From Terriglobus sp. RCC_193 (GTDB lineage: Bacteria > Acidobacteriota > Terriglobia > Terriglobales > Acidobacteriaceae): 64,000 nucleotides of DNA. A program made the position numbers and the translations under genes. Location: the NCBI RefSeq assembly GCF_041355105.1, contig NZ_JBFUPK010000004.1:62001-126000 (forward strand). The letters are read 5' to 3'. Shown piece by piece: positions 1-64,000 of the stretch (its first letter is position 1; each line of letters begins with the position of its first letter). Under the pieces are notes generated by a model that was not told the DNA's origin, did not search any database, and was given only the letters and a program-made list of their open reading frames with translations.

Positions 1-1
1 G

Positions 2-37
2 CGCGGGCTGGGGTTTCAACAAGTGACCGTGAAGTAG
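2..37 (+). CDS. C-terminal tail of an upstream gene (partial)
   Basis: The first bases read as RGLGFQQVTVK followed by TAG. This could be the end of a same-strand gene that begins before the window. Only eleven codons are visible, so no family can be named. The Shine-Dalgarno GGAGG (42-46) of the next gene follows directly, which fits two closely spaced same-strand genes. Confidence 0.3.
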   Translation, partial: RGLGFQQVTVK

Positions 38-56
38 TTTCGGAGGCTTTGGATCT

Positions 57-1058
57 ATGGGTTGGACGCGGCGTGACGTGGTGGCTGGTCTTGCGGCTTC
101 GATGGTGTGTGTGGCCGTTGCACAAAAGAAGAAGCCCGCTCCGCCTCCTCCTGCTGAACCTCCTCTGACCGGGCCAGATGCTGCGGATACGATTCAGGGG
201 TTGAAGCCGGGGCAGTATTTATGGGCTCCGTCGCTGGCTCCGGAAGGACCGGTGCTGGCGGTGGTGAGCCTGTCGCTGCAGCGTGTGTATGTGTATCGCA
301 ATGGTGTGTTGATTGCGGTGTCGACGCTGTCGTCGGGCAAGAAGGGACACCGGACGCCGACAGGTGTGTTCACGGTTTTGCAGAAGCAGGTGATGCATCA
401 CTCGAATCTTTATAACAACGCACCGATGCCCTACATGGAACGGCTGACATGGGGTGGTGTGGCGATGCACGCGGGGCATTTGCCGGGATATGCGGCCTCG
501 CATGGGTGTGTTCGCCTGCCGTATGAGTTTTCCAGGAAGCTGTATACCGTGACGAAGCTGGGTATGACGGTGGTGGTGACGGATAGCGATGCGGTGCCGC
601 GTGTGGCTCCTGCGCCGGATCTGCTGGAGGCTGCGCAGAGTGTGGAGCAGGCGCAGCAGGAACCGGTGATGTGGCAGCCGGAGAAGAGTCCGACGGGGCC
701 GATGTCGCTGGTGCTGAGCGGGGCGGATCGCAGGCTGATGGTGCTGCGCAACGGTGTGCTGATCGGGTCGGCGACGGTGACGGTGAATGGGCCGATCACG
801 GAGACGATGGGATTCACGCTGACGTCGATGGAGGGCGGGAATTTTCATTGGCTGCAGTTGCCGCTGTCAGGGCAATCACCGGAGCCGGGGCATGAGATGA
901 CCGCGGAGGAACGCTCGCGTGTACGGCTGCCACAGGATTTTCGTGTGGCGCTGGATAAGGAGATTGTGCCAGGTACGACGCTGCTGGTGACCGGGGATTC
1001 GATGCGGGCTTCGAGTGCTGGGGAGAAGGTTGTGGTGTTTGCGAGCGGTGGTTCTTAG
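57..1058 (+). CDS. L,D-transpeptidase (YkuD domain), exported
   Basis: Likely makes or remodels 3-3 peptidoglycan cross-links, or anchors proteins to the wall, in the periplasm. The start has GGAGG ten bases upstream. The N-terminus (TRRD, then a hydrophobic stretch to about residue 22) looks like a Tat/Sec signal, followed by a Pro/Lys-rich linker. The YkuD domain spans about residues 65-175. It holds TPTGVF and the signature HAG...SHGCVRLP, with the catalytic Cys near residue 151 and the partner His at 149. The C-terminal half (about 210-333) partly repeats the beta-rich YkuD fold (LMVLRNGVLIGSATV against VYVYRNGVLIAVSTL) but has no SHGC motif, so it is probably a degenerate second copy. 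Confidence in the family is high; the physiological substrate is not known. Confidence 0.9.
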   Translation: MGWTRRDVVAGLAASMVCVAVAQKKKPAPPPPAEPPLTGPDAADTIQGLKPGQYLWAPSLAPEGPVLAVVSLSLQRVYVYRNGVLIAVSTLSSGKKGHRTPTGVFTVLQKQVMHHSNLYNNAPMPYMERLTWGGVAMHAGHLPGYAASHGCVRLPYEFSRKLYTVTKLGMTVVVTDSDAVPRVAPAPDLLEAAQSVEQAQQEPVMWQPEKSPTGPMSLVLSGADRRLMVLRNGVLIGSATVTVNGPITETMGFTLTSMEGGNFHWLQLPLSGQSPEPGHEMTAEERSRVRLPQDFRVALDKEIVPGTTLLVTGDSMRASSAGEKVVVFASGGS

Positions 1059-1084
1059 GCCGCTGCTCTTCTGGGGAAATTGTA

Positions 1085-1319
1085 GTGGGCAGAGAAGAAT
1101 GCAGGTCCTTCGACTTCGCTCAGGATGACGTTCTTTGAACGTATGAGCTTCGCTTTCGCGAAGCTGGTTTTTGGTTGTGGCTGGAAGGGATCGGCGGCCT
1201 TGGCGCGATGAAGTGTGTCGGGATTCTTCGCTTTGCTCAGAATGACGACCTTCGGTCGTTGATCGCGCTAAAACGCGCGATGCCCAGGAGAGCTTTCGCG
1301 CACCTGGGGCACCCGGTTT
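1085..1319. repeat. Intergenic multi-hairpin repeat block 1
   Basis: Lies between two convergent genes. Two modules each carry the core GTCCTTCGACTTCGCTCAG or its TTCTTCGCTTTGCTCAG variant, followed by a three-base-loop hairpin: ACGTTC-TTT-GAACGT at 1128-1142 and ACGACC-TTC-GGTCGT at 1245-1259. The second module ends in a GCCCAGG...CCTGGGGCACCC stem. Related blocks recur at nine other places in the window. No coding potential is seen. Confidence 0.85.
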
Positions 1320-1323
1320 GTTG

Positions 1324-2808
1324 CTACTTCAGTCCGTAGATAACGATGGAGGATGAGCCGGAGGCCATGGGCCACGTGTTCGACTTCATGCCCGAGGTTA
1401 CGGCGATGCGTTGTTTGCCTGCGATGGCGTAGCTGATGACGCCACCTCCGATTGCGCCTCCCGTGGCGGTCTTCCATGCGATGTCGCCGGTCTTTGCGTT
1501 GAAGGCGTAGAGGGTACCGCCGAGATCGCCTGCGAAGAGGAGATTGCCTGCGGTGGGTGTTACGCCTCCTACGACGGGTGCGGGTGTGTGGAAGCTCCAT
1601 GCTTCTTTACCAGTGGCTGGATGGAATGCTTTGATCCAGCCGGTGGCTTGCGTGGGTGCGTCAAACGCGATTTTGGGTTTGGGTGTGGCGGTGCTGGAGA
1701 GGGTGGCGCACCAGTCGACGGCTCCGTTGTAGATGAGTTTGGTTGCGGGGGAGTAAGCGGGGTTGCTCCATTCGTTGCCGCCGAGTGTGCCGGGGCAGAC
1801 GTGGATGCCTTCTTTGGTGAGTGGTGCGGTTTCGTTGCTGACCGTGGTAGCGTTTGCTGTCCATGCAGGTTTGCCGGTCTTGATGTCGCCTGCGTAGATG
1901 CGTCCGTCTTTGGTGGCGGAGGCGAGCATGGCTTTGCCGTTGATGGAATAGAGCAGCGGTGCGGCGGAGACTTCCCAGTCATGGAAGTCGTGCGCGACGG
2001 GAAGGTAGCTCTGCTTGATGGCGCCTGTCTTCGCATCGAGCGCGACCGAGAAGCTTACGTCGTCGCTGCTGGACGGGTTGCCGCCGGGTACGTAGAGCGT
2101 TCCGGTGGCTTCGTCGAGTGTGAAGGCAGTCCAGGGTGTGCCGCCTTCGTCAGCGGTGCCCTTTACTTTGGGTGCGGGGGCTGCGGGGCCGCGGGATTTG
2201 TCTTCCGCGGAGCGCGGGACCATGTACTGTTCCCAGATGATCTTGCCGGTGGCGGCTTCGATGCCATACATGCGGCCCTTGGTGGGTGCTTTGCTGCTGC
2301 CTGCGTTGCCGGTGAAGACCATACCCTTCCATGCGAGGACAGCGGCGGAGGTGGTTTCAAGATGCTTCGGGTCGCCCAGGGAGATGTCCCATAGCTTCTT
2401 GCCGGAGGCGGCGTCGTAGGCGAGCAGGCGCGCGTCCTGTGTGCCGCGGAAGACGCGGCCATCGGCGAAGGCTACGCCGCGGTTGGTGTCGTTGGGGATG
2501 GCCATCGTGTAGTCCTCGTGCGCGCGCCATTTTTCGGCGCAGGTGTTGGCGTCGATGGCGATGGTGTCATGCGCGGTGGTGAGGTACATGGTGCCTGCGA
2601 CGACGACGGGGCCGGTCTGGAAGCTGCTTTGTGTCTTGAGGTCGTAACGGCAGAGCTCTTTCAGGTTTGCTGCGTTTGCCGGTGTGATTTCAGTCTGCGG
2701 GGCGAAGCGCTGGCCGTTGAGCGTGCGGTTGTAGCTGGGCCAGTCGTTGGTTTGTGCGTGGAGTGCGAGCGGCAGAAGGACGAGGCTGGCGGCGATGATG
2801 TGACGCAT
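1324..2808 (-). CDS. PQQ-binding beta-propeller protein (quinoprotein dehydrogenase-like)
   Basis: Exported protein of 494 residues with a signal peptide (MRHIIAASLVLLPLALHAQ). The start of the mature part, NDWPSYNRTLNGQRFAP, is typical of PQQ-dependent alcohol dehydrogenases. Several propeller-blade repeats end in the W-docking pattern (AATGKIIWE, GKEAWSFHTP, AKTGDIAWKTATGGAIGGGV). The family oxidises alcohols or sugars in the periplasm with pyrroloquinoline quinone. No cytochrome c CxxCH motif is present, so electrons would need a separate acceptor. The length is shorter than the roughly 600 residues of the classical methanol/ethanol enzymes. The substrate cannot be assigned. It is convergent with the L,D-transpeptidase gene. 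Confidence 0.85.
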   Translation of the reverse strand: MRHIIAASLVLLPLALHAQTNDWPSYNRTLNGQRFAPQTEITPANAANLKELCRYDLKTQSSFQTGPVVVAGTMYLTTAHDTIAIDANTCAEKWRAHEDYTMAIPNDTNRGVAFADGRVFRGTQDARLLAYDAASGKKLWDISLGDPKHLETTSAAVLAWKGMVFTGNAGSSKAPTKGRMYGIEAATGKIIWEQYMVPRSAEDKSRGPAAPAPKVKGTADEGGTPWTAFTLDEATGTLYVPGGNPSSSDDVSFSVALDAKTGAIKQSYLPVAHDFHDWEVSAAPLLYSINGKAMLASATKDGRIYAGDIKTGKPAWTANATTVSNETAPLTKEGIHVCPGTLGGNEWSNPAYSPATKLIYNGAVDWCATLSSTATPKPKIAFDAPTQATGWIKAFHPATGKEAWSFHTPAPVVGGVTPTAGNLLFAGDLGGTLYAFNAKTGDIAWKTATGGAIGGGVISYAIAGKQRIAVTSGMKSNTWPMASGSSSIVIYGLK

Positions 2809-2943
2809 GATTTAGGCGAGGCTCCCGGCGCATGGCTTGTGTCACGGCTGCGTTTAAGAACGCGGTCTGTGCGTGCTATGCGGACATGGGGATTGTAGAT
2901 GGTTCGGGTGTTGTGGTGGTGTTGGCTTCCTGTGGCACCGTTG

Positions 2944-3057
2944 TGGGCACAGAGGAATGCAGGTCCTTCGTTTCGCTCAGGATGACGAACTTCGTTCGTT
3001 TGAGCTTCGCTTTGCGAAGCTGGCCCACATCTCAGAATCGAGATGTGGGGCACCCGT
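2944..3057. repeat. Intergenic multi-hairpin repeat block 2
   Basis: One copy of the GTCCTTCGTTTCGCTCAG core, followed by hairpin ACGAAC-TTC-GTTCGT (2985-2999), AGCTTCGC-TTT-GCGAAGCT, and a perfect ten-base-pair stem CCCACATCTC / GAGATGTGGG (3024-3049) that ends in GGCACCC. It sits directly in front of the UvrC-like gene, and the reading frame of that gene stays open through it. Confidence 0.85.
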
Positions 3058-3077
3058 CACCTCGGGCGCCCGCGCTG

Positions 3078-4370
3078 GTGAACGATAGAATCAGCTTCGT
3101 GGCAGCGGAACCCATCTTCGAGCATGAGATTGCGTTTGATCCGGCGCAGGCGGCGGATGCGCTGCGGCAGTTGCCTGCGGGACCAGCAGTGGTGGCGCTG
3201 TTTGGGCATGGTGCGACTGACCGTCCGCATTTGATGAAGAGTGCGAATGTGCGTCGGCGATTGCAGCGTTTGCTGGAGCCTGCGGAGGGGCAGACGAAAC
3301 GGCTGAATCTGCGCGACCGGATTGCGCGGATTGCGTGGCGTGAGGCTGGCAGCGAGTTTGAATCGTTGCTGCTGCTGTATCGGGCGATGCACCTGGCGTT
3401 TGGTGCGGACGAGGCACGGAAGCGGATGCGGTTGTCGTCTCCGTTCACGATTCGATTTGCAGCAGAGAATGCGTATCCGCGAATTTATGTGACGAACCAT
3501 TTGCGTCGGCGTTCGTTGCAGACGACGTTTGGGCCGTTTGCTTCGCGGCTGGCTGCGGAGCGGTATTGCGAGGCCGTGGAAGAGTTGTTTCAGATTCGCC
3601 GATGCTACTTCGAATTGCATCCTTCGCCGGATGATCCGGGATGCATTTATGGCGAGATGAAGAAGTGCATGGCCCCATGTCAGAAGCGATGCAGCGATGC
3701 AGAGTACAGCGCGGAATGTGAGCAAGTGCTCGCATTCTTGCGGACGCGTGGGGGCTCGCGCATTGCAGCCCTGGAGGCGGAGCGCGATGAGGCTTCTGCC
3801 GCGATGGAGTTTGAGCAGGCGGCGGCGGTGCATGGGCGCATTGCGAAGGTGAAGGCCGCGGCTGCGTTTGCGGATGAACTCGTGCAGCCGTTGAGTGAGT
3901 TGAAGGCGGTGCTGGTGATGCCTTGTCCTTCACGTGCGGAGGATGAGGCTCCGCATGTGGCGGTGTGGAGCTTTAGCGATGGATGTTTCTGCGGGCCGGA
4001 GCGAGTGTCGCTGCTGGGTGTGCGGCTGGCGAAGGAGCAGGCGGAGGTTGGGTCCAGCTTGTTTGCGCAGCCGATGATGTTGGCGGCTACTCCGGTGGAT
4101 GGTTCGTCTTCGGGGTCTGCGGAGGAGCGGATGCTGGCTGCGGTTTCACGTTTGTTTGACGGCGGCAGTGGTGCGCGCGACATGGTGGAGCTTGGAGATC
4201 AGTTGTCGCTGTTGAAGCGTTGGTATTACCGGCCGGAGAAACAGCGGGTGGGTGCGATCTTCTTTCCGGTGCGCGGGGAGTGGCCGGTGCGGAGGATGGT
4301 GCGGGCTGCGGCGAAGCTGGTGGCGGGGCCGGTCGAGGTTGTTGCGAAGCTGGATGAAGTGCCCGAGTAG
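3078..4370 (+). CDS. UvrC N-terminal-half homologue (degenerate GIY-YIG plus UVR motif)
   Basis: About 430 residues resembling the first half of the excision-repair nuclease UvrC. Order: a GIY-YIG-like segment (about 25-110) in which the GVY/YVGK tyrosines are missing (VVALFG, PHLMKSANVRRRL) although the late Glu is kept (GSEFESLLLLY); the UvrC-type GPFASRLAAERY region; the Cys motif CIYGEMKKCMAPC; and a UVR (UvrB-binding) helix around EAERDEASAAMEFEQAAAV. The RNase H nuclease and HhH domains of UvrC are absent. The C-terminal 150 residues are unassigned. The frame is open from 2832 through a repeat block, but GTG at 3078 or 3099 is the likely start; neither has a clear ribosome site. It may act with UvrB or on DNA ends; activity is uncertain. 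Confidence 0.72.
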   Translation: MNDRISFVAAEPIFEHEIAFDPAQAADALRQLPAGPAVVALFGHGATDRPHLMKSANVRRRLQRLLEPAEGQTKRLNLRDRIARIAWREAGSEFESLLLLYRAMHLAFGADEARKRMRLSSPFTIRFAAENAYPRIYVTNHLRRRSLQTTFGPFASRLAAERYCEAVEELFQIRRCYFELHPSPDDPGCIYGEMKKCMAPCQKRCSDAEYSAECEQVLAFLRTRGGSRIAALEAERDEASAAMEFEQAAAVHGRIAKVKAAAAFADELVQPLSELKAVLVMPCPSRAEDEAPHVAVWSFSDGCFCGPERVSLLGVRLAKEQAEVGSSLFAQPMMLAATPVDGSSSGSAEERMLAAVSRLFDGGSGARDMVELGDQLSLLKRWYYRPEKQRVGAIFFPVRGEWPVRRMVRAAAKLVAGPVEVVAKLDEVPE

Positions 4371-4442
4371 TTGCCGATGATACGCTGACTTGTCGATCCT
4401 GTAAGGGCTCAGATTTTCTGTGATTAGCTCATCGGCCACTCA

Positions 4443-5024
4443 ATGTCCTTGGCCTTGATATGCTACGAGCCAATGATCTCCGCCCATCCACTGGTGACAG
4501 AACACCTCCGTCATAATGCTCAGCAAGCCGCGTTGGACTCTTTGGGAATAGCGTTAGCGGTCATGATGATGCTGACGTTAGCTGGAGCATCGCTTGATCC
4601 CGCCAGTCATCCGAATAAACTCATCGTTGCGGTGAGGTTCATGGTTGTCGCTGTAGCTTGGGTGGCAACGGGATCAACGTTTCTCTTCATGGTGGTCAAC
4701 AGATACTCCCAAGTAAGAGAACGCACACGGCAATTCGCAATTCTCCGAGTTTTGGGTGGATCACTCTTCTTCATTCTGATCCTCCTTCTTCAGGAGACAC
4801 TCCTCGTTGCTCTGCCGGGAACGATTGTTGGAATCCTCCTTGCCTACCTTCATGAATGGCTGATTTCAACTATTCTTGGTGGTTTGTTTGTGTTGCGGAC
4901 TCCATACAGTTTTTGGCTGCCTGCTGGAACGATAGCTGCTTCAGTATTCTTCGTAGCTAGCTTTTGCGCTGCATGGCGAGCCACGAAACTCGAGGTGCTT
5001 GACGCGTTGGCATATGAAGACTGA
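4443..5024 (+). CDS. Lone FtsX-type ABC permease domain
   Basis: A protein of 193 residues with about four hydrophobic segments (roughly 30-50, 62-85, 100-130, 155-180). It has the layout of one FtsX/MacB C-terminal permease domain, including RTRQFAILRVLGGSLF, the cytoplasmic coupling loop typical of that family. No ATP-binding partner or extracytoplasmic domain gene is adjacent, so it is either a half-permease working with a distant partner or the remnant of a larger permease. An internal ATG at 4473 is an alternative start. It looks more AT-rich than its neighbours, hinting at separate origin. A hairpin without a T-run lies downstream near 5114-5138. Confidence 0.6.
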   Translation: MSLALICYEPMISAHPLVTEHLRHNAQQAALDSLGIALAVMMMLTLAGASLDPASHPNKLIVAVRFMVVAVAWVATGSTFLFMVVNRYSQVRERTRQFAILRVLGGSLFFILILLLQETLLVALPGTIVGILLAYLHEWLISTILGGLFVLRTPYSFWLPAGTIAASVFFVASFCAAWRATKLEVLDALAYED

Positions 5025-5160
5025 TTCGGGAAATCCCCGCCGTCAGTGGCCGGATAAGTAACGACAAGCCCACTTTTCGTTACGAAATCGATGTTGCCGG
5101 AAATACCGTTTTACGAGAGTTCGCCATACTCTCGTCCTGCATGTGCGCCGAACTTTCCGC

Positions 5161-5198
5161 TTGACAAGTCAGTAGTCAATCAACAACCATTTGGTTGT
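5161..5198 (+). promoter_or_regulatory. Operator/promoter of the ArsR-SRPBCC pair
   Basis: Two nested inverted repeats are visible: TTGAC...GTCAA (5161-5179) and ACAACCA-TT-TGGTTGT (5183-5198), the latter with perfect seven-base arms. The second covers the proposed TTG start (5191) of the regulator gene, so a bound repressor would block both transcription and the start site. TTGACA at 5161 could serve as a -35 box. Autoregulation is inferred from position and symmetry. Confidence 0.55.
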
Positions 5199-5547
5199 GA
5201 ATAAACTGGACACAACATTTGCGGCTTTGTCTGACCCGACGCGGCGAGCCATGATTGAACGGCTTGCGCGTGGGCCAGCCTCGGTGCATGGGTTAACCGA
5301 GCCGTTTGCACTGTCGCAGCAGATGATTTCGAAGCACATTGCCTATCTGGTACGGGCACGGATTGTCGTCAAGACAAAGCGTGGACGAGAGAGCGTGTGC
5401 TCACTTCGTCCTGAGTCGATCAAGACAGTCAGTGACTGGGCCTTTAACTATCGCCGCCTTTGGGAAGAGCGCCTGGACAGGCTGGATGCGGTTGTAACTC
5501 AACTGAAGAAAGAGGAGATCAGCAATGGGAAACAGCATGGCAAATGA
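5191..5547 (+). CDS. ArsR-family winged-helix transcriptional regulator
   Basis: A protein of 118 residues with the ArsR opening LSDPTRRAMIERLARG and a helix-turn-helix (FALSQQMISKHIAYLVRARIV). There are no metal-binding cysteines of the CxC type, so it is probably not a metal sensor. It belongs to the SdpR-like group that is usually paired with an SRPBCC gene, and its end overlaps that gene here (5525-5547). The start is TTG at 5191 or GTG at 5197, both within a palindromic operator. It presumably represses its own operon; the ligand is unknown. Confidence 0.85.
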   Translation: MVVNKLDTTFAALSDPTRRAMIERLARGPASVHGLTEPFALSQQMISKHIAYLVRARIVVKTKRGRESVCSLRPESIKTVSDWAFNYRRLWEERLDRLDAVVTQLKKEEISNGKQHGK

Positions 5548-6034
5548 AACAGAGCGGATGACCATTACGCGAGTATTTGATGCGCCGCGTGAACTGGTTT
5601 GGAAGGCATGGACTGACCCGAAGTACGTGATGCAGTGGTGGGGGCCGAAGGGGTTCACAGCACCTGTTTGCAAGATGGATTTTCGCGTGGGAGGGAAATA
5701 TCTCTGCTGTATGCGAATGCCGGATGGGCAGGAGTGCTGGAACGCTGGCGAATACCACGAGATCGTTTTGTACGAGAAGATCGTCTCCTCCATGTACTTC
5801 TCCGACTCGGAGGGAAACAAGATTGATCCAGAGCAATTGGGAATCGAACATGAGGTTGTAGAGGGGGCGTATGATACGACCCTGTTTGAGGATCTTGGAG
5901 ATGGCAAGACAAAGCTAACTTTCATCGGAAATGAGCCCATGAAGGACGCAGCAGAGAGCGGTCAGCTGGAAGGCTGGAAAGAGATACTCGATAAGGTTGC
6001 TGACGTTGTCGCGAGGCTGGTGCAGGCAGCATAA
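5525..6034 (+). CDS. SRPBCC/AHSA1-domain protein
   Basis: A protein of 169 residues of the START-like SRPBCC fold. It opens with ITRVFDAPRELVWKAWTDPKYVMQWWGPKGF, shown here only in outline, and contains the family's WWGP motif and a late GWKEILDKVADVV helix. GAGGAG lies seven bases before the ATG. It overlaps the ArsR gene by 23 bases, so the two are probably translationally coupled. Members of the family bind small hydrophobic ligands or act as co-chaperone-like proteins. The ArsR partner suggests it senses or buffers the same compound, which cannot be named. Confidence 0.85.
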   Translation: MGNSMANETERMTITRVFDAPRELVWKAWTDPKYVMQWWGPKGFTAPVCKMDFRVGGKYLCCMRMPDGQECWNAGEYHEIVLYEKIVSSMYFSDSEGNKIDPEQLGIEHEVVEGAYDTTLFEDLGDGKTKLTFIGNEPMKDAAESGQLEGWKEILDKVADVVARLVQAA

Positions 6035-6061
6035 GGTGGCGGCAGAAGCCCTGCGTTTCTG

Positions 6062-6505
6062 AAAGTGGTTCGTGCATCCGGTTTTGTGGCTGGAAGGCGT
6101 GTGTTTCTGTGGGGCTGGGGCGGTTCGTCGGGATTCTTCGCTCTGCTCAGAATGACGAACTTCGTTCGTTTGATCGCGCTTTGCGCGATGCCCAGGTTAG
6201 CTTCGCGAACCTGGGGCACCCGGTTTTGTGGCTGCTGGTGTGTTTTGGGTTTCCTGGTGCGTTGTAGAGGGTGTGGAGGAATGCAGGTCCTTCGGCTTCA
6301 CTTCGTTTCGCTCAGGATGACGGTCTTTGACCGTAGGAGCTTTGCTGCGTTCAGCGTGATGTTCTTTGACCGTTGGAGCTTTGCTGCGTTCAGCGTGATG
6401 TTCTTTGACCGTTGGAGCTTCGCTGGACGCGCTTTAGTTCGTTGGATCGCGCTTTGCGCGATGCCCAGGTTAGCTTTCGAAGCTGGGCACCTGCTTCTGT
6501 TATCC
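6062..6505. repeat. Intergenic multi-hairpin repeat block 3, with a 39-bp tandem repeat
   Basis: Contains the TTCTTCGCTCTGCTCAG core with ACGAAC-TTC-GTTCGT (6155-6169), an ATCGCGC-TTT-GCGCGAT stem and the CCCAGGTT...AACCTGGGGCACCC stem. A second module has ACGGTC-TTT-GACCGT (6320-6334). Within it, a 39-base unit (GTTCTTTGACCGTTGGAGCT and onward) is repeated about two and a half times between 6321 and 6420. No gene is supported here. Confidence 0.85.
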
Positions 6506-6507
6506 GG

Positions 6508-8487
6508 CTAGGTCTTGATCTGCGGGAAGGCGGAGATGCGGAGTTTGGCTCCGGCGTAGGGGACCAGCGTGATGGTTTCTTGTGGGCGGGCGCTGGCCAG
6601 GTCTTTGCCGGTGAGCGGGCTTTCGGGGAGGGTGTTGGCTACGCCGTCGGTGCTGCGCCAGCGGTCTACCTGATGGGCTAGGACTGCAATCGTGACGGCT
6701 GGGGTTGCTGTCGCGAAGGGGCGGTCGCCTACTGGTTTTTCTTCTACCTTGAGATTTGGAACGGTGGATTCGTCTGCGGCTAACGCGTAGTTCCAGGGGC
6801 CGGTGGGGAAGACCTGCCAGTCGGCGGTGGGTTTGCGGTCTCGGAGCTTCATCCAGCTTTGGCCGGGGTCGAGGGAGAAGAGGAGCGGGCCGCGCTCGAT
6901 GGCGAGGGAGTTGTGGAACCAGCGGGTTGCCCGGGGTTGCATGGGCAGCTTGATAAGGATGGTTTCGCCCGGCTGCCATGTGCGGTCGATACGGGTGAAG
7001 GCTGCGGGTTTGAGTGGTGTGGGCTGGCCTGCGATGGTGGCTGTGGCTGCGTCAGTCCATGCGGGGCCGCGCAGGTGTAGCGGGAAGCGAGTTGGCTTGT
7101 CGGCGTTGACGATGATGCGGACGGTATCGCGGAAGGGGTACTCGGTTTCTACTGTGACGTGGACGGGCGTGTTGCGGACTTTGGTCTTGATGTCACAGGG
7201 GGCGTAGAGGGTGATGGCGAGGCCGTCGTCGGGTGTGCGCATGGCGAGGCTGGCGGCGAATTTGGGCCAGCCCTGATGGAAGTTGGCGGTGCAGCAGCCG
7301 AAGTGCGGTTCGAGGCCGTAGAGGTTGGATTCGGGACCGTTGGTGCTCCAGGGTTTGCTGTTCAGGCTGCACTGGACCTGGTTGGGCTGCTGGTCGTACT
7401 GGTGCGCCCACATGTCGTCGGTGAAGGTGCCGGGCAGGGCGTTGTAGGCGATCTTCTCGATGCGGTCTGCGATGGCGGCGTCGCCGAAGGTGGCCAGGGC
7501 GACTTCGAGCGAGAACATGGTGTCGACTACGGTGCAGAGCTCGGTGCCTTGTACGGGGTTGGGGCCGGCGAGGTGCTCGTCGCAACTGAACATGCCGTTG
7601 GGCAGGCCGTGGTATTTGTCCAGCGTGGCGAGCTGGTAGGTGAAGCTGGCGTGTTCTTCCGGCTTGCCGTTGGAGCGATATTGGACGGCGGCAGTTTTCA
7701 GCGCCATGCCGTTGTTGACGCCGTGGGCCTGCATGGCGCGGTCGGGCAGCGGCGAGTCAAAGCCCTGCGGGCCGAGGATGGTCTTGTCTGTGGGTTTTTC
7801 GAAGGGGAAGTTGCGGAACTCGGCCTCCCAGTCGAAGCCCTGTTTTTGCAGGAGTGCGGCTAGTTTGGGGAGTTCGGGATCGTGCGTCTGGTCGTAGAGC
7901 CACTGGACGCCGAAGGCTGCGTCCTGCCAGCGGTAGAGGCCCCAGCTTTGCAGCGGGCGGGTGGGGAGTTCCGCGAGCTGGTGGTGGAAGTATTTCGTGA
8001 GGACGTCGGGGACGCGTTTGTCGCCGGTGGCTTCGTAGTGCTGGATGAGGACTTTGACCATGACCATGCGGGGCCACCAGTCGTTGTTGCTGGCGGGGCC
8101 GATCATGCCGTTGGGTTGCTGGTGGGTGAGTGTCCATTCGACCCAGCGGTTGGCTTTGGCTTTGAGTTTGGGGTTGTCGAGCAGGACGGCGAGGGGATAG
8201 AGGCCGTCGAGGAAGTAAGGGCCGCGCTCCCAGCTTTCGCCGGTGCCGCCGAGCCAGCCGCTGTTGTTGCTGAGGTCGGGCCAGAACTCGTCGAGGTGGC
8301 CGCCCATGCCATCGGCCTGTACCTGGAGCTGGCGACGGAGCCAGCCGGTGGGCTTGATTTCGCCCAGCGGGAGCGGCTGGAAAGCCGTTGGGGCCAGCTT
8401 TTGCTGCTGAGCCATGCCGCTGGGCAAGATGGTGGCGGCGGCGGAAAGAGTGCCGAGTTTCAGTGCGTCGCGGCGGGAAAGATGCAT
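6508..8487 (-). CDS. GH127-family beta-L-arabinofuranosidase (DUF1680), Tat-exported
   Basis: Glycoside hydrolase likely to remove beta-L-arabinofuranose from plant glycans outside the cytoplasm. The chosen ATG (8487) gives a Tat signal, SRRDALKLG, followed by a short hydrophobic stretch; an upstream in-frame ATG at 8577 would bury it. The body is an (alpha/alpha)6 barrel with the motif TELC (the Glu and Cys zinc ligands of GH127) and FGCCTANFHQGWPKF, whose Cys pair supplies zinc ligands and the nucleophile in the characterised member HypBA1. Beta-sandwich domains follow. At about 659 residues the length fits the family. No transporter or other glycosidase is adjacent. Confidence 0.88.
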   Translation of the reverse strand: MHLSRRDALKLGTLSAAATILPSGMAQQQKLAPTAFQPLPLGEIKPTGWLRRQLQVQADGMGGHLDEFWPDLSNNSGWLGGTGESWERGPYFLDGLYPLAVLLDNPKLKAKANRWVEWTLTHQQPNGMIGPASNNDWWPRMVMVKVLIQHYEATGDKRVPDVLTKYFHHQLAELPTRPLQSWGLYRWQDAAFGVQWLYDQTHDPELPKLAALLQKQGFDWEAEFRNFPFEKPTDKTILGPQGFDSPLPDRAMQAHGVNNGMALKTAAVQYRSNGKPEEHASFTYQLATLDKYHGLPNGMFSCDEHLAGPNPVQGTELCTVVDTMFSLEVALATFGDAAIADRIEKIAYNALPGTFTDDMWAHQYDQQPNQVQCSLNSKPWSTNGPESNLYGLEPHFGCCTANFHQGWPKFAASLAMRTPDDGLAITLYAPCDIKTKVRNTPVHVTVETEYPFRDTVRIIVNADKPTRFPLHLRGPAWTDAATATIAGQPTPLKPAAFTRIDRTWQPGETILIKLPMQPRATRWFHNSLAIERGPLLFSLDPGQSWMKLRDRKPTADWQVFPTGPWNYALAADESTVPNLKVEEKPVGDRPFATATPAVTIAVLAHQVDRWRSTDGVANTLPESPLTGKDLASARPQETITLVPYAGAKLRISAFPQIKT

Positions 8488-8587
8488 GGCTGGCAGGGAT
8501 TCCTCAGAGGAGAAGGGTAGCGCCAGATTCCGTGAGATGTCACGCGGGTAGCCAGAAACGGGGTGGGTGATGCACAATAAAGGCAGG

Positions 8588-9065
8588 TTTTACTCCGTCT
8601 GCTGGCGCGTCTCGCCGCCGCCGGGGAAGTGTAGCCGCTGACGTGCGCAAAGGTCGCCGGGGCGGTTGAACAAGGTTTAGTTGTAACGAATTTGCAAGCT
8701 GCCGGTTACGGGCCATTGGGTCACGAAGGGCGGCTGGGTATCAGGTTCTGAACTACAGCAGTTGCTTTGCCGGACGGTAAACGGCCCCGCCTCCACCCCT
8801 TTGTAACGGAGGCAAGCGTGGTCACAAATCCGGAAGAGCAGTTGATACGAAGAGGCTTTGCAGGAATGCATCACTGGTCGCACTCAAAAGTTCCATCACC
8901 ACCCGGAGAGCGTTTTGGCGCTCGTTCGGGGGAGCTTGTGCTGCGCCTGGAAGGCCTTGGTTCAGATCCCACCCTGCCGTTTGGGATTGTTTCGCGCTAA
9001 GACAAGCGCGGCTCCCGCACTGACCTGAAGTCTCTCGTAACCGCTGGCGGAAACGAGCAGGACAC
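8588..9065. other. Gene-free region upstream of RNase E/G
   Basis: Nearly 480 bases with no convincing gene between the divergent GH127 and RNase E/G genes. It probably holds both promoters and a long 5' leader for the RNase gene. Long autoregulatory leaders are known for RNase E in other bacteria; here that is only an analogy. No riboswitch or tRNA is recognised. Confidence 0.5.
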
Positions 9066-12000
9066 ATGTCGAAGGAAATCTATATCTCTACAACGCCGCA
9101 TGAGACGCGGCTGGCCATCGTCGAAGACGAACAACTGGCGGAGATCTACTACGAACGCGAGAACGAATACACACTCGCAGGATCTATTTACAACGGAAAA
9201 GTAACGCGCGTGCTGCCGGGTATGCAGTCGGCTTTTGTCGACATTGGCCTGGAGCGCGATGCATTCCTGTATGTCACCGACTTCATGGAAGAGCAGGGTG
9301 ACTCCGCGGATTTCGAAACCAGCGAAAACAGTGGTGGCGGCGGTGGTCGCCGTGGCGGACGCGAGCGCGGTGGGCGTGAACGTGGCGGACGGGATCGTGA
9401 GCGCGGTGGCGAGCGCCGCCCGGCTGCGGACGCTTCCGCGGAAACCGAAAGCACCGTTTCGTTTGATGAGCCGATTGCACCCGCTCCAACCGAGGGCGTA
9501 GCGAGCATTGATGCGGATTCGACCGGCGGTAGCCGCCGTTGGCGTGGCCGCCGTGGGCGTCGTCGTGGCCGTGGCCGCGGTGAATCGCCAGCGGAGAGCG
9601 CAACGACTGCAGATGCTGAATCGGTGACGCTGGAAGGCGGCTATGACGAGGACGAAGAGACGACCTCGTTAGAAGCCGCTGCCGAGAGCAGCCCGATTGA
9701 GATTGATCTTTCCGCTGAAGTCGAGGCGCCTGCAGGAGTCGAGGGGCGTGAGCGTGGTGGCCGTCGTGACGATCGTCGCGGAGGCCGTGGTGGGCGTGAT
9801 CGTGGCCGTAGCGGCGGACGTGATCGCGGTGATCGCAGCCGTCCGGCGGATGCTCCGCTGTATGACAACAGCTATGCGGGATACGACGCACCGGAGGAGT
9901 TGCTGCCGGAGTCCACGGGCGAGCCGATTGTGCTGCCGGGCGAGTCGATCCGTAAGTATCGCGATCCTGCGGAAGTAGCCGCAGAAGAGGAAGAAGCGCG
10001 GAAAAACGCGCCGCCGAAGCCTGAAGTGGTGACGGTCTCCGCACCGTCGATTGAAATTTTGGGCTGGGATGGCAGTTCGGTATTGCCGGGCGAGACGCTG
10101 TCGCGCCACAAGAACCGTGCGCCAAAGACTGCTGCTCCTGCTGTGGAACGGCCTTTGCCGCAACAGGTGGAAGAGGCGCTGAGCGTAGATGCTGGCGCGG
10201 CGCTGGATGCTGTGCCGGTGGCTCCGATTGCAGAAGATGCCGAGCCGGTGGCGCCTGAGGCTGAGTTTGAAGTAGCGTCCGTTGAGGTTGTGGAGGTCGC
10301 AGAGCCTGCTGAGTATGAGCCTGCCGAAGGTGAGAGCGCAAGTGTGAAGGATGAGACTCGTCGCGATCTTCGGCGCTTTGAGCAGGAGTCGGACAAGCCG
10401 GAGATTTCTGCTGAGGCAGAGGCGATCATCGAAGCTGAGACGGATGCGATTGGCGAGGGCACCGAAGAAGTTGAGTTTGTTGCGACCGAGCCTGCGGAAA
10501 CAGTGGCTGCGGAAGAGGCCATTGAAACGGGTGCAGAGACTGACCCCACCACCTATGATCTGAACGCCGAATCGGATCCTGTTGCGGAGCCGAACTTCAC
10601 CACGCTGCAGGCTTCAGGCGAGTTGCTGTCTGTAACGGCTGGTGTGGAAGAGCAGGGTGTGACGCCGATTGCGCAGCAGGATATTTATGAACCTGCAGCG
10701 CCGGTAGTTGTTGAGGGCGCTGTGCAGTCCGTGACGCTTGCTGAGGCGGAGACCACGCCGGAGCCGGTGGACCTTTCTGAAGAGGACGAGATTCAGCCGC
10801 GTATTCACGCGTATGGCGATGGCGACTTCCACGAAGAAGAGATCGACGAGGAAGATGAGTTTGAGTATGAGGCCTTGACTGGCCACGCGGACGACGAAGA
10901 AGACGAGTACGAAGAAGAGACGCTGGAGGGTTCGTCGGACCTGGGCGGCGTGCTGCACGAGATGCATCTGGATCGCGAAGTTCAGACCGAGGAGTTTGAC
11001 GAGGAAGACGACGCCAGCGGCGGATTCACCGAGGCGGACTTTGCCGGTGGGGATGACGAAGAGGAAGAGGACGCTTCCGGGCCTTCGACCAGTGAACCGC
11101 GGCAGGAACGCAGCGAGCGCGGCCGCCGTGGTGGACGCGATCGTCGCGGAGGTCGTAACAGTGGTGGAGATCGCGGACGTGGGCGCAGGCAGTCAGTGCA
11201 GACGCAGGACCTGCCGGCGATCAACGAACTGCTGAAGCCGGGGCAGGAGATCCTGGTTCAGATTGCGAAGGAGCCGATTGCGAAGAAGGGTGCGCGTATC
11301 ACTTCGCACATCGCTTTGCCGGGACGCTTCCTGGTGTTCATGCCGACGGTGAATCACACGGGTGTGTCGCGCAAGATTTCTTCAGATGAAGAGCGTCGCC
11401 GCCTGAAGTCGATTCTGCTTTCTGAGAAGGGCGATGCGCAGGGTGGATTCATTGTGCGTACGGCTGCGGATGGCGCCAGCGAAGAAGAGCTTCGCACCGA
11501 TCTGCGCTTCCTGATCCAGATCTGGACAGACATCAAGCAGCGGTCGGAGACGTCGAAGTCGCCTGCGCTGATCTATCACGATCTGAACCTGGTGGAGCGT
11601 ATTCTGCGTGACCAGGTGACGGATAACTTCTCTGCGATCTGGGTGGATACGGAGCAGGAATATGAGCGCGTGCTGCGCTTCCTGCAGCGCTTCCAGCCGT
11701 CGCTGGTGCGCCGTGTGAAGCTGTACACGAAGGAGACGCCGGTCTTTGAACACTTCGGCATCACGCAGGAGATTGATAAGGCATTGAAGTCAAAGGTGTG
11801 GCTGAAGTCGGGTGGATCGATTGTGATCAACCAGACGGAAGCGCTGGTGGCCATTGACATCAATACAGGCAAGTATGTGGGTAAGACGGCTCGTCTTGAG
11901 GACACGATTGTGAAGACGAACCTGGATGCGATCCCGGAGATTGTGCGTCAGATTCGCCTGCGCGATCTGGGCGGCATCATTGTGATCGACTTCATCGACA

Positions 12001-12413
12001 TGGATGACCGTAAGAATCGTACGAAGGTGCTGCAGGCGCTGGAAGACGAGATGAGGACGGATCGTGCGCCATCGAAGATTCTGCCGTTCAACGATTTCGG
12101 TCTGGTGATCATGACGCGTAAGCGTGTGAAGCAGAGCCTGGAACGTACGCTGTGCATCCCGGACCCGATTACTGAAGGTACGGGCATGATCAAGTCGCCC
12201 ATTACGGTTGCGAATGAAATCTATGTGGAGATGCGGAAGATGCATCGCCACCTGGAGAAGCAGGATGTTCTGCTGCGTGTGCATCCGGAAGTGGTGAAGA
12301 CACTGAAGGGAAACAATGCGAAGCGTCTCGTTGAGTTGGAAGAGATGACGCGGAAGACGATTCTGCTGAAGAGCGATCCTTCCCTTAGCCCTGAGGCGTT
12401 TGATATTCACTAA
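9066..12413 (+). CDS. rng: Ribonuclease E/G family endoribonuclease with a very large S1 insertion
   Basis: Endoribonuclease of mRNA decay and rRNA processing. AGGA lies six bases before the ATG. Residues 1-78 form the first part of the S1 domain (SIYNGKVTRVLPGMQSAFVDIG, quoted in part); its second part (LKPGQEILVQIAKEP) begins only near residue 720. Between them lie about 640 residues of low complexity: RGG/RGR-rich blocks (about 95-125, 160-175, 230-260, 680-700) alternating with long Glu/Asp/Ala-rich stretches. The catalytic region is intact, with VAIDINTGKYVG (near 930) and IVIDFIDMDD (near 977) supplying the metal-binding Asp residues. The zinc-link CPxC found in RNase E and G is missing: the region reads LCIPDPITEGTG. 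It is followed by a strong terminator. Confidence 0.93.
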   Translation: MSKEIYISTTPHETRLAIVEDEQLAEIYYERENEYTLAGSIYNGKVTRVLPGMQSAFVDIGLERDAFLYVTDFMEEQGDSADFETSENSGGGGGRRGGRERGGRERGGRDRERGGERRPAADASAETESTVSFDEPIAPAPTEGVASIDADSTGGSRRWRGRRGRRRGRGRGESPAESATTADAESVTLEGGYDEDEETTSLEAAAESSPIEIDLSAEVEAPAGVEGRERGGRRDDRRGGRGGRDRGRSGGRDRGDRSRPADAPLYDNSYAGYDAPEELLPESTGEPIVLPGESIRKYRDPAEVAAEEEEARKNAPPKPEVVTVSAPSIEILGWDGSSVLPGETLSRHKNRAPKTAAPAVERPLPQQVEEALSVDAGAALDAVPVAPIAEDAEPVAPEAEFEVASVEVVEVAEPAEYEPAEGESASVKDETRRDLRRFEQESDKPEISAEAEAIIEAETDAIGEGTEEVEFVATEPAETVAAEEAIETGAETDPTTYDLNAESDPVAEPNFTTLQASGELLSVTAGVEEQGVTPIAQQDIYEPAAPVVVEGAVQSVTLAEAETTPEPVDLSEEDEIQPRIHAYGDGDFHEEEIDEEDEFEYEALTGHADDEEDEYEEETLEGSSDLGGVLHEMHLDREVQTEEFDEEDDASGGFTEADFAGGDDEEEEDASGPSTSEPRQERSERGRRGGRDRRGGRNSGGDRGRGRRQSVQTQDLPAINELLKPGQEILVQIAKEPIAKKGARITSHIALPGRFLVFMPTVNHTGVSRKISSDEERRRLKSILLSEKGDAQGGFIVRTAADGASEEELRTDLRFLIQIWTDIKQRSETSKSPALIYHDLNLVERILRDQVTDNFSAIWVDTEQEYERVLRFLQRFQPSLVRRVKLYTKETPVFEHFGITQEIDKALKSKVWLKSGGSIVINQTEALVAIDINTGKYVGKTARLEDTIVKTNLDAIPEIVRQIRLRDLGGIIVIDFIDMDDRKNRTKVLQALEDEMRTDRAPSKILPFNDFGLVIMTRKRVKQSLERTLCIPDPITEGTGMIKSPITVANEIYVEMRKMHRHLEKQDVLLRVHPEVVKTLKGNNAKRLVELEEMTRKTILLKSDPSLSPEAFDIH

Positions 12414-12431
12414 GCTGTTGTTGGAGCTATG

Positions 12432-12471
12432 AATAAGAGAGGCGGATGCGATTGCATCCGCCTCTCTTATT
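12432..12471 (+). terminator. Strong intrinsic terminator of the RNase E/G gene
   Basis: Perfect 18-base-pair stem (AATAAGAGAGGCGGATGC, loop GATT, then its complement), 18 bases after the stop codon. Because the stem begins AATAAGAG, its 3' side ends in CTCTTATT, a short U-rich tail. Confidence 0.9.
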
Positions 12472-12504
12472 TGCGTTTCAGTTGTCCAGGAAATATCGGA
12501 GTTG

Positions 12505-12647
12505 CAAGAGAGGAAAGCAGGTCCTTCGGCTTCACTTCGTTTCGCTCAGGATGACACATCTTTACCTAAACCAAGATTGGGATCGGCTGAGGCTAGGTGG
12601 CTTTCAATTGCAAATGCCCACGTCTCAGGATCGAGGACGTGGGCATT
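12505..12647. repeat. Short repeat core and terminator-like hairpin (block 4)
   Basis: A shortened copy of the GTCCTTCGGCTTCACTTCG core with CTCAGGATGAC (12531-12556). It is followed at 12613-12647 by a twelve-base-pair stem AATGCCCACGTC / GACGTGGGCATT with TTCTTTGTT after it. This stem is the counterpart of the one at 3024-3049 but with a paired base change, and it could also terminate transcription. Confidence 0.75.
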
Positions 12648-12686
12648 CTTTGTTCTCTTGCTGGTGCTTTGTTCGCAGCGGTTGGC

Positions 12687-13907
12687 TTACTTGGGGGTTA
12701 CGCGGTAGACGCCGCCCTTTACGTCGTCTTCGAGGAACCAGAGGGCTCCGTCGGGAGCCTCTTCCACGTCGCGGATGCGCTTGCCCACGTCCCAGCGCTC
12801 TGCGGGTTTTGCAGTAGAGCCGGTGATGATGACGCGGTTGAGCGTGTGTGTGGCCATGCCGCCCATCAGCACGCTGCCGTTCCACTGCGGGAACAGCTTG
12901 CCCTTGTAGAACATGATGTTGCCGGGAGCGATGATGGGTGTCCAGTAGATGAGGGGCTTCTGGAGGTCAGGGCGCGTGTCCGGGCTGGGGATGGGCACGC
13001 CGTTGTAGTTCACGGCGTAGGAGACCAGCGGCCAGCCGTAGTTCTTGCCCTTTTCGATGAGGTTCAGTTCGTCGCCACCGCGGGGGCCGTGCTCTGCTTC
13101 CCACAGCTTGCCGTCGGGGGCGAAGGCAAGGCCGTAGGGTGTGCGGTGGCCGCTGGTCCAGGTTTCAGACGGGCTGAGGTTGGGGCCGGGGAAGGTATAG
13201 GTGCGAAGGACCGGCGCGGTCTTGGCGGCTTCCGTGTCTGATGGCGGGTCGATGACAGGGACGGTTGCAGTGCCGGTCTTGCCAGCCCACGGGTTGCCGG
13301 GTGCGGGTTTGCCGTCGAGCGTGAGGCGGAGGATTTTGCCGAGGGGCTGGTTGGGATCTTGCGCGGGTGTCATGCGCTGGCGGTCGCCTACGGTGAGGTA
13401 GAGGAACTTCTTGTCGGGCGAGAAGGCGATTGCCGCGCCGAACTGGCCGCCCCTTCCACGCTCGCCATCGCGCCAGATGACCTTCAGGTCTTCGAGGCTG
13501 GCGGCGTTAGGCTTCAGATCGAGACGGGCCTTCGCGAGCGCGAGGCTGGAACCGCCGGGTTCTCCGGGTTCGGAGTAGGTGAGGTAGACGCTGTGATCCT
13601 TCGCGTAGAACGGCGAGAGGAAGACGCCGAGTTGGCCGCCCTGACCGCCATACAGTACCGGCGGAACGTTGGTGACGGGGATGCTTTCACCCTTCTGCGT
13701 CATGAGAACGACGCCGCCGACCTTTTCCGTGATGAGCATGCGACCGTCCGGCAGGAAGGCGATGCGCCAGGGATAACGCAGCGTGGCCACCTGCGTCATG
13801 GTGAAAGGTACGCTGGCTTCGGGCTTCTGGTTTCCTGCGTTGATCTGTGCCAGGGCAGAATGTGCAGCAAGGGACAGGACGAATCCTGAGAGGACGAACC
13901 GCTTCAT
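12687..13907 (-). CDS. PQQ-dependent soluble aldose sugar dehydrogenase (GSDH/YliI family)
   Basis: A 406-residue periplasmic quinoprotein with signal peptide MKRFVLSGFVLSLAAHSALAQ. The six-bladed propeller of the glucose/sorbosone dehydrogenase family is recognisable from LRYPWRIAFLPDGRMLITEK, the YLTVGDRQR region and the SGHRTPYGLAFAPDGKLWEAEHGPRGGDELN stretch (quoted in part), where the active-site His, Arg and Asp/Glu residues of the family lie. It oxidises aldose sugars to lactones using PQQ and calcium. The final blade (DVEEAPDGALWFLEDD...GVYRVTP) is complete. It is convergent with the RNase E/G gene across a repeat/terminator region. Confidence 0.9.
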   Translation of the reverse strand: MKRFVLSGFVLSLAAHSALAQINAGNQKPEASVPFTMTQVATLRYPWRIAFLPDGRMLITEKVGGVVLMTQKGESIPVTNVPPVLYGGQGGQLGVFLSPFYAKDHSVYLTYSEPGEPGGSSLALAKARLDLKPNAASLEDLKVIWRDGERGRGGQFGAAIAFSPDKKFLYLTVGDRQRMTPAQDPNQPLGKILRLTLDGKPAPGNPWAGKTGTATVPVIDPPSDTEAAKTAPVLRTYTFPGPNLSPSETWTSGHRTPYGLAFAPDGKLWEAEHGPRGGDELNLIEKGKNYGWPLVSYAVNYNGVPIPSPDTRPDLQKPLIYWTPIIAPGNIMFYKGKLFPQWNGSVLMGGMATHTLNRVIITGSTAKPAERWDVGKRIRDVEEAPDGALWFLEDDVKGGVYRVTPK

Positions 13908-14121
13908 TGGTGTTCCTTCCTGTGGGGCGTTCAGGTTTTAAGAGATGACGGATACCAGCATACGATGCACGTTGTTTTATGTGCATGAAAGATTGCGCCG
14001 TCGTGGCATAAGAAATCGATTCACGAAGGTGTGCAGGCTTGGATAGGTTTTCCCCTATGCATGCACTGATTGGACTGGTCCTGCTTGCAGTCGTTAACGC
14101 CGTGGTGGCGCTCCATCGAAT

Positions 14122-14355
14122 TCAGGGATGGCTTTGAACCGTAATGCTGTCCATGCCGCTGAGCCTGTGAAGCAACGCTTCAATGCGATACGCATGCTGC
14201 ACTTCGCAGTCGAAGCGCACCGTGATGGTGATGGTGTTCTGGCTGCTTTCGCCTGTGAAGGAGCGGATGTTTACTCTCTGCGTCTCAAAGACCTGAAGAA
14301 CTCTCTGGAAGAAGAGATGTGTCTGCGTTGCGCTTAACTGGAATGTCCATGTCAT
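14122..14355 (-). CDS. ACT-domain protein, acetolactate synthase small-subunit-like (IlvM type)
   Basis: A 77-residue protein made of a single ACT fold: beta (TWTFQLSAT), helix (FFQRVLQVFETQRV), beta (IRSFTGES), beta (NTITITVRFDC), helix (AYRIEALLHRLSGM), beta (SITVQS). Length and pattern resemble IlvM, the regulatory subunit of acetolactate synthase II in branched-chain amino-acid synthesis. AGGAA lies nine bases before the ATG. No catalytic large subunit is adjacent, so partnership with a distant ilvB/ilvG is inferred. It is preceded by a leader peptide and attenuator-like hairpins, which support a role in leucine/isoleucine/valine metabolism. It could instead be a general amino-acid-sensing ACT protein. 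Confidence 0.72.
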   Translation of the reverse strand: MTWTFQLSATQTHLFFQRVLQVFETQRVNIRSFTGESSQNTITITVRFDCEVQHAYRIEALLHRLSGMDSITVQSHP

Positions 14356-14370
14356 AAGTCGGTTCCTGCT

Positions 14371-14407
14371 GAAAATGAAAATGCCACCTACCCGCTTGGG
14401 TGGTGGC
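14371..14407 (-). terminator. Attenuator terminator upstream of the ACT-domain gene
   Basis: Read on the minus strand: stem GCCACC-ACCC, loop AAGC, GGGT-(A)-GGTGGC (14383-14407), followed by ATTTTCATTTTC (14371-14382). It lies between the leader peptide and the gene's ribosome site. Its 5' arm GGCCACC can instead pair with GGTGGCC at the end of the leader peptide, which would prevent terminator formation. Confidence 0.65.
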
Positions 14408-14441
14408 CATGAGCTTGTCGGAATGTAAAAGCGTTAAGTCG

Positions 14442-14498
14442 CTATCCGGCCACCCACGGCAGAAGTAATGGAAATCGGAAGAATCGCACACACGGCAT
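14442..14498 (-). CDS. Candidate leader peptide MPCVRFFRFPLLLPWVAG
   Basis: An 18-codon frame starting about 140 bases before the ACT-domain gene, with AGG five bases before its ATG. It contains three consecutive Leu codons (TTA CTT CTG) and three Phe codons. TTA is an unusual choice in this GC-rich DNA. A ribosome halted at these Leu codons would leave GGTGGCC uncovered for antiterminator pairing. A ribosome reaching the stop codon would cover it and let the terminator at 14371-14407 form. This is the logic of leu/ilv attenuators. The assignment is inference from sequence and has no family support. Confidence 0.55.
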   Translation of the reverse strand: MPCVRFFRFPLLLPWVAG

Positions 14499-14544
14499 AT
14501 ACCTGTGCGCGAAGCGAAGATCCGAGTTGGAGGGTGGTCGGGTA

Positions 14545-14573
14545 CATATGTGTCTTGTCCTGAGTTATATCAA
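14545..14573 (-). promoter_or_regulatory. Candidate sigma-70-type promoter for the leader/ACT transcript
   Basis: On the minus strand, TTGATA (14568-14573), a 17-base spacer and CATATG (14545-14550) make a plausible -35/-10 pair about 45 bases before the leader-peptide start. Only the first box is close to consensus. Confidence 0.4.
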
Positions 14574-14638
14574 ATCGCCCTTTTCGCCGGCAATGCCGTG
14601 TATCCGATGTGTGCTATGAATCTACCGACAGGTGCTGG

Positions 14639-14848
14639 ATGAATCGCTTGGGGCTGCACTTTGTATTTTGGATCGTTGCAACGGGTTGTGCGCTGGCACA
14701 GGTGTCTGCCGGTGTTGAGCGGCCTGCGTTTGATGTTGCTTCGGTGCGACCGAGTAAGGCAGGTGGGACGCAGCGTTCGAATGTGCCGTTAGATTCTGCG
14801 ATTCGTTTTCTGATTGTCGATCGTGTGGAACGGCCTACTGAAAATTAG
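14639..14848 (+). pseudogene. Internally deleted TIGR03435-family gene
   Basis: Only 69 residues. The front is a signal peptide and RPAFDVASVRPSK, the N-terminal signature of TIGR03435 proteins. The back is FLIVDRVERPTEN, their C-terminal signature. The roughly 200 residues that normally separate these are missing without a frame break. The full-length relative at 35081-35917 shows the same two ends (RPSFEVASVR and LLVIDHVEKPSDN). An in-frame deletion is the simplest explanation. A functional mini-protein cannot be excluded. Confidence 0.7.
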
Positions 14849-14876
14849 TGGGTATCGGCTTCCTGGATGCATCGTA

Positions 14877-15312
14877 AAGCGGGAGAGGAATGCAGGTCCC
14901 CTTCGCTTCGCTCGAGGGCATGCTTCGGCTTCGCTCAGGATGACGCGCTCTGCGCGTATGAGCTTCGCTTTGCGAAGCTGGTGCTTTTGTGCAACGGAAT
15001 GGAATTAACTTTGTGGCAGATGAGCGTCGCTGGGATTCTTCGCTTTGCTCAGAATGACGATTCTACGAATCGTATGAGCGTCGCTTTCGCGAAGCTGGTT
15101 TGCGTTTGTGGCTGGAAGAGTTCGGCTGTATTGGCGCGGTTGAGTGCGTTGGGATTCCCATTCGCTCCGCTCAGGGCATGCTTCGCTCTGCTCAGAGTAA
15201 CGGCTAAGGGGCCACAATCGGAAGTTCCAATAGAAAACACGCGTCCGTGGGCTGTTGGGTCGCGCTCTGAGCGATAACCCAGGTTAGCTTCGCGAACCTG
15301 GGGCACCCGATC
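14877..15312. repeat. Intergenic multi-hairpin repeat block 5
   Basis: Several modules in a row. Hairpins include ACGCGC-TCT-GCGCGT (14943-14957) and ACGATTC-TAC-GAATCGT (15057-15073). The block ends in CCCAGGTT-agcttcgcg-AACCTGGG followed by GCACCC. Extra pieces reading GGGCATGCTTCG are inserted after two of the cores. No gene is supported. Confidence 0.8.
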
Positions 15313-15336
15313 CTGCTTTCGTACTCGTTGAAGAAA

Positions 15337-16215
15337 TTAACGGCGGGAGCGGGTGCGTTGCCATTCGCGATAGGCTTCGCTTTTGCCGATGCCGAGGTCT
15401 TTGGCGACCTGCTTGAGCGCATCTTTTTCGCTGATGCCAGTGCCGATGAGACGGCGGACCTGGTCCGAGAGGCTTGTGGTGGATTCGTTTTGTTCGCTGA
15501 GAATTTTGCCGGAGAGCAGCAGCACCATTTCACCGCGGATGTTTTCGCGTGACTGCACCGTGGTGCGGACTTCGCTGGCAGTGCCGCGTAGAAATTCTTC
15601 GTGCAGCTTGGTTAACTCGCGTGCGAGGGCGATGGTGTGTTGCGGGCCGAAGACGGCTTCCACATCGACGAGTGTTTCTGTGATGCGATGTGGTGTTTCA
15701 TAGAAGATCTGTGTGCCGGATTCACTTGCGGCTTTGAGTGTGTCACGCAGTGATTCGAGGGCGGTGCGGCGTTCGCCGGCCTTGGATGGCAGGAAGCCGT
15801 GGAAGGCGAAGCGTTCCGTGGGCAGGCCGCTGGCTGTGAGCGCGCTGAGGACGGCGTTGGCTCCGGGTACGGGATAGACGGCGATGCCTGCTGCAACGGC
15901 GGCGCGCACGATCTCTTCACCGGGATCGGCGATGCCGGGCATGCCCGCGTCACTGACGACGGCGATGCGGGCGCCTTCGCGGAGTGCATTCACTAATTCT
16001 TCGGAGCGGCCACGCTCGTTGTGCAGGTGATAGCTGACAGTCGGCGTGGTGATGCCGAAGTGGTTCAGCAGCTTCTGTGTCTGGCGCGTGTCTTCGCAGG
16101 CGATGCGGTCGGCTGTGCGGAGGATGCGAAGGGCGCGGAGGGTGATGTCTTCAAGGTTGCCGATGGGCGTGGCGACGAGATAGAGGCCGGGCGCGAGTGG
16201 CGCGTCGTTACTCAT
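15337..16215 (-). CDS. rsmI: 16S rRNA (cytidine1402-2'-O)-methyltransferase
   Basis: Methylates the 2'-OH of C1402 in the decoding centre of 16S rRNA using S-adenosylmethionine. The tetrapyrrole-methylase-like fold shows LYLVATPIGNLEDITLRAL, CEDTRQTQKLL, VSDAGMPGIADPG and PVPGANAVLSALTASGLP in the expected order. At 292 residues it matches the family. ATG at 16215 is chosen because it gives the normal N-terminus. The gene overlaps the end of the M50-like gene by eight bases, so the two are likely co-transcribed. The basic tail (EWQRTRSRR) follows an RsmI-type C-terminal helical domain. Confidence 0.95.
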   Translation of the reverse strand: MSNDAPLAPGLYLVATPIGNLEDITLRALRILRTADRIACEDTRQTQKLLNHFGITTPTVSYHLHNERGRSEELVNALREGARIAVVSDAGMPGIADPGEEIVRAAVAAGIAVYPVPGANAVLSALTASGLPTERFAFHGFLPSKAGERRTALESLRDTLKAASESGTQIFYETPHRITETLVDVEAVFGPQHTIALARELTKLHEEFLRGTASEVRTTVQSRENIRGEMVLLLSGKILSEQNESTTSLSDQVRRLIGTGISEKDALKQVAKDLGIGKSEAYREWQRTRSRR

Positions 16216-17326
16216 CGTCGCCGGACCTTGCAGCAGCCAGTTCAGTGACGCGTCGTGCATTGCCCAGCATGGACATGGATTGCGTGAGGCTGTTGGGCGT
16301 GAGGATGCCGATGAGTTTTTCTTCGTGCATGACGGAGACAAGCTGCGCTTCGCGGTTTTTCTGCATGCGTTCCAGCGCGGGCAGAAGAAGGTCGTCGGCG
16401 GAGACGACTTCGACGGTGCGTGTCATGACACCCTGAACGTATCCGTTGCCGTCGGCGCGGAGGGCCTGCGCGAGTGTGTCGCGATGGATGGAGCCGACGA
16501 GGATGGGGCCGCGCACCACGGGGAAGACATCCTGCAGGGAGTGGACGCTGCGGCGGAGGGCGTCTTCCAGGGTGTCGGATGCGGAGAGCGTGGCGAAGTC
16601 GGTAAGCATGACTTCGGCTGCGGTGACGGTTCCGGCGGCCTGCTGGCCAAGGCGGGTGATGGCATCGCCGCGGCTGGAGAGCAGCAGCGAGCAGCCCATG
16701 ACGATGAGCCACGCGTTGGTGAGCGCTGCGCCAAGGATGATGAGCAGCAGAGCCAGGGCGTGCGAAACACCCGCGGAGGCGCGCACACCGGGATCGTTGC
16801 CCCGGATGCGACGGAATTGGCGACGCAACACGATACCGGCATCCAGCGGCCATGCGGGAAGCAGGTGCAGGCCGCCAAGCAGCACCTGCGCCCAGATGGC
16901 GGAGCGCAGAAGATGTTGCGGCGTGACCCACGGCTGCGCGAAGAGGTTAATGGCAGGTGTTGCTGCGTACATCAGCAGCGCCATGGTGATGCCTGCGGCA
17001 AAGTTGGAGAGCGGACCGGAGAGAGCGATGAAACGTTCGCCGCGTGTGCTGGCGTTAAGAGAACGTTCTTCCGTGGGTGCGGAGCCGGTGGGGAGCAGCA
17101 GCAGGTGGTCCACCGCGAATCCCGCAGATGCCGTGGCCAGGCCGTGGCCCACCTCGCGCACGATGACCGCTGACAGCAGAAGCAGCCAGAGGCCGAAGCC
17201 ACGCATGCCGCTGCCGTCCAGAAGCGAGGACAGCATGATGATGATGGGCAGAGAAAGAACGAAGATGGCGTGAAGACGAACCTCAACGCCAAAGTATTTG
17301 CCCAGAGTGATCGACCATCCACGCAT
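16208..17326 (-). CDS. M50 site-2-protease-like membrane protein with CBS domains, altered zinc motif
   Basis: A 372-residue membrane protein related to SpoIVFB/Rip-type intramembrane metalloproteases. It starts with MRGWSITLGKYFGVEVRLH, typical of the group. The zinc motif HExxH is replaced by R57-E58-V59-G60-H61. The second motif is LLPAWPLDAG, keeping the Asp (162) of the usual NxxPxPxLDGG. About six transmembrane segments precede a tail (about 225-373) with two CBS domains, which bind adenine nucleotides in other proteins. The missing first His suggests a non-proteolytic or altered enzyme. It overlaps rsmI. Upstream lies a seven-copy GGGAACA repeat. Confidence 0.85.
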   Translation of the reverse strand: MRGWSITLGKYFGVEVRLHAIFVLSLPIIIMLSSLLDGSGMRGFGLWLLLLSAVIVREVGHGLATASAGFAVDHLLLLPTGSAPTEERSLNASTRGERFIALSGPLSNFAAGITMALLMYAATPAINLFAQPWVTPQHLLRSAIWAQVLLGGLHLLPAWPLDAGIVLRRQFRRIRGNDPGVRASAGVSHALALLLIILGAALTNAWLIVMGCSLLLSSRGDAITRLGQQAAGTVTAAEVMLTDFATLSASDTLEDALRRSVHSLQDVFPVVRGPILVGSIHRDTLAQALRADGNGYVQGVMTRTVEVVSADDLLLPALERMQKNREAQLVSVMHEEKLIGILTPNSLTQSMSMLGNARRVTELAAARSGDDE

Positions 17327-17351
17327 GTTGGATTGATTGTAGTTTCTTTCA

Positions 17352-17400
17352 GGGAACAGGGAACAGGGAACAGGGAACAGGGAACAGGGAACAGGGAACA
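17352..17400. repeat. Seven tandem copies of GGGAACA
   Basis: A perfect 7-base microsatellite of 49 bases in the 127-base space between the divergent M50-like and rsmD genes. Slippage would move promoter elements or leader lengths in steps of seven bases. Confidence 0.95.
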
Positions 17401-17453
17401 GGATTGGTTTCGCGGCTTTGGTGGATGCTGCCGGTTTTTCATAGAATGGGTTT

Positions 17454-18017
17454 ATGCGTGTGATTGCAGGAACGTACCGTTCGCGGGTGCTGGCAGCGCC
17501 GAAGGGGCTGGCTACGCGGCCCACGAGTGACCGACTGCGCGAGACTCTTTTTAATGTGATTGCGGCACGGGTGCCGGGTGCTGTGTTTGCTGATCTGTAT
17601 GCCGGTTCCGGTGCGGTCGGCATTGAGTCGATTTCGCGCGGCGCGGCAGAGGTTTTCTTTGCAGAAAAACATACCGCGGCGCTGTCGGCGATTCGCGGGA
17701 ATCTGCGGACACTTGGGATTGCGGGCGGATTCCAGGTGGAGGCGGGTGGGACTGCGCCGTTGTTGAAGCGGCTGGCGGGAAAGCCGCTGGACTTGGTGTT
17801 TCTGGATCCGCCGTATGACGAGGTGGAGGAGTATCGCAAGACGCTGACGATGCTGGGCGATGCGGGGAATGAACTGGTGAATGCCGATTCACTGGTGATC
17901 GCAGAACATACGCGCAAGCAGGTGTTGCAGGACCGCTATGGTGTTTTGCAGCGGACGCGGACTCTGGTGCAGGGCGATGCTGCGCTGAGTTTTTATGCCG
18001 TGGAGAGCTTGGATTAG
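17454..18017 (+). CDS. rsmD: 16S rRNA (guanine966-N2)-methyltransferase
   Basis: Methylates G966 of 16S rRNA in the small subunit. The 187-residue Rossmann methyltransferase opens with MRVIAGTYRSRVLAAPKG and TRPTSDRLRETLFNVI, both diagnostic of RsmD. The SAM-binding loop is DLYAGSGAVGIE and the catalytic motif is LVFLDPPYD. It is divergent from the M50-like gene. A repeat block follows the stop codon directly, so no downstream partner is evident. Confidence 0.95.
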   Translation: MRVIAGTYRSRVLAAPKGLATRPTSDRLRETLFNVIAARVPGAVFADLYAGSGAVGIESISRGAAEVFFAEKHTAALSAIRGNLRTLGIAGGFQVEAGGTAPLLKRLAGKPLDLVFLDPPYDEVEEYRKTLTMLGDAGNELVNADSLVIAEHTRKQVLQDRYGVLQRTRTLVQGDAALSFYAVESLD

Positions 18018-18019
18018 AA

Positions 18020-18490
18020 ACTTTGGGACGCGCTTTGCGCGTTGGATCGAGCTTCGCTCGATGCCCAGGTTAGCTTCGCGAACCTGGGGCACCCGGTTTG
18101 GCTGCCGATGTGTTTCGGCTTCCTGATGCGTTGTAGAGGGCTGAGAGGAATGCAGGTCCTTCGGCTTCGCTCAGGATGACGGCCTTTAGCCGTTTGAGCT
18201 TCGCTGATGACGCACTTCGTGCGTGCGAGCTTCGTTTTCGCGAAGCTGGTTTGGGTTCTTTGGCTGGAAGGGGTTCAGCTTGTTGGCGCGAATGAAGTGT
18301 GTGGGGATTCTTCGCTTCGCTCAGAATGACACGCTTTGTTCGCATGAGCTTTGCTGATGACGCATTTTGTGTGTACGAGCTTCGTTTTCGCGAAGCTGGT
18401 TTGGGTTCGCTCAGGTATAAGCGATGACGACCTTGTTCCTGCGAACTTCGCCTGAGGACGCATCTCGACTTTCGCTGAGGACGCATCTCG
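18020..18490. repeat. Intergenic multi-hairpin repeat block 6
   Basis: The richest block. Stems include CGCGC-TTT-GCGCG, ATCGAGC-TTC-GCTCGAT, the CCCAGGTT/AACCTGGG stem, ACGGC-CTTTA-GCCGT (18179-18193), ACGCAC-TTC-GTGCGT (18210-18224) and ACGCAT-TTT-GTGTGT (18360-18374, with G-U pairs). Stem sequences differ but pairing is kept. Near its end GAGGACGCATCTCGAC occurs twice about 30 bases apart. No gene is supported. Confidence 0.85.
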
Positions 18491-18513
18491 ACCTTGCCTG
18501 GAGCGACTTCGGA

Positions 18514-19083
18514 TTAAGGGTTGAAGCCGCCGCCGGTCAGGGTTTGGGTGCGCAGGTCGAGTGCGAAGGGGAACTCCTGGTCGGAGGGCATGTGCCAGCC
18601 TTTGCCGTGGAGGATGGTGCCGTCCACTGTGACTTCCGTGACGCCTTCCCAGGTGAGTTTGGGGCTTTGCCACATGCCGTCTGCGGTGAGGATGATGGCG
18701 TCATGGAAGCCGATGAGGACGAGCGACTCGGCTTCGGGAGCGGCGTGGACGCTGACTACAGGCCGGATCGGCAACAGCGCGGTGGATTCGGGATGGCTGG
18801 CGGGGATGCGATAGGCATAGCCGCCGGCGACCGCTAGGAGATGGTCTGGGTTGGGCGTGGACCAGAGGCCGGCGGCCAGGTTTTTGTCCGAGAAGCCGAG
18901 TGCGCACTGGGCGACGAAGTTTGATCCCTCCGCGGGTTTTACGTTGAGCCAGAGAGCGCCGCGGGCGAGCGCGTCCTCTTCGCCAGCAATTGCGTGTGGA
19001 AAGACGAAGTGGCGCGTTGGCATGATCATGGGCGGGCCGTTGAGGATCGCCGCCTGCCAGGTGTGGGGAAAAGAATCGGTCAT
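18514..19083 (-). CDS. Conserved hypothetical protein
   Basis: A protein of 189 residues with no recognised family. It has no signal peptide or membrane segment and is rich in short beta-strand-like stretches (ALWLNVKP, HLLAVAGGYAYRIP, ESLVLIGFHDAIILTAD), suggesting a beta-propeller or beta-sandwich fold. Its ATG overlaps the thiL stop codon in an ATGA junction, so it is translationally coupled to thiL. A connection to thiamine metabolism is possible only by context. Repeated mentions of a value (LVLIGFHDAIILTADGMW) do not identify a substrate. Confidence 0.75.
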   Translation of the reverse strand: MTDSFPHTWQAAILNGPPMIMPTRHFVFPHAIAGEEDALARGALWLNVKPAEGSNFVAQCALGFSDKNLAAGLWSTPNPDHLLAVAGGYAYRIPASHPESTALLPIRPVVSVHAAPEAESLVLIGFHDAIILTADGMWQSPKLTWEGVTEVTVDGTILHGKGWHMPSDQEFPFALDLRTQTLTGGGFNP

Positions 19084-20054
19084 AGTGAGTGTTCCCATCC
19101 GGCGGGCTGCAGCCGTTCTGCTGTGCCGTTGCTGCGGAGTGTGATGGCTTTGCCGCGGACGATTGCGCCGATGCGGGTGATTGGTGTGCTGCCGATACTG
19201 CGGGGGATTTTGCTGCTGGCTGGCGCGGTAAAGAGAAGCTGGTAGTCCTCGCCACCGTGCAGGGCATGGTGCAGAGCGTCTTCCTTGTTGTTCAGGAGTG
19301 GGTGCAGCGGCAGGGCGTCTGCTTCGACGATTGCGCCGACGCGGGACTCTTCGCAGAGATGTGCGAGGTCGGTGGAGAGGCCGTCGCTGATGTCGATGGC
19401 AGCGGAGGCGAGGTTGCGGAGGCGCTGGCCTGCGCGGAGTTGCGGCTGCGGGTAAAGGTGTGGGTGGTCGGCGGCAGGGTTAGCGTTGCGGAAACTGCGG
19501 GGGGAGCTTGCCAGCGCGGCCAGTTCGGCGGACGCACCTCCGAGATAGCCGGTGACGTAGAGGCTGTCGCCGGGACGTGCCTTGCTGCGACGGAGTTCCG
19601 TGCCTGCCGGGGTGGAGCCGAGGAGAACGATGTCCGCGAGGATGGCGTCGCCGGGGGCGGTGGAGGTGTCACCGCCTGCCAGGGGTGTTTTGGTTTGTTT
19701 CGCCAGATGGAGCAAGCCACCAAGAAAGCCGTCGAGCCACTTGCGGTTGGCGGCGCGGCGGGTGAAACCGGTGGGCAGGGCCAGCGACAGGAAGGCGGCC
19801 ATCGGGTGCGCGCCCATGGCGGCAAGGTCGCTCAGGCCGCGCGCCAGGCAGCGGTGTCCGGCGGAGGCGGCAGGGTGCCAATCGCGACGGAAATGGCGGC
19901 CTTCCAGTGAAAAGTCAGTGGTTACGAGGATGTCGTGGCCTTTGGGGGGGCGCAGGACAGCGCAGTCGTCGCCGATGCCGAGGCGGACCGTGCCGCCGGG
20001 GTGTCCGGCGCGATTGCGAAGGTCACGGATGAATTGGAGTTCGCCGCTGGCCAC
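19080..20054 (-). CDS. thiL: Thiamine-monophosphate kinase
   Basis: Phosphorylates thiamine monophosphate to the cofactor thiamine diphosphate in the cytoplasm. A 324-residue AIR-synthase-like fold with RLGIGDDCAVLRPP (metal and ATP site), VTTDFSLEGRHFR, LSDLAAMGAHP and AIDISDGLSTDLAHLCEES, the last being the ThiL DISDGL signature. The gene is divergent from the M23 peptidase gene across about 230 bases. Its stop codon overlaps the next gene's start (ATGA). No thiamine biosynthesis genes or TPP riboswitch are seen nearby. Confidence 0.93.
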   Translation of the reverse strand: MASGELQFIRDLRNRAGHPGGTVRLGIGDDCAVLRPPKGHDILVTTDFSLEGRHFRRDWHPAASAGHRCLARGLSDLAAMGAHPMAAFLSLALPTGFTRRAANRKWLDGFLGGLLHLAKQTKTPLAGGDTSTAPGDAILADIVLLGSTPAGTELRRSKARPGDSLYVTGYLGGASAELAALASSPRSFRNANPAADHPHLYPQPQLRAGQRLRNLASAAIDISDGLSTDLAHLCEESRVGAIVEADALPLHPLLNNKEDALHHALHGGEDYQLLFTAPASSKIPRSIGSTPITRIGAIVRGKAITLRSNGTAERLQPAGWEHSL

Positions 20055-20284
20055 GTCTTTGAGGATACCGGTGAAAAAGTTCGTCTTTCCGCAAACGTGG
20101 CGCGTATTTAGTAGTGTCGGGAAAAGAATTCGCAGAACTCTTACCGTTGGTTAGGCAACCCGTGTTTACCAGAGAGCTTCCGGGGCGGTAGACTTGAACT
20201 ACCGGCACGATCTGGTAACTCGCATTTCTGAATCGGCATCGGCGAATCGCATTTCGCTGGTCCGTTTCGCAGGATGAGCTTGGT

Positions 20285-21292
20285 TTGAAGAAGAGTTTTT
20301 ACGTCGTACTGGTTTCGCGCGAGGAAGACGGATCGTTGCGCAGGGTTCCTGTGCCGCTGAAATTTGCCTGGGTGTTTGCAGGCGCGGCGGTGGTGGGCCT
20401 GTTCACGATTGCCGGTCTGGCTGGATCGTATTCGCGTATGTTGCTGAAAACGGAGCGGTTTAACCAGCTTCGGCAGGAACACAATACGCTTCTGGGCGAT
20501 TACGCGAAGCTACAGAAACGCGAGCATGAGAAGGAAGTTCAGGCTGCGTCGCTGGGTGCGCTGGCCAGCGAGGTTTCCGCACTGTACGGCCTGACCGCGA
20601 AGGGCATTGCCAGCAGCACGCAGGGCGTGTTCGGGCGCGGCCGGAAGTCTGCAGGAACGGAGACGGCTACCGTCATTGCGACACCGGAGACCGCCTCGCC
20701 GGACAGCAGTTTCAGCAACGCGAATTATTACAAGTCGCTGCAGGCGTTTTATTCGTTGCGGAATACGGCGATGGATGGCTCCATGACGCGGGCGATTTCG
20801 AACAGCTTTGCGCCTTCCGGGCTGGGCAATTTCGGTGTTGGACCCAATCTGATGGGCAGCAACATGCCAACGCTGTGGCCGGTATTGGGTTCCATTTCGT
20901 CTCCTTTTGGGGCACGGCAGGATCCGATTCTGGGGAATGGCGAAGGTGAGTTCCACAAGGGCGTGGACATCTCTGCACCGTATGGCACGCCCATCCGCGC
21001 GACTGCCGATGGTGTGGTGCAGATGGCTGGCATGGGGAACGGCTACGGTCGCGAAGTGGTGATCAACCACGGCGGCGGCGTGGAGACGACCTATGCGCAC
21101 ATGTCCGGCTTCCACGTTTCGGCGGGTGAGCAGGTGGTGCGCGGACAGATCATCGGCTACGTGGGTACCAGTGGCCGGTCGACCGGAGCGCATGTTCACT
21201 ACGAGGTGCGGCTGCGGAATGTACCGGTGAATCCACATAAGTATCTGCGGATCTCAGCGAATGAGATCGGCAGCGAGGTTGCCAGCCGGTAG
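20285..21292 (+). CDS. M23-family peptidoglycan endopeptidase (LytM domain), membrane-anchored
   Basis: Zinc endopeptidase that probably cuts peptidoglycan cross-bridges, or activates amidases, in the periplasm. A 335-residue protein: an N-terminal transmembrane segment (about 22-47), a coiled-coil region (about 55-90), a linker, then the M23 domain (about 200-325). Zinc/catalytic motifs: GEFHKGVDISAPYGTPI, VVINHGGGVETTYAHMS and THVHYEVR-like AHVHYEVRLR. The start is TTG, supported by AGGA ten bases upstream and by the N-terminus MKKSFYVVLVSREEDGSLRR common in these proteins. A strong terminator follows. Confidence 0.92.
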   Translation: MKKSFYVVLVSREEDGSLRRVPVPLKFAWVFAGAAVVGLFTIAGLAGSYSRMLLKTERFNQLRQEHNTLLGDYAKLQKREHEKEVQAASLGALASEVSALYGLTAKGIASSTQGVFGRGRKSAGTETATVIATPETASPDSSFSNANYYKSLQAFYSLRNTAMDGSMTRAISNSFAPSGLGNFGVGPNLMGSNMPTLWPVLGSISSPFGARQDPILGNGEGEFHKGVDISAPYGTPIRATADGVVQMAGMGNGYGREVVINHGGGVETTYAHMSGFHVSAGEQVVRGQIIGYVGTSGRSTGAHVHYEVRLRNVPVNPHKYLRISANEIGSEVASR

Positions 21293-21314
21293 CGTTGAAT
21301 ATTTAAAGGAAAGA

Positions 21315-21343
21315 GAAAGGCCGCTCTGCCTGAGCGGCCTTTC
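21315..21343 (+). terminator. Intrinsic terminator after the M23 peptidase gene
   Basis: Stem GAAAGGCCGCT / AGCGGCCTTTC with a seven-base loop and a short T-rich tail, 22 bases after the stop codon. Its symmetric ends mean it could also act for the convergent lipoprotein gene. Confidence 0.85.
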
Positions 21344-21370
21344 TTATGTGTGTTTCGTTAAAACGCCTGT

Positions 21371-21919
21371 TTAACGGACGCCGATGGGGCGACCGTTATT
21401 CCACTCGTCGGCGACGACGCCGATGGAGCTCAGCGTGTCCATGGCTTTTTCCATGTTGATGCGAAGCTGGTGGCGGGCTGCTTCCGGTGCGTCATGCGCT
21501 TCTTCAATGGCGACGACGCGGCCGTAGGGCCATGCTTCCTTGGGAATCGCGTTAAGTGCCTCCGCCAGATTGGTGGGATCAATGTTCAGGATCTGGCGTC
21601 GTGCGGCCTCCGGGCGCAGCATGGTGCCCTTACCCAGATCGCTGGGGTTGGCATCCGGCATGAGCACGTGGAGTGTGATCATCTTTTCCTGCACGGTGAG
21701 CGAAGGGTTCTGCCAGCCGGAGATGGAACTCACGGACATGTACAGGGTCTTGGAGGGCGGCGGAATCTGCGCCAGGTCGCGGCGCGCATCGTTCGCCTGC
21801 GAAACGGCTTCACGGCTGGCTTCTGCCGCGGAGGCGGGCTTGCTGTGGCAACCGGTCAGGGGGACGAGGGCAACGGCAGAGAGGAGAAGAAGGGCGGAGG
21901 TACGCACATCCTCAAGCAT
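21371..21919 (-). CDS. Putative lipoprotein of unknown function
   Basis: A protein of 182 residues with a lipoprotein signal: hydrophobic LLLLSAVALVPLTGC gives a lipobox LTGC with Cys at about residue 24. The mature part is helical and charged (AEASREAVSQANDARRDLAQ; AARHQLRINMEKAMDTL), with a central beta region (KMITLHVLMPD). No family is recognised. It is convergent with the M23 gene and downstream of no obvious operon partner. The start at 21919 could be replaced by a nearer codon without changing the lipobox. Confidence 0.75.
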   Translation of the reverse strand: MLEDVRTSALLLLSAVALVPLTGCHSKPASAAEASREAVSQANDARRDLAQIPPPSKTLYMSVSSISGWQNPSLTVQEKMITLHVLMPDANPSDLGKGTMLRPEAARRQILNIDPTNLAEALNAIPKEAWPYGRVVAIEEAHDAPEAARHQLRINMEKAMDTLSSIGVVADEWNNGRPIGVR

Positions 21920-21974
21920 AGCAACGGAGGCCGCATAGATTGCAGCAGAAAATGGGCGAAGGAGCCGATTTTTG

Positions 21975-22838
21975 TTACACGGTGGTAATGTTGCCGTTCA
22001 CTCCGTTGGGGAAGAACGCGCCCTTGGTGGTGCCGGTGGCGGTGTTGTTGTACAGAATGGCCAGTGTCTGCGACGTGGAACGCTGGTAGGCGAAGCCATT
22101 GAAGGTGTTGGTCTGGCCGGGAACGCCGTTGGCTGCGGTGTTAAAGAAACCGCCAGCCGCCGTTGTGGGACCTTGCTGGGCGAGCGCTACGGTGCCGGGA
22201 TCGCCCGGCTTGATGTCGTAGCCGTCCGCCGGAACATAACCAGGAAGACTGCTGGGATAGCCGGAATTCTGCTGGATGGCGACGAGGCGCAGCGCGCCAG
22301 CATGGAAGCCCTCTGCAGCAAGCATCTGGGCCAGCGCAGTGGAGTTTGTGCTGCTGAGCCTTGCCATGATGCCTGCGTAGGCCGTTACACCGACGTCCTC
22401 CAGCAGGCGGGCGATGGGAATGATGTTGGAGGCATTGATGGCCGTGATGGCAGAAAGATTGAGTTGCGGTCGTGCGATGGCAAGGCCACTGCCGATGGCG
22501 GTTCGTAACGCAGAGACATGGGCAGTCTCATCAAAATAAATTTCAGCGAAGAGGTCGGCGATCTGCTGGTTGGGGAAGGTCAACTGCGCAGGAGCACCTG
22601 TAGGCGCAGGGCCACCGCCCGTCAGGGAACTGTCCAGATCCTTGCCGGTGACGACGTAGGAATACAGCGTGGCCTGCAGATACTCAATGTTCAGGGCGAA
22701 GTTCAGCGTATCGATTTCCGGTTGGGTTGCTGCATCGACGTAGGGTGTTGGGTCGCCGCATCCAACGGTGATCGCTGCTGCTCCGGCGATGCCTGCACAA
22801 CTCAGAAATCGGCGCCTGCTCAGAAGATCGTCCGTCAT
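21975..22838 (-). CDS. Ferritin-like domain protein with Tat lipoprotein signal
   Basis: A 287-residue exported protein of the Ferritin_2/DUF4439-like group common in Acidobacteria. The ATG at 22838 gives SRRRFLSCAG (twin-arginine) followed by ITVGCGD, a possible lipobox. The body is a four-helix bundle. Metal-ligand candidates are the Glu in ALNIEYLQATLYSY, the Glu and His in YFDETAHVSAL, and the Glu and His in AAEGFHAGAL. The role may be iron or other di-metal chemistry in the periplasm; desiccation-related relatives exist. The C-terminal tail (about 200-287) is Gly/Thr/Asn-rich. It is divergent from the carbonic anhydrase gene. Confidence 0.85.
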   Translation of the reverse strand: MTDDLLSRRRFLSCAGIAGAAAITVGCGDPTPYVDAATQPEIDTLNFALNIEYLQATLYSYVVTGKDLDSSLTGGGPAPTGAPAQLTFPNQQIADLFAEIYFDETAHVSALRTAIGSGLAIARPQLNLSAITAINASNIIPIARLLEDVGVTAYAGIMARLSSTNSTALAQMLAAEGFHAGALRLVAIQQNSGYPSSLPGYVPADGYDIKPGDPGTVALAQQGPTTAAGGFFNTAANGVPGQTNTFNGFAYQRSTSQTLAILYNNTATGTTKGAFFPNGVNGNITTV

Positions 22839-23132
22839 GTTTTTCTTCGCGCCGGATATCGAAACGTCTACCATGTTGCCATTGTCTCCCGTACAACGTA
22901 GCCGTGAAAAATTGCATCACCCTGTTCTTTCCGTGAAAGGATAAGTCCGTGGCCGTTGCGCACTTAGAGGGCAAAACAGGTGGAAGTGTTGCAACCAAAC
23001 GTATGCTTTCATGAGAAAAGCATCAGCGTCCGGTAAGCGCACAGAGACCGCTGCCTGAAAGCAAATTTTGCTTCCGTTGAGTGAGTTCATGCGTACAAAA
23101 CACACTGGATACTTTCCGCAGGAGATGGATGA

Positions 23133-23792
23133 ATGACCAAGAGCAATGAAACGCTGGGGAAGCTGAAGCAAGGCATTCTGCAGTTTCAAAGTGAGGTGTA
23201 CCCGGCACGCCGCGAAGAGTACGAATACGCCGTGGCGCACCCGCAGAAGCCGCATACGCTGCTGATTACATGCGCGGATTCACGCATTGATCCGGAGGCA
23301 TTGACCCAGAGCGGTCCGGGTGAGATTTTTGTCGCACGCAATGTGGGCAACATGGTGCCCGCGTATGGCGAGATGATGGGAGGTGTATCTGCCGTGATCG
23401 AGTATGCCGTGGATGCGCTGAAGGTGAGCCACGCGGTGGTTTGCGGTCATACGGATTGCGGCGCCATGAAGGGTATTCTTGCAGGAGAGGGTGCACTGGA
23501 TACGATGCCCACGGTGAAGAGCTGGCTTCGCAATGCGGACGCCGCCAAGCGCGTGGCGCAGACCCTGGACGGAGCACAACCTTCGGTGCATACGATGACG
23601 GAGCAGAATGTTTTGCTGCAGTTGCAGCATCTGCGCACGCATCCTTCAGTGGCCGGAGCGATTGCGCGCGGTGATTTAACGTTGTCCGGATGGGTCTACG
23701 ACATTGGCCACGGTGACGTGCGCATTTACGACGAGGCGGCGAACCGCTTTCTGTCTGTTCGAGAATCCGTAGCCCAGGAGGCCATTGCTTGA
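23133..23792 (+). CDS. can: Beta-class carbonic anhydrase (cytoplasmic)
   Basis: Interconverts CO2 and bicarbonate. A 219-residue protein with the zinc motifs of the beta class: ITCADSRIDPEAL (Cys, Asp, Arg) and VVCGHTDCGAMKG (His, Cys). FVARNVGNMVP and SVAGAIARGDLTLSGWVYDIGHGDV (in part) are also typical. No signal peptide. The last bases overlap the bestrophin-like gene (TTGA junction), so enzyme and channel are made together. This suggests coupled bicarbonate handling and pH or carbon homeostasis. Confidence 0.95.
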   Translation: MTKSNETLGKLKQGILQFQSEVYPARREEYEYAVAHPQKPHTLLITCADSRIDPEALTQSGPGEIFVARNVGNMVPAYGEMMGGVSAVIEYAVDALKVSHAVVCGHTDCGAMKGILAGEGALDTMPTVKSWLRNADAAKRVAQTLDGAQPSVHTMTEQNVLLQLQHLRTHPSVAGAIARGDLTLSGWVYDIGHGDVRIYDEAANRFLSVRESVAQEAIA

Positions 23793-24703
23793 TCGTTCCT
23801 CACGCGCCGCAGCTTCGACGACTGCTGGAATATGTGGGCATGCCGCTTTTGCTGTTGTTTCTCTGGGACGGTGTCATTGTTCTGCTTTACAAAGTAGCGC
23901 ATTGGGATTGGGTGGCTTTGCCACACCTCCCGCTGGCGTTGCTGGGATCTTCCATCGGTCTGATTGTTGCGTTTCGCAATAACAGCAGCTATGGCCGATG
24001 GTGGGAAGCACGCACCATCTGGGGCGGTATCGTAAACAACTCCAGGTCGTGGGCACGTCAAGTGCTCACGGCCATTGCACCTCAGAAAGAGGCGGAGCGG
24101 GAGGCTGTCCGTACGATGCAGGTACGGATGGTGTATCTGCAGATTGCGTGGGTGCATGCTCTACGGCAGCAGTTGCGTGGTCTTCCTCCGCTGGATGAGC
24201 TGCATGGTGTACTGACAGAAGATGACCTGATGGAGCTGAAGGAGCAAAAGAATGTCGCCTTCACGCTCCAGTTGTGGCAAGGCGACCTGGCGAGGAGAGT
24301 GCTGGAGAACGATTGGGTTGACAGTCTACAGTGGTCATCTCTGGACGGAACGCTGAATGATCTGATCGATCTTCAGGGTGCTTCAGAGCGCATCAAGAAC
24401 ACGCCGATGCCGAAGCAGTACGATTTCTATCCCCAGTTGTTTGTGAAGATATTCTGTCTTCTGCTGCCTCTGGGGCTGGTGCAGAACATGGGCTGGTTTA
24501 CACCGCTCGGCTCTACGATTGTGGGTTTCATCTTTATCGCGCTGGATAAGATCGGGCGCGACCTGGAGGATCCTTTCAACAATACGATCTACGATATTCC
24601 GCTGACATCCATGTGCAGAACGATCGAGATCAATCTGCGGCAGTCTTTGGGGGAGCGTTCCTTGCCTGCAGCAGCGGAACCGGTTCACGGCGTGCTCTGG
24701 TAA
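23789..24703 (+). CDS. Bestrophin-like anion channel (RFP-TM/UPF0187 family)
   Basis: A 304-residue membrane protein of the bestrophin family, with the pore-region signature VAFRNNSSYGRWWEARTIWGG and the later LLPLGLVQNMGWFTPLGST segment and DLEDPFNNTIYDIPLTSMCRTIE tail (each partly quoted). Bacterial relatives form pentameric channels. Several eukaryotic bestrophins conduct bicarbonate and chloride. The TTG start overlaps the carbonic anhydrase stop codon (TTGA), so the two are translationally coupled. That makes bicarbonate the most likely physiological ion here, by inference. Confidence 0.88.
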   Translation: MIVPHAPQLRRLLEYVGMPLLLLFLWDGVIVLLYKVAHWDWVALPHLPLALLGSSIGLIVAFRNNSSYGRWWEARTIWGGIVNNSRSWARQVLTAIAPQKEAEREAVRTMQVRMVYLQIAWVHALRQQLRGLPPLDELHGVLTEDDLMELKEQKNVAFTLQLWQGDLARRVLENDWVDSLQWSSLDGTLNDLIDLQGASERIKNTPMPKQYDFYPQLFVKIFCLLLPLGLVQNMGWFTPLGSTIVGFIFIALDKIGRDLEDPFNNTIYDIPLTSMCRTIEINLRQSLGERSLPAAAEPVHGVLW

Positions 24704-24716
24704 TAAGAGTACGATT

Positions 24717-24782
24717 ACTCCTAAACTTTTAGTTGACACGCGGCGGCGGACAGGCGCATTCTTACTCCTAAAGATTTAGGAG
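24717..24782 (+). promoter_or_regulatory. BlaI-type promoter with two operators
   Basis: Operator 1 (24717-24733) has CTAAA-CT-TTTAG at its centre and abuts TTGACA (24733-24738), a good -35 box. Operator 2 (24765-24782) is the perfect palindrome CTCCTAAAGATTTAGGAG and overlaps the ribosome site of the regulator gene. The shared half-site CTCCTAAA marks both as one repressor's targets. Spacing places the -10 box (near CATTCT) between them. Confidence 0.75.
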
Positions 24783-24794
24783 GAATGAACGCAA

Positions 24795-25199
24795 ATGTCC
24801 GCCGCCGCTTCTGATAAGACCGCACTCACGCCGCTGGAACTGGAAATTATGCAGGTGCTGTGGAGCCAGGGCCCCAGCACGGCCGCGGAGATTGTGCCCC
24901 TGCTGAATGGAAACCTGGCTTACAACACCGTGGGCACGATGCTGCAGGTGCTGCTGCGCAAGGGGCGCGTGAAGCGCACGGCAGAGGGGCGTGCGTATCG
25001 CTATCGTGCGACGGTGAGCCGTGAGCGCGCGGCGGGTTCCGCCATTGGCGATCTGTTGAAGCGCATGTTTGCGGGCGATGCGCAGGCCATGCTGCTGGCG
25101 ATGGTGGATGCAGGGCATGTGGACGCGGACGATCTGCAGCGTGCGCGTAAGGCTCTGCAGACGGCGGAACGTGAAGATGCGAAAGAGGCACGGGGATGA
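24795..25199 (+). CDS. blaI: BlaI/MecI/CopY-family transcriptional repressor
   Basis: A 134-residue winged-helix repressor: LTPLELEIMQVLWSQGPSTAAEIVPLL and AYNTVGTMLQVLLRKGRVKRTAEGRAYRY (both partly quoted) are the DNA-binding region, followed by a dimerisation helix region. In this family the paired M56 sensor triggers cleavage of the repressor and derepression. The gene overlaps the M56 gene (ATGA junction). Two matching palindromes lie just upstream, so autoregulation is likely. Beta-lactamase control is not implied, since none is in this operon. Confidence 0.92.
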   Translation: MSAAASDKTALTPLELEIMQVLWSQGPSTAAEIVPLLNGNLAYNTVGTMLQVLLRKGRVKRTAEGRAYRYRATVSRERAAGSAIGDLLKRMFAGDAQAMLLAMVDAGHVDADDLQRARKALQTAEREDAKEARG

Positions 25200-27115
25200 G
25201 CGCGCCGGGTGTCGTTGACCAGGCGATTGCTGCCTTTGTGCTGCATGTGGTGTGGCAACTGCCATTGTTGGCGTCGGCAGCGTGGATGGCAGTGCGTATC
25301 GGGCGGCCTTCGGTACGTGTTGCCCATGCGCTTTGGATCGGCACACTGCTGCTGTGCGTGAGTGTGCCGATGATGGCGACGTGGCAGGGATATCGCACGG
25401 CACGCGTACAGGCAGAGGGTGCCGCGGTCACGGTGAATTACAGCACAGCAGATACTGTGCAACCTGTTTCTGCGATGGAACGTGATTCTGCGTGGATGCG
25501 TATGTGGCATCGCCACTTTACGTGGACGGATGGTGTGAAGCCGTTTGCCTTCGCGTTGCCACCGCGTGTGGCGCGCGGCATTGCGCTTGGATATCTTGTG
25601 TTGCTGGCGATGGCATGTTTTCGATTTGCAGTTGCGCTGCGTCGCGGACGTGTACTGGTTCGCAACGCGAAAGGTGAGATTCCACAGAATTTTGTCGTAG
25701 CAATGCAGGAGCAATGTGCTGCGATGGCGTGTCCTGTTCCGCATGTTGCGTTGAGCGAGGAAATTGCCGGCCCATTACTTGCGGGTGTGATGCGGCCAAC
25801 GCTTCTGTTGCCGAGGACCGCGGCAGCGATGAGTGCCGAGGAAGTGGAGGCGGTCCTGGCGCATGAGCTGTCGCATCTTCGCCGTCGCGATCCTCTTTGC
25901 CACGCTGCCTGTTCTGCGATGTTGCTGCCTTTGCGGTTTCATCCCGTTACGAAGTGGATTGCGTTGCGCATAGGGCAGACGCGCGAGATGGCATGTGATG
26001 CCGATGCGGTGAGGCATATGGGATCGGCTTCACGTTACGCAGATGCGTTGTTGTGCGTGGCGGAACGCATGACGTCTGCGCCTGTGTGGCCTGCGGGCAT
26101 TGGTTTGGGGTTGTTCGATGTTGCAAGCGCGGCTTCCGTTCGCGACGGACAGTCGTTGTTATCACCACGGTCTGCGACGGCAGGCCTCGAACTTTTCGGC
26201 GCAAGAGGCGCCATGGAGGAACGTATGCAGTCCATGATGAAAGACGGAAGAGCAAGTGGGAATACTCGCTTGATGCGCGGACTTGCAGGTGCGGCTATTG
26301 CTGCAACAGGAGTGGCGGCAGCGTGCATGATCCAGGTGCAGCCTGCGCTGGCAGCACAACAGAAGGACGCAACAGTACAGGCACATGCGGTGGTGACTGT
26401 AGACGACCGTGGCCCCGCGTTGGCCAGCGGGCATCACGTGCAGAAGCAACTTCTGGATGCAAGCCATCGGTTGCATGAAGCAGAGACGAAAGCCAACAGC
26501 GATGTAGATCGCAGCAAAATTGCGACGGCGCAGCAGATACTTCGCACGGCGCAGTCTGAGTTGGCGGCTGAGAGTACGCCTTCCAAAGTGATGATCCGTA
26601 TCGATGCCGATGCGCAGTTCGAAAGTGAGGATCGAGCTAAGGTCCAACTGAAAGGGCTGGATACGCAGCTAACTCGGATCAAGCTGGACGGGCAGAAGCC
26701 GCGAATGGACGTGAAGTTGCGGGCGTTGCAAGTGCAACCGCATGTAGAGCTGGAGCAAAGCCCGTTGATGATTGCGAAGCTGGAATCGCCGGTGCTTGTT
26801 GTGGCCTTGCAGGAAAGCGAAAAGCCAAGGAAGGTACCCGCAAGCGTGATGGCGGGAAATACGCTGACCAAGGTGACGCCCGTGTATCCGGCTTCCGCGA
26901 AGGAAGCGAAGATTCAGGGCGAAGTGGTATTGCACGCGATCATTGATGAGAACGGCAAGGTGGAACAGGTTGCAGTGGTTAGTTCGCCGGATAATGCGTT
27001 GTCGAAGTCTTCCATCGATGCCGTGCGGCAGTGGATGTATAAGCCATACCTGCTGAATGGCAAGCCGACAGCGGTGGATACTACCATCAACGTGAACTTC
27101 ACATTGGCACCATGA
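25196..27115 (+). CDS. M56 (BlaR1-like) metalloprotease sensor with C-terminal TonB domain
   Basis: A 639-residue membrane protein. The N-terminal part has about three hydrophobic segments and the M56 zinc motif LAHELSHLRRRDPL (His-Glu near residue 223), with the downstream EMACDADAVRHMG motif. A further membrane segment lies near 360-385. The central periplasmic part is helical and charged. The last 85 residues are a TonB/TolA C-terminal domain (VTPVYPASAKEAKIQGEVVL ... AVRQWMYKPYLLNGKP). In place of BlaR1's penicillin sensor this protein therefore ends in a TonB-like module. It is translationally coupled on both sides (ATGA at 25196 and 27112). Its signal is unknown. Confidence 0.9.
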   Translation: MSAPGVVDQAIAAFVLHVVWQLPLLASAAWMAVRIGRPSVRVAHALWIGTLLLCVSVPMMATWQGYRTARVQAEGAAVTVNYSTADTVQPVSAMERDSAWMRMWHRHFTWTDGVKPFAFALPPRVARGIALGYLVLLAMACFRFAVALRRGRVLVRNAKGEIPQNFVVAMQEQCAAMACPVPHVALSEEIAGPLLAGVMRPTLLLPRTAAAMSAEEVEAVLAHELSHLRRRDPLCHAACSAMLLPLRFHPVTKWIALRIGQTREMACDADAVRHMGSASRYADALLCVAERMTSAPVWPAGIGLGLFDVASAASVRDGQSLLSPRSATAGLELFGARGAMEERMQSMMKDGRASGNTRLMRGLAGAAIAATGVAAACMIQVQPALAAQQKDATVQAHAVVTVDDRGPALASGHHVQKQLLDASHRLHEAETKANSDVDRSKIATAQQILRTAQSELAAESTPSKVMIRIDADAQFESEDRAKVQLKGLDTQLTRIKLDGQKPRMDVKLRALQVQPHVELEQSPLMIAKLESPVLVVALQESEKPRKVPASVMAGNTLTKVTPVYPASAKEAKIQGEVVLHAIIDENGKVEQVAVVSSPDNALSKSSIDAVRQWMYKPYLLNGKPTAVDTTINVNFTLAP

Positions 27116-28224
27116 ACCGTTGTTCCTTCTCTGTAGCGATGGCGGCGGTCTGTATTGCTCTTATGGGATGCAGCGCCGCGCATCGCGTGGATGCGCCCTC
27201 GATTCATTTGATGGAAGCTGCTGGCTATCCTGTGTTGACTTCCACTGCGGGCACCTCGCAGCAGTTGACGGTGCGGACGATGATTGCGCTGGGTGCGGCG
27301 TCCGGTGCGGATTGTTCGGTTTCGGGTAAGGTTTTTTCGCTGCAGCCTCCTGCTGTTGCAGGTGCATCACAGTGGACCGTGACGAGCCCCAGCGTGCAGG
27401 GATGGCAGGTGGCGGATACGGCATCGCAGCTTCGCGTGGAGTGGAGCGCGTTTGTTGCGCAGCTTGCAGAACGCAGACGTGCAGGATGCTTTCATGCGGG
27501 ATGGAGCACGACTTCGCTGCAACAGACGATTGCCGATGCCATCCCTGTTCCCGCGGATGAAGCGTTGGTGTTGCGTTATGGATTCAGCGGCGAAGGGATT
27601 GCCGATTTGCAACCGGGGATGGTGTTGCAGGTGGAACGCAGTGTTCTGGGTGAGCGCAAGGGACGGCGTGAATTGCAGTCGTTGCAGGCGGATTATGAAG
27701 TGGTTGCCACGGACGATGGCGCGCGGCTGAAGCAGGTGCGTGCGGAGACGCTGCATATGAAGGAGCGGCCCGATGAGATCTTCGCCCTGGATCGGCTCAC
27801 GCAGAATGCGACACATCTGCGGCTGCTGTTGCAGAATCTGACAGCGGGAACGTCGGCGCAGCGCCCACCGATTTTGCTGATGGGCAGGGAAGACGCGACG
27901 TTGCAGCGTGTGTCTGTGAGCATGGAGGCGCAGGGCTGCGATGCTGCGAAGAGTGTTGCCGGTGTGCAGTGTCTTACGTTTCACGAAGCAGTAAGCTTGT
28001 TGGTTGCCGTGAAGGTGAATCGCAAACCGATGACGTTTGCATTGGGAACAACGCTGGGTGTGGCGCTGGATACGCAAAGCATTAACCCTGCTACGGCGGC
28101 ACTGCATCGCTCTTTGACTGGTGGACGTATGGCCGCAGTGATCTTTCCGCAGACGCGGGATGGCGTTTCCCGCATCGTGCTGCAGGGTGGGGATGAGATT
28201 GTTGGGAACAAGTTAGTTAAATAA
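27112..28224 (+). CDS. Hypothetical lipoprotein coupled to the BlaI/M56 operon
   Basis: A protein of 370 residues with lipoprotein signal (ALMGCSA, Cys at about 20). A short region (about 40-60, HLMEAAGYPVLTSTAGTSQQ in part) is followed by a small helical segment (AADTASQLRVEWSAFVAQLAERRRAGC in part) and a long beta-rich domain. No family is recognised. Five Cys residues in the mature part may form disulfides. The ATGA overlap with the M56 gene makes it the third member of the operon, so it may be the output or a co-sensor. A hairpin terminator overlaps its stop codon. Confidence 0.8.
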   Translation: MNRCSFSVAMAAVCIALMGCSAAHRVDAPSIHLMEAAGYPVLTSTAGTSQQLTVRTMIALGAASGADCSVSGKVFSLQPPAVAGASQWTVTSPSVQGWQVADTASQLRVEWSAFVAQLAERRRAGCFHAGWSTTSLQQTIADAIPVPADEALVLRYGFSGEGIADLQPGMVLQVERSVLGERKGRRELQSLQADYEVVATDDGARLKQVRAETLHMKERPDEIFALDRLTQNATHLRLLLQNLTAGTSAQRPPILLMGREDATLQRVSVSMEAQGCDAAKSVAGVQCLTFHEAVSLLVAVKVNRKPMTFALGTTLGVALDTQSINPATAALHRSLTGGRMAAVIFPQTRDGVSRIVLQGGDEIVGNKLVK

Positions 28225-28235
28225 GCTAACTTGTT
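28207..28235 (+). terminator. Terminator-like hairpin at the end of the BlaI/M56 operon
   Basis: Ten-base-pair stem AACAAGTTAG / CTAACTTGTT with a nine-base loop that contains the stop codon of the lipoprotein gene. AT-rich and lacking a clean T-run, so termination may be partial. Confidence 0.55.
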
Positions 28236-28279
28236 GTACGTGAAGCCTCGAAGGACTTCCGTGAGGCATTCTCATGGGG

Positions 28280-28412
28280 TGAGAGGAATGCAGGTCCTTC
28301 GGCTTCGCTCAGGATGACGAACTTCGTTCGTTGGAGCTTCGCTGACGCACTGCGTGCGTATGATCGCGCTTTGCGCGGTGTCCGGGTTAGCTTTGCGAAC
28401 CTGGGGCATCCA
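28280..28412. repeat. Intergenic multi-hairpin repeat block 7
   Basis: GTCCTTCGGCTTCGCTCAG core with hairpins ACGAAC-TTC-GTTCGT (28317-28331) and ACGCAC-TGC-GTGCGT (28345-28359), then ATCGCGC-TTT-GCGCGGT and a variant of the GGTTAGC...GAACCTGGGGCA stem. Between two convergent genes. Confidence 0.85.
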
Positions 28413-28446
28413 TGCTGAATCTCTGCGCGGGCTTATGATCTGGCTC

Positions 28447-29820
28447 TTAACGTTCCGGGTGCAGGTTCATCTTCAGGAAGTCCACGTAGACAGGCCAGTC
28501 GGAAGGCACCATGCCGTGGCCGCCGTTGTGCATCTCGTAACTCAGGTCATGCAGGATGGGAACGCCTGCTGCAGGTAATACATCTGTGCCGAGGTCCTGC
28601 TTGCCGTAGAGGCGATAGACGGGGCCTGCGGCGACAGCGGCGAGGAACTCGCCTTTGGGGTCACTCCAAAAGTCGATGTTGCCGGTTTGCAGCAGCAACG
28701 GACGCGGTGCAACCAATGCGACGAGCATGTTGGCGTCCATCGGTGCCGTGTCCGGGAAGCCCGCGTAGTTGGCCCAGTTCTTTGCGAATTGATACGGATA
28801 GCGGCTGGGTGCGGTCATGTGCGCGATGGTTTCACCGTAGTTGCGATGGCTCAGCGCACCTCCACCTTCGCCACCACAGCTTGCAATCACAGCGGCGAAT
28901 CGTTGGTCATGCGCGCCCGCCCAGAGTGCGGTTTTACCAAGACGTGAGATGCCGTGAACGGCGACCCGCTTCGCGTCGATGTCTTTGTCCGTTTCGAAGT
29001 AATCCTGTACGCGGCTCATGCCCCATGCCCACGCGGCGATGGAGCCCCACGCGTCACCGGGTCGGTCGTCGTTGTTCTTGATGTTTGTGGCGCGAATGCC
29101 ATCGGGAACGCCAGCGGGATAGTCGGGGTCGATGTCGCCGTAATAGAAGGTGGCGATGCCGATGCCTGCGTCAAGAAAGATGTCCGCGTTCAGTTTGCCG
29201 AAGGCGCGCGTGGGCATTTCGCGCTTGCCGGTCTTCGGATTCCACACCTCAACAGGACGGATGCCGGGATCGTCAAAGGCCATCTGCGGCGCGCCGAAGT
29301 TGATGCTGAGCAGCATGGGGGCACGCTTCTTTGCGGCGACTTTTGTTGCGGGAAGGTATTCGACGAGGTTGATCTGTGGGCCGGTCTTTTCCTTGTTCAG
29401 CCAGATGACGACCTGTTTGCGGATGGCCTTGCCGTTGAGGGCAGGCGTCCCTTTATCGAAGACCTCGAAATTTTCACCTGCTGGCTTGCCCGGGGCAATG
29501 CCGAACTGCTGGGTTTCAAAGATGCGGACGATTTCCGGGCGACGTTTTGTTTCCCACGTCTTGATGTCGCGAACGGGTGTGCCGTCGGCCATTTTCAGCG
29601 CGTCTGGAAGCGTGTAGGTGCCGACTTTACTCTCGTCGTAGTTGACGGGAATACCTGCCACGTCTTCCGGCCTGGCCGGCGGTGTGGTGGCGGTGGCCGA
29701 TGTCATGTTGGGGCCAGCCTGCGGTGTTGCCGGGGCGCTTTGTGCGTTTGCTGAGGCTGCGGCGAGAAGGACGGCAGTGAGCGCAAGGGGCAGACGGATA
29801 GCGAACGATGCACGGCGCAA
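28447..29820 (-). CDS. Glucuronoyl esterase (CE15 family), exported
   Basis: Cleaves ester links between glucuronoxylan and lignin alcohols in plant cell walls. A 457-residue alpha/beta hydrolase with signal peptide (PLALTAVLLAAASANAQ). The nucleophile motif is AVHGISRLGKTALWAG (GxSRxGK is diagnostic of CE15). ASCGGEGGGALSHRNYGETI gives the acidic partner, and MHNGGHGM supplies the His. WDSI-like insertions are in the usual place (LWDISL is absent). It fits the organism's plant-polysaccharide lifestyle together with the GH127 gene. No neighbouring xylanase is seen. Confidence 0.88.
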   Translation of the reverse strand: MRRASFAIRLPLALTAVLLAAASANAQSAPATPQAGPNMTSATATTPPARPEDVAGIPVNYDESKVGTYTLPDALKMADGTPVRDIKTWETKRRPEIVRIFETQQFGIAPGKPAGENFEVFDKGTPALNGKAIRKQVVIWLNKEKTGPQINLVEYLPATKVAAKKRAPMLLSINFGAPQMAFDDPGIRPVEVWNPKTGKREMPTRAFGKLNADIFLDAGIGIATFYYGDIDPDYPAGVPDGIRATNIKNNDDRPGDAWGSIAAWAWGMSRVQDYFETDKDIDAKRVAVHGISRLGKTALWAGAHDQRFAAVIASCGGEGGGALSHRNYGETIAHMTAPSRYPYQFAKNWANYAGFPDTAPMDANMLVALVAPRPLLLQTGNIDFWSDPKGEFLAAVAAGPVYRLYGKQDLGTDVLPAAGVPILHDLSYEMHNGGHGMVPSDWPVYVDFLKMNLHPER

Positions 29821-29934
29821 CGGAATACTCCAGGTGGGAAATTATGTACCGTCACACCGTAGGTTCACGCAACAACGGGCGTCAAGTGCCAGCCTGAGAC
29901 ATGGTATGAATTGCGAAGAGTTTTTCGACGCTGT

Positions 29935-30515
29935 GGGAGCATTCCCTCAGCGGCTGAAGCCGCACTTCTTCTTGCGACTCTACGGCAGGGCTGAAGCCCT
30001 GCCCTTCCGAAAGATGACGATCTTTGATCGTATGATCGCGCTTTTGCGCGATGCCCAGGTTAGCTTCGCGAACCTGGGGCACCCGGGTTTGTGGCTGTCA
30101 CTGTGTTTAGGCTTGCTGGTGCGTGGGAAGAATGTAGGTTCTTCAGCTACGCTTCGCTTCGTTCAGGATGACGGTCTTTGACCGTATGAGCTTCGCCTTC
30201 GCGAAGCTGTTTCAGGATTGGTGGCTGGAAGAGGTCGGACGTGTCGTTGCGGGATGACGCGTCGGGATTCTTCGCTGCGCTCAGAATGACGATCTTCGAT
30301 CGTATGATCGCGCTTTTGCGCGATGCCCAGGTTAGCTTCGCGAACCTGGGGCACCCGGGTTTGTGGCTGTCACTGTGTTTAGGCTTGCTGGTGCGTGGGA
30401 AGAATGTAGGTCCTTCAGCTCCGCTTCGCTTCGTTCAGGATGACGGTCTTCGATCGTATGATCGCGCAAAACGCGATGCCCCAGGTAGTTTCGCAAACCC
30501 GAGGCACCTCTCTTC
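29935..30515. repeat. Intergenic multi-hairpin repeat block 8 with a 150-bp duplication
   Basis: Two near-identical stretches (30017-30185 and 30289-30457, offset 272 bases) each run from ACGATC-TTY-GATCGT through ATCGCGC-TTTT-GCGCGAT and CCCAGGTT...AACCTGGGGCACCC to a second GTTCAGGATGAC core. The later core hairpin is ACGGTC-TTT-GACCGT in the first copy and ACGGTC-TTC-GATCGT (one G-U pair) in the second. No gene is supported. Confidence 0.85.
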
Positions 30516-30533
30516 GATAACGATGTTTGTCGC

Positions 30534-31265
30534 TTAACCCGCGAGCAGGCTGCCGATGAGCGATTTGCGCGATTCGCGTGGTGGTGGCGGTGCATCGTGC
30601 ATGCGGCCATCACGTACGTAGAGCGTGCGATCAGCGATAGCTGCGGCTTCCGGGTTGTGCGTGATCATCAGCACGGTCTGGCCCAGCTCCTTGGAAGCGT
30701 GGCGCAGCATTTCGAGTACGGTTTCGCTGTTTTCCGTGTCCAGGTTGCCGGTGGGTTCGTCGGCCAGGATGATGGCGGGGCGGGTGATGAGAGCGCGGGC
30801 AATGGCCACGCGCTGCTGCTCGCCGCCGGAAAGTTCGCTGGGACGGTTGTCTAAGCGTGTCTCAATGCGGAGAAGCTCCGCAAGATGCTGCAGCAGGTTC
30901 TGATCCAGCAGCTTGCCGGTATCCGCAATGGAGTGTGCCAGTTCAATGTTGCCGCGCGCGGTGAGCGTAGGCAGCAGGTTGAAACGCTGGAAGACGAAGC
31001 CGATCTTCTGGCCACGTCGGCGGGTGCGCTCCGCGTCGGAGAGGGAACTGAAGTCTACACCGTCAATGGTGACGGAGCCGCCGGTGGCGCGTGTGAGGCC
31101 GCCAAGGAGGTAGAAGAGCGTTGATTTGCCGGAACCCGAGGGCCCGACGATGGCGACAAACTCGCCACGATCAATGGTGAAGGTGGCGTCGCGCAGCGCG
31201 TGCGTTTCGATCTTTCCGCTGCGATAAGTTTTTCCGAGTTGCTGTGCGACGATGATGGGCGGCAT
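30534..31265 (-). CDS. ABC transporter ATP-binding protein (LolD/MacB type)
   Basis: A 243-residue ATPase of the class that powers lipoprotein release or MacB-like export. Walker A GPSGSGKST, the Q-loop FQRFNLLPTLTARGN, signature LSGGEQQRVAIARAL, Walker B IILADEPTGNLD and the switch His in MITHNPEAA are all intact. No permease gene is adjacent on the same strand, so the partner is elsewhere. The lone FtsX-type permease at 4443-5024 is a formal candidate but far away. The C-terminal tail (PPPPRESRKSLIGSLLAG) is unusual. Confidence 0.9.
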   Translation of the reverse strand: MPPIIVAQQLGKTYRSGKIETHALRDATFTIDRGEFVAIVGPSGSGKSTLFYLLGGLTRATGGSVTIDGVDFSSLSDAERTRRRGQKIGFVFQRFNLLPTLTARGNIELAHSIADTGKLLDQNLLQHLAELLRIETRLDNRPSELSGGEQQRVAIARALITRPAIILADEPTGNLDTENSETVLEMLRHASKELGQTVLMITHNPEAAAIADRTLYVRDGRMHDAPPPPRESRKSLIGSLLAG

Positions 31266-31336
31266 ACCTCTTTCCAGTCTATCGCGGATGGGCGGCAGGC
31301 AGGCGTTGCCGCCATCCTGCTACCATTCGCCTATCC

Positions 31337-32848
31337 ATGAATACGGCTTCTGCGGGGAACATGCATCCTGTTGCGCTTGCGGTTTTTTGTGTTGCGTTTG
31401 CGCTGGTAACGGTGGCGGGTTTTCTTGCCGCGAAATGGCGGCGTCCGAAAGAGGGCCTGCACTCGCTGGAGGAGTGGGGGCTGGGCGGGCGCTCATTTGG
31501 CACGCTGATCACGTGGTTTCTGCTGGGTGGCGACGTTTATACGGCCTATACCGTGATTGCGGTTCCTGCGGCGCTGTACGGCGCGGGCGCGCTGGGCTTC
31601 TTCGCCGTGCCGTACACCATCCTGATCTATCCGTACATGATGCTGGTGTTGCCGAAGCTGTGGACAGTGTGCCATCGCAATGGCTATGTGACGTTTGCGG
31701 ACTTTGTGAAGGGGCGGTTTGAGTTTCGTCCGCTGACCGTGGCGATTGCCCTTACGGGCATCCTGGCGCTGATGCCGTACATTGCGCTGCAGCTGGTGGG
31801 CATGAAGGTGGCGCTGGCGGCGATGGGGTTGCGCGGCGAGTGGCCGCTGATTCTTGCGTTCCTGATTCTTGCGTTCTACACGTATTCGGCTGGACTGCGC
31901 GCACCTGCGATCATCGCCGTGGTCAAGGACATCATGCTGTACGTGATGGTGATTGCCGCCGTGATCTGGCTGCCATCGAAGCTGGGCGGATTCGGACATA
32001 TCTTTGCGGTAGCGGCTGCGGAGCTGCCGAAGCATACGCCTCCCGGTGGAACGCTGTTGAAGGCAGGGCAGTTGCTGCCGTATTCGACGCTGGCAATTGG
32101 GTCTGCACTGGCGCTGATCCTGTATCCACATACGTCAACGGCGACGTTGTCATCATCCGGTCCGCAGACATTGCGACGGAATGCTGCGCTGCTGCCTGCG
32201 TACACGTTGATGCTGGGATTGCTGGCGCTGCTGGGTTATGTGGCGCTGGCTGCGGGTGTGAAGGCAGCGGATAAATCGGAAGTGATTCCGCTGTTGTTTC
32301 TGAACGGCTTTCCGGAATGGTTCGCGGGATTCTGTCTTGCTGCGGTTGCCATTGGCGCGCTGGTGCCTGCGGCGATCATGAGCATTGCTGCAGCGAACCT
32401 GTTCACGCGCAACCTGTGGGGCGAGTTTGTGCGTACGCCAATGACCGCGCAGAAGGAAGCGGCGCAGGCGAAGATCGTGTCGCTGGTGGTGAAGTTTGGC
32501 GCGCTGGCGTTTGTGCTGGAGACGCCCGGTTCTTACGCGATTGAGATGCAGTTGCTGGGCGGCATCTGGATTACGCAGTTGTTTCCCGCAGTGGTGTGCG
32601 GTGCATTTATGAAGCGTCGTGTGCTGCATCCGTGGGCCGTGTTTGCGGGCTGGCTTGCGGGTATGGTGTGGGGTTCGGGGATGGCCATTGCGCTGGAGTT
32701 CAAGGGCAGTGGCGTATATCCGCTGCATGTTTTCGGACAGACGTGGAGCATGTATGCGGCGATTCCTGCGCTGGTGCTGAATCTGGTGATCAGTTTTGGT
32801 TTGTCGCCGGTGTTTGCCCGGATGCGGCCGGTTGCTGTGAGTGCGTAG
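31337..32848 (+). CDS. Sodium:solute symporter (SSS family)
   Basis: A 503-residue inner-membrane transporter with about 13 hydrophobic segments. SLEEWGLGGRSFGTLITWFLLGGDVYTAYTV (in part) and the GNYVTFADFVKGRF-type segment NGYVTFADFVKGRF are characteristic of SSS proteins, notably the monocarboxylate/acetate-type branch. GALVPAAIMSIAAANLFTRNLW is the conserved helix-8/9 region. It couples sodium entry to import of a small solute; the substrate is not predictable from sequence. ATG at 31337 or 31364 could be the start. Divergent from the ABC ATPase gene by 71 bases. Confidence 0.9.
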   Translation: MNTASAGNMHPVALAVFCVAFALVTVAGFLAAKWRRPKEGLHSLEEWGLGGRSFGTLITWFLLGGDVYTAYTVIAVPAALYGAGALGFFAVPYTILIYPYMMLVLPKLWTVCHRNGYVTFADFVKGRFEFRPLTVAIALTGILALMPYIALQLVGMKVALAAMGLRGEWPLILAFLILAFYTYSAGLRAPAIIAVVKDIMLYVMVIAAVIWLPSKLGGFGHIFAVAAAELPKHTPPGGTLLKAGQLLPYSTLAIGSALALILYPHTSTATLSSSGPQTLRRNAALLPAYTLMLGLLALLGYVALAAGVKAADKSEVIPLLFLNGFPEWFAGFCLAAVAIGALVPAAIMSIAAANLFTRNLWGEFVRTPMTAQKEAAQAKIVSLVVKFGALAFVLETPGSYAIEMQLLGGIWITQLFPAVVCGAFMKRRVLHPWAVFAGWLAGMVWGSGMAIALEFKGSGVYPLHVFGQTWSMYAAIPALVLNLVISFGLSPVFARMRPVAVSA

Positions 32849-32908
32849 GGACGAGTTACAGTGACTTCCTGTTCCCTAAGTCAAAGCTCCAGGGAGTTGT
32901 CTCGTTCA

Positions 32909-33457
32909 TCATTTTCCGATGGCTGACAATAAGACGGTGAGTTGGATTTCCTCTCCTTCTTCGCACGATTGAGTGGCTTCTTCTTCAAGCTCCTGCAGCA
33001 ATGCATTCAGGCGACGAAGCTTTTTCTTGTCCGCCCGCAAGACGAAGAAGCGCACCATTGCATTTCGTTCAGCGCCAGTAAATCGCGCCTCACCGCTCGA
33101 CACGGCACTGGAAAATGCTCGCGCTCCGGCATCTGCGACTCGTGTCCCGGCGCGCCCATAGGTTTCCCTGCCTTCCGGCGTCTTCACGGCTTCTGAGGAG
33201 GAGAACTGGTTGGCAACCATAGCGTAAACCGCCTCTGGCCTCCTTGTTCCTTTTTGCTCCGCTGCAACCCGAATCAGTCCGAGATTCTCCATCTGCTTCA
33301 AGTGATGGTAAAGAGCTGTCGCCGGGCGCCCCATGCGATGAGCGAGCTCGCGCGCCGTGGCCTGCTTATCCATTTCAAGCCGCTGAATGATGGCAAGCCG
33401 GATGGGAGACGTGAGACTTTCAAGCTGTTCCAGAGTAAGGACATGTTTTTTAGGCAT
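32909..33457 (-). CDS. Winged-helix transcriptional regulator (ArsR-like)
   Basis: A 182-residue DNA-binding protein. The N-terminal part (LTSPIRLAIIQRLEMDKQATARELAHRMGRPATALYHHLKQMENLGLI, in part) is a helix-turn-helix, and the C-terminal part is a long helical domain with clustered charges (LRADKKKLRRLNALLQELEEEA). It resembles the ArsR/YqjI group without metal ligands. It is divergent from the serine hydrolase gene, and a 34-base palindrome lies between the two starts, so it probably represses both. The effector is unknown. Confidence 0.85.
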   Translation of the reverse strand: MPKKHVLTLEQLESLTSPIRLAIIQRLEMDKQATARELAHRMGRPATALYHHLKQMENLGLIRVAAEQKGTRRPEAVYAMVANQFSSSEAVKTPEGRETYGRAGTRVADAGARAFSSAVSSGEARFTGAERNAMVRFFVLRADKKKLRRLNALLQELEEEATQSCEEGEEIQLTVLLSAIGK

Positions 33458-33472
33458 CGTCAGGTCATTCCA

Positions 33473-33506
33473 AATAATTAAAAATATAAGTATATTTTAA
33501 ATTATT
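33473..33506. promoter_or_regulatory. Palindromic operator between divergent regulator and hydrolase genes
   Basis: Left arm AATAATTAAAAATATA and right arm TATATTTTAAATTATT are reverse complements at 15 of 16 positions, with a two-base centre AG. It sits almost midway between the two start codons (33457 and 33523) and is very AT-rich against its surroundings. Confidence 0.7.
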
Positions 33507-33522
33507 CAGCAGAGGCGTGTAC

Positions 33523-34947
33523 ATGAGATTTTCAGTGTTGGTCCTGTTCCTTACTTGTTTTTTCCTGCCCGGGTACAGTCAATCCCAAACTTTGCAGAGG
33601 CCAGCGGCAAGATGGATAAAGGCCGATCAAGACATCCGTACTGCGATCACCCGTTACGATGTTCCGGGTGCCTCCATCATGGTTATTGAGCATGGGCGCA
33701 TCGTATGGACCCATGCCTACGGAAAACGCGATATACAACACAATCTGGCTGTCCAGATGGATACACACTTCGAGATCGGCTCGATCACGAAGCAGTTTAC
33801 GGCGGTAAGCATTCTGCAACTGCGTGATGCGGGCAAGCTGAAGTTAGACGATCCACTGTCTGTCTATCTACCGGATGCTCCACATGCAAAAGAGGTGACG
33901 CTCAGAAATCTGTTGACCCATACCAGCGGGTTGCACGATTATCTTGACGGTCCTCCCGCAGAGATTGATCGCCTTGCTGCTCTTCCCATCAGCTACCATG
34001 ATCTGCTCTCACGCGTGGCTGCCATGCCTTTGGACTTCCCGCCAGGCAGCCAGTGGTCCTACTCCAACACGGGGTATCTCTTGCTTGGCAAGGTGATTGA
34101 GGTGGTTTCCGGTGAGCCATATCGGGATTACATCCAGCAGCGCATCCTGAACCCTCTCGGAATGAGGAACACTTTTACAACAGCCGATGAGAGCCATCTC
34201 CCCAACATGGCGATTGGATATCGCCATGAGAACGGAGTGCAGGCAATCGCTCCGTTCATCGACCCCAGTTGGGGGTCGTCCGCTGGCTTCCTGATCAGCA
34301 CCCCGGAGGATCTCAGCCGCTGGGATGCAGCACTGCACGGTGGAAAGGTTGTTTCACCGGCTAGTTATCGCGAGATGACAACCGCCTTTATGACCACGAA
34401 GAATGGAAGCGCCGATTATGGTTTTGGACTCTTTGTGGATTCGATGTATGGACAACCGAGAGTTGGTCATACGGGCGGAGCGCAGGGGTTCACCGCAGCC
34501 GATGAGTATTTTCCCGAACAAGATACGCGAATCATTGCGCTGACCAACTCAGGCGACAAGACCCCCGAAGCCGGAGAGACACTCACCAACATCGTCTTTG
34601 CGGATCTTTATCCCTCTATCGCAGCCAATGCCCTGAAACCGGCAACGGAAGAGAACAGCCTGGTGACACAGGCGGCCGGTGCCGCATTCCGTGAGCTCCA
34701 AACAGGGGCGAACTACATGCACTTTAGTTCCAGGCTGAAAGACAAATTTGCCCACGGTTCAGGTGAGAAGTTTAAGACGAGTCTCTCTCCGTATGGACCA
34801 GCTTCTGCCGCGATATTTCGACACACTCGCCTGGAGGGAGGCTACCAATGGTACGACTACCTGATCTTGTTTGGACCAGGAGTCTCCATTCCTTTCAGCG
34901 TGAGGATGGATCAGGATGGTGTAGTTGCGGGATTTTCTATCGGATGA
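33523..34947 (+). CDS. Serine hydrolase of the class C beta-lactamase/DD-peptidase family
   Basis: A 474-residue exported enzyme. Signal peptide MRFSVLVLFLTCFFLPGYSQ. Catalytic motifs in order: SITK in FEIGSITKQFTAV (nucleophile Ser and Lys), YSN in WSYSNTGYLLLG, and HTG in RVGHTGGAQGF (in the usual KTG position). The family includes beta-lactamases, DD-peptidases and esterases, so substrate is uncertain. A C-terminal domain of about 115 residues (from about 360) is not recognised. ATG 33523 is preferred to GTG 33517. Base composition is slightly lower in GC than its neighbours, together with its divergent regulator, suggesting one acquired unit. Confidence 0.88.
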   Translation: MRFSVLVLFLTCFFLPGYSQSQTLQRPAARWIKADQDIRTAITRYDVPGASIMVIEHGRIVWTHAYGKRDIQHNLAVQMDTHFEIGSITKQFTAVSILQLRDAGKLKLDDPLSVYLPDAPHAKEVTLRNLLTHTSGLHDYLDGPPAEIDRLAALPISYHDLLSRVAAMPLDFPPGSQWSYSNTGYLLLGKVIEVVSGEPYRDYIQQRILNPLGMRNTFTTADESHLPNMAIGYRHENGVQAIAPFIDPSWGSSAGFLISTPEDLSRWDAALHGGKVVSPASYREMTTAFMTTKNGSADYGFGLFVDSMYGQPRVGHTGGAQGFTAADEYFPEQDTRIIALTNSGDKTPEAGETLTNIVFADLYPSIAANALKPATEENSLVTQAAGAAFRELQTGANYMHFSSRLKDKFAHGSGEKFKTSLSPYGPASAAIFRHTRLEGGYQWYDYLILFGPGVSIPFSVRMDQDGVVAGFSIG

Positions 34948-35080
34948 GGTGGGCTGCTCAAATGTCAACTCCGATCTATTCAAAACAGGATGGGATTGTT
35001 ATTCCTGACAGCGGAAGCGAGCAGTGAGCGTAGAGCGCCCCTGACATTCCGATCTATCGTCATTCGCTAAGCCATCGTTG

Positions 35081-35917
35081 CTAGTTGTCAGATGGTTTTT
35101 CAACGTGGTCTATGACAAGCAGGCGGACTGGACCTTTGGCTGGTTGCAGCTTGAGGCCAAGCTGTTCCTGGATCGCGGTAAAGATGTCCGGGGTGTTCTG
35201 CTCGGAAATGTCTGGACGAATCGCAGCGGACTCTGGTGTCCATCGCAGTTCGACGTCGTAGTGTCCCGACAGGTTTGTCATGTCCACGACGGGTTTGGAC
35301 AAGAGCCAGGATAGGCTTGCTGCGAACTCGCTGGACGACAGCTTGTAACCCTTTGTGTAGCCGGTGTGGTTCTCCAGGTCACCGCAGGGCGCATCATGGG
35401 GAATGCCTTCAGGATGAGAGAAGGGGCGAGGGCAGTCTGTTTTCACGACAGACTCTCGCAGTTTGCCCGGCTTTGTAACCACAAGGTTGTAGACAGGCTG
35501 CTCCCTCATCTCCCAGTGGTATTTGAGTTGGAAACAATCTTCCAGAACGCCCTGAAGCATGAGAGGGATGTCGTCGAAGTCGTGGGCTTCAGCGGGCTTT
35601 GCGTTCAGGTCATACCCTGCGGATCTGATCCAATCGGGACCGCCGGAAATCTGGTAGGGCTGCAGCTGAAAGGCGTAATGGATGAGCATCCACAGGGAGC
35701 TATTGTCGGAGGTGAATCGTCCGTCAGGATATGCCTGAAAGTTGTTGAAGTTCCTGCGATCGCCCGGGTCGTGGGCCCGTACAGAGGCAACTTCGAAGGA
35801 AGGCCGTTTTGTATTGGCGTGGGAGGTCGCGGTCTGCCCCATTGCAACGACCGAGATGGGCGCAACCAGCATGGTCAAGGCGAGAAGCTTCCTGACCGGA
35901 TGCATCCACTCGAACAT
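35081..35917 (-). CDS. TIGR03435-family protein
   Basis: A 278-residue exported protein of the soil-associated TIGR03435 family, which is expanded in Acidobacteria and has no known function. A hydrophobic N-terminus (KLLALTMLVAPISVVAMGQ) is followed by the signature RPSFEVASVR, the central LIHYAFQLQPYQISGGPDW and the end LLVIDHVEKPSDN. Some relatives are linked to peptidase-like M56 regions. It lies just after the MCE gene on the same strand. The relic at 14639-14848 has the same two ends. Confidence 0.9.
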   Translation of the reverse strand: MFEWMHPVRKLLALTMLVAPISVVAMGQTATSHANTKRPSFEVASVRAHDPGDRRNFNNFQAYPDGRFTSDNSSLWMLIHYAFQLQPYQISGGPDWIRSAGYDLNAKPAEAHDFDDIPLMLQGVLEDCFQLKYHWEMREQPVYNLVVTKPGKLRESVVKTDCPRPFSHPEGIPHDAPCGDLENHTGYTKGYKLSSSEFAASLSWLLSKPVVDMTNLSGHYDVELRWTPESAAIRPDISEQNTPDIFTAIQEQLGLKLQPAKGPVRLLVIDHVEKPSDN

Positions 35918-35946
35918 GTTGCTCTCTTCTCAGAAAGAACGATTGA

Positions 35947-37065
35947 TTAAAAGACCTTGAAGTGGATGGTCAGGTACTTCTTCGGATCGCTGCGGATGGT
36001 GTTCACCAGCATCTGCGAATCGACGGCGAGCTTATCCAGGTTGTGATACAGCGCAGGATCTTTTACGAGCAGACCGGCCGTGCCTTCACCCTTGTTGATG
36101 CCGGACAGAAGGCTGTTCAGATTGGTGACGGTGTCGTTCAGCTTGCCTGCAAAGGCCGGATCCTTTGCGAGCAGGCCGAGCGCGCCCTTTCCTTGATCGG
36201 CCTCAGCCAGCAGGCTGTTCGCGTGGGCCAGTGTGGAGTTCAGGTTGTTGTACAGGGCATCGTCATGCAGCAGCTTACCTGCGGAACCTTTGCCAGCAGC
36301 CAGGTCATCCACAATTCTGTTCAGTTTGGCTGTGGCCTGGTCCAGGTTGTTATAGACGTCATCGTCATGCAGCAGCTTGCCGACGGACCCCTTGCCGTTG
36401 TTCAGATTCACTTCCAGCGTGTGCAGTTCTTCAATGGTGGCGTTGGCGCGCTTGTAGAGCGTGTCGTCGTAGATGAGTCCGCCGACGGAACCCTGACCGG
36501 AGGCGATCTTGTCCACGATGCGATCCAGCTTGGCCAGGATAACGTTCAGGCTTTCAATGGTGCCCTGGCTGGATTTCACCACGTCCTGCAGGTTCGGGGT
36601 CTCCAGCGTTTTCAGCTCCGCATGATCCTCCACCATGGGACCATTGGCAGTCTGGCTATTCAGATCAATCACCGTGTCGCCGAGCACACCCACGGTGGAG
36701 AGCGATGCACGCGTGTCCAAATGCAGGTCTGGCTGGAACTTACCGTCGATACGCATGACCACCTGGATGGGTGTCAGCTTGCGCTTGGGGTCATGCACCA
36801 CGTTGACGGATTTGACGGTGCCGATGGTGACGCCCTGCAGGTTGACGGCGGCGCCTTCCTTCACGCCCGCGGCATTTTCAAAGTAGGTGTAGAGGGTCAG
36901 CTTGCGAGAGAACAAGCCCAGTCCCTGCGCGCTGGTCATAAAGAAGAGGAGCGCGATCAACAGGGATAGCGACACCATGACCACAATGCCCACCTTCAGT
37001 TGCGACCACTTCACTTCACTCTGGCTGGGCATGCGTGCGGGGCTACTCCTAAATAGATCAATCAT
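35947..37065 (-). CDS. MlaD/MCE-domain protein with five internal repeats
   Basis: A 372-residue inner-membrane-anchored protein. Transmembrane segment about 26-48 (VGIVVMVSLSLLIALLFFM), then the MCE/MlaD domain about 55-145 (YTYFENAAGVKEGAAVNLQG and GVTIGTVKSV). From about 189 to 360 come five units of about 34 residues with the pattern G-x-G-[ST/A]-x-G-x-L-x-x-D-[DP]-x-[LVF]-Y-x-x-[LA]-[ND], such as GKGSVGKLLHDDDVYNNLD and GKGSAGKLLHDDALYNNLN. The family carries lipids between membranes or to the outer membrane. No MlaE permease or ATPase is adjacent. ATG at 37032 is an alternative start that removes eleven residues. Confidence 0.88.
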   Translation of the reverse strand: MIDLFRSSPARMPSQSEVKWSQLKVGIVVMVSLSLLIALLFFMTSAQGLGLFSRKLTLYTYFENAAGVKEGAAVNLQGVTIGTVKSVNVVHDPKRKLTPIQVVMRIDGKFQPDLHLDTRASLSTVGVLGDTVIDLNSQTANGPMVEDHAELKTLETPNLQDVVKSSQGTIESLNVILAKLDRIVDKIASGQGSVGGLIYDDTLYKRANATIEELHTLEVNLNNGKGSVGKLLHDDDVYNNLDQATAKLNRIVDDLAAGKGSAGKLLHDDALYNNLNSTLAHANSLLAEADQGKGALGLLAKDPAFAGKLNDTVTNLNSLLSGINKGEGTAGLLVKDPALYHNLDKLAVDSQMLVNTIRSDPKKYLTIHFKVF

Positions 37066-37148
37066 GTGCGGGGCATGTGCGTACCCCGGACCAGATCATT
37101 CCAAACGAAAGCTTACGGTAAATGGATGCAGTTCCTGCAACTTTCGTT

Positions 37149-37538
37149 TCAAAACGTCGGCAGGCTCTCCAGAACTACCTGTGCAATGGCCAGGTCGCGG
37201 CCATGGGACAGGCTGAGATGCGCTGCGGTCACTCCCATGGTAGCGGCTCTTTCGGCTGCGCGGCCATGAAAGAGCATCGTGGGACGTCCGCCGGAAAGAT
37301 GTGCCACTTCGATCTCGCGCCAACTCACGCCGCGGGCAATGCCAGTGCCGAGAGCTTTTGCCCCGGCTTCCTTGGCGGCAAAGCGCGCTGCAAGGCTTTC
37401 TGCGCAGTTTCTCTTGCGCATGCAATAGGCGATTTCGCGTGGTGTGTAGATGCGATCCAGAAAGCGTTCTCCGAATCGATCCACGGAATCCTGAATACGC
37501 GAAATTTCAGTCAGGTCAACGCCCGTTCCAATGATCAA
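37149..37538 (-). CDS. acpS: Holo-[acyl-carrier-protein] synthase
   Basis: Transfers 4'-phosphopantetheine from CoA to apo-ACP, activating it for fatty-acid synthesis. The 129-residue protein has MIIGTGVDLTEISRIQ, RFLDRIYTPREIAYC and AARFAAKEAGAKALGTG, covering the Mg/CoA site Asp and Glu residues of the AcpS family, and ends LSLSHGRDLAIAQVVLE. It is upstream of the MCE gene on the same strand, with about 80 bases between. No acyl carrier protein gene is nearby. Confidence 0.94.
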   Translation of the reverse strand: MIIGTGVDLTEISRIQDSVDRFGERFLDRIYTPREIAYCMRKRNCAESLAARFAAKEAGAKALGTGIARGVSWREIEVAHLSGGRPTMLFHGRAAERAATMGVTAAHLSLSHGRDLAIAQVVLESLPTF

Positions 37539-37615
37539 GAGAAAATTCCTTCCATACCCTTATGAGACATCAGAAGAGCACTTTCCGATAGAGGCAACTG
37601 TTCTGCAACAGGGCA

Positions 37616-38056
37616 GTGGAGGCCATCACGAGGGCTGATGAGCAGGCCGATATGCCTGTTGTGAGTGATCCTGCAAGACAACCCGAACTGCGACTGCGCG
37701 GTTTTACCTTCCTGGAACGAAATGCACTGATACCGGAGCTGGGGGTGTCGATTGACCACGCCGGGGGATGGGTGCTGGACCGCAGGACGCTGGATGCCAA
37801 TTCGCTGGAACTGGTGATGGAGTCCCGAGCCGCATCGTTGCCGGATGTGTATGGAGCGCTGCTGAGTAGCGGTCTGGAACTGACCCGCGACAGCCATCGT
37901 GCGCTGGCACAGCGATGCCTTTGCAGCCAGTACCTGCCGCTGCGACGTGGAGCGATGGGCATTGTGCTGATGTATGTGGAGATCCAGTTTCTGGAGCAGT
38001 CGGCGCAGCCTTTGGACATGGTCCAGGTTCTACCTTTGAAGAGTGCCGTCGCCTGA
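37616..38056 (+). CDS. Hypothetical protein
   Basis: A protein of 146 residues (134 if ATG 37652 is used). Soluble, with no signal or membrane segment. A beta-rich start (LRLRGFTFLERNALIPELGVSI) is followed by helices (SLPDVYGALLSSGLELTRDSHRALAQRCLC in part) and EIQFLEQSAQPLDMVQVLPL. No family is recognised; it appears to be a lineage-specific protein. It is the first of two plus-strand genes before the S4 gene, 43 bases apart. Function is unknown. Confidence 0.7.
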   Translation: MEAITRADEQADMPVVSDPARQPELRLRGFTFLERNALIPELGVSIDHAGGWVLDRRTLDANSLELVMESRAASLPDVYGALLSSGLELTRDSHRALAQRCLCSQYLPLRRGAMGIVLMYVEIQFLEQSAQPLDMVQVLPLKSAVA

Positions 38057-38099
38057 TTCTTTGCCATTTCCGTTGCTGTGAAGGCAAGATGGAGACCAG

Positions 38100-38477
38100 A
38101 TGGATTCGGTTCGGTTGGATAAATGGCTGTGGGCGGCGCGCTTCTTTAAGACGCGTGCGCTGGCGGTGAAGGCGTGCGAGCTGGGCAGGATCAAGCTGCG
38201 TGACCAGCCGGTGAAACCTGCGCGCGAAATCAAACCTGGCGACGTGTTGCGCGTCACCAACGACGGCGGTACGTTCACCGTGGATGTGCTGGCGCTAAGC
38301 GATGTGCGCGGGCCTGCGGCGGTGGCACAGACGCTTTATCGCGAGACGGAAGAAAGCGTGGCCGCTCGTAAGCGCGAGGAAGAGGCGCGGAAGATGAATC
38401 CGTGGTTCGAAATGGATCGCTCCGCGAGGCCGACGAAACGGGATCGCAGGGACCTGAGCCGTTTGCGCGGGCGGTAA
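38100..38477 (+). CDS. hslR: S4-domain RNA-binding protein (Hsp15/HslR family)
   Basis: A 125-residue basic protein. The S4 domain fills the first part (VRLDKWLWAARFFKTRALAVKACELGRIKL in part; PGDVLRVTNDG). In the Hsp15 family this domain binds stalled 50S subunits carrying nascent chains and helps recycle them. The tail (VAARKREEEARKMNPWFEMD...RPTKRDRRDLSRLRGR) is highly charged, as in HslR. It sits just after a small hypothetical gene on the same strand. A repeat block follows. Confidence 0.85.
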   Translation: MDSVRLDKWLWAARFFKTRALAVKACELGRIKLRDQPVKPAREIKPGDVLRVTNDGGTFTVDVLALSDVRGPAAVAQTLYRETEESVAARKREEEARKMNPWFEMDRSARPTKRDRRDLSRLRGR

Positions 38478-38489
38478 GGACGTCACGCT

Positions 38490-38690
38490 TGAGTTCGTCA
38501 TCCTGAGCGAAACGAAGTGAAGTCGAAGGACCTGCTTTTCCTTTCAACCCACAAGGATATTTCCGGAAGCATTGGGGCTATACCGAAGTTATCCATGAAC
38601 CGTGTAGAGGGCACAGAAGAAAGCAGGTCCTTCGGCTTCGCTCAGGATGACGGACTTCGTTCGTATGAGCTTTGCCTTGGCGGGATGACG
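38490..38690. repeat. Inverted pair of repeat cores (block 9)
   Basis: The left copy (38498-38544) is in reverse orientation, with TTCGTCATCCTGAGCGAAACG and GTCGAAGGACCTGCTTTTCC. The right copy (38610-38664) is in forward orientation, with GCAGGTCCTTCGGCTTCGCT and hairpin ACGGAC-TTC-GTTCGT (38650-38664, one G-U pair). The two arms could fold back on each other. Between convergent genes. Confidence 0.8.
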
Positions 38691-38713
38691 GACGTTTTCT
38701 AACGCAATCAAAC

Positions 38714-39607
38714 TTACAGCAGCACGCCGGGATGCGCGTGGAGCCAGTAAAGAATCACTGCGCCCACAATGATGCGGTAGATGGCGAAGATAGCGAAGCC
38801 CCGGGTGCGCACCCACGACAGGAACCACGCCACCACCACGTAGGCCACCACAAACGAAACGGCCATGCCGATGATGAGGACGATCCAGCGTTCCGGTCCC
38901 ATCACCAGCGGTGTGAGAGCCTCTGCGCCCTGTGCTGCGATGTCCTTTGCGCTGGGATGGATTGCCTTCAACAGCGAATAACCGGTGGCGGCCATCATGG
39001 TCGGAATGGAGAGCAGGAACGAGAACTCCAGCGCGGCGGGGCGATCCATGCCCACGATCTGACCCGCGGCAATGGTGCTCATGGAGCGCGAGGTACCGGG
39101 TACAACGGCGGACAGCACCTGGCAGATGCCGATCCAGATGGCCTGCGGCAGGGTCATGTCCTCCACATGCGTGGTGGAGGGTTCGCGGCGCGATGCCCAG
39201 AAATCCACGGCCCACATGATGATGCCGCCGATAAGCAGCGCCAGTGCGATGACCGTCATGTTCTCAAGGTTCTCGCCGATCTTTTTCGTCAGCAGCTTTG
39301 CCGGCAACGCCGTGCAGACGAAGGCGATGAGCGTGAGCGAGATGGGGTGCGTCAACCATGTCTTGTCGCCACGTTCGCCCTGCGGGAAGGTGTGGAAATA
39401 ACGCACGATGCGCAGCAGGAAGAAGAGCAGCAGCGCCAGGATGGCTCCAAGCTGGATGACGATGGTGTACATCTTCCAGAACGGGTCGGCCAGCGGGATG
39501 TGCAGCAGCGCTTCGGTGATGCGAAGGTGCGCGGTGGAACTGACCGGCAGGAACTCGGTGAGGCCTTCAACGATGCCAAGGATGATGGAAAGAATGTATG
39601 CGTTCAA
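38714..39607 (-). CDS. uppP: Undecaprenyl-diphosphate phosphatase
   Basis: Recycles the lipid carrier for peptidoglycan by removing a phosphate from undecaprenyl diphosphate. A 297-residue integral membrane protein of the BacA type with the two motifs EGLTEFLPVSSTAHL (near the N-terminus) and VPGTSRSMSTIAAG (middle), followed by LLSIPTMMAATGYSLLK. About eight membrane segments. It lies in an island with wall-related genes only by wider context, since the adjacent 39626-40609 gene is unrelated. Overexpression of this family confers bacitracin resistance in other species. Confidence 0.95.
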   Translation of the reverse strand: MNAYILSIILGIVEGLTEFLPVSSTAHLRITEALLHIPLADPFWKMYTIVIQLGAILALLLFFLLRIVRYFHTFPQGERGDKTWLTHPISLTLIAFVCTALPAKLLTKKIGENLENMTVIALALLIGGIIMWAVDFWASRREPSTTHVEDMTLPQAIWIGICQVLSAVVPGTSRSMSTIAAGQIVGMDRPAALEFSFLLSIPTMMAATGYSLLKAIHPSAKDIAAQGAEALTPLVMGPERWIVLIIGMAVSFVVAYVVVAWFLSWVRTRGFAIFAIYRIIVGAVILYWLHAHPGVLL

Positions 39608-39625
39608 AGGGCCTTCACCAGCGGT

Positions 39626-40609
39626 TTAGTCGCGGTCACTGCCGTAAATGGCAATGCCTTGCTCCACTCTGTATACCAGACTGATGGCCCGAATCGTGTA
39701 GTCACTGTTGGGGAAGTTCTGTACCAGACGGTCACGAAGCTGGTGCACGCGCTGCGTTGCGACGTCTGCCTTCTTCTTGTTTTCTTCCGCCGAGTACATG
39801 GTCACCAGCACGCCTTGACGATAAGCGGCGTTCCAGAGCGCCTCGGCGGTCCTGGGGCCGTCTGGGAAAGCGTCGGCGTATTTGGCGTACAACTCGGTTT
39901 CGCGTTCCGGGCATTTGGTCAGGCCCTGCCAGTCGCCGCAGATTTTGATGTCCAGCAGATCGAAGGCGGCCAGCGCAGGATATTTGCCGGTGCCGGTCTT
40001 CACGATGCGCTCCAGGTCTTTCTGATAGAGCTTTGGACGCATGTTGGGGTCGGGGTCTTTCCACGACGGCAGAGTGGAAGCGTCAAACTTCGCTTCCTGC
40101 CAGCGGACGTCGGCGGAGCGCCATTGTGCTTCGGGAGCTAGCGGCGACGAAGGGAAGTATTCGTAGACGCGGCGATAGAGCAGGTAAGCCGAACCGACGG
40201 CGGTCTTGGGTGCATGCGGTTCGCTGGCAGCGGCTTCCCAGGTGGCGGCCGCGCCGAAGATCAGCTTGTCGCCGTTGGGTGTGGCGGAGGTTACGATGCC
40301 CTTGCCCTTGATCCAGCCGGAGCGCGGGATGCTGCCTTCGTCGGTGGAGAACTCCGGTTCGTCGTCTGTTTCGGAGCGCTCCTGGATATCGGTGTTTGCG
40401 AAGATGGACACCCACGGGCCGCTCTTTTCATTCACCACGATCTCGTGTCCGGGCGTGACCGTGCTGACGCGCTGCGAGTTGGCGTCGGGCGCGACATAGA
40501 CATCGGCCGTATGCAACACCACGCCGCGTCGGGCGTCAGGCGCGACCTGTTTTTGTGCCAGGGCGACGGTCGGAAGAGTGAGGCAAAGTGCAACGACAAA
40601 CTTGCGCAT
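39626..40609 (-). CDS. Exported SH3-domain protein with TPR-like region
   Basis: A 327-residue protein with signal peptide MRKFVVALCLTLPTVALAQ. Residues 30-95 form an SH3-like fold (VVLHTADVYVAPDANSQRVSTVTPGHEIVV in part; SGPWVSIF; GWIKGKGIV), such as are found in bacterial wall-binding proteins. From about 125 to 320 are helical repeats (SAYLLYRRVYEYFPSSPLAPEAQWRSADVRWQ in part; YADAFPDGPRTAEALWNAAYRQGV) resembling TPR units of the YbgF/BamD type. It may scaffold envelope or peptidoglycan complexes. Eighteen bases separate it from uppP, so both may be co-transcribed. No close family name is known. Confidence 0.78.
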   Translation of the reverse strand: MRKFVVALCLTLPTVALAQKQVAPDARRGVVLHTADVYVAPDANSQRVSTVTPGHEIVVNEKSGPWVSIFANTDIQERSETDDEPEFSTDEGSIPRSGWIKGKGIVTSATPNGDKLIFGAAATWEAAASEPHAPKTAVGSAYLLYRRVYEYFPSSPLAPEAQWRSADVRWQEAKFDASTLPSWKDPDPNMRPKLYQKDLERIVKTGTGKYPALAAFDLLDIKICGDWQGLTKCPERETELYAKYADAFPDGPRTAEALWNAAYRQGVLVTMYSAEENKKKADVATQRVHQLRDRLVQNFPNSDYTIRAISLVYRVEQGIAIYGSDRD

Positions 40610-40628
40610 ACGTTTTCTTAGACGACGA

Positions 40629-41636
40629 TTATGCTTCGACGGTCAGCAGTTCTTCCTTCAGAGCAGGGTCAATGTTGCCGCCACTGACCACGACGACGAT
40701 CTTCTTCGCTTCCGGCAGGCGATCGCTGTGGAACAATGCTGCGGCCAGCGTAACCGCACCGCTGGGTTCGGGAACGATATCTGTGGCCAGCAGCAGGACG
40801 CGCGTGGCCTCCAGAATTTCGTCTTCCGTGACGGTGACGATGCCGTCCACGAATTTCAGGATGTGCTGGAAGTTGCGTTCGCCCAGGCTTTGTGTGCGCA
40901 GGCCGTCGGCAATGGTGCGCGTGGTCTCACTGCCGGGCCATTCGATGAGTTCCTTCTTGTAGAAACTCTCGGTGGCATCACCGGCAAGCTCCGGTTCGCA
41001 TCCCCAGACTTTGGCGCTGCTGCCGGAAAGCTTGATGCCAGAGGCGACGCCGCTGAGCAGACCTCCGCCGCTGACGGGCGAGAGTATAAGGTCGGCGTCG
41101 GCGGCTTGTTCGGCAATCTCAAGTCCGCAGGTAGCCTGTCCGGCAATGATGTATGGATCGTCATACGGCGGCACCATCACGTAGCCGTACTGCGCGACGA
41201 GCTCTTCAGCTTTCTGTTTGCGTTCGCTGCTGGCAGGGCCTACAAGGACAACTTCGCCGCCCAAAGCCTTCGTGGCTTCGCGCTTGTTGATGGGTGCAGA
41301 TTCCGGCATGACGATGACGGCCTTTGCACCCATTGCGCGGCCTGCATAGGCGACACCCTGCGCGTGGTTGCCGCTGCTGTAGGTAATGACGCCGCGGCTG
41401 CGCTCTTCATCCGTGAGCGAGGCGACCTTGTTGTACGCGCCGCGCAGTTTAAAGCTGCCAATGGGCTGTTCGTTCTCAGCCTTCAGCCAGATTTCGCTGT
41501 GTAGCGGAATGTCGAATCCGGCGGCGGCCATGCGCTTTGGATCGAGCCGGTAAAGGCCTGTGCGGACACAGGTTCCGGCGATGCGTTCGCGTGCAGCGTG
41601 AATGTCGGCAAGAGTGATGAGCGGCTCACTGGGCAT
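40629..41636 (-). CDS. Threonine/serine dehydratase (PLP-dependent)
   Basis: Deaminates threonine (and serine) to 2-oxobutyrate (or pyruvate). The 335-residue fold-type II PLP enzyme has the Lys-bearing motif PIGSFKLRGAYNKV, the SSGNHAQGVAYAGRAMGAKA substrate region and SPVSGGGLLSGVA, the phosphate-binding glycine loop. It lacks the C-terminal ACT-like regulatory domains of the biosynthetic IlvA and so resembles the short catabolic/racemase-like type (TdcB/YKV8). ATG 41636 is chosen over an upstream in-frame ATG (41669). It could supply isoleucine precursor, linking loosely to the ACT-domain gene at 14122. It may also have racemase activity. Confidence 0.9.
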   Translation of the reverse strand: MPSEPLITLADIHAARERIAGTCVRTGLYRLDPKRMAAAGFDIPLHSEIWLKAENEQPIGSFKLRGAYNKVASLTDEERSRGVITYSSGNHAQGVAYAGRAMGAKAVIVMPESAPINKREATKALGGEVVLVGPASSERKQKAEELVAQYGYVMVPPYDDPYIIAGQATCGLEIAEQAADADLILSPVSGGGLLSGVASGIKLSGSSAKVWGCEPELAGDATESFYKKELIEWPGSETTRTIADGLRTQSLGERNFQHILKFVDGIVTVTEDEILEATRVLLLATDIVPEPSGAVTLAAALFHSDRLPEAKKIVVVVSGGNIDPALKEELLTVEA

Positions 41637-41772
41637 GGGACTATTGTCGCGCATTTGCGGTGGGTGCAAGAAAACAAGCGAATTGGCGGACGATTCGGTA
41701 TCCTAAAGAACAGGTTCGCGAGACGTTTCACCCATAACTTTTGAGCGAGTCTCTCATCGAAGCAGGAGCACA

Positions 41773-42417
41773 ATGCAGCAGCGCGTCAAACTCGAACTGC
41801 CGGAGGGGAAGAGCAATCTTCTTCTGCACTCGTGTTGCGCGCCGTGTTCTGGCGAGGTGATGGAGACGATGGTCGAATCGGGCATCCGCTTCTCGCTGTT
41901 CTTCTATAACCCCAATATCCATCCGCGCCGCGAGTATGAACTGCGCAAGGAAGAGAATGTCGACTTCTGCAAGAAGATGGATATCCCGTTCATTGATGCG
42001 GACTACGACATGGACAACTGGTTCGCGCGCGTGAAGGGCATGGAGAATGAACCGGAGCGCGGTATCCGATGTACGGAATGCTTTGAGATGCGCTTCGAGC
42101 GCACGGCGCTCTACGCGGCGGAACATGGTTTCGACATCATCTCCAGTTCGTTGGGAATCTCTCGCTGGAAAGACTTCAAGCAGGTGACGGGTGCAGGCGT
42201 AAAAGCTGCCTCACGCTATGCGGAGTTACAGTACTGGGAGTACAACTGGCGCAAGGGCGGCGGGGCATCGCGCATGATCGAAATCAGCAAGCGCGAAAAC
42301 TTCTACCAGCAGGAATACTGCGGCTGCGCTTACTCGCTGCGCGATACCAATCTGGTGCGCATCTCCAATGGGCGTGAGCCGATTCGTATGGGTGAGAAGT
42401 TTTACGGCATGGAGTAG
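41773..42417 (+). CDS. queH: Epoxyqueuosine reductase QueH (DUF208)
   Basis: Reduces epoxyqueuosine to queuosine in tRNA wobble positions; QueH is the non-homologous replacement for QueG. The 214-residue protein has all hallmark Cys motifs: [27 protein letters not shown] and [12 protein letters not shown], which hold an iron-sulfur cluster and further metal. [16 protein letters not shown] and [15 protein letters not shown] are also conserved. The gene stands alone between divergent threonine dehydratase and a carbonic anhydrase gene, with no other que genes nearby. Confidence 0.95.
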
Positions 42418-42527
42418 TGAAAGCTTTCCGGGTTTCTGCTGCTGTGCTTTCAGCAAATTCAATTCCAGTAACCCAGTGAATCAATCGTAAAATCATCCCG
42501 AAGTCATTCCCGGTAGACGAGGTAAGT

Positions 42528-43184
42528 ATGGCCACCGAGGTTTCCCGACGCACCTTCTTAGCTGGTATCGCTGCGACCGGTGTCGTCGCAAAGACAGCAG
42601 GCGCACAGGTAGCAAACGGGATGAGTCCCGATGCAGCGTTGTCGAGGCTGATGGAAGGCAATCGCAGATTTGCCAAGGATCAGCTCACCAGCATTGAACA
42701 GGACCTGAAGCTGCTTAAGGAACACACGGTGGACAAGCAGGAACCGTTTGCAGCTGTGCTCTCCTGCTCGGATTCACGCGTACCCGTGGAGCTTGTGTTC
42801 GACCAGACGATTGGTCACATTTTTGTGGCACGTGTTGCGGGGAACATCATCAACGCTGAGATTATTGGTAGTCTGGAGTATGGAGCGGCGGTGCTCGGCG
42901 TGAAGATGCTGCTGGTGATGGGCCATGCGAACTGTGGTGCTGTTAAGGCAGCGCTGGCAAAGAAGCCTGTACCGGGGCAGATTGCTTCACTGTATTCCCA
43001 TCTGGAGGCGGCCGTGGCGTCGGCAGGTGGCGGCGTAGAAGAGACCATCAAGAAAAATGCTGTCATACAGGCCAATCTGCTGGCAAAGACTTCGACCGTG
43101 CTGGCTCCGATGGTGAAAGAAGGCAAGCTGAAAATTCAAGCTGCTTACTATGACGTGGGCACAGGTGTGGTGACGCTGCTCTGA
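42528..43184 (+). CDS. Beta-class carbonic anhydrase, Tat-exported
   Basis: A second beta carbonic anhydrase (218 residues), different from the one at 23133. Its N-terminus SRRTFLAGIAATGVVAKTAGAQ is a twin-arginine signal, so the enzyme should work in the periplasm. Zinc motifs are AVLSCSDSRVPVELVFDQ (Cys, Asp, Arg) and VMGHANCGAVKAAL (His, Cys). Extra-cytoplasmic beta carbonic anhydrases probably trap CO2 as bicarbonate or adjust envelope pH. It lies after queH but with a 110-base gap, so a separate promoter is likely. Confidence 0.92.
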   Translation: MATEVSRRTFLAGIAATGVVAKTAGAQVANGMSPDAALSRLMEGNRRFAKDQLTSIEQDLKLLKEHTVDKQEPFAAVLSCSDSRVPVELVFDQTIGHIFVARVAGNIINAEIIGSLEYGAAVLGVKMLLVMGHANCGAVKAALAKKPVPGQIASLYSHLEAAVASAGGGVEETIKKNAVIQANLLAKTSTVLAPMVKEGKLKIQAAYYDVGTGVVTLL

Positions 43185-43193
43185 CAAGGTCGT

Positions 43194-43724
43194 TTAGTCA
43201 TTTTCCGGTAGCAACACGATGACCAGCAGAATGCCTTCGATGGTCACCATGCGAAAGGCTGCTTCCTGTCCGTTCCATATTCTTGATTGCCACATCAGGA
43301 ACCACTCCGCACCTATTTCCAGAAACGCCACCAGCCACAGCAGCATGCCTGCTGTAAGCGCTAGGACACCGACCGCTCGCGCCTGCGAGAAGACCTGCGG
43401 TGTGGCGTTGCGCGCACGGAACATGGCCACTGCAGCCCGCCAGCACAGCATCATGTTCAGTGCTTCATACGCAATGATGCCAAGATAAAAGACCAGGTGC
43501 ATCCATGCGGGATGCAGTGCGCGCCACATGCCCCTGTTGCCCGGGAAAGTGGTGTCCATGTCCAGTACGTGATGCACGAACTGATAGTTCGATTGGGAGT
43601 CCGTGATGTTATTGAAGACCACCAGCGTAAAGAAGAACGCCATGGCAGCCATCAAGACGGATTTGGCAAGCCGGACAGTGGGCGTGAAGTGCAAGGAATG
43701 GCATCCTGGATCGTCGTGGTGCAA
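43194..43724 (-). CDS. DUF2165 family membrane protein
   Basis: A 176-residue protein with four hydrophobic segments (about 18-38, 70-92, 118-142, 155-172). The pattern (KSVLMAAMAFFFTLVVFNNITD, FVHHVLDMDTTFPGN, LHPAWMHLVFYLGIIAYEALNMML, LTAGMLLWLVAFLEIGAEWFLMW, each in part) is that of DUF2165, whose function is unknown. ATG codons at residues 25 and 28 could be the true start. It is convergent with the exported carbonic anhydrase gene by ten bases. Confidence 0.8.
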   Translation of the reverse strand: MHHDDPGCHSLHFTPTVRLAKSVLMAAMAFFFTLVVFNNITDSQSNYQFVHHVLDMDTTFPGNRGMWRALHPAWMHLVFYLGIIAYEALNMMLCWRAAVAMFRARNATPQVFSQARAVGVLALTAGMLLWLVAFLEIGAEWFLMWQSRIWNGQEAAFRMVTIEGILLVIVLLPEND

Positions 43725-43821
43725 TTGAGAATCAGATCATATCGCTACGGCTGATGCGCCATGCGTAAAACTTTGAATGAACTTCATTATTGGAATGAGC
43801 GGAACGTCTGCGATAAATGCG

Positions 43822-43847
43822 AAGGCGACCCTTGCGGGCCGCCTTTT
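43822..43847. terminator. Terminator-like hairpin after the pseudokinase gene
   Basis: Stem AAGGCG...CCC with GGG...CGCCTT, a four-base loop and one mismatch, ending in TTTTG in the plus direction. It lies seventeen bases after the minus-strand stop codon at 43864. Confidence 0.6.
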
Positions 43848-43863
43848 GTGTTTGTGGATGTGT

Positions 43864-45318
43864 TTAGAAGTTGCGAGCGTAGGTATCTCTTGGTAAGCCG
43901 GATTGCCGTGCGCGGTTGCGGAGTGCGAATGCGCTGGAGGAATCCAGCGGGCCGCCCAGTGCGACGAAGTAGGGTGCGTGACCGGTGGGGGAGAAGACCT
44001 GCGGCTGCAGGTTCATGTACTTCTGCTGGAGTTGCAGGGCTTTGGCCTGCGCCTGTTGCTCGTGGTTATACGTGTAAGCGATCACTCGCCAGCCTGCTTG
44101 TGCTGTTGAGCTGAGCAGCGACGTCGTTGCAGAAGGTGCAGCCGCGCTGGCGGTGGATGGTTGTGGTGCGGGTTGTGTTTCAACAGGCGCTTGCGCAACC
44201 ACGGCAGCGTGGGCTTCTTCCGGTGTTGACTCGCTGTTGTGGAAGGTCATCCACAGCACAAAGGCGAGCGTTGCTGCGAGCGCGCCGGAAATCGAGTAGG
44301 CTTTGCGGCTGATGGGACGCGGCATGAGCGGGCGCAACCGCTGAAACATGCCGGAAGCAGCGGATTCTGTGCCCGCCTGATACCGTGGTTCATTGCGCAG
44401 GCTGCCGAGGCCGACGTCGAACGGATCTTCTGACTTCGCTGCGGATGGTTGTGTGCGGCGTGGTTCCGGTGCAGCAGCTTTCGCTGGTTCTTTGCGGTTT
44501 GCCAACTGTCCCAGTACAGCATCGGGAGAGTTCGCAACTACCTGCGGAGGTGCCTGCGGCTTTACAGTGCTGGGTGCCTCGCTTGCGGCAGCAGCAGTGG
44601 CAACGGGCGCTGGTTTTGCGATGGGTGCAGGCTTCTGGCTGTTCAGAATGTCGATCACACCCTGTGCTGTCACTGTGCCGTCGAGCGCGTTGGGAATGAT
44701 GCGGTCCATGGGACTGGGCAGCTTCCTCGCGGATGATCCTTGCCATTCCAGTGCAAGGCAACGTAGCAGCAGCAGGCCCAGGTCGCGAATGTCGCGCTTG
44801 CGCAGTTCCTCACGTGATTCGGGGGTGTCCGCTTCAAAATCGCCGATGCATTCGCGGACGCAGTCACTGCGCAGCTTCACCACTTCGCCGTGCGCGTAGA
44901 CGTTGGAGGCATCCACGTGCTCATGGATCAGTTCGGCGTCGTGGAGTGCGGCAAGCGCGCCTGCCACTGCCTCTGCCACTTCCTTTGTTTCATCGAGTGT
45001 CAACGCGCGGTCACGCAGCACGTCCGCCAGGCTGGCATCGATGGGTTCCAGCAGGCAGCAGGCCAGTGGGACACCGTCAAATGTGATCTGCCCGGAGTGC
45101 TTGATGGCCTGCAGGTTGGCGTGCGTGACAGCAGAGATTTTTCGCCATCGGCCAACGAGTTCACTTTCATCAAAGTGCGACTCGGTCAGGCGCAGCAGAG
45201 CTGGCTGGCCATCGGGCGTGGTGGTGCTGAAGAAGGCGCTACGACCCTCCGAGCGGAGTAGCCGGAGAATGGGATAACCGGCAATAACATTGCCTTCGTA
45301 TTCGGTCCATAGGTGCAT
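43864..45318 (-). CDS. Pseudokinase with transmembrane segment and SPOR domain
   Basis: A 484-residue membrane protein. Residues 1-220 resemble a protein kinase fold (VIAGYPILRLLRSEGRSAFF, ACCLLEPIDASLADVLRDR, DIRDLGLLLLRCLALEW) but key residues are missing: the ATP-contact Lys is Arg (LLRL, about 43), the catalytic loop HRD is replaced by HEH in IHEHVDASNVY (132-142, Asn 139 kept), and no DFG is seen (SDCV). A Pro/Ala-rich linker (230-340), one transmembrane segment (about 345-365) and a periplasmic SPOR domain (about 410-484, WRVIAYTYNHEQQAQAKALQ) follow. SPOR domains bind denuded peptidoglycan at division or remodelling sites, so this may couple wall state to a cytoplasmic partner. Confidence 0.82.
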   Translation of the reverse strand: MHLWTEYEGNVIAGYPILRLLRSEGRSAFFSTTTPDGQPALLRLTESHFDESELVGRWRKISAVTHANLQAIKHSGQITFDGVPLACCLLEPIDASLADVLRDRALTLDETKEVAEAVAGALAALHDAELIHEHVDASNVYAHGEVVKLRSDCVRECIGDFEADTPESREELRKRDIRDLGLLLLRCLALEWQGSSARKLPSPMDRIIPNALDGTVTAQGVIDILNSQKPAPIAKPAPVATAAAASEAPSTVKPQAPPQVVANSPDAVLGQLANRKEPAKAAAPEPRRTQPSAAKSEDPFDVGLGSLRNEPRYQAGTESAASGMFQRLRPLMPRPISRKAYSISGALAATLAFVLWMTFHNSESTPEEAHAAVVAQAPVETQPAPQPSTASAAAPSATTSLLSSTAQAGWRVIAYTYNHEQQAQAKALQLQQKYMNLQPQVFSPTGHAPYFVALGGPLDSSSAFALRNRARQSGLPRDTYARNF

Positions 45319-45611
45319 ACGTCACGATCCTGCGAGTGAAGTCTCAAGGGATCGTCTGCACGTTATTCACCAAAGCGAATCGATAGTATTCATGCGGTAT
45401 TTCGTTTGGTCTGCTGTATTCGATCAGGAAATTCCTGCCGGCATTTCGTCAGGTTTGGGAAGATAATCGGCATCTTTTGAGATACTGCGTCACCTGCCGC
45501 CTTCGTATTTCGTGAACATTGCTTATGCTTCGGTGAAAGAAGAAAGTCTCTCACTCAACTTGCTACCCTGAAGATCCACACAACCGAGAACCAGGTGTAG
45601 CAGGGTAAATA
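45319..45611. other. Gene-free region upstream of the pseudokinase gene
   Basis: About 290 bases between the pseudokinase start (45318, minus strand) and the terminator of the RNase J gene. No open frame or RNA gene is recognised. It probably holds the pseudokinase promoter, but no clear -35/-10 pair was found. Confidence 0.5.
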
Positions 45612-45645
45612 GAAATGCCGCCACGAATCTTCGAGGCGGCATTTC
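45612..45645 (-). terminator. Intrinsic terminator of the RNase J gene
   Basis: Perfect stem GAAATGCCGCC / GGCGGCATTTC with a twelve-base loop, twenty bases past the minus-strand stop codon. The minus-strand tail reads CTATTT, a weak T-run. Confidence 0.85.
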
Positions 45646-45665
45646 ATTTTTAGCGACGAGATTGA

Positions 45666-47327
<1,662 letters not shown>

Positions 47328-47399
47328 GGACTTTCAGGTTAGCACCTCAGGTTGTTGCCGATGCCCCTTTTGCAGGGGATTCCGGTCTGACGAACAGTG

Positions 47400-47427
47400 C
47401 AAAGCCCGGCTTTGGAGCCGGGCTTTG
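47400..47427 (-). terminator. Intrinsic terminator of the dapD gene
   Basis: Twelve-base-pair perfect stem CAAAGCCCGGCT / AGCCGGGCTTTG with a four-base loop, thirty bases past the dapD stop codon on the minus strand. A clear T-run is lacking. Confidence 0.8.
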
Positions 47428-47457
47428 AGGGTCTTTGGAAGGATTTAGTTGACCGAT

Positions 47458-48294
47458 TTAGCGCAGCAGGTCTTCCAGAGCGAGCGAAAGTTCGGTCTTT
47501 TCGTCTCGGTACTTCACGATGATGGGGGTGTAGACGCTGAGGCCTTCCACACCGGGTTTGGTGATGGCGCGCGAACCGGGGACGACAACCGCGCCCGCCG
47601 GGATGATGAGTGGGGTGTCTGCCGTGGCCTTGATAACGATGTTATTCACCACGTCATAGACCGGTGTGCCGCGGGTCAGGATGGTTCCGGCGGCCAGAAC
47701 GGCCTTGCTGCGTACGATGGTTCCTTCGTACACGCCGGTGTTTCCACCGACCAGAACGTCGTCTTCAATGATGACGGGCGTCGCGTTGACAGGTTCCAGA
47801 ACGCCGCCGATCTGGGCTGCGGCAGAGAGATGAACGCGCTTGCCAATCTGCGCACAGGAGCCGACCAGGGCGTGCGAGTCGACCATGGTGCCTTCGTCGA
47901 CGTAGGCACCCACGTTGACGTAGGCGGGCGGCATCATCACCACAGATTTCGCAAGGTATGCGCCGGCGCGAACGCTGGAACCGCCGGGAACCACGCGGAT
48001 GCCCTGTTCCGCGGTAAAGGTGCGCGCGGGGTAGGTGTGCTTGTCGACGAAGGAGCCTGCCGCCATCTCAATCAGGTTGCCGAGGCGGAAACCAAGCAGG
48101 ATGCCGCGCTTGACCCATGCATTGACCTTCCAGCCAATGGGACTGGTGGCGTCTGGCTCGGCGGAACGGAGCGTCCCGGCTTCCAGCGCGTCGCGGAGTT
48201 CGTTGAAGGCGATAAGAGAATTCGGGTCTGCGGCAGCGGATGCGCCAAGAGAAAACGCATGTTCGATGCGCTGTTCCAGATCATTCAAAGGCAT
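47458..48294 (-). CDS. dapD: Tetrahydrodipicolinate N-succinyltransferase
   Basis: Transfers succinyl from succinyl-CoA to tetrahydrodipicolinate in the succinylase route to meso-diaminopimelate and lysine. The 278-residue left-handed beta-helix enzyme shows hexapeptide repeats ([49 protein letters not shown], quoted in outline), the N-terminal helical part and [14 protein letters not shown], all typical of DapD. Its length is near the E. coli protein's 274. Other dap genes lie in the next cluster (48941-55227), separated by an exported protein gene. Confidence 0.95.
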
Positions 48295-48321
48295 AGGGAA
48301 AGTTTACCAAGCAGAAAGAAG

Positions 48322-48350
48322 CGGGCCATCGCCGTGAAGACGATGGCCCG
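48322..48350 (-). terminator. Terminator of the Gly/His-rich exported protein gene
   Basis: Ten-base-pair perfect stem CGGGCCATCG / CGATGGCCCG with a nine-base loop, twenty-five bases past the minus-strand stop; the tail reads CTTCTTTCT. Confidence 0.8.
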
Positions 48351-48374
48351 TTGTAATTGCCCAGAGAATGAGTT

Positions 48375-48860
48375 TTAGTGATGGCCGTCGTGTCCACCGC
48401 CACCGCCGGGATGGCCGCCACCGCCGCCGGGACCACCGTGACCGCTGAAGCCCGGTGCGTGCTCGCCTTCTGGCCCATGCGGTGCGTTGCCGATGTGGCC
48501 ACGTCCGTCGCGTGCTTCATTACCGTGGAAGTTGTTAAACGGTGCTGCGCCACGACCGGGCAGTGGTCCACGATAGCCGTAGTGTGGGTCATAGCGGTTG
48601 TCCACGTGGCCGTAGAAACCGTGTGGTCCGTGGAACCACGGGCCCGCACCGATGAAAATGCCGCTGGCGAACCAGTCCGGGCCGTAATAGCCATATGGTG
48701 CGCAATCATAGGGTGCGTAGTCAAAGTAGCCGTAAGGGCAGACGGGTGCGGGGCCGATGTTGACGCCGACAGAAACCTGCGCGTGATCCGTGCTGGGAGC
48801 AGCCAATGTCAGGGCGGCGATGGCCACCGCAGACAGGCTAAAGGTTTTCCAGGAAGCCAT
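48375..48860 (-). CDS. Exported Gly/His-rich protein
   Basis: A protein of 161 residues with a signal peptide (FSLSAVAIAALTLAAPSTDHAQ). Mature part: VSVGVNIGPAPVCPYGYFDY then Tyr/Pro/Cys-rich repeats (YAPYDCAPYGYYGPDWF), and a tail made of Gly and His (GGHPGGGGGHDGHH). The N-terminal motif recurs in small acidobacterial exported proteins. Two Cys may pair; the His-rich tail could bind metals. Function is unknown. It is separated from dapD by 80 bases and has its own terminator. Confidence 0.8.
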   Translation of the reverse strand: MASWKTFSLSAVAIAALTLAAPSTDHAQVSVGVNIGPAPVCPYGYFDYAPYDCAPYGYYGPDWFASGIFIGAGPWFHGPHGFYGHVDNRYDPHYGYRGPLPGRGAAPFNNFHGNEARDGRGHIGNAPHGPEGEHAPGFSGHGGPGGGGGHPGGGGGHDGHH

Positions 48861-48940
48861 GATGTATAACTCCTCTCGCTATCGTTTGATAGCAGAGGAA
48901 GAACGCTTCGTTGTGGCGTCATTCTGAGCCAGCAGATGTT

Positions 48941-49837
48941 TTAAAGCAGGTTGAGCTCAGCGGCGATATCGCGAAGTTGTGCACGGGTCTTTTCGCCAAC
49001 GGGGATCATCGGCAGACGAAGCGCGTCGCCTGCAATGCTCTTCATCTCTGCCAGCAGCGCCTTGGTGGGCGCAGGATTCGGTTCGGCGAAGAGGATCGTG
49101 TTCAGCGCGTGAACCCGCTTTGCAGCTTTGAAGGCGGCCTCGCGATTGCCGGAAAGCGCAGCAGTTATGACTGCCTTTACTTCCCTGGGAGCAACATTCG
49201 AAGCCACAGAGATCAGCCCCACGCCACCACCCGCGATGATGGGCAGTGCCAGGTAATCGTCACCCGAGAAGACGGCAAAGTTCGCAGGCTTGATGGTGAG
49301 CAGTTCGCCGATCTGTGCAAGGTTGCCGCTGGATTCCTTGATGCCGACGACGTTCTGTAACTCCGCCAGACGCACGACAGTTTCCGGAAGCAGGTTTGCG
49401 GCGGTGCGTCCGGGGATGTTGTAGAGCAGCACCGGCAGCGGCGCAACGGCGTCCGCGATAGCCTTGAAGTGCAGATACTGGCCCTGCTGCGTTGGCTTGT
49501 TGTAATACGGGTTGGCGGTCAGGATGCCGCTCAGGCCTTGGATCTTTGCAATGCGTCGTGCGCGCGCCACGGCTTCGCGTGTGCTGTTGTGCGTGCATCC
49601 GGCCACAACGGGGATGCGTCCGGCAACAGCTTCAATCGCAGTGGCGATAACTGCATCGGTCTCGTCTTCGGTGAGTGTGCTGGCTTCGCCGGTAGAACCG
49701 CAGGCCACCAGGAAATCGACGCCGCCTGCGATCTGCTTCTCCACCAATTTCTTCAGCGAGGCGTGATCGACGCTCTCGTCTGGGTGAAAAGGGGTGATGA
49801 TCGCAGTGCCGAGTCCGTGAAAAATTGCAGGTTCCAT
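48941..49837 (-). CDS. dapA: 4-hydroxy-tetrahydrodipicolinate synthase
   Basis: Condenses pyruvate with aspartate-semialdehyde, the first committed step of lysine/DAP synthesis. The 298-residue TIM barrel has TAIITPFHPDESVD, VACGSTGEASTLTEDE, GILTANPYYNKPTQQG, LLYNIPGRTAANLLPET and VVGIKESSGNLAQ with the Schiff-base Lys. ATG 49837 gives the typical N-terminus MEPAIFHGLGTAIITP; an upstream in-frame ATG at 49945 would extend into the TMEM175 gene. It is the last gene of the asd-lysC-dapB-M29-TMEM175-dapA set. Confidence 0.96.
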   Translation of the reverse strand: MEPAIFHGLGTAIITPFHPDESVDHASLKKLVEKQIAGGVDFLVACGSTGEASTLTEDETDAVIATAIEAVAGRIPVVAGCTHNSTREAVARARRIAKIQGLSGILTANPYYNKPTQQGQYLHFKAIADAVAPLPVLLYNIPGRTAANLLPETVVRLAELQNVVGIKESSGNLAQIGELLTIKPANFAVFSGDDYLALPIIAGGGVGLISVASNVAPREVKAVITAALSGNREAAFKAAKRVHALNTILFAEPNPAPTKALLAEMKSIAGDALRLPMIPVGEKTRAQLRDIAAELNLL

Positions 49838-49880
49838 GCCACTGTTGAGTGTATCGCGAACAGTGGCAAAACCACGCCGG

Positions 49881-50501
49881 TTAGTCACACCGATTGAGGT
49901 AACGGATGCCACCCTCGGGGTGCCGTGTGCCGAACTTCGGTGCAATCCAGATCAGCGTCACGATCAGGTTTAGCGCAAGCGACAGGATCGGCTTGTAAAA
50001 CGCCATGGGGATGGCGGCAACGTAAAGCACGATGCTGGTTGCGTGTTTGATGGCCTCGCTGACGTCCGCTTTGGGAATCTGCTCGCCCAGGCGTTTTCTC
50101 AGATTGTCGACGGCTGCACGCAGCAGGAAAAATCCCATGCCCGCAAGCAGCATGATGCCCGCATAGAGCGCAGTTGAGAACGAGTCGAAGTGGTGCTCCT
50201 CCACGTAATCCGTGAAAAAGGGTACGAACGAAACGCAGAAGAGCCAGAGCAGGTTGGCCCAAAGCACGCGATAGTTCACCACCTCAATGCGTCCCACCAC
50301 ATCGTGATGGTTGACCCAGTAGATGGCAATCATCAGGAAGCTGAGAGCATAAATGCCAAGCCGCGGCAGGATGCTGAGGAAGCCCGGCAATCCATGCGCT
50401 TCCGGCACGTGAAGCTCCAACACCATGATGGTGATGATGACGGCAATGACGCCGTCACTGAACGCTTCCAATCGTGTGGACTTCATCTCATGCGCAGGCA
50501 T
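49881..50501 (-). CDS. TMEM175-family potassium channel protein
   Basis: A 206-residue membrane protein with the TMEM175 signature RLEAFSDGVIAVIITIMVLE in its first helix, which lines the K+ selective pore in characterised members. About five further hydrophobic segments follow. Bacterial members are single-repeat and form tetramers. It lies inside the lysine/DAP gene set, ten bases before the M29 gene's end, with no known metabolic link. ATG at 50486 is an alternative start. A role in potassium or osmotic balance is plausible by family, not by context. Confidence 0.88.
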   Translation of the reverse strand: MPAHEMKSTRLEAFSDGVIAVIITIMVLELHVPEAHGLPGFLSILPRLGIYALSFLMIAIYWVNHHDVVGRIEVVNYRVLWANLLWLFCVSFVPFFTDYVEEHHFDSFSTALYAGIMLLAGMGFFLLRAAVDNLRKRLGEQIPKADVSEAIKHATSIVLYVAAIPMAFYKPILSLALNLIVTLIWIAPKFGTRHPEGGIRYLNRCD

Positions 50502-50510
50502 GGCGGCAGC

Positions 50511-51761
50511 TTACACCCACTCGCCGCTACGCATCAGCGGTTCCTCGGTGCCGTCTGCGCGGACGCCGTCCACATTCATCTCGCCGGAGCCAATCATCCA
50601 GTCCACGTGGATCAGGCTGCTGTTGGCGCCCTTACTGTTCAGCGTGGTTTCGTTCAGGTTTTCGCCGTCGATGATACAGGTGGCGTACGCCTGTCCCAGT
50701 GCGATGTGGCTGGCTGCGTTCTCATCGAACAGCGTGTTCCAGAAGAGCAGACCACTTTGTGCAATGGGCGATGAGTGCGGCACGAGCGCTACTTCACCCA
50801 GGTGGCTTGCACCTTCATCTACGGCGATGAGTTTCTTCAACGCTTCTTCACCAGCGGTGGCGTGTGCTTCCACGATCTTGCCGTTTTCAAAGCGGACGCT
50901 GATGTTCTCAATCAGCGTGCCCTGATGGGAGAGCGGCTTCGATGCGGTAACGGTGCCGTTCACGCGGTCCTTATGCGGCGTGGTGAAGCATTCTTCCGTG
51001 GGGATGTTCGCGTTGCAGAAGATGCCGTTGCCGCATACACCACCACCACCGGCCCACAGATGATCGTCCGCAAGACCCACAACAAGATCGGTGCCGGGGC
51101 CGCGGAAGTGCAGTGCGTGATAGCGCTTTTCATTCAGCAACGCTACACGCTTCATGATGTTTTCGCCGTGGTCTTTCCAGTCCTGCACCGGATCGTCGCC
51201 CGTGATGCGCGATGCGGAAAAGATGGCATCCCACAGGCGCGCGACGGCTTCGTTCTCCGGCAGGTCAGGGAACACAAGCCTGGCCCATGCGGGAGTGGCC
51301 CCGGCAAGGATGCTCCAGTTAATGGTGTGGCGTGTGACCAACTCCATCGCGGGCTTACTGGCTTTGGAGGCCGCCACATTTGCGCGGTTGATCTTATCCG
51401 GGTCCTGTCCCTTCAACAGCGCCGGGTTTGCGCCGGTGATGCCGAGTCGCGCGGCACCGCTGCGATAGGCTTCGGCGATGCCGTCGGCCAGCCACTTCGG
51501 TGTGAAGTCGAATGCGGCGTCCGGCGCGTTCTGATAACGCGCGAGCGTGGCCACGTCGTCCTGATAGAGCACCGTTACGGCGTATGCTCCAGCCTTGTAT
51601 GCCTCTGCCACAACCTTGCGGATGAAGGGGATGTGATCGAGCGATGCGGTGACGACAACTTCCTGACCTTCGCGAAGATTCAGGCCAACGCGGACGGCAA
51701 CAAGTGCAAGGCGGTCAAGCTTTTCATCGAAGGTGAGATTGGCAAACGGCTTGGTGGACAT
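50511..51761 (-). CDS. M29-family aminopeptidase
   Basis: A 416-residue leucyl aminopeptidase of the thermophilic M29 (AmpS/PepS) type. Metal-ligand motifs are in the usual places: NIPTEECFTTPHKDRVNG, IDEGASHLGEVALVPHSSPI (quoted as AVDEGASHLGEVALVP), LFDENAASHIALGQAY and SSLIHVDWMIGSGEMNVDG. It removes N-terminal residues from peptides in the cytoplasm using two divalent metals. Its position between dapB and the TMEM175/dapA genes is not explained by lysine synthesis. A repeat element separates it from dapB. Confidence 0.92.
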   Translation of the reverse strand: MSTKPFANLTFDEKLDRLALVAVRVGLNLREGQEVVVTASLDHIPFIRKVVAEAYKAGAYAVTVLYQDDVATLARYQNAPDAAFDFTPKWLADGIAEAYRSGAARLGITGANPALLKGQDPDKINRANVAASKASKPAMELVTRHTINWSILAGATPAWARLVFPDLPENEAVARLWDAIFSASRITGDDPVQDWKDHGENIMKRVALLNEKRYHALHFRGPGTDLVVGLADDHLWAGGGGVCGNGIFCNANIPTEECFTTPHKDRVNGTVTASKPLSHQGTLIENISVRFENGKIVEAHATAGEEALKKLIAVDEGASHLGEVALVPHSSPIAQSGLLFWNTLFDENAASHIALGQAYATCIIDGENLNETTLNSKGANSSLIHVDWMIGSGEMNVDGVRADGTEEPLMRSGEWV

Positions 51762-51771
51762 CGGTAAATTC

Positions 51772-51838
51772 CCTCAGGGGCTAAAGCCCCGTTGCTCGTA
51801 AGGCTAAATGGCCCGGCTAAAGCCGGGCCCCTTCAAAA
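51772..51838. repeat. Double-hairpin intergenic element, copy 1
   Basis: Stem GGGGC-TAAA-GCCCC (51777-51790) followed by a perfect eight-base-pair stem GGCCCGGC-TAAA-GCCGGGCC (51810-51829). The same pair of stems with different loops stands at 52567-52632, on the other side of dapB. Confidence 0.85.
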
Positions 51839-51880
51839 CAAGTAGACGGTGCTGCTTTAAATCTGCGTGAAGTAGCTGCT

Positions 51881-52558
51881 CTAAATCTGCGTGAAGATGT
51901 CGCGGAAGTCGTACACACCTTTGCGTGTGCTGAGCCACTCGGCGGCACGCACAGCACCTTCGGCAAAGCCGCGGCGGCCAAAGGCTTCATGGCGCAGGCT
52001 GAGCTTGTCGCCTGCGCTGATGGCTTCGGCAATGTGAATGCCTGCCACGTCGCCTTCGCGAATGGATTCGATCGGCACTTCACCTGCCGCGTTCATGGCC
52101 TGCTGAATGCTGACGGCGGTGCCGCTGGGCGCGTCCAGTTTCTGCGTATGGTGCGTCTCTTCAATCTTGAAGTCGTAGCCGTACTTCTTCAGCGAATCGG
52201 TCATCTGCCTGGCAAGCTGCAGCATCACCTGCACTCCAATGGAGTAGTTGGTGCCGTGTAGCAGCGCGGCATCCTTGCGAATGGCAAGTCCACTCATGTC
52301 ATTCAGGTGCTGATACCAACCCGTTGTACCTACAACTACCTTCGCGCCCACGGCGAGGCACGCACGCAGGTTCGTCAGCACCGCTTCCGGCGTGGTGAAG
52401 TCAATGATGACATCGAAGCCTGCAACGAAGGGCGCAGTGAGTGCCGCGCCGCGCGGGTTTTCCTTCGCATCCAGAACGTGTACGCCGTGGCCGCGCTCTG
52501 TGGCGACCTCTGCTACCAGCTTGCCTGTCTTGCCGTGTCCCAGAACCAGCATCCGCAT
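51881..52558 (-). CDS. dapB: 4-hydroxy-tetrahydrodipicolinate reductase
   Basis: Reduces the DapA product with NAD(P)H to tetrahydrodipicolinate. The 225-residue protein is shorter than the roughly 270 of E. coli DapB but keeps the nucleotide loop VLGHGKTGKLV, VIIDFTTPEAVLTNL, VVGTTGWY, NYSIGVQVMLQLA and the substrate motif EETHHTQKLDAPSGTA, with the catalytic His/Lys. The shorter N-terminal domain is like that of several non-proteobacterial DapB enzymes. Flanked by two copies of a double-hairpin repeat element. Confidence 0.93.
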   Translation of the reverse strand: MRMLVLGHGKTGKLVAEVATERGHGVHVLDAKENPRGAALTAPFVAGFDVIIDFTTPEAVLTNLRACLAVGAKVVVGTTGWYQHLNDMSGLAIRKDAALLHGTNYSIGVQVMLQLARQMTDSLKKYGYDFKIEETHHTQKLDAPSGTAVSIQQAMNAAGEVPIESIREGDVAGIHIAEAISAGDKLSLRHEAFGRRGFAEGAVRAAEWLSTRKGVYDFRDIFTQI

Positions 52559-52566
52559 GGTTGGTT

Positions 52567-52632
52567 TCCTTCAGGGGCTAAGCCCCTTGTTGATGATTCG
52601 ATGGAACGGCCCGGCCGAAGCCGGGCCCATTG
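52567..52632. repeat. Double-hairpin intergenic element, copy 2
   Basis: Stem GGGGC-TAA-GCCCC (52572-52584) followed by GGCCCGGC-CGAA-GCCGGGCC (52606-52625). The second stem is identical to that of copy 1 but the loop has changed from TAAA to CGAA. Confidence 0.85.
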
Positions 52633-52639
52633 AAAGCGC

Positions 52640-54109
52640 TTACTGCACCGTGATGCGTGCGGGTTCGTTTACTGGTGGCGTGCCGGTGGTGTTGGCGCGT
52701 GCGTCCAGGTCAAAGATGTTCGGGTCAGGATCGGCGAAGAAGGTGCTGTGCAGAGAACGGATCGCCTCCGATGCATCGTCTTCCTCGACCATGAAGCTCA
52801 TGTTGATTTCGCTGGCGCCCTGCGAGATCATGCGCACGTTCACATGGCCAATCGCGGTGAATACCTTACCCGCAATGCCCGCGTGTCCGCGAATGTCTTC
52901 GCCAACAAGGCATACCAGCGCCTTGTTGCTTTCGTACTTCACGTCGGCAATCTTTGAAAGGTCTTCTGCAATCTGCGGCAGCTTGTCGCTGGTGTCCACC
53001 GTGACGGAGATGGAGACTTCCGAAGTGGAGACCATGTCGATGACGACCTTGTGCTTGTCGAAAACATCGAATACGGCCTTCAGATAGCCATGCGTCATCA
53101 GCATGCGGCTGGCCACGATGTCCACGATGGTCAGCTTCTTCTTTACCGCGATGCACTTGAACGGCGAACGGCACGGCGGCGCAACAGCGCTGATGCGTGT
53201 GCCTTCGTTTGCAGCGTTGCGGCTGTTGAGCACAAACACGGGAATGTTCAGCTGCACCGCAGGCAGGATCGTTGCAGGATGCAGTACCTTCGCGCCGAAG
53301 TAAGCGAGTTCCGCTGCTTCTTCAAACGAAATGGTCTTCACGCGCAACGCGTCTGAACAGATACGCGGATCGGTCGTCATGATGCCGTTGACATCGGTCC
53401 AGATTTCAATGGCGCCACCGTGCAGACCGCCGCCAACCAGCGCCGCAGAGAAGTCGCTACCACCGCGACCCAGTGTGGTGGTGATGCCTTTTTCAGTGGC
53501 GCCGATGAAGCCGCCCATCACGGGCGTCAGCCCCTGTTCAATCAATGGAAGCGCATGTTCCTTCAGGCGTGCTTCGATCAACGTTTCGTTGGGGATCGCT
53601 TTGCCATAGCTGTCGTCGGTGACGATGCAGTGGCGCGCGTCGAGATGTGTTCCCTTAATACCGGCTGCGTCGAATGCGGCGGCGACAATCTGGCTGCTGA
53701 GACGTTCGCCGTAGCTGACCACGTTGTCCGTGGTGCGCGGTGTCAGTTCACCTACAGCGGCGATGCCGCGCAGCAGATCGTCCAGATGATCGAAGTCATG
53801 CTGGATGTGATTCAGCAGTACGTTCAACTGCGGCTGCTTCGCCAGTTCGCCAGCGGTTTCCAGATGGCGCGAACGCAGACGTGCGGAGAGTGCCAGCGCG
53901 CCGGACTTGTCACCGTTACCCGCGGCAGCGGCAGCGGCCAGAAGCGTATCCGTCACCTTCGCCATCGCAGAGACAACCACAACGGCTTCCAGACCCTTTT
54001 CGCGGCGGCCACGCACAACGGCAGCGGTCCGACGGATTGCGGCTGCGTCTTCAACAGAAGTGCCGCCGAACTTCATCACAACGAGTTGCGGACGGGATGC
54101 AGTGCTCAT
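52640..54109 (-). CDS. lysC: Aspartokinase
   Basis: Phosphorylates aspartate, the entry step to lysine, DAP, threonine and methionine. The 489-residue protein starts VVMKFGGTSV (ATP/aspartate site) and continues VVVVSAMAKVTD, GFIGATEKGITTTLGRGGSDFSA and EIWTDVNGIMTTDPR. Two C-terminal ACT regions (VVIDMVSTSEVSISVTVD; VNVRMISQGASEINMSFMV) are the usual lysine/threonine feedback module. ATG 54109 overlaps the asd stop codon (ATGA), so the two are translationally coupled. An upstream in-frame ATG would overlap asd and is not preferred. Confidence 0.96.
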   Translation of the reverse strand: MSTASRPQLVVMKFGGTSVEDAAAIRRTAAVVRGRREKGLEAVVVVSAMAKVTDTLLAAAAAAGNGDKSGALALSARLRSRHLETAGELAKQPQLNVLLNHIQHDFDHLDDLLRGIAAVGELTPRTTDNVVSYGERLSSQIVAAAFDAAGIKGTHLDARHCIVTDDSYGKAIPNETLIEARLKEHALPLIEQGLTPVMGGFIGATEKGITTTLGRGGSDFSAALVGGGLHGGAIEIWTDVNGIMTTDPRICSDALRVKTISFEEAAELAYFGAKVLHPATILPAVQLNIPVFVLNSRNAANEGTRISAVAPPCRSPFKCIAVKKKLTIVDIVASRMLMTHGYLKAVFDVFDKHKVVIDMVSTSEVSISVTVDTSDKLPQIAEDLSKIADVKYESNKALVCLVGEDIRGHAGIAGKVFTAIGHVNVRMISQGASEINMSFMVEEDDASEAIRSLHSTFFADPDPNIFDLDARANTTGTPPVNEPARITVQ

Positions 54110-55227
54110 GCGTTCACCAACACATTCTCGGCCAGCCCTGCGCCGGTCTGGGTATGCAGATGCTTGCCCGGCAACAGGTCCATCTTTGCGAGGACTTCCG
54201 CGTTCAGCACAGCGGCTCCTGCGGCTCCGCGCAGCGTGTTGTGGCTCAGCAGGACAAACTTCCAGTCCAGTAGTGGGCACTCGCGCAGACGGCCCACGGT
54301 GGTGCTCATGCCGTTGCCTGCACCCACGTCAAAGCGTGGCTGCGGACGATCCGGCGCGTCGGTAAAGATCACCGGCTGCACAGGCGCAGTGGGCAGATGA
54401 TGCTGCGCCAGCGGCTGGAACTCGCTCCATGCAGCAAGGATTTCCTCGCGTGTGACCGGCTTCTTGAACTTGATGGAGACGCACTCCGTGTGGCCATCGA
54501 TGACGGCAACGCGATTGCAGTGCGCGCTAACCTTCGCGGGCAACATGTCAATGCCATTGCCGTTGAACTTGCCCAGCAGCTTGCCCACTTCCTCCTGCAG
54601 CTTTTCCTCTTCGTTCTTGATGAAGGGAACCACGTTGCCCAGGATGTCCAGCGAAGGTACGCCAGGATAACCCGCTCCGCTGACGGCCTGCATGGTGCTG
54701 ACAAAGAGCGACTCAATACCGAAGCGCTCTTCCAGCGGCTTCAGCGCAAGCACAAGGCCAATGGCAGAGCAGTTGGGGTTGGTGACAATGTAGCCGCCAC
54801 TTGCAGAGGTATAAGCAGCCTGCTTCGTCAGCAGTGGCAGATGATCTGCGTTGACCTCCGGCACAACCAGCGGCACATCCGGCGTCATGCGGAAGGCCGA
54901 CGAGTTGGAGATGACGGCGCATCCCGCATCCGCAAACAGCGGTTCCAGTTCCTGCGCAATGTCACTGTCCAGCGCGGCGAAGATGATCTTCGGCACGTTG
55001 CCGGTGTTGGCGGCAGGCGTGTTCGGCTGCAGCACCAGGTCTGCAATGCGTGCGGGCATGGGGGTGTCCAGCTTCCATTTGGCGGCGTCGGCGTAGCGTT
55101 TACCCGCCGAACGATCGCTTGCCGCAACCCACGTGATCTCAAACCACGGGTGTGCTTCCAGAAGTTGAATAAAGCGCTGGCCGACGGTACCGGTCGCGCC
55201 GAGAATCCCCACCTTGCGACGTTCCAT
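54106..55227 (-). CDS. asd: Aspartate-semialdehyde dehydrogenase (archaeal/fungal type)
   Basis: Makes aspartate-semialdehyde from aspartyl phosphate with NADPH. A 373-residue protein with VGILGATGTVGQRFIQLLE (NADP loop), AGKRYADAAKW, the catalytic Cys in SGGYIVTNPNCSAIGL, and SGAGYPGVPSLDILGNVVPF. It belongs to the longer subtype typical of archaea, yeast and some bacteria, not the E. coli type. It is the first gene of the minus-strand lysine/DAP set and overlaps lysC (ATGA). No lysine riboswitch was recognised in front of it. Confidence 0.95.
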   Translation of the reverse strand: MERRKVGILGATGTVGQRFIQLLEAHPWFEITWVAASDRSAGKRYADAAKWKLDTPMPARIADLVLQPNTPAANTGNVPKIIFAALDSDIAQELEPLFADAGCAVISNSSAFRMTPDVPLVVPEVNADHLPLLTKQAAYTSASGGYIVTNPNCSAIGLVLALKPLEERFGIESLFVSTMQAVSGAGYPGVPSLDILGNVVPFIKNEEEKLQEEVGKLLGKFNGNGIDMLPAKVSAHCNRVAVIDGHTECVSIKFKKPVTREEILAAWSEFQPLAQHHLPTAPVQPVIFTDAPDRPQPRFDVGAGNGMSTTVGRLRECPLLDWKFVLLSHNTLRGAAGAAVLNAEVLAKMDLLPGKHLHTQTGAGLAENVLVNA

Positions 55228-55308
55228 TGTGTTCTGCAGTCCTTAATCCATACCGGATGTATCTGTTAAGGATACCGGATTGCAGCGGCAACGATCGAAT
55301 TTCCGCTC

Positions 55309-55614
55309 TTAGTAATCCGTGGCGCGACGACGCGTGACGTAAACCGTCCGTGTCCGTGTTCCGAATGCGCCCCACGCGATCAACAGACCAACGGCATGAA
55401 TCAGGAACCAGATGCTGAGACCCTGCGTGGTGTAAATCCAGAAAAGGATCAGAATGCGCGGAATCAGCAACGCCACCAGCGTGGGAATGAGGCTGATGAC
55501 AAAGACATTCCCCGTGTGGCCCTGCAGGTACAGCGCCAGCAGCGAAAGCCGTGGCAGGAACAGGCTGAGGATGAGAAACCAAAGGGGAAGTCCCAGCGAA
55601 TGGAGATCGGGCAT
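55309..55614 (-). CDS. Small membrane protein of unknown function
   Basis: A 101-residue protein with three hydrophobic segments (about 10-30, 35-60, 65-88): LGLPLWFLILSLFLPRLSLLALYL (in part), VISLIPTLVALLIPRILILFWIY and LSIWFLIHAVGLLIAWGAFG. The basic tail (RTRTVYVTRRRATDY) is probably cytoplasmic. No family is recognised. It is three bases from a small lipoprotein gene on the same strand, so the two form a pair. Confidence 0.7.
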   Translation of the reverse strand: MPDLHSLGLPLWFLILSLFLPRLSLLALYLQGHTGNVFVISLIPTLVALLIPRILILFWIYTTQGLSIWFLIHAVGLLIAWGAFGTRTRTVYVTRRRATDY

Positions 55615-55617
55615 GGC

Positions 55618-55827
55618 TTATTGCACCTTTGTCGGGGGAGGGGTCTGCGCCTGAGACTGCGGCTTATTCTGCGGCGGCTGAGCGGGCGCAGTCTGTCCGG
55701 CTTTGCTGGTGTCAATGCCATTGGGAGCAGCGTCAACCGCTGTACCGTGTTTCACAGCGGCGTCGGGCTTGCATCCGGAAATGGTAACCATCAGAACGCA
55801 CAGCAGCGTTCCAGCCAGCACTTTCAT
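55618..55827 (-). CDS. Small lipoprotein
   Basis: A 69-residue protein with a lipoprotein signal MKVLAGTLLCVLMVTISGC (lipobox ISGC, Cys 19). The mature part is short, Pro/Gln-rich and repetitive (APAQPPQNKPQSQAQTPPP), like periplasmic spacers. It is three bases upstream of the small membrane protein gene. Function unknown. Confidence 0.7.
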   Translation of the reverse strand: MKVLAGTLLCVLMVTISGCKPDAAVKHGTAVDAAPNGIDTSKAGQTAPAQPPQNKPQSQAQTPPPTKVQ

Positions 55828-55877
55828 GACTGCTGTGATGCGGTGTGGATGGTATGTGGTTTGTGAAACGGGAAAGT

Positions 55878-56357
55878 TTATATTCCCGGGGAGGTCTTGC
55901 GGAGCCTCGATCCCAGTAGTTCTTCCAGTTCGGCCTTGAATTCGCGCACATCCTTGAAGTCGCGGTAGACGCTGGCGAAGCGGATATAGGCGACCGTGTC
56001 AATCTCTTTCAGTCGCGACATGATCAGTTCGCCAACCTCCACGGTGGTGCGTTCGCGCTCCGGCGAATCCACCACGTAGGCTTCCGTTTCATCCACGATT
56101 TTGCCCAGCCTGCCTGTGGGGACGGGGCGTTTCTGGCAGGCGTGCAGCAGGCCGTTCAGTACCTTCTGCCGGTCGAATTTCTCGCGGCGGCCGTCTTTCT
56201 TGACCACCATGTACGGAATTTCGTCGATGCGTTCATAGGTGGTGAAGCGCTTGTTGCACTTCTCACACTCGCGGCGGCGACGGATGCTATCCGCCTCCTT
56301 GCTCTCGCGTGAATCAACGACTTTATCCTGAGCCCAGCCGCAAAACGGACACTTCAT
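55878..56357 (-). CDS. nrdR: Transcriptional repressor NrdR
   Basis: Represses ribonucleotide reductase genes when dATP is high. A 159-residue protein: zinc ribbon MKCPFCGWAQDKVVDSRESKE...RRRRECEKCNKRFTTYE (quoted in parts; four Cys ligands) followed by the ATP-cone domain (YMVVKKDGRREKFDRQKVL). All family motifs are present. It shows no neighbouring nrd gene here, as is common. The window's only clear NrdR gene; a matching operator was not sought elsewhere. Confidence 0.96.
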   Translation of the reverse strand: MKCPFCGWAQDKVVDSRESKEADSIRRRRECEKCNKRFTTYERIDEIPYMVVKKDGRREKFDRQKVLNGLLHACQKRPVPTGRLGKIVDETEAYVVDSPERERTTVEVGELIMSRLKEIDTVAYIRFASVYRDFKDVREFKAELEELLGSRLRKTSPGI

Positions 56358-56385
56358 GCGAAGCCCATTCTATCAAGCATTGTCG

Positions 56386-57417
56386 TCATGATTTCTGTGC
56401 GCTTTCACGGGCCACGGTGCGAAGGTTCACGCTTTCCACGCGGGCATAGATCAGTCCGGGCAGAATCACGTTGATCGAGGTCACAAAGTAAGTGATGATG
56501 GCGACGCTTGCAGCCAGCTCCGCCGGAACACCAAACAGGCGAGTCAGCGCACCGAAGGTGAGTGCCTGCGCCCCGCCGCCGACACCCGGCAGCGTCACAA
56601 TGCCGCCCACCGCACTGAAACCCATCAGCAGCAGGCAGTGGGCAATGGTCAGGTTGTGCACCGGAGCAGGAAATGCCTTCATGGTAAGCACGTAGGTAAT
56701 CGCAATGGTTCCCCACAATGCAAAGCTGCACACGATCATGCCGATGAAGTCACTCGTGCTGCCAACTACGTTCAGACCGTTGCGAAACTCCAGCACCTTG
56801 GCTTCCGCGCTTTGTCCGGCCGGTTTGGAGAGGATGCCAACGATGTGACGGATCAGCCGCGCCATGAATTCGCCGGCCATACGAACGGCGACGACAAAGG
56901 CGGCCAGCACGGCAATCATGGCGGCAATGACCCATCCCAGCTTGTGAAACAGCTCGTGGTAGGGCAAAGCGTTCAGTTGCGGGCTGAGGATGAGATTTCC
57001 GGCAAAGAGAATGCCGAAGGCGGCAAGATCAAAGATGCGCTCCACGGCTACGACGGCAATCTGCGAAGAAAACGACAGGCCAATTCGTCGGCTGACGAGA
57101 TAGGGGCGAATCAGTTCACCCACGCGCCCGAAGATGGCGAGGCCTGCAAATCCGATGAACTGTGCACCAAGGAGCGTCCACCACGGCTTCCGTTCTTCCG
57201 GTGGCAGCGACGGCTTCAGGAAGAGTGTCCACCGAACGGCGCGCGCAACGGAATTGCTGTAAACCATCAGCGTTGCCAGCAGGAACAGCGGCAGATTCAC
57301 CTGGCGGCTGGCCAGCCAGAACGCATGCCAGTCAAAGTGCGACTGGTGAATCTTCCAGAACAGAAATGCTGCAATGAGAAGGATGACCGTCCAGAGAGCG
57401 ATGCGGCGTTTGTTCAT
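56386..57417 (-). CDS. Lysylphosphatidylglycerol synthase TM-region/flippase-like protein (UPF0104)
   Basis: A 343-residue membrane protein with about eight hydrophobic segments, of the UPF0104/AglD-like group. Typical motifs are LNxR-like RAVRWTLFLKPSLPP, QFIGFAGLAIFGRVGELIRPYLVSRRIGLSF (in part) and MGFSAVGGIVTLPGVGGGAQAL. Members serve as flippase domains for lipids or lack the catalytic part of MprF. It ends four bases from the lytic transglycosylase gene, so both are likely co-transcribed. No lysyl-transferase domain is attached, so aminoacylation is not expected. Confidence 0.88.
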   Translation of the reverse strand: MNKRRIALWTVILLIAAFLFWKIHQSHFDWHAFWLASRQVNLPLFLLATLMVYSNSVARAVRWTLFLKPSLPPEERKPWWTLLGAQFIGFAGLAIFGRVGELIRPYLVSRRIGLSFSSQIAVVAVERIFDLAAFGILFAGNLILSPQLNALPYHELFHKLGWVIAAMIAVLAAFVVAVRMAGEFMARLIRHIVGILSKPAGQSAEAKVLEFRNGLNVVGSTSDFIGMIVCSFALWGTIAITYVLTMKAFPAPVHNLTIAHCLLLMGFSAVGGIVTLPGVGGGAQALTFGALTRLFGVPAELAASVAIITYFVTSINVILPGLIYARVESVNLRTVARESAQKS

Positions 57418-57420
57418 GCT

Positions 57421-58107
57421 TTAGCGAACCACCGTGGCGGAAACTGCGCGTGCCTGCTCCGCAACACGACGATTAAATTCGCGGATCACACGTGCCACAT
57501 AGGCCCGTGTTTCACGATAAGGCGGGATGCCATGATAACGATCGACTGCGCCCGGACCCGCATTGTAAGCAGCCAGTGCCAGCGCAAGATTGTCGTGGTA
57601 TCGGGTCAGTAGTTGATCCAGATAGGCGCTGCCGCCATTCACATTCGATGCAGCGTCAAAGCTGTCTTTCACGTTCAACTGTGTTGCGGTGCCTGGCATC
57701 AACTGCATCAGGCCGCGTGCTCCCGTGCGCGATACGGCCTTTGTATTCCCACCGCTTTCCGCCTGCACGACAGACGCCAGCAACGCTACGTTTACATTAT
57801 GGCGGGCGCCGGAATCGGCAAGGATGGTGGCTGTTCCGATGGGTTCGTGAGACTCAGTCTTTGTGGGCGCGGGGGGATCCGGCGCCGGTTCGACCGACGT
57901 GATCGAAGAGGCAGCGACGTCCATGAAATTGTCCGCATGAAGGTACAGCCGGGTGATGTCCGTCGAAAGAGCCTCATGGCGTTCACAGGCGATGCTGAAC
58001 CCATTGCGAAGCGTTACCACCTCCGCAGCGCGTGCCGCAGCACCGCACATACCCGGTAGCAAAAGAAGCGCTGCAATCCTTCGGACGGAGAGGAAAACCA
58101 TCCCCAT
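57421..58107 (-). CDS. Lytic transglycosylase (SLT domain), exported
   Basis: Cleaves the glycan strand of peptidoglycan. The 228-residue protein has a signal peptide (IAALLLLPGMCGAAARAAE). The SLT domain spans about 105-215, with catalytic Glu in LASVVQAESGGNTKAVS, then GARGLMQLMPGTATQL and LALAAYNAGPGAVDRYHG. N-terminal residues form a short beta region of unknown role. ATG 58107 gives the better signal peptide; ATG 58101 is also possible. It is next to the flippase-like gene on the same strand. Confidence 0.92.
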   Translation of the reverse strand: MGMVFLSVRRIAALLLLPGMCGAAARAAEVVTLRNGFSIACERHEALSTDITRLYLHADNFMDVAASSITSVEPAPDPPAPTKTESHEPIGTATILADSGARHNVNVALLASVVQAESGGNTKAVSRTGARGLMQLMPGTATQLNVKDSFDAASNVNGGSAYLDQLLTRYHDNLALALAAYNAGPGAVDRYHGIPPYRETRAYVARVIREFNRRVAEQARAVSATVVR

Positions 58108-58183
58108 CAGAGTAGCATCCGGGGTTTGCGATGCTTCTTTGATTCCTGTCGAAGCGTCATCCTTGTATCTCAGCAAAGCTCGT

Positions 58184-58378
58184 ATGACCGCAGGTCGTCA
58201 TCCTGAGCGCAATGAAGTGGAGTCGAAGGACCTGCTTTCGTTTCGCGCTACTGCAATGCTGGTTGGAAGCCCTGTTCCGCTGGTAGAGAATGCTTTGATT
58301 ACCCGGAGCATTGCAGAGGGCATCGAAGCAAGCAGGTCCTTCGACTTCGCTCAGGATGACGACCTGCGGTCGTAGGAG
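58184..58378. repeat. Inverted pair of repeat cores (block 10)
   Basis: The left arm contains GCAGGTCGTCATCCTGAGCG and GTCGAAGGACCTGCTTTCG; the right arm has GCAGGTCCTTCGACTTCGCT and hairpin ACGACC-TGC-GGTCGT (58359-58373). The arms are reverse complements over about 40 bases apart from a ten-base insertion in the left arm, and could form a large hairpin with a loop of about 85 bases. Confidence 0.8.
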
Positions 58379-58420
58379 CTTCGCTGGTTTAGGGATTTAC
58401 ATGGACGAAGGCATATCCAC

Positions 58421-59296
58421 TTAGAAGTAAAGATCAATCGCCTCGGCAACGCCGTCTTCATGATGATGCCGCGTGACCGTCCAGTTGCGCTCCTCGGCCA
58501 GCAGGCGAAGGTCGTCCGGGGCATTGCCCATCAGCATGGGCCATCGCGCATGTTCCAGCATGGTCAGGTCATTCCAGTTGTCGCCAATGGCCATCAGGTC
58601 ATGCGCCGCAAGCCCTTCTTCATGCAACAGATGGGCCAGTCCCGCACCTTTTGAGCAGCCTTGCGGAAGAATGTCCAGAATGCAGAGATCGCGTAACGGA
58701 TAGACCGTCCGCGTCAACGACAGGCGTCCTTTGTGTGCTGCATCCAGATGGCGGAAGGCCGTTTCCATGCGTTCCATGCCGCCGCATAGCATCGCCTGGA
58801 TAGCAGGGAATTCAGGCGCATGAAAGGCGGATTCAATGGGAGCAAAACGGCGAATGTCCGCGGCGTTTGCCACCATCCATTTCTCAATGCTGGCGTGCAG
58901 GTCGTCCACTTCTTCCAGCACCAGCGCTCCACTGGCCTCGTTGCCGTGCGCGTCCATGGTGTCAAAGGTGAAGACAAGGCAGTTGCGATAGTCGCTGACC
59001 GTTTCGCAAAGCCAGGTCGCCGTTTCCGCAGGCATCTCTTTGCGGAAAAGCAAGTGGCCGTCCATCGTGCGGGCCACCGCGCCGTTGGAGCTCAGCACAA
59101 TGTCGTCCGGCTGGAAGTTACCGGTCTGCAGCACCTTCATGGCATAGCTGTGGCGTCGTCCCGTGGCAATGACGATGCGCGTACCGGCGCGGCGTGCGCG
59201 ATCCAGCGCATCCTGGTTGCCGCGCGAAACCGTGCCGCCGGGGTGCACCAGCGTGCCATCCATGTCGATAGCGATCATCTTCGGCGTATCGCTCAT
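58421..59296 (-). CDS. Cof-type HAD-family phosphatase
   Basis: A 291-residue phosphatase of the HAD superfamily, class IIB (Cof/YidA-like). Motif I is IAIDMDGTLVHPGG, motif II IVIATGRRHSYAM, and motif III/IV LMAIGDNWNDLTML. A cap domain lies between (about 85-195). Such enzymes act on sugar phosphates or related small molecules; the substrate is unknown. ATG 59296 is chosen because it overlaps the EamA stop codon (ATGA) and gives the normal N-terminus; a longer frame starts at 59386. Confidence 0.92.
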   Translation of the reverse strand: MSDTPKMIAIDMDGTLVHPGGTVSRGNQDALDRARRAGTRIVIATGRRHSYAMKVLQTGNFQPDDIVLSSNGAVARTMDGHLLFRKEMPAETATWLCETVSDYRNCLVFTFDTMDAHGNEASGALVLEEVDDLHASIEKWMVANAADIRRFAPIESAFHAPEFPAIQAMLCGGMERMETAFRHLDAAHKGRLSLTRTVYPLRDLCILDILPQGCSKGAGLAHLLHEEGLAAHDLMAIGDNWNDLTMLEHARWPMLMGNAPDDLRLLAEERNWTVTRHHHEDGVAEAIDLYF

Positions 59297-60210
59297 ACAG
59301 ACTCCATCTGGATGGAATCGCTGCCAACCTCTCCGCGTGTCGAAAGCACCACGGCGGCGCCAACGATAAGCGATCCACCCAGCCATGCAATCAGGCCCAG
59401 CTGCTCATGCAGCAGGCATACGCCCAGCACCGATCCGATGACGGGCTCCAGGTTGATGAAGATGCCGCCCTGCGATGCCGGAACCTGCGTCATACCCCAA
59501 TTCCACAGCAGGTTGGTTGCAGCGGTGCAGAGAACACCGCTGGCTGCCAGCGCCAGCCATGCCTTCATGGAGATGCCATGCACCGGCGGCATGCCGTATT
59601 GCAGGGGCACCCACACGAGCAGCATGATCGTCCCCAGCAGCAGGCTGCGCGCACTCACCTCCAGCGCGCTGTGGCGCAGCAGAAGTTTCTTGTTGCCCAG
59701 CAGCCACACCAGCGCAATGACTACGGAGAGAACGATCAGCGAATCGCCGAGCAGGGAAGAGGTTCCGCTGGCGTCGTGGCCGCCCAGCGCAATCAGGCAT
59801 GCGCCCGTGGTGGACGCAATCAACGCAGTCCACCCCACGGCATCCAGCCGTTCCTTCAGAAAAATCGCTGCGGCTGCTGCCAGGATGACTGGCAACGTGC
59901 CAATCATGAGCGCAGCGTGCGAAAGAGAAGTGAGCGAGAGCCCCTTAAACTGCACCAGGAACTGCAGCGGAACGCCGAAAAACGCGGCGATGATCAGCAG
60001 ACGCCATTCAGCTGCGGTCCATCGTTCACCGCGGCCCTTCATCAGCGGCAGCATGGGAAGTGCCGCAAACAGAAAGCGATACAGCACCATGTGTCCCACG
60101 CTGACCTCGCGCAGGGCGATCTTGCCAAAGAAGAATCCTGTGCCCCAGAGCGCCCCCGCCGAGGCGCAAGCCAGAAATCCAAGCGGACGGGAAGTGGTAG
60201 AAGAGGGCAT
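59293..60210 (-). CDS. EamA-family (DMT superfamily) transporter
   Basis: A 305-residue inner-membrane transporter with ten predicted helices formed by two EamA halves (about 8-140 and 155-290). FLACASAGALWGTGFFFGKIALREV and GVLCTAATNLLWNWGMTQVPASQGGIFINLEPVIGSVLGVCLLHEQ (in part) are typical, the second ending in the conserved E-P-V. Members export amino acids, nucleobases or other metabolites; the substrate is open. The gene overlaps the HAD phosphatase gene and starts within 100 bases of the divergent gene at 60306. Confidence 0.88.
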   Translation of the reverse strand: MPSSTTSRPLGFLACASAGALWGTGFFFGKIALREVSVGHMVLYRFLFAALPMLPLMKGRGERWTAAEWRLLIIAAFFGVPLQFLVQFKGLSLTSLSHAALMIGTLPVILAAAAAIFLKERLDAVGWTALIASTTGACLIALGGHDASGTSSLLGDSLIVLSVVIALVWLLGNKKLLLRHSALEVSARSLLLGTIMLLVWVPLQYGMPPVHGISMKAWLALAASGVLCTAATNLLWNWGMTQVPASQGGIFINLEPVIGSVLGVCLLHEQLGLIAWLGGSLIVGAAVVLSTRGEVGSDSIQMESV

Positions 60211-60305
60211 CTTTCCACTGTCGCACAGGATGGCGTGGTGCAGGATGAGCAGGTTGTTGAAGGCTCGCGTTACCATAGGACTCGCAACCCGGACCACTTG
60301 CCGCA

Positions 60306-61649
60306 ATGCCTGCCTCGCTTCGCCACCGCTTGTTTGTGCTCGCGCTGTTGTTGCCGAGTCATGCCTTCGCTGCGGCAGTGAATGATGATCCCGCGGCGAA
60401 ACCTGCGGTTCCCGCGATTCAACTGCCTCTGGAGCCGCTGGGCTATCGCCCCCTGACCTCTGGCCTGGGGCTGCGCGCCGGATACACCAGCGCCACGGTG
60501 CATTTCATCGACGCTGACCATCTTTTGTTGACCTACACGGCAAAGAAGCTGGTGAAGCGGATGCCGGATCAGCGCGAAACCGACGATGACCATTTTGTGC
60601 GCGCTCTGGTCATCAGCCTGCCCGATGGCAAAGTGCAGCGCGAGGCGGAGTGGCGTTTACATGACCGTGCGCCGTATCTGTGGGCGCTTGGAAACGGGCG
60701 CTTTCTTCTGCGTGTCCGGAACAATCTGTATTCTCTGGACCCCCTGGGCAGCTACGATCCGTTGCATCTGGGCCAACGTCTTTTAATTGAGAACGAAGAT
60801 GAGCTGGAGGCGTTGCAGTTCAGCCCACAGCACGACCTGATGATGCTGGAGACGACCCCAGCACGCAAGATCGGCGACGACCCCACGGATCAGAAGGAGC
60901 GCCCCGTTTCGGTCTTCTTCTATGGTGTGGCTTTGCAGCCGGATGGGTCCGTTCGCCTGACGAACCGCGGCCGCGCGTCGACCAAAAGTGCATTCACGCT
61001 GTCCTTCACCTCCATGGGCGTCCTGGAGACAGTGCGTGAGGACCGCACCCACTGGGGCTTTGATTTTCACGGCTATAACGGCGCAAAGATGGAACTGGGA
61101 GGCTTCACCTCCACCTGTCGTCCCACCAGCATGTTCATCTCCGACGCCGAGTTTTTCGCCTTTGGCTGCCGTGGTGGCGAAGAACGCAAGCTGATGGGCG
61201 GATTCAACTTGCTGGCCGAGGCAAAGTGGGTGTTCACGACAGATGACGAGCCGTTGTGGCTGGCGGTGGATAACTCGCCCGCAACCGGCCGGTTCGCCGT
61301 GCGCAACACGCTTACATCGGTCAGCACGCAGGGCACCGGATTGGTGGATGCAGCCGAGCTGCGCGCGGAAGAGATCCGGGTCTATGGCAATCGCGAGGGC
61401 GACGAACTGCTTCGCGTCAACGCAACTCCTGTGCAGCGTCCTGCGGGTAACTTTGCGCTGTCGCCGGATGGGATGCGGCTCGCCGTGTTTCAGGGATCGC
61501 AGCTTTCCATCTTCAATCTGCCGGAGCTCAAACCTGCGGAACGTTTCCTGCACACGAAGGAACAGGGCGCACTGGCACCGCTGAGACCCGCCGCAACGCT
61601 CAGTGTGATTACCGCGCTGACCAGCGGCAGTGATAACCGAACGCCATAA
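60306..61649 (+). CDS. Exported hypothetical protein, probable beta-propeller
   Basis: A 447-residue protein with signal peptide (LFVLALLLPSHAFAAA). The mature part consists of beta-strand-rich repeats with the YRLLSLDP-type pattern (NNLYSLDPLGSYDPLH; LNLLAEAKWVFTTDDEPLWLAVD; FALSPDGMRLAVFQGSQLSIFNLPEL, in part), suggesting a propeller of the WD40/YncE type. Several conserved Cys occur (FTSTCRPTS, FGCRGGEE). No enzymatic motif is recognised. It is convergent with mreD by six bases and divergent from the EamA gene. Confidence 0.78.
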   Translation: MPASLRHRLFVLALLLPSHAFAAAVNDDPAAKPAVPAIQLPLEPLGYRPLTSGLGLRAGYTSATVHFIDADHLLLTYTAKKLVKRMPDQRETDDDHFVRALVISLPDGKVQREAEWRLHDRAPYLWALGNGRFLLRVRNNLYSLDPLGSYDPLHLGQRLLIENEDELEALQFSPQHDLMMLETTPARKIGDDPTDQKERPVSVFFYGVALQPDGSVRLTNRGRASTKSAFTLSFTSMGVLETVREDRTHWGFDFHGYNGAKMELGGFTSTCRPTSMFISDAEFFAFGCRGGEERKLMGGFNLLAEAKWVFTTDDEPLWLAVDNSPATGRFAVRNTLTSVSTQGTGLVDAAELRAEEIRVYGNREGDELLRVNATPVQRPAGNFALSPDGMRLAVFQGSQLSIFNLPELKPAERFLHTKEQGALAPLRPAATLSVITALTSGSDNRTP

Positions 61650-61655
61650 GCTGTT

Positions 61656-62186
61656 CTACAGAATGCTGTCCATGCGCGTGCGATCCAGCAGCAGGAAGAT
61701 CGGGATTGCGACAGCAGAATTGATCGCGGCGCGCAGCAGCTCATGCACCCAGCGCGGATGCGCTTCAGCCTGGCCCAGCAGAATGCTTTGAATCAGGTAC
61801 AGCAGCACCGATTGCAGCAGGCAGAAGACGAAGTTCATGAGAACGCGGGTCGCCATGTTCTCCACGTCAATCTTCAATCCGATGGATGCTGCCGCATACC
61901 CCAGAACAGATTTGGCAATACCATTGACGCCGATGAACTGGTTCCCCGGCAGATCCTGAAGCAAACCCACGACAGTACCGAAGAGTGTGCCTGCAATGGG
62001 ATTTCTCCACGCAATGGAGAAGTACAGTACAAGGATCAGCGGCAGGTCCAGGATCGACAGTGGCTCCCAGATACGCGGTAAATAAGCATGCAGGAACAGC
62101 GCGCACAGCGGCACAGCCAGCAGCACGGCTGGATGAAAGCTGTGCTCCTCCAACTCCCGGCGATTCGTAAAAGGGCGACGGGGCAT
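61656..62186 (-). CDS. mreD: Rod-shape-determining protein MreD
   Basis: Integral membrane protein (176 residues, about five hydrophobic segments) that works with MreB and MreC in directing lateral wall growth. The N-terminus is PRRPFTNRRELEEHSFHPAVL, and segments such as LPLILVLYFSIAWRNPIAGTLFGTVVGLLQDLPGNQFIGVNGIAK (in part) match the family's compact layout. It begins one base after mreC and ends a unit mreB-mreC-mreD. No pbp2 or rodA gene follows, because a convergent gene intervenes. Confidence 0.88.
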   Translation of the reverse strand: MPRRPFTNRRELEEHSFHPAVLLAVPLCALFLHAYLPRIWEPLSILDLPLILVLYFSIAWRNPIAGTLFGTVVGLLQDLPGNQFIGVNGIAKSVLGYAAASIGLKIDVENMATRVLMNFVFCLLQSVLLYLIQSILLGQAEAHPRWVHELLRAAINSAVAIPIFLLLDRTRMDSIL

Positions 62187-62187
62187 C

Positions 62188-63327
62188 TTATGGTTCCTCC
62201 GGCGCGTTGGAAGTAGACGTATTGGTGCCGTGCTGTGGAGGCGTTACAAGCTGCGTATTCGGCGCTCCCGGCGTAAGGCTGGACGCGGGTGGAATGGCTC
62301 CTGGCGAATAACGATCGGTGTGGATGGCGGGTTGCGGTCTTGGCAGGGTGGGAGCAGGGCTGGTCGCCGCATTCTCAGCGCCATCTTTCTCATCGGCTTT
62401 CTTCAAGCCGGGCAACCGATCCGCGACAACTTCCGCAGCCTTCTTGCCATCTTCCTGGTCGTCGTCCGCCGTATTCAACTGTTGCGAGATATGTGTCACC
62501 ACCAGCACTTCTTCCAGCCGATCGAGATTCGCCGCAGGCTTGATCGCGATGGTGGCATAGGGTTGATGATCCGGGTCGGGCTTCATGTAGATCACGTTGC
62601 CCACAGGAAGGCCGCGGGGATACACGCGGTCGCCGCCGCTGGTGATGAGCGGTTCGCCCTGCTTGATGCGTTCATCGGGCAGCAGATTATTGATGAGGAG
62701 TATGCCGCCCGGCCCACCGCGCAGGATGCCGCGGCTACGCGTATTCAGCAGGATGACTCCCGCGCCGGAACTGATGTCGTTCAGCAGCAGCACCTGTGAG
62801 GACAAGGCAAACACATCGCGGACCTTGCCCACAGCGCCATCCGGTGTGATGACAGCCATATCGGGACGGATGCCGTCGTTGGAACCTTTGTCGATGGTGA
62901 CAATGCGGCCTTGATCGCCGCCGCCCGTACCGATTACCTGTGCGGCCACGGTCTTGCCCACATACTGCTGCTTGAATGCCAGCAGCCGCTGCAAGCGCTG
63001 ACCCTGCCGTGCGTCTTCTGCCAGCGAGGCTTCGCGCAGGCGAAGCTGGTCAATCTGATATTGGAGATCCTTATCGTGCTGCCGGACGTGGCGCAGGTCA
63101 ATATAGCTGTGCCAGACGCCGCGTACGCCGCCGCCCATGTGTTTCAGCAGCGATTCCACCGGCGCGATAGTGTAGGCAGGCCACGCACGCAGGCCACGCA
63201 CGTTGCGTCCATCTTCCCGCGCGGCGTAGCCCAGGCGCTTCATCTGCGACGCAAGACCGATCACCTGCGCCAGAAGCACAGCCACCAGCACCAGAGCACT
63301 TTTGAAGCGGCTGAAGAAGGATTCCAT
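62188..63327 (-). CDS. mreC: Rod-shape-determining protein MreC
   Basis: Membrane-anchored scaffold (379 residues) that links MreB to wall synthases. One N-terminal membrane segment (about 10-28) is followed by a coiled coil (about 70-120, RHVRQHDKDLQYQIDQLRLREAS in part) and the twin beta-barrel core with VIGTGGGDQGRIVTIDKGSNDGIRPDMAVITPDGAVGKV (in part). The C-terminal 110 residues (Pro/Ser/Ala-rich, ending TSNAPEEP) are longer than in E. coli MreC. It follows mreB with a stem-loop between. Confidence 0.93.
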   Translation of the reverse strand: MESFFSRFKSALVLVAVLLAQVIGLASQMKRLGYAAREDGRNVRGLRAWPAYTIAPVESLLKHMGGGVRGVWHSYIDLRHVRQHDKDLQYQIDQLRLREASLAEDARQGQRLQRLLAFKQQYVGKTVAAQVIGTGGGDQGRIVTIDKGSNDGIRPDMAVITPDGAVGKVRDVFALSSQVLLLNDISSGAGVILLNTRSRGILRGGPGGILLINNLLPDERIKQGEPLITSGGDRVYPRGLPVGNVIYMKPDPDHQPYATIAIKPAANLDRLEEVLVVTHISQQLNTADDDQEDGKKAAEVVADRLPGLKKADEKDGAENAATSPAPTLPRPQPAIHTDRYSPGAIPPASSLTPGAPNTQLVTPPQHGTNTSTSNAPEEP

Positions 63328-63341
63328 GAAGTCAGCTTCTA

Positions 63342-63378
63342 GCCTTTAGCCGTTAGCTAAGAGCTAAAAGCTAAAGGC
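63342..63378 (-). promoter_or_regulatory. Stem-loop between mreB and mreC
   Basis: Stem GCCTTTAGC / GCTAAAGGC, with an inner TTAGCT / AGCTAA stem, in the 59-base gap. It could lower read-through from mreB or stabilise the mreCD transcript. Which applies is not visible. Confidence 0.55.
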
Positions 63379-63386
63379 CCCGGTTC

Positions 63387-64000
63387 TTAATCGATTGCCA
63401 CTTTGCGCAGCAGGCCGAAGTCGTTCAACATGCGGCCGGTGCCCAGCACCACGGATGCCAGCGGATCGTCCGCGATGGATACGGGCAGCCCCGTTTCTTC
63501 GCGGATGCGGCGGTCCAGGTTCTTGATCAGCGCGCCACCGCCGGTCAGCACAATGCCACGGTCAGAGATATCGGCCGACAGCTCGGGCGGGGTCCGTTCC
63601 AGCGCCACGCGGATGGCATTCATGATGGTCGCAATGGATTCGCTGAGCGCTTCGCGGATCTCGGAATCGTCCACGGTAATTGTCTTCGGCACGCCTTCAA
63701 TCAGGTTGCGGCCTTTGATCTCCATGGTCAGCGGCTTGTCCAGCGGGAACGCCGAGCCAATCTCCATCTTGATCATTTCGGCGGTACGCTCGCCAATCAG
63801 CAGGTTGTACTTGCGCTTCAGGAAGTTCATCACGGCTTCGTCCATCTGGTTGCCGGCCATGCGAACTGAGCGCGAATAGACGATGCCAGCGAGTGAAATC
63901 ACCGCGATATCCGTCGTTCCTCCACCGATATCGACAACCATGTTGCCGCCAGGCTCCGTGATGGGCAGGCCTGCGCCGATAGCGGCCACCATAGCCTGCT
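63387..64000 (-). CDS. mreB: Rod-shape-determining protein MreB (C-terminal part, truncated by window edge)
   Basis: Actin-like cytoskeletal ATPase that organises rod-shape growth. Visible are the last roughly 205 residues of the protein, starting within GLPITEPGGNMVVDIGGGTTDIAVISL (in part), the phosphate-2 and hinge region, then KYNLLIGERTAEMIKMEIGSA and GIVLTGGGALIKNLDRRI, the adenosine-binding loop. The upstream 140 or so residues lie beyond base 64000. It is the first gene of the mreBCD group. Confidence 0.93.
   Translation of the reverse strand, partial: QAMVAAIGAGLPITEPGGNMVVDIGGGTTDIAVISLAGIVYSRSVRMAGNQMDEAVMNFLKRKYNLLIGERTAEMIKMEIGSAFPLDKPLTMEIKGRNLIEGVPKTITVDDSEIREALSESIATIMNAIRVALERTPPELSADISDRGIVLTGGGALIKNLDRRIREETGLPVSIADDPLASVVLGTGRMLNDFGLLRKVAID

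Follow-up and report, generated by a model that had tools for sequence, protein, structure and literature searches.

What controls a stand-alone gene for a 77-amino-acid ACT-domain protein in the 64,000-nt stretch of Terriglobus sp. RCC_193 DNA analysed here (the window)? Between 14600 and 14120, the minus strand carries a promoter-like pair, then a short frame, then a hairpin whose tail is rich in T, and finally this gene (Table 1). An earlier note on this DNA had read the arrangement as a leader-peptide attenuator with a mutually exclusive antiterminator and terminator, and had taken leucine for the signal. Conservation, base pairing and a covariance model of related leaders (R1, described below) support the attenuator. 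Leucine did not hold up as the signal: a 37-codon frame has isoleucine codons that end 27, 18 and 12 nt before the antiterminator segment (segment 2), like the attenuators of threonine dehydratase genes (ilvA) in the same bacterial family. Judged from the DNA, the locus probably works by ribosome-mediated attenuation of transcription, with isoleucine as the signal and the ACT gene as the target. This reading would suggest what attenuators of a large phylum do, correct the sensed amino acid from leucine to isoleucine, and link a small ACT protein that could not be placed otherwise to the supply of isoleucine. Because the regulatory link recurs, the function of this protein becomes testable.

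Table 1. Features of the leader region and the ACT gene in the window.
Feature	Position	Strand	Remark
-35-like TTGCCG, 18 nt before the -10-like element	14588..14593	-	by eye
-10-like TATAAC	14564..14569	-	by eye; kept in three genomes
Leader peptide frame, 37 codons, MYPTTLQLGSSLRAQVYAVCAILPISITSAVGGRIAT, stop TAA	14434..14547	-	ATG and stop position kept in G031 and G125
18-codon frame of the earlier note, MPCVRFFRFPLLLPWVAG	14442..14498	-	judged not to be the leader; G031 and G125 lack its start codon
Regulatory codon cluster Ile22 (ATT), Ile25 (ATT), Ile27 (ATT), with Leu23	14467..14484	-	
Segment 2, TGGGTGGCC	14448..14456	-	GGTGGCC (14454..14448) pairs with GGCCACC (14408..14402)
Segment 3, GGCCACCACCCA, 5' arm of the terminator and partner of segment 2	14397..14408	-	
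Terminator hairpin, GCCACCACCC AAGC GGGT A GGTGGC	14383..14407	-	invariant in three genomes
Interrupted T-tract, ATTTTCATTTTC	14371..14382	-	directly after the hairpin
AGGA, likely ribosome binding site of the ACT gene	14364..14367	-	by eye
Stand-alone ACT-domain gene, 77 aa	14122..14355	-	96% identical in G031 and G125

Two overlapping frames end before the hairpin, one of 18 codons and one of 37; the longer was absent from the earlier reading. We compared them in the close relatives G031 and G125; within the genus, the ACT gene is present in these two and in the window's genome, 3 of 19 in all. In all three, the 37-codon frame keeps its ATG, the position of its stop and its four isoleucine codons. 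Counted over the three genomes, invariant columns make up 37 of 37 in the terminator and tail, 49 of 51 in leader codons 21-37, 47 of 60 in codons 1-20, 212 of 234 in the ACT gene and 96 of 144 upstream, so conservation of the regulatory half of the leader and of the hairpin is no looser than that of the gene. Ile22, Ile25 and Ile27 are invariant, and codon 26 varies. Several points count against this frame. Its window copy has only four isoleucines in 37 codons, without a run, and leucine is equally frequent; the AGGA before its ATG is lost in G125; and the codon changes between the window and either relative are eight non-synonymous to two synonymous. Between G031 and G125 they are two to four, and the three genomes give no clear signal of selection on the leader peptide. 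The promoter-like pair proposed earlier was not confirmed. Both elements can be seen by eye and TATAAC is conserved, but the pair is weak, since its -35-like element (TTGCGA in G031 and G125) scores under the threshold of a consensus scan.

The terminator hairpin that had been placed after the short frame is present and has a T-rich tail; its folding energy is -17.3 to -18.7 kcal/mol. The hairpin begins 26 nt after the leader's stop and ends 27 nt before the ACT start. The same consensus scan, covering promoters and terminators in the window, found no site at its thresholds in the leader region, which counts against the reading; the hairpin has a bulge and its T-tract is interrupted. A similar tail, TTTTTCATTTTC, is present in loci L056 and L057. 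The 201-nt leader folds better than 200 of 200 dinucleotide shuffles (z -2.7). Also confirmed is the complementarity of GGTGGCC to GGCCACC in the 5' arm of the terminator, and by eye there is a second register, in which TGGGTGG of segment 2 pairs with CCACCCA of segment 3. Against shuffles, the duplex of segments 2 and 3 has p=0.007 in one definition of the region and p=0.055 in a narrower one. Counting against the model, the minimum-energy fold of the full length forms the terminator; the antiterminator must win by timing.

These elements suggest how the switch would work. RNA polymerase would transcribe the 37-codon leader frame. When charged Ile-tRNA is plentiful, the ribosome would reach the stop codon and cover segment 2 (codons 31-34); segments 3 and 4 would then form the terminator, and transcription would end near 14371. 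When Ile-tRNA is short, the ribosome would stall at Ile22, Ile25 or Ile27, segment 2 would be left free to pair with segment 3, and the ACT gene would be transcribed.

We then asked where else such leaders occur. A DNA search with the leader gave matches at E<=0.1 in 51 of 398 genomes. Among ten of these loci that we read, only L024 and L037 led further; the others look like coding DNA or chance. In another genus, this hairpin and tail stand at two loci, both with isoleucine leaders. One precedes ilvA; at the other there is a PaiB-like gene and behind it a gene resembling that of citramalate synthase, cut at the end of the locus. As a pattern, hairpin and tail occur in 7 of 398 genomes, two of them with cysteine leaders, and in none when the pattern is run backward as a control. 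Pattern matches in Marinobacter and Verrucomicrobia (11) were set aside, as the three that we read look like ordinary terminators.

The upstream regions of 50 ilvA genes were read, the 30 best matches and 20 lower ones. At 12 of these loci a script found an isoleucine leader (at least three isoleucines) with a terminator, and these were used further. L063, L067, L072 and L081, all among the 30 best, are similar by eye or match R1; the L063 leader has two isoleucines, and the single isoleucine of the L067 leader counts against the pattern. The script also flagged L072, L077, L078, L079 and L105. L072 was kept out of the model; the remaining four look by eye like coding DNA or distant hairpins and were discarded. 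Among the 20 lower ilvA genes, which include those of the window's genome (G000), G031 and G095, L105 alone was flagged, and it looks coding. The ilvA genes of the window's own genus have no such leader in G000, G031 and G095 and no R1 match. In the window's genome, the ilvD-ilvB-ilvN-ilvC region (L051) has no R1 match at E<=1. By eye, a transposase-like frame lies on the opposite strand of that region (L051 12047..12526, plus strand), between ilvB and ilvN. The leader at the ilvA of G070 recurs in Acidobacterium sp. S8.

From 14 aligned leaders, 13 before ilvA and one before the PaiB-cimA pair, we built the covariance model R1, with the window and its two relatives excluded. R1 ranks the window site first in the 64 kb, at 30.0 bits (E=6.9e-6), and the next match has 10.7 bits. 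The match spans 14467..14370 and, of 20 first-look candidates that were scored genome-wide, it ranks highest. Across the family, R1 matches at E<=0.01 in at least 94 of 200 genomes, a lower bound, as 20 of many first-look candidates were scored per genome. We read 69 of the 114 matches, chosen by rank and genus rather than at random, with the three ACT loci of the window's clade kept apart. The genes downstream are ilvA (31), aspartokinase (13), sulfur-related genes (6), PaiB-like genes (3), ilvD (3), leuA (2), ACT genes (2, with ilvA next after one of them), a membrane-protein-like gene with a cysteine leader (1), and others or none (8); ten representatives were checked against family models and the rest named by eye from their first residues. 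Comparison of the sequences shows that the arrangement of leader frame, regulatory codons, terminator and antiterminator recurs across the family.

Among hand-picked examples, the composition of the leader follows the gene: isoleucine reaches 19.5% before ilvA (12 leaders), threonine 20% before aspartokinase (8), cysteine 24% before sulfur genes (4) and leucine 18.5% before leuA (2). The example ilvA leaders are rich in isoleucine and poor in leucine.

Many genera of the family have mostly threonine-rich leaders, with terminator and antiterminator, before aspartokinase-like genes (L148, L149, L152, L154, L157, L158, L159, L166-L169, L173 and L175). They are a second attenuator class, one not met in the literature searched. 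Leaders containing cysteine, followed by terminators, occur at L150, L177, L165, L156, L144, L145, L180, L054 and L055, with up to six cysteines in a row, as in MEHLAPTCMCLCCCCCCRTVRVYCWS. Several precede genes for peroxiredoxin, siroheme synthase, CysD or rhodanese, and we regard these leaders as candidate cysteine attenuators.

R1 and the terminator pattern, both blind to protein sequence, led to ACT-like genes in G095 (of the window's genus), in G198 and in the metagenome-assembled genome Acidobacteria bacterium BP9.bin131. In G198 the attenuator stands before a two-domain gene resembling the small subunit of acetohydroxyacid synthase (AHAS), directly followed by ilvA (L184 2000-3954, minus), which hints at a functional pair. 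BP9.bin131 has a two-domain ACT-like gene with no ilvA behind it in the stretch at hand. A profile of the window protein and these ACT proteins found 19 places in 18 of 200 genomes: the six seed loci, two more unfused genes (G120 and G145), one more fusion (G174) and ten weaker places. The weaker ones score 30-33 bits and have no R1 match at E<=5; two that were read by eye look like canonical ilvN. G120 and G145 each have an isoleucine leader, a terminator and the pairing, at lower R1 scores of 19.5 and 15.8 bits.

Isoleucine codons, terminator and antiterminator are thus found in 8 of 8 tested leaders before unfused ACT or AHAS-small-subunit-like genes, of which six are the starting case, its relatives or loci found through the attenuator and two were found through the protein search. 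G120 closely matches G095, which leaves G145 as the only entirely independent case. The regulatory link recurs in four divergent protein groups, namely the window's clade, G095/G120, G145 and G198/BP9.bin131. By eye, no such leader precedes the genes in G120 and G174 in which an ACT-like domain is fused to a CBM9-like domain (L204 and L209; 307 aa in G120). CBM9 was assigned by Pfam in G120 and by eye in its G174 counterpart, where there is a weak R1 match about 320 nt upstream (13.7 bits, E=0.08).

Isoleucine is the most likely signal. The same attenuator could instead respond to more than isoleucine, either to several branched-chain amino acids (Leu23 with Ile22, Ile25 and Ile27) or jointly to the charging of cysteine or threonine tRNAs, which we consider unlikely. 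The codon cluster itself, Cys-Ala-Ile-Leu-Pro-Ile-Ser/Cys-Ile-Thr, would allow such a mixed signal. The ACT leaders of other lineages carry valine and leucine too, and when five ACT leaders are pooled isoleucine ties with serine at 12.8% each, which counts against isoleucine alone. However, the three isoleucine codons are the invariant part of the cluster, beside a variable codon 26, and Leu23 is more distant, at 24 nt from segment 2. In all eight ACT leaders, several isoleucine codons fall within the 35 nt that precede segment 2. In the other ACT leaders isoleucine codons lie 10-15 nt before it; those of G095, G120, G145 and BP9.bin131 also have some at 3-6 nt, which counts against the geometry.

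The alternative pairing was examined beyond the window as well, with no correction for relatedness between loci. Pairing of segments 2 and 3 reaches p<0.05 against dinucleotide shuffles in 11 of the 14 training loci, which together give 8.5e-15. It does so in 27 of 32 further loci and in 0 of 7 generic terminators, the classes being set by eye from the downstream gene; scored by the longest Watson-Crick run, the counts are 16 of 32 and 0 of 7. Seven of the eight generic terminators were tested (L163 was left out), the R1 matches L112-L141 were left out, and L180 was counted among the attenuators for its cysteine leader, its gene not being a sulfur gene. Lineages differ in the letters of the two segments yet retain their complementarity: GAGGCGAA/TTCGCCTC in G095, TGTGGCG/CGCCACA in G145 and TGGTGCGGG/CCCGCACCA in G198, against GGTGGCC/GGCCACC in the window. 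These results bear on a plainer explanation, that the hairpin is an intrinsic terminator insulating the ACT gene from upstream read-through, with the short frame there by chance and the ACT promoter downstream of 14371. A gene named by eye as rsmI does lie upstream on the same strand (15337..16341), and there are generic terminators of similar sequence: 8 of the 69 inspected R1 matches (9 with L180) do not precede a gene that we could link to amino acids or sulfur. Yet the hairpin closely precedes the ACT start and, like those of the ilvA loci, follows an isoleucine leader with a segment 2 able to pair, and none of the tested generic terminators has the antiterminator pairing at p<0.05. We find insulation very improbable.

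Leucine as the signal, in the form given by the earlier note, would have the 18-codon frame translated and stalling at its leucine run (TTA CTT CTG) open the gene. That frame is present in the window as described, and its TAG and leucine run are conserved as DNA. Its ATG, however, is replaced by GCA in both relatives; before the leucine run G031 has no ATG, GTG or TTG in frame, and G125 has GTG only. Homologues without the short frame were a refuting condition of the earlier note; the relatives turn it against the leucine frame but not against the attenuator, and the isoleucine frame explains the conserved DNA equally well. Spacing gives a secondary argument. From its three leucine codons the distances to GGTGGCC are 11, 8 and 5 nt, and there is no other leucine codon farther upstream. 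If a stalled ribosome reaches about 12 nt downstream, an assumption whose figure comes from excerpts of PMC4833913, one stalled at these codons would cover most of segment 2. The last isoleucine codon ends 8-18 nt before segment 2 in the 14 training loci, segment 2 being taken here as the longest Watson-Crick run, which is merely 5 nt in five of them. The first leucine codon, at 11 nt, falls inside that range; in some leaders of the family the last isoleucine codon is also 8-11 nt away, but these have further isoleucine codons upstream. A leucine attenuator is thus highly improbable. A riboswitch or T-box-like element, which a structured leader with a terminator might suggest, is the least credible of all, as Rfam gave no match to the window at the gathering score, nor to 14120..14700 at E<=1.

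What the isoleucine attenuator would control is less easily named. A single-protein search of the family with the ACT gene hit 2 of 120 genomes, including the window's genome itself. Within the genus, the protein had matches at E<=1 in 11 of 19 genomes, three of which hold the same gene (96-100% identity); the remaining matches are weak and by eye mostly unrelated frames, except for an ACT-CBM9 fusion in G120 (L007). A protein scan of genome contigs for the ACT gene confirmed none. The Pfam ACT models all fall below cut-off on the window protein (ACT_4 gives 21.6 bits, under its cut-off of 27), no NCBIfam model matches at E<=1, and the family model of AHAS small subunits (IlvM/IlvN) is not above cut-off. 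A single-sequence prediction gives a beta-alpha-beta-beta-alpha-beta fold (pLDDT 78). Its PDB matches are weak and mixed, including several ACT domains but also NikR and others, with a best E of 4.5e-4. In G198 and BP9.bin131, the two-domain relatives score above the cut-off of ALS_ss_C and share the ACT domain with IlvM/IlvN. The window protein, with its predicted ACT-like fold, differs from those subunits in having no NCBIfam match at E<=1 and, by eye, no ilvB or ilvG gene beside it.

The window's genome has one ilvB over the family cut-off and a canonical ilvN, which form a separate ilvB-ilvN pair, and an ilvA with its own ACT domain. Given this set of genes, the lone ACT protein may serve as an additional regulatory subunit, with a presumed role in the synthesis of isoleucine or of branched-chain amino acids. 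More speculatively, isoleucine shortage might induce an exchangeable ACT subunit that joins IlvB, in place of IlvN or beside it, and favors the isoleucine branch or lessens inhibition by valine. IlvM acts in this way for E. coli AHAS II. If this tentative reading is true, the control would fall on a feedback sensor and not on an enzyme.

The thrL and ilvL leaders are classical ribosome-mediated attenuators of the enterobacterial thr and ilv operons. The window's leader resembles them in having a short leader peptide with regulatory codons, then an antiterminator and terminator, before a gene that may belong to the same isoleucine/threonine pathways. It differs in lying in Acidobacteriaceae, in having a lone ACT gene as its target instead of an enzyme operon, and in matching none of the Rfam amino-acid leader families at the gathering score in the window. 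In Actinobacteria, excerpts of PMC1262725 describe candidate ilvB leader peptides with terminators, whose mode of regulation is there called unclear. They are alike in being short Ile/Val/Leu frames with terminators before AHAS genes, but they overlap the hairpin, whereas the window's leader stops short of it and has a separate antiterminator. The cysteine leader uORFC-8-2, before cysS in Rhodobacterales (excerpts of PMC8632094), likewise carries codons of the sensed amino acid and gives read-through on stalling. Amino acid, gene and taxon all differ from ours, and it parallels the cysteine leaders of this family.

For the phylum itself, Acidobacteria appear with regard to leader-gene spacing in the excerpted parts of PMC4833913, are absent from the main text of PMC8632094, and as of 2010 had almost no attenuators with a likely function, according to excerpts of PMC2965389. 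No leader-peptide attenuator in Acidobacteriota is named in the titles or abstract beginnings among the matches listed. The mechanism of attenuation is known; its use in this phylum and with an ACT gene as target was not found described among the matches listed.

Two further features lie upstream of the leader. Between rsmI and the leader region, 14870..15200 holds many short imperfect repeats resembling GAGCGAAGCGAAGCAT by eye. On the plus strand, a 79-aa frame at 14609..14848 looks like an internally deleted form of a 343-aa gene, which may belong to the family TIGR03435 and which is intact in G031 and G125 (L002 1903..2934 and L006 299..1330).
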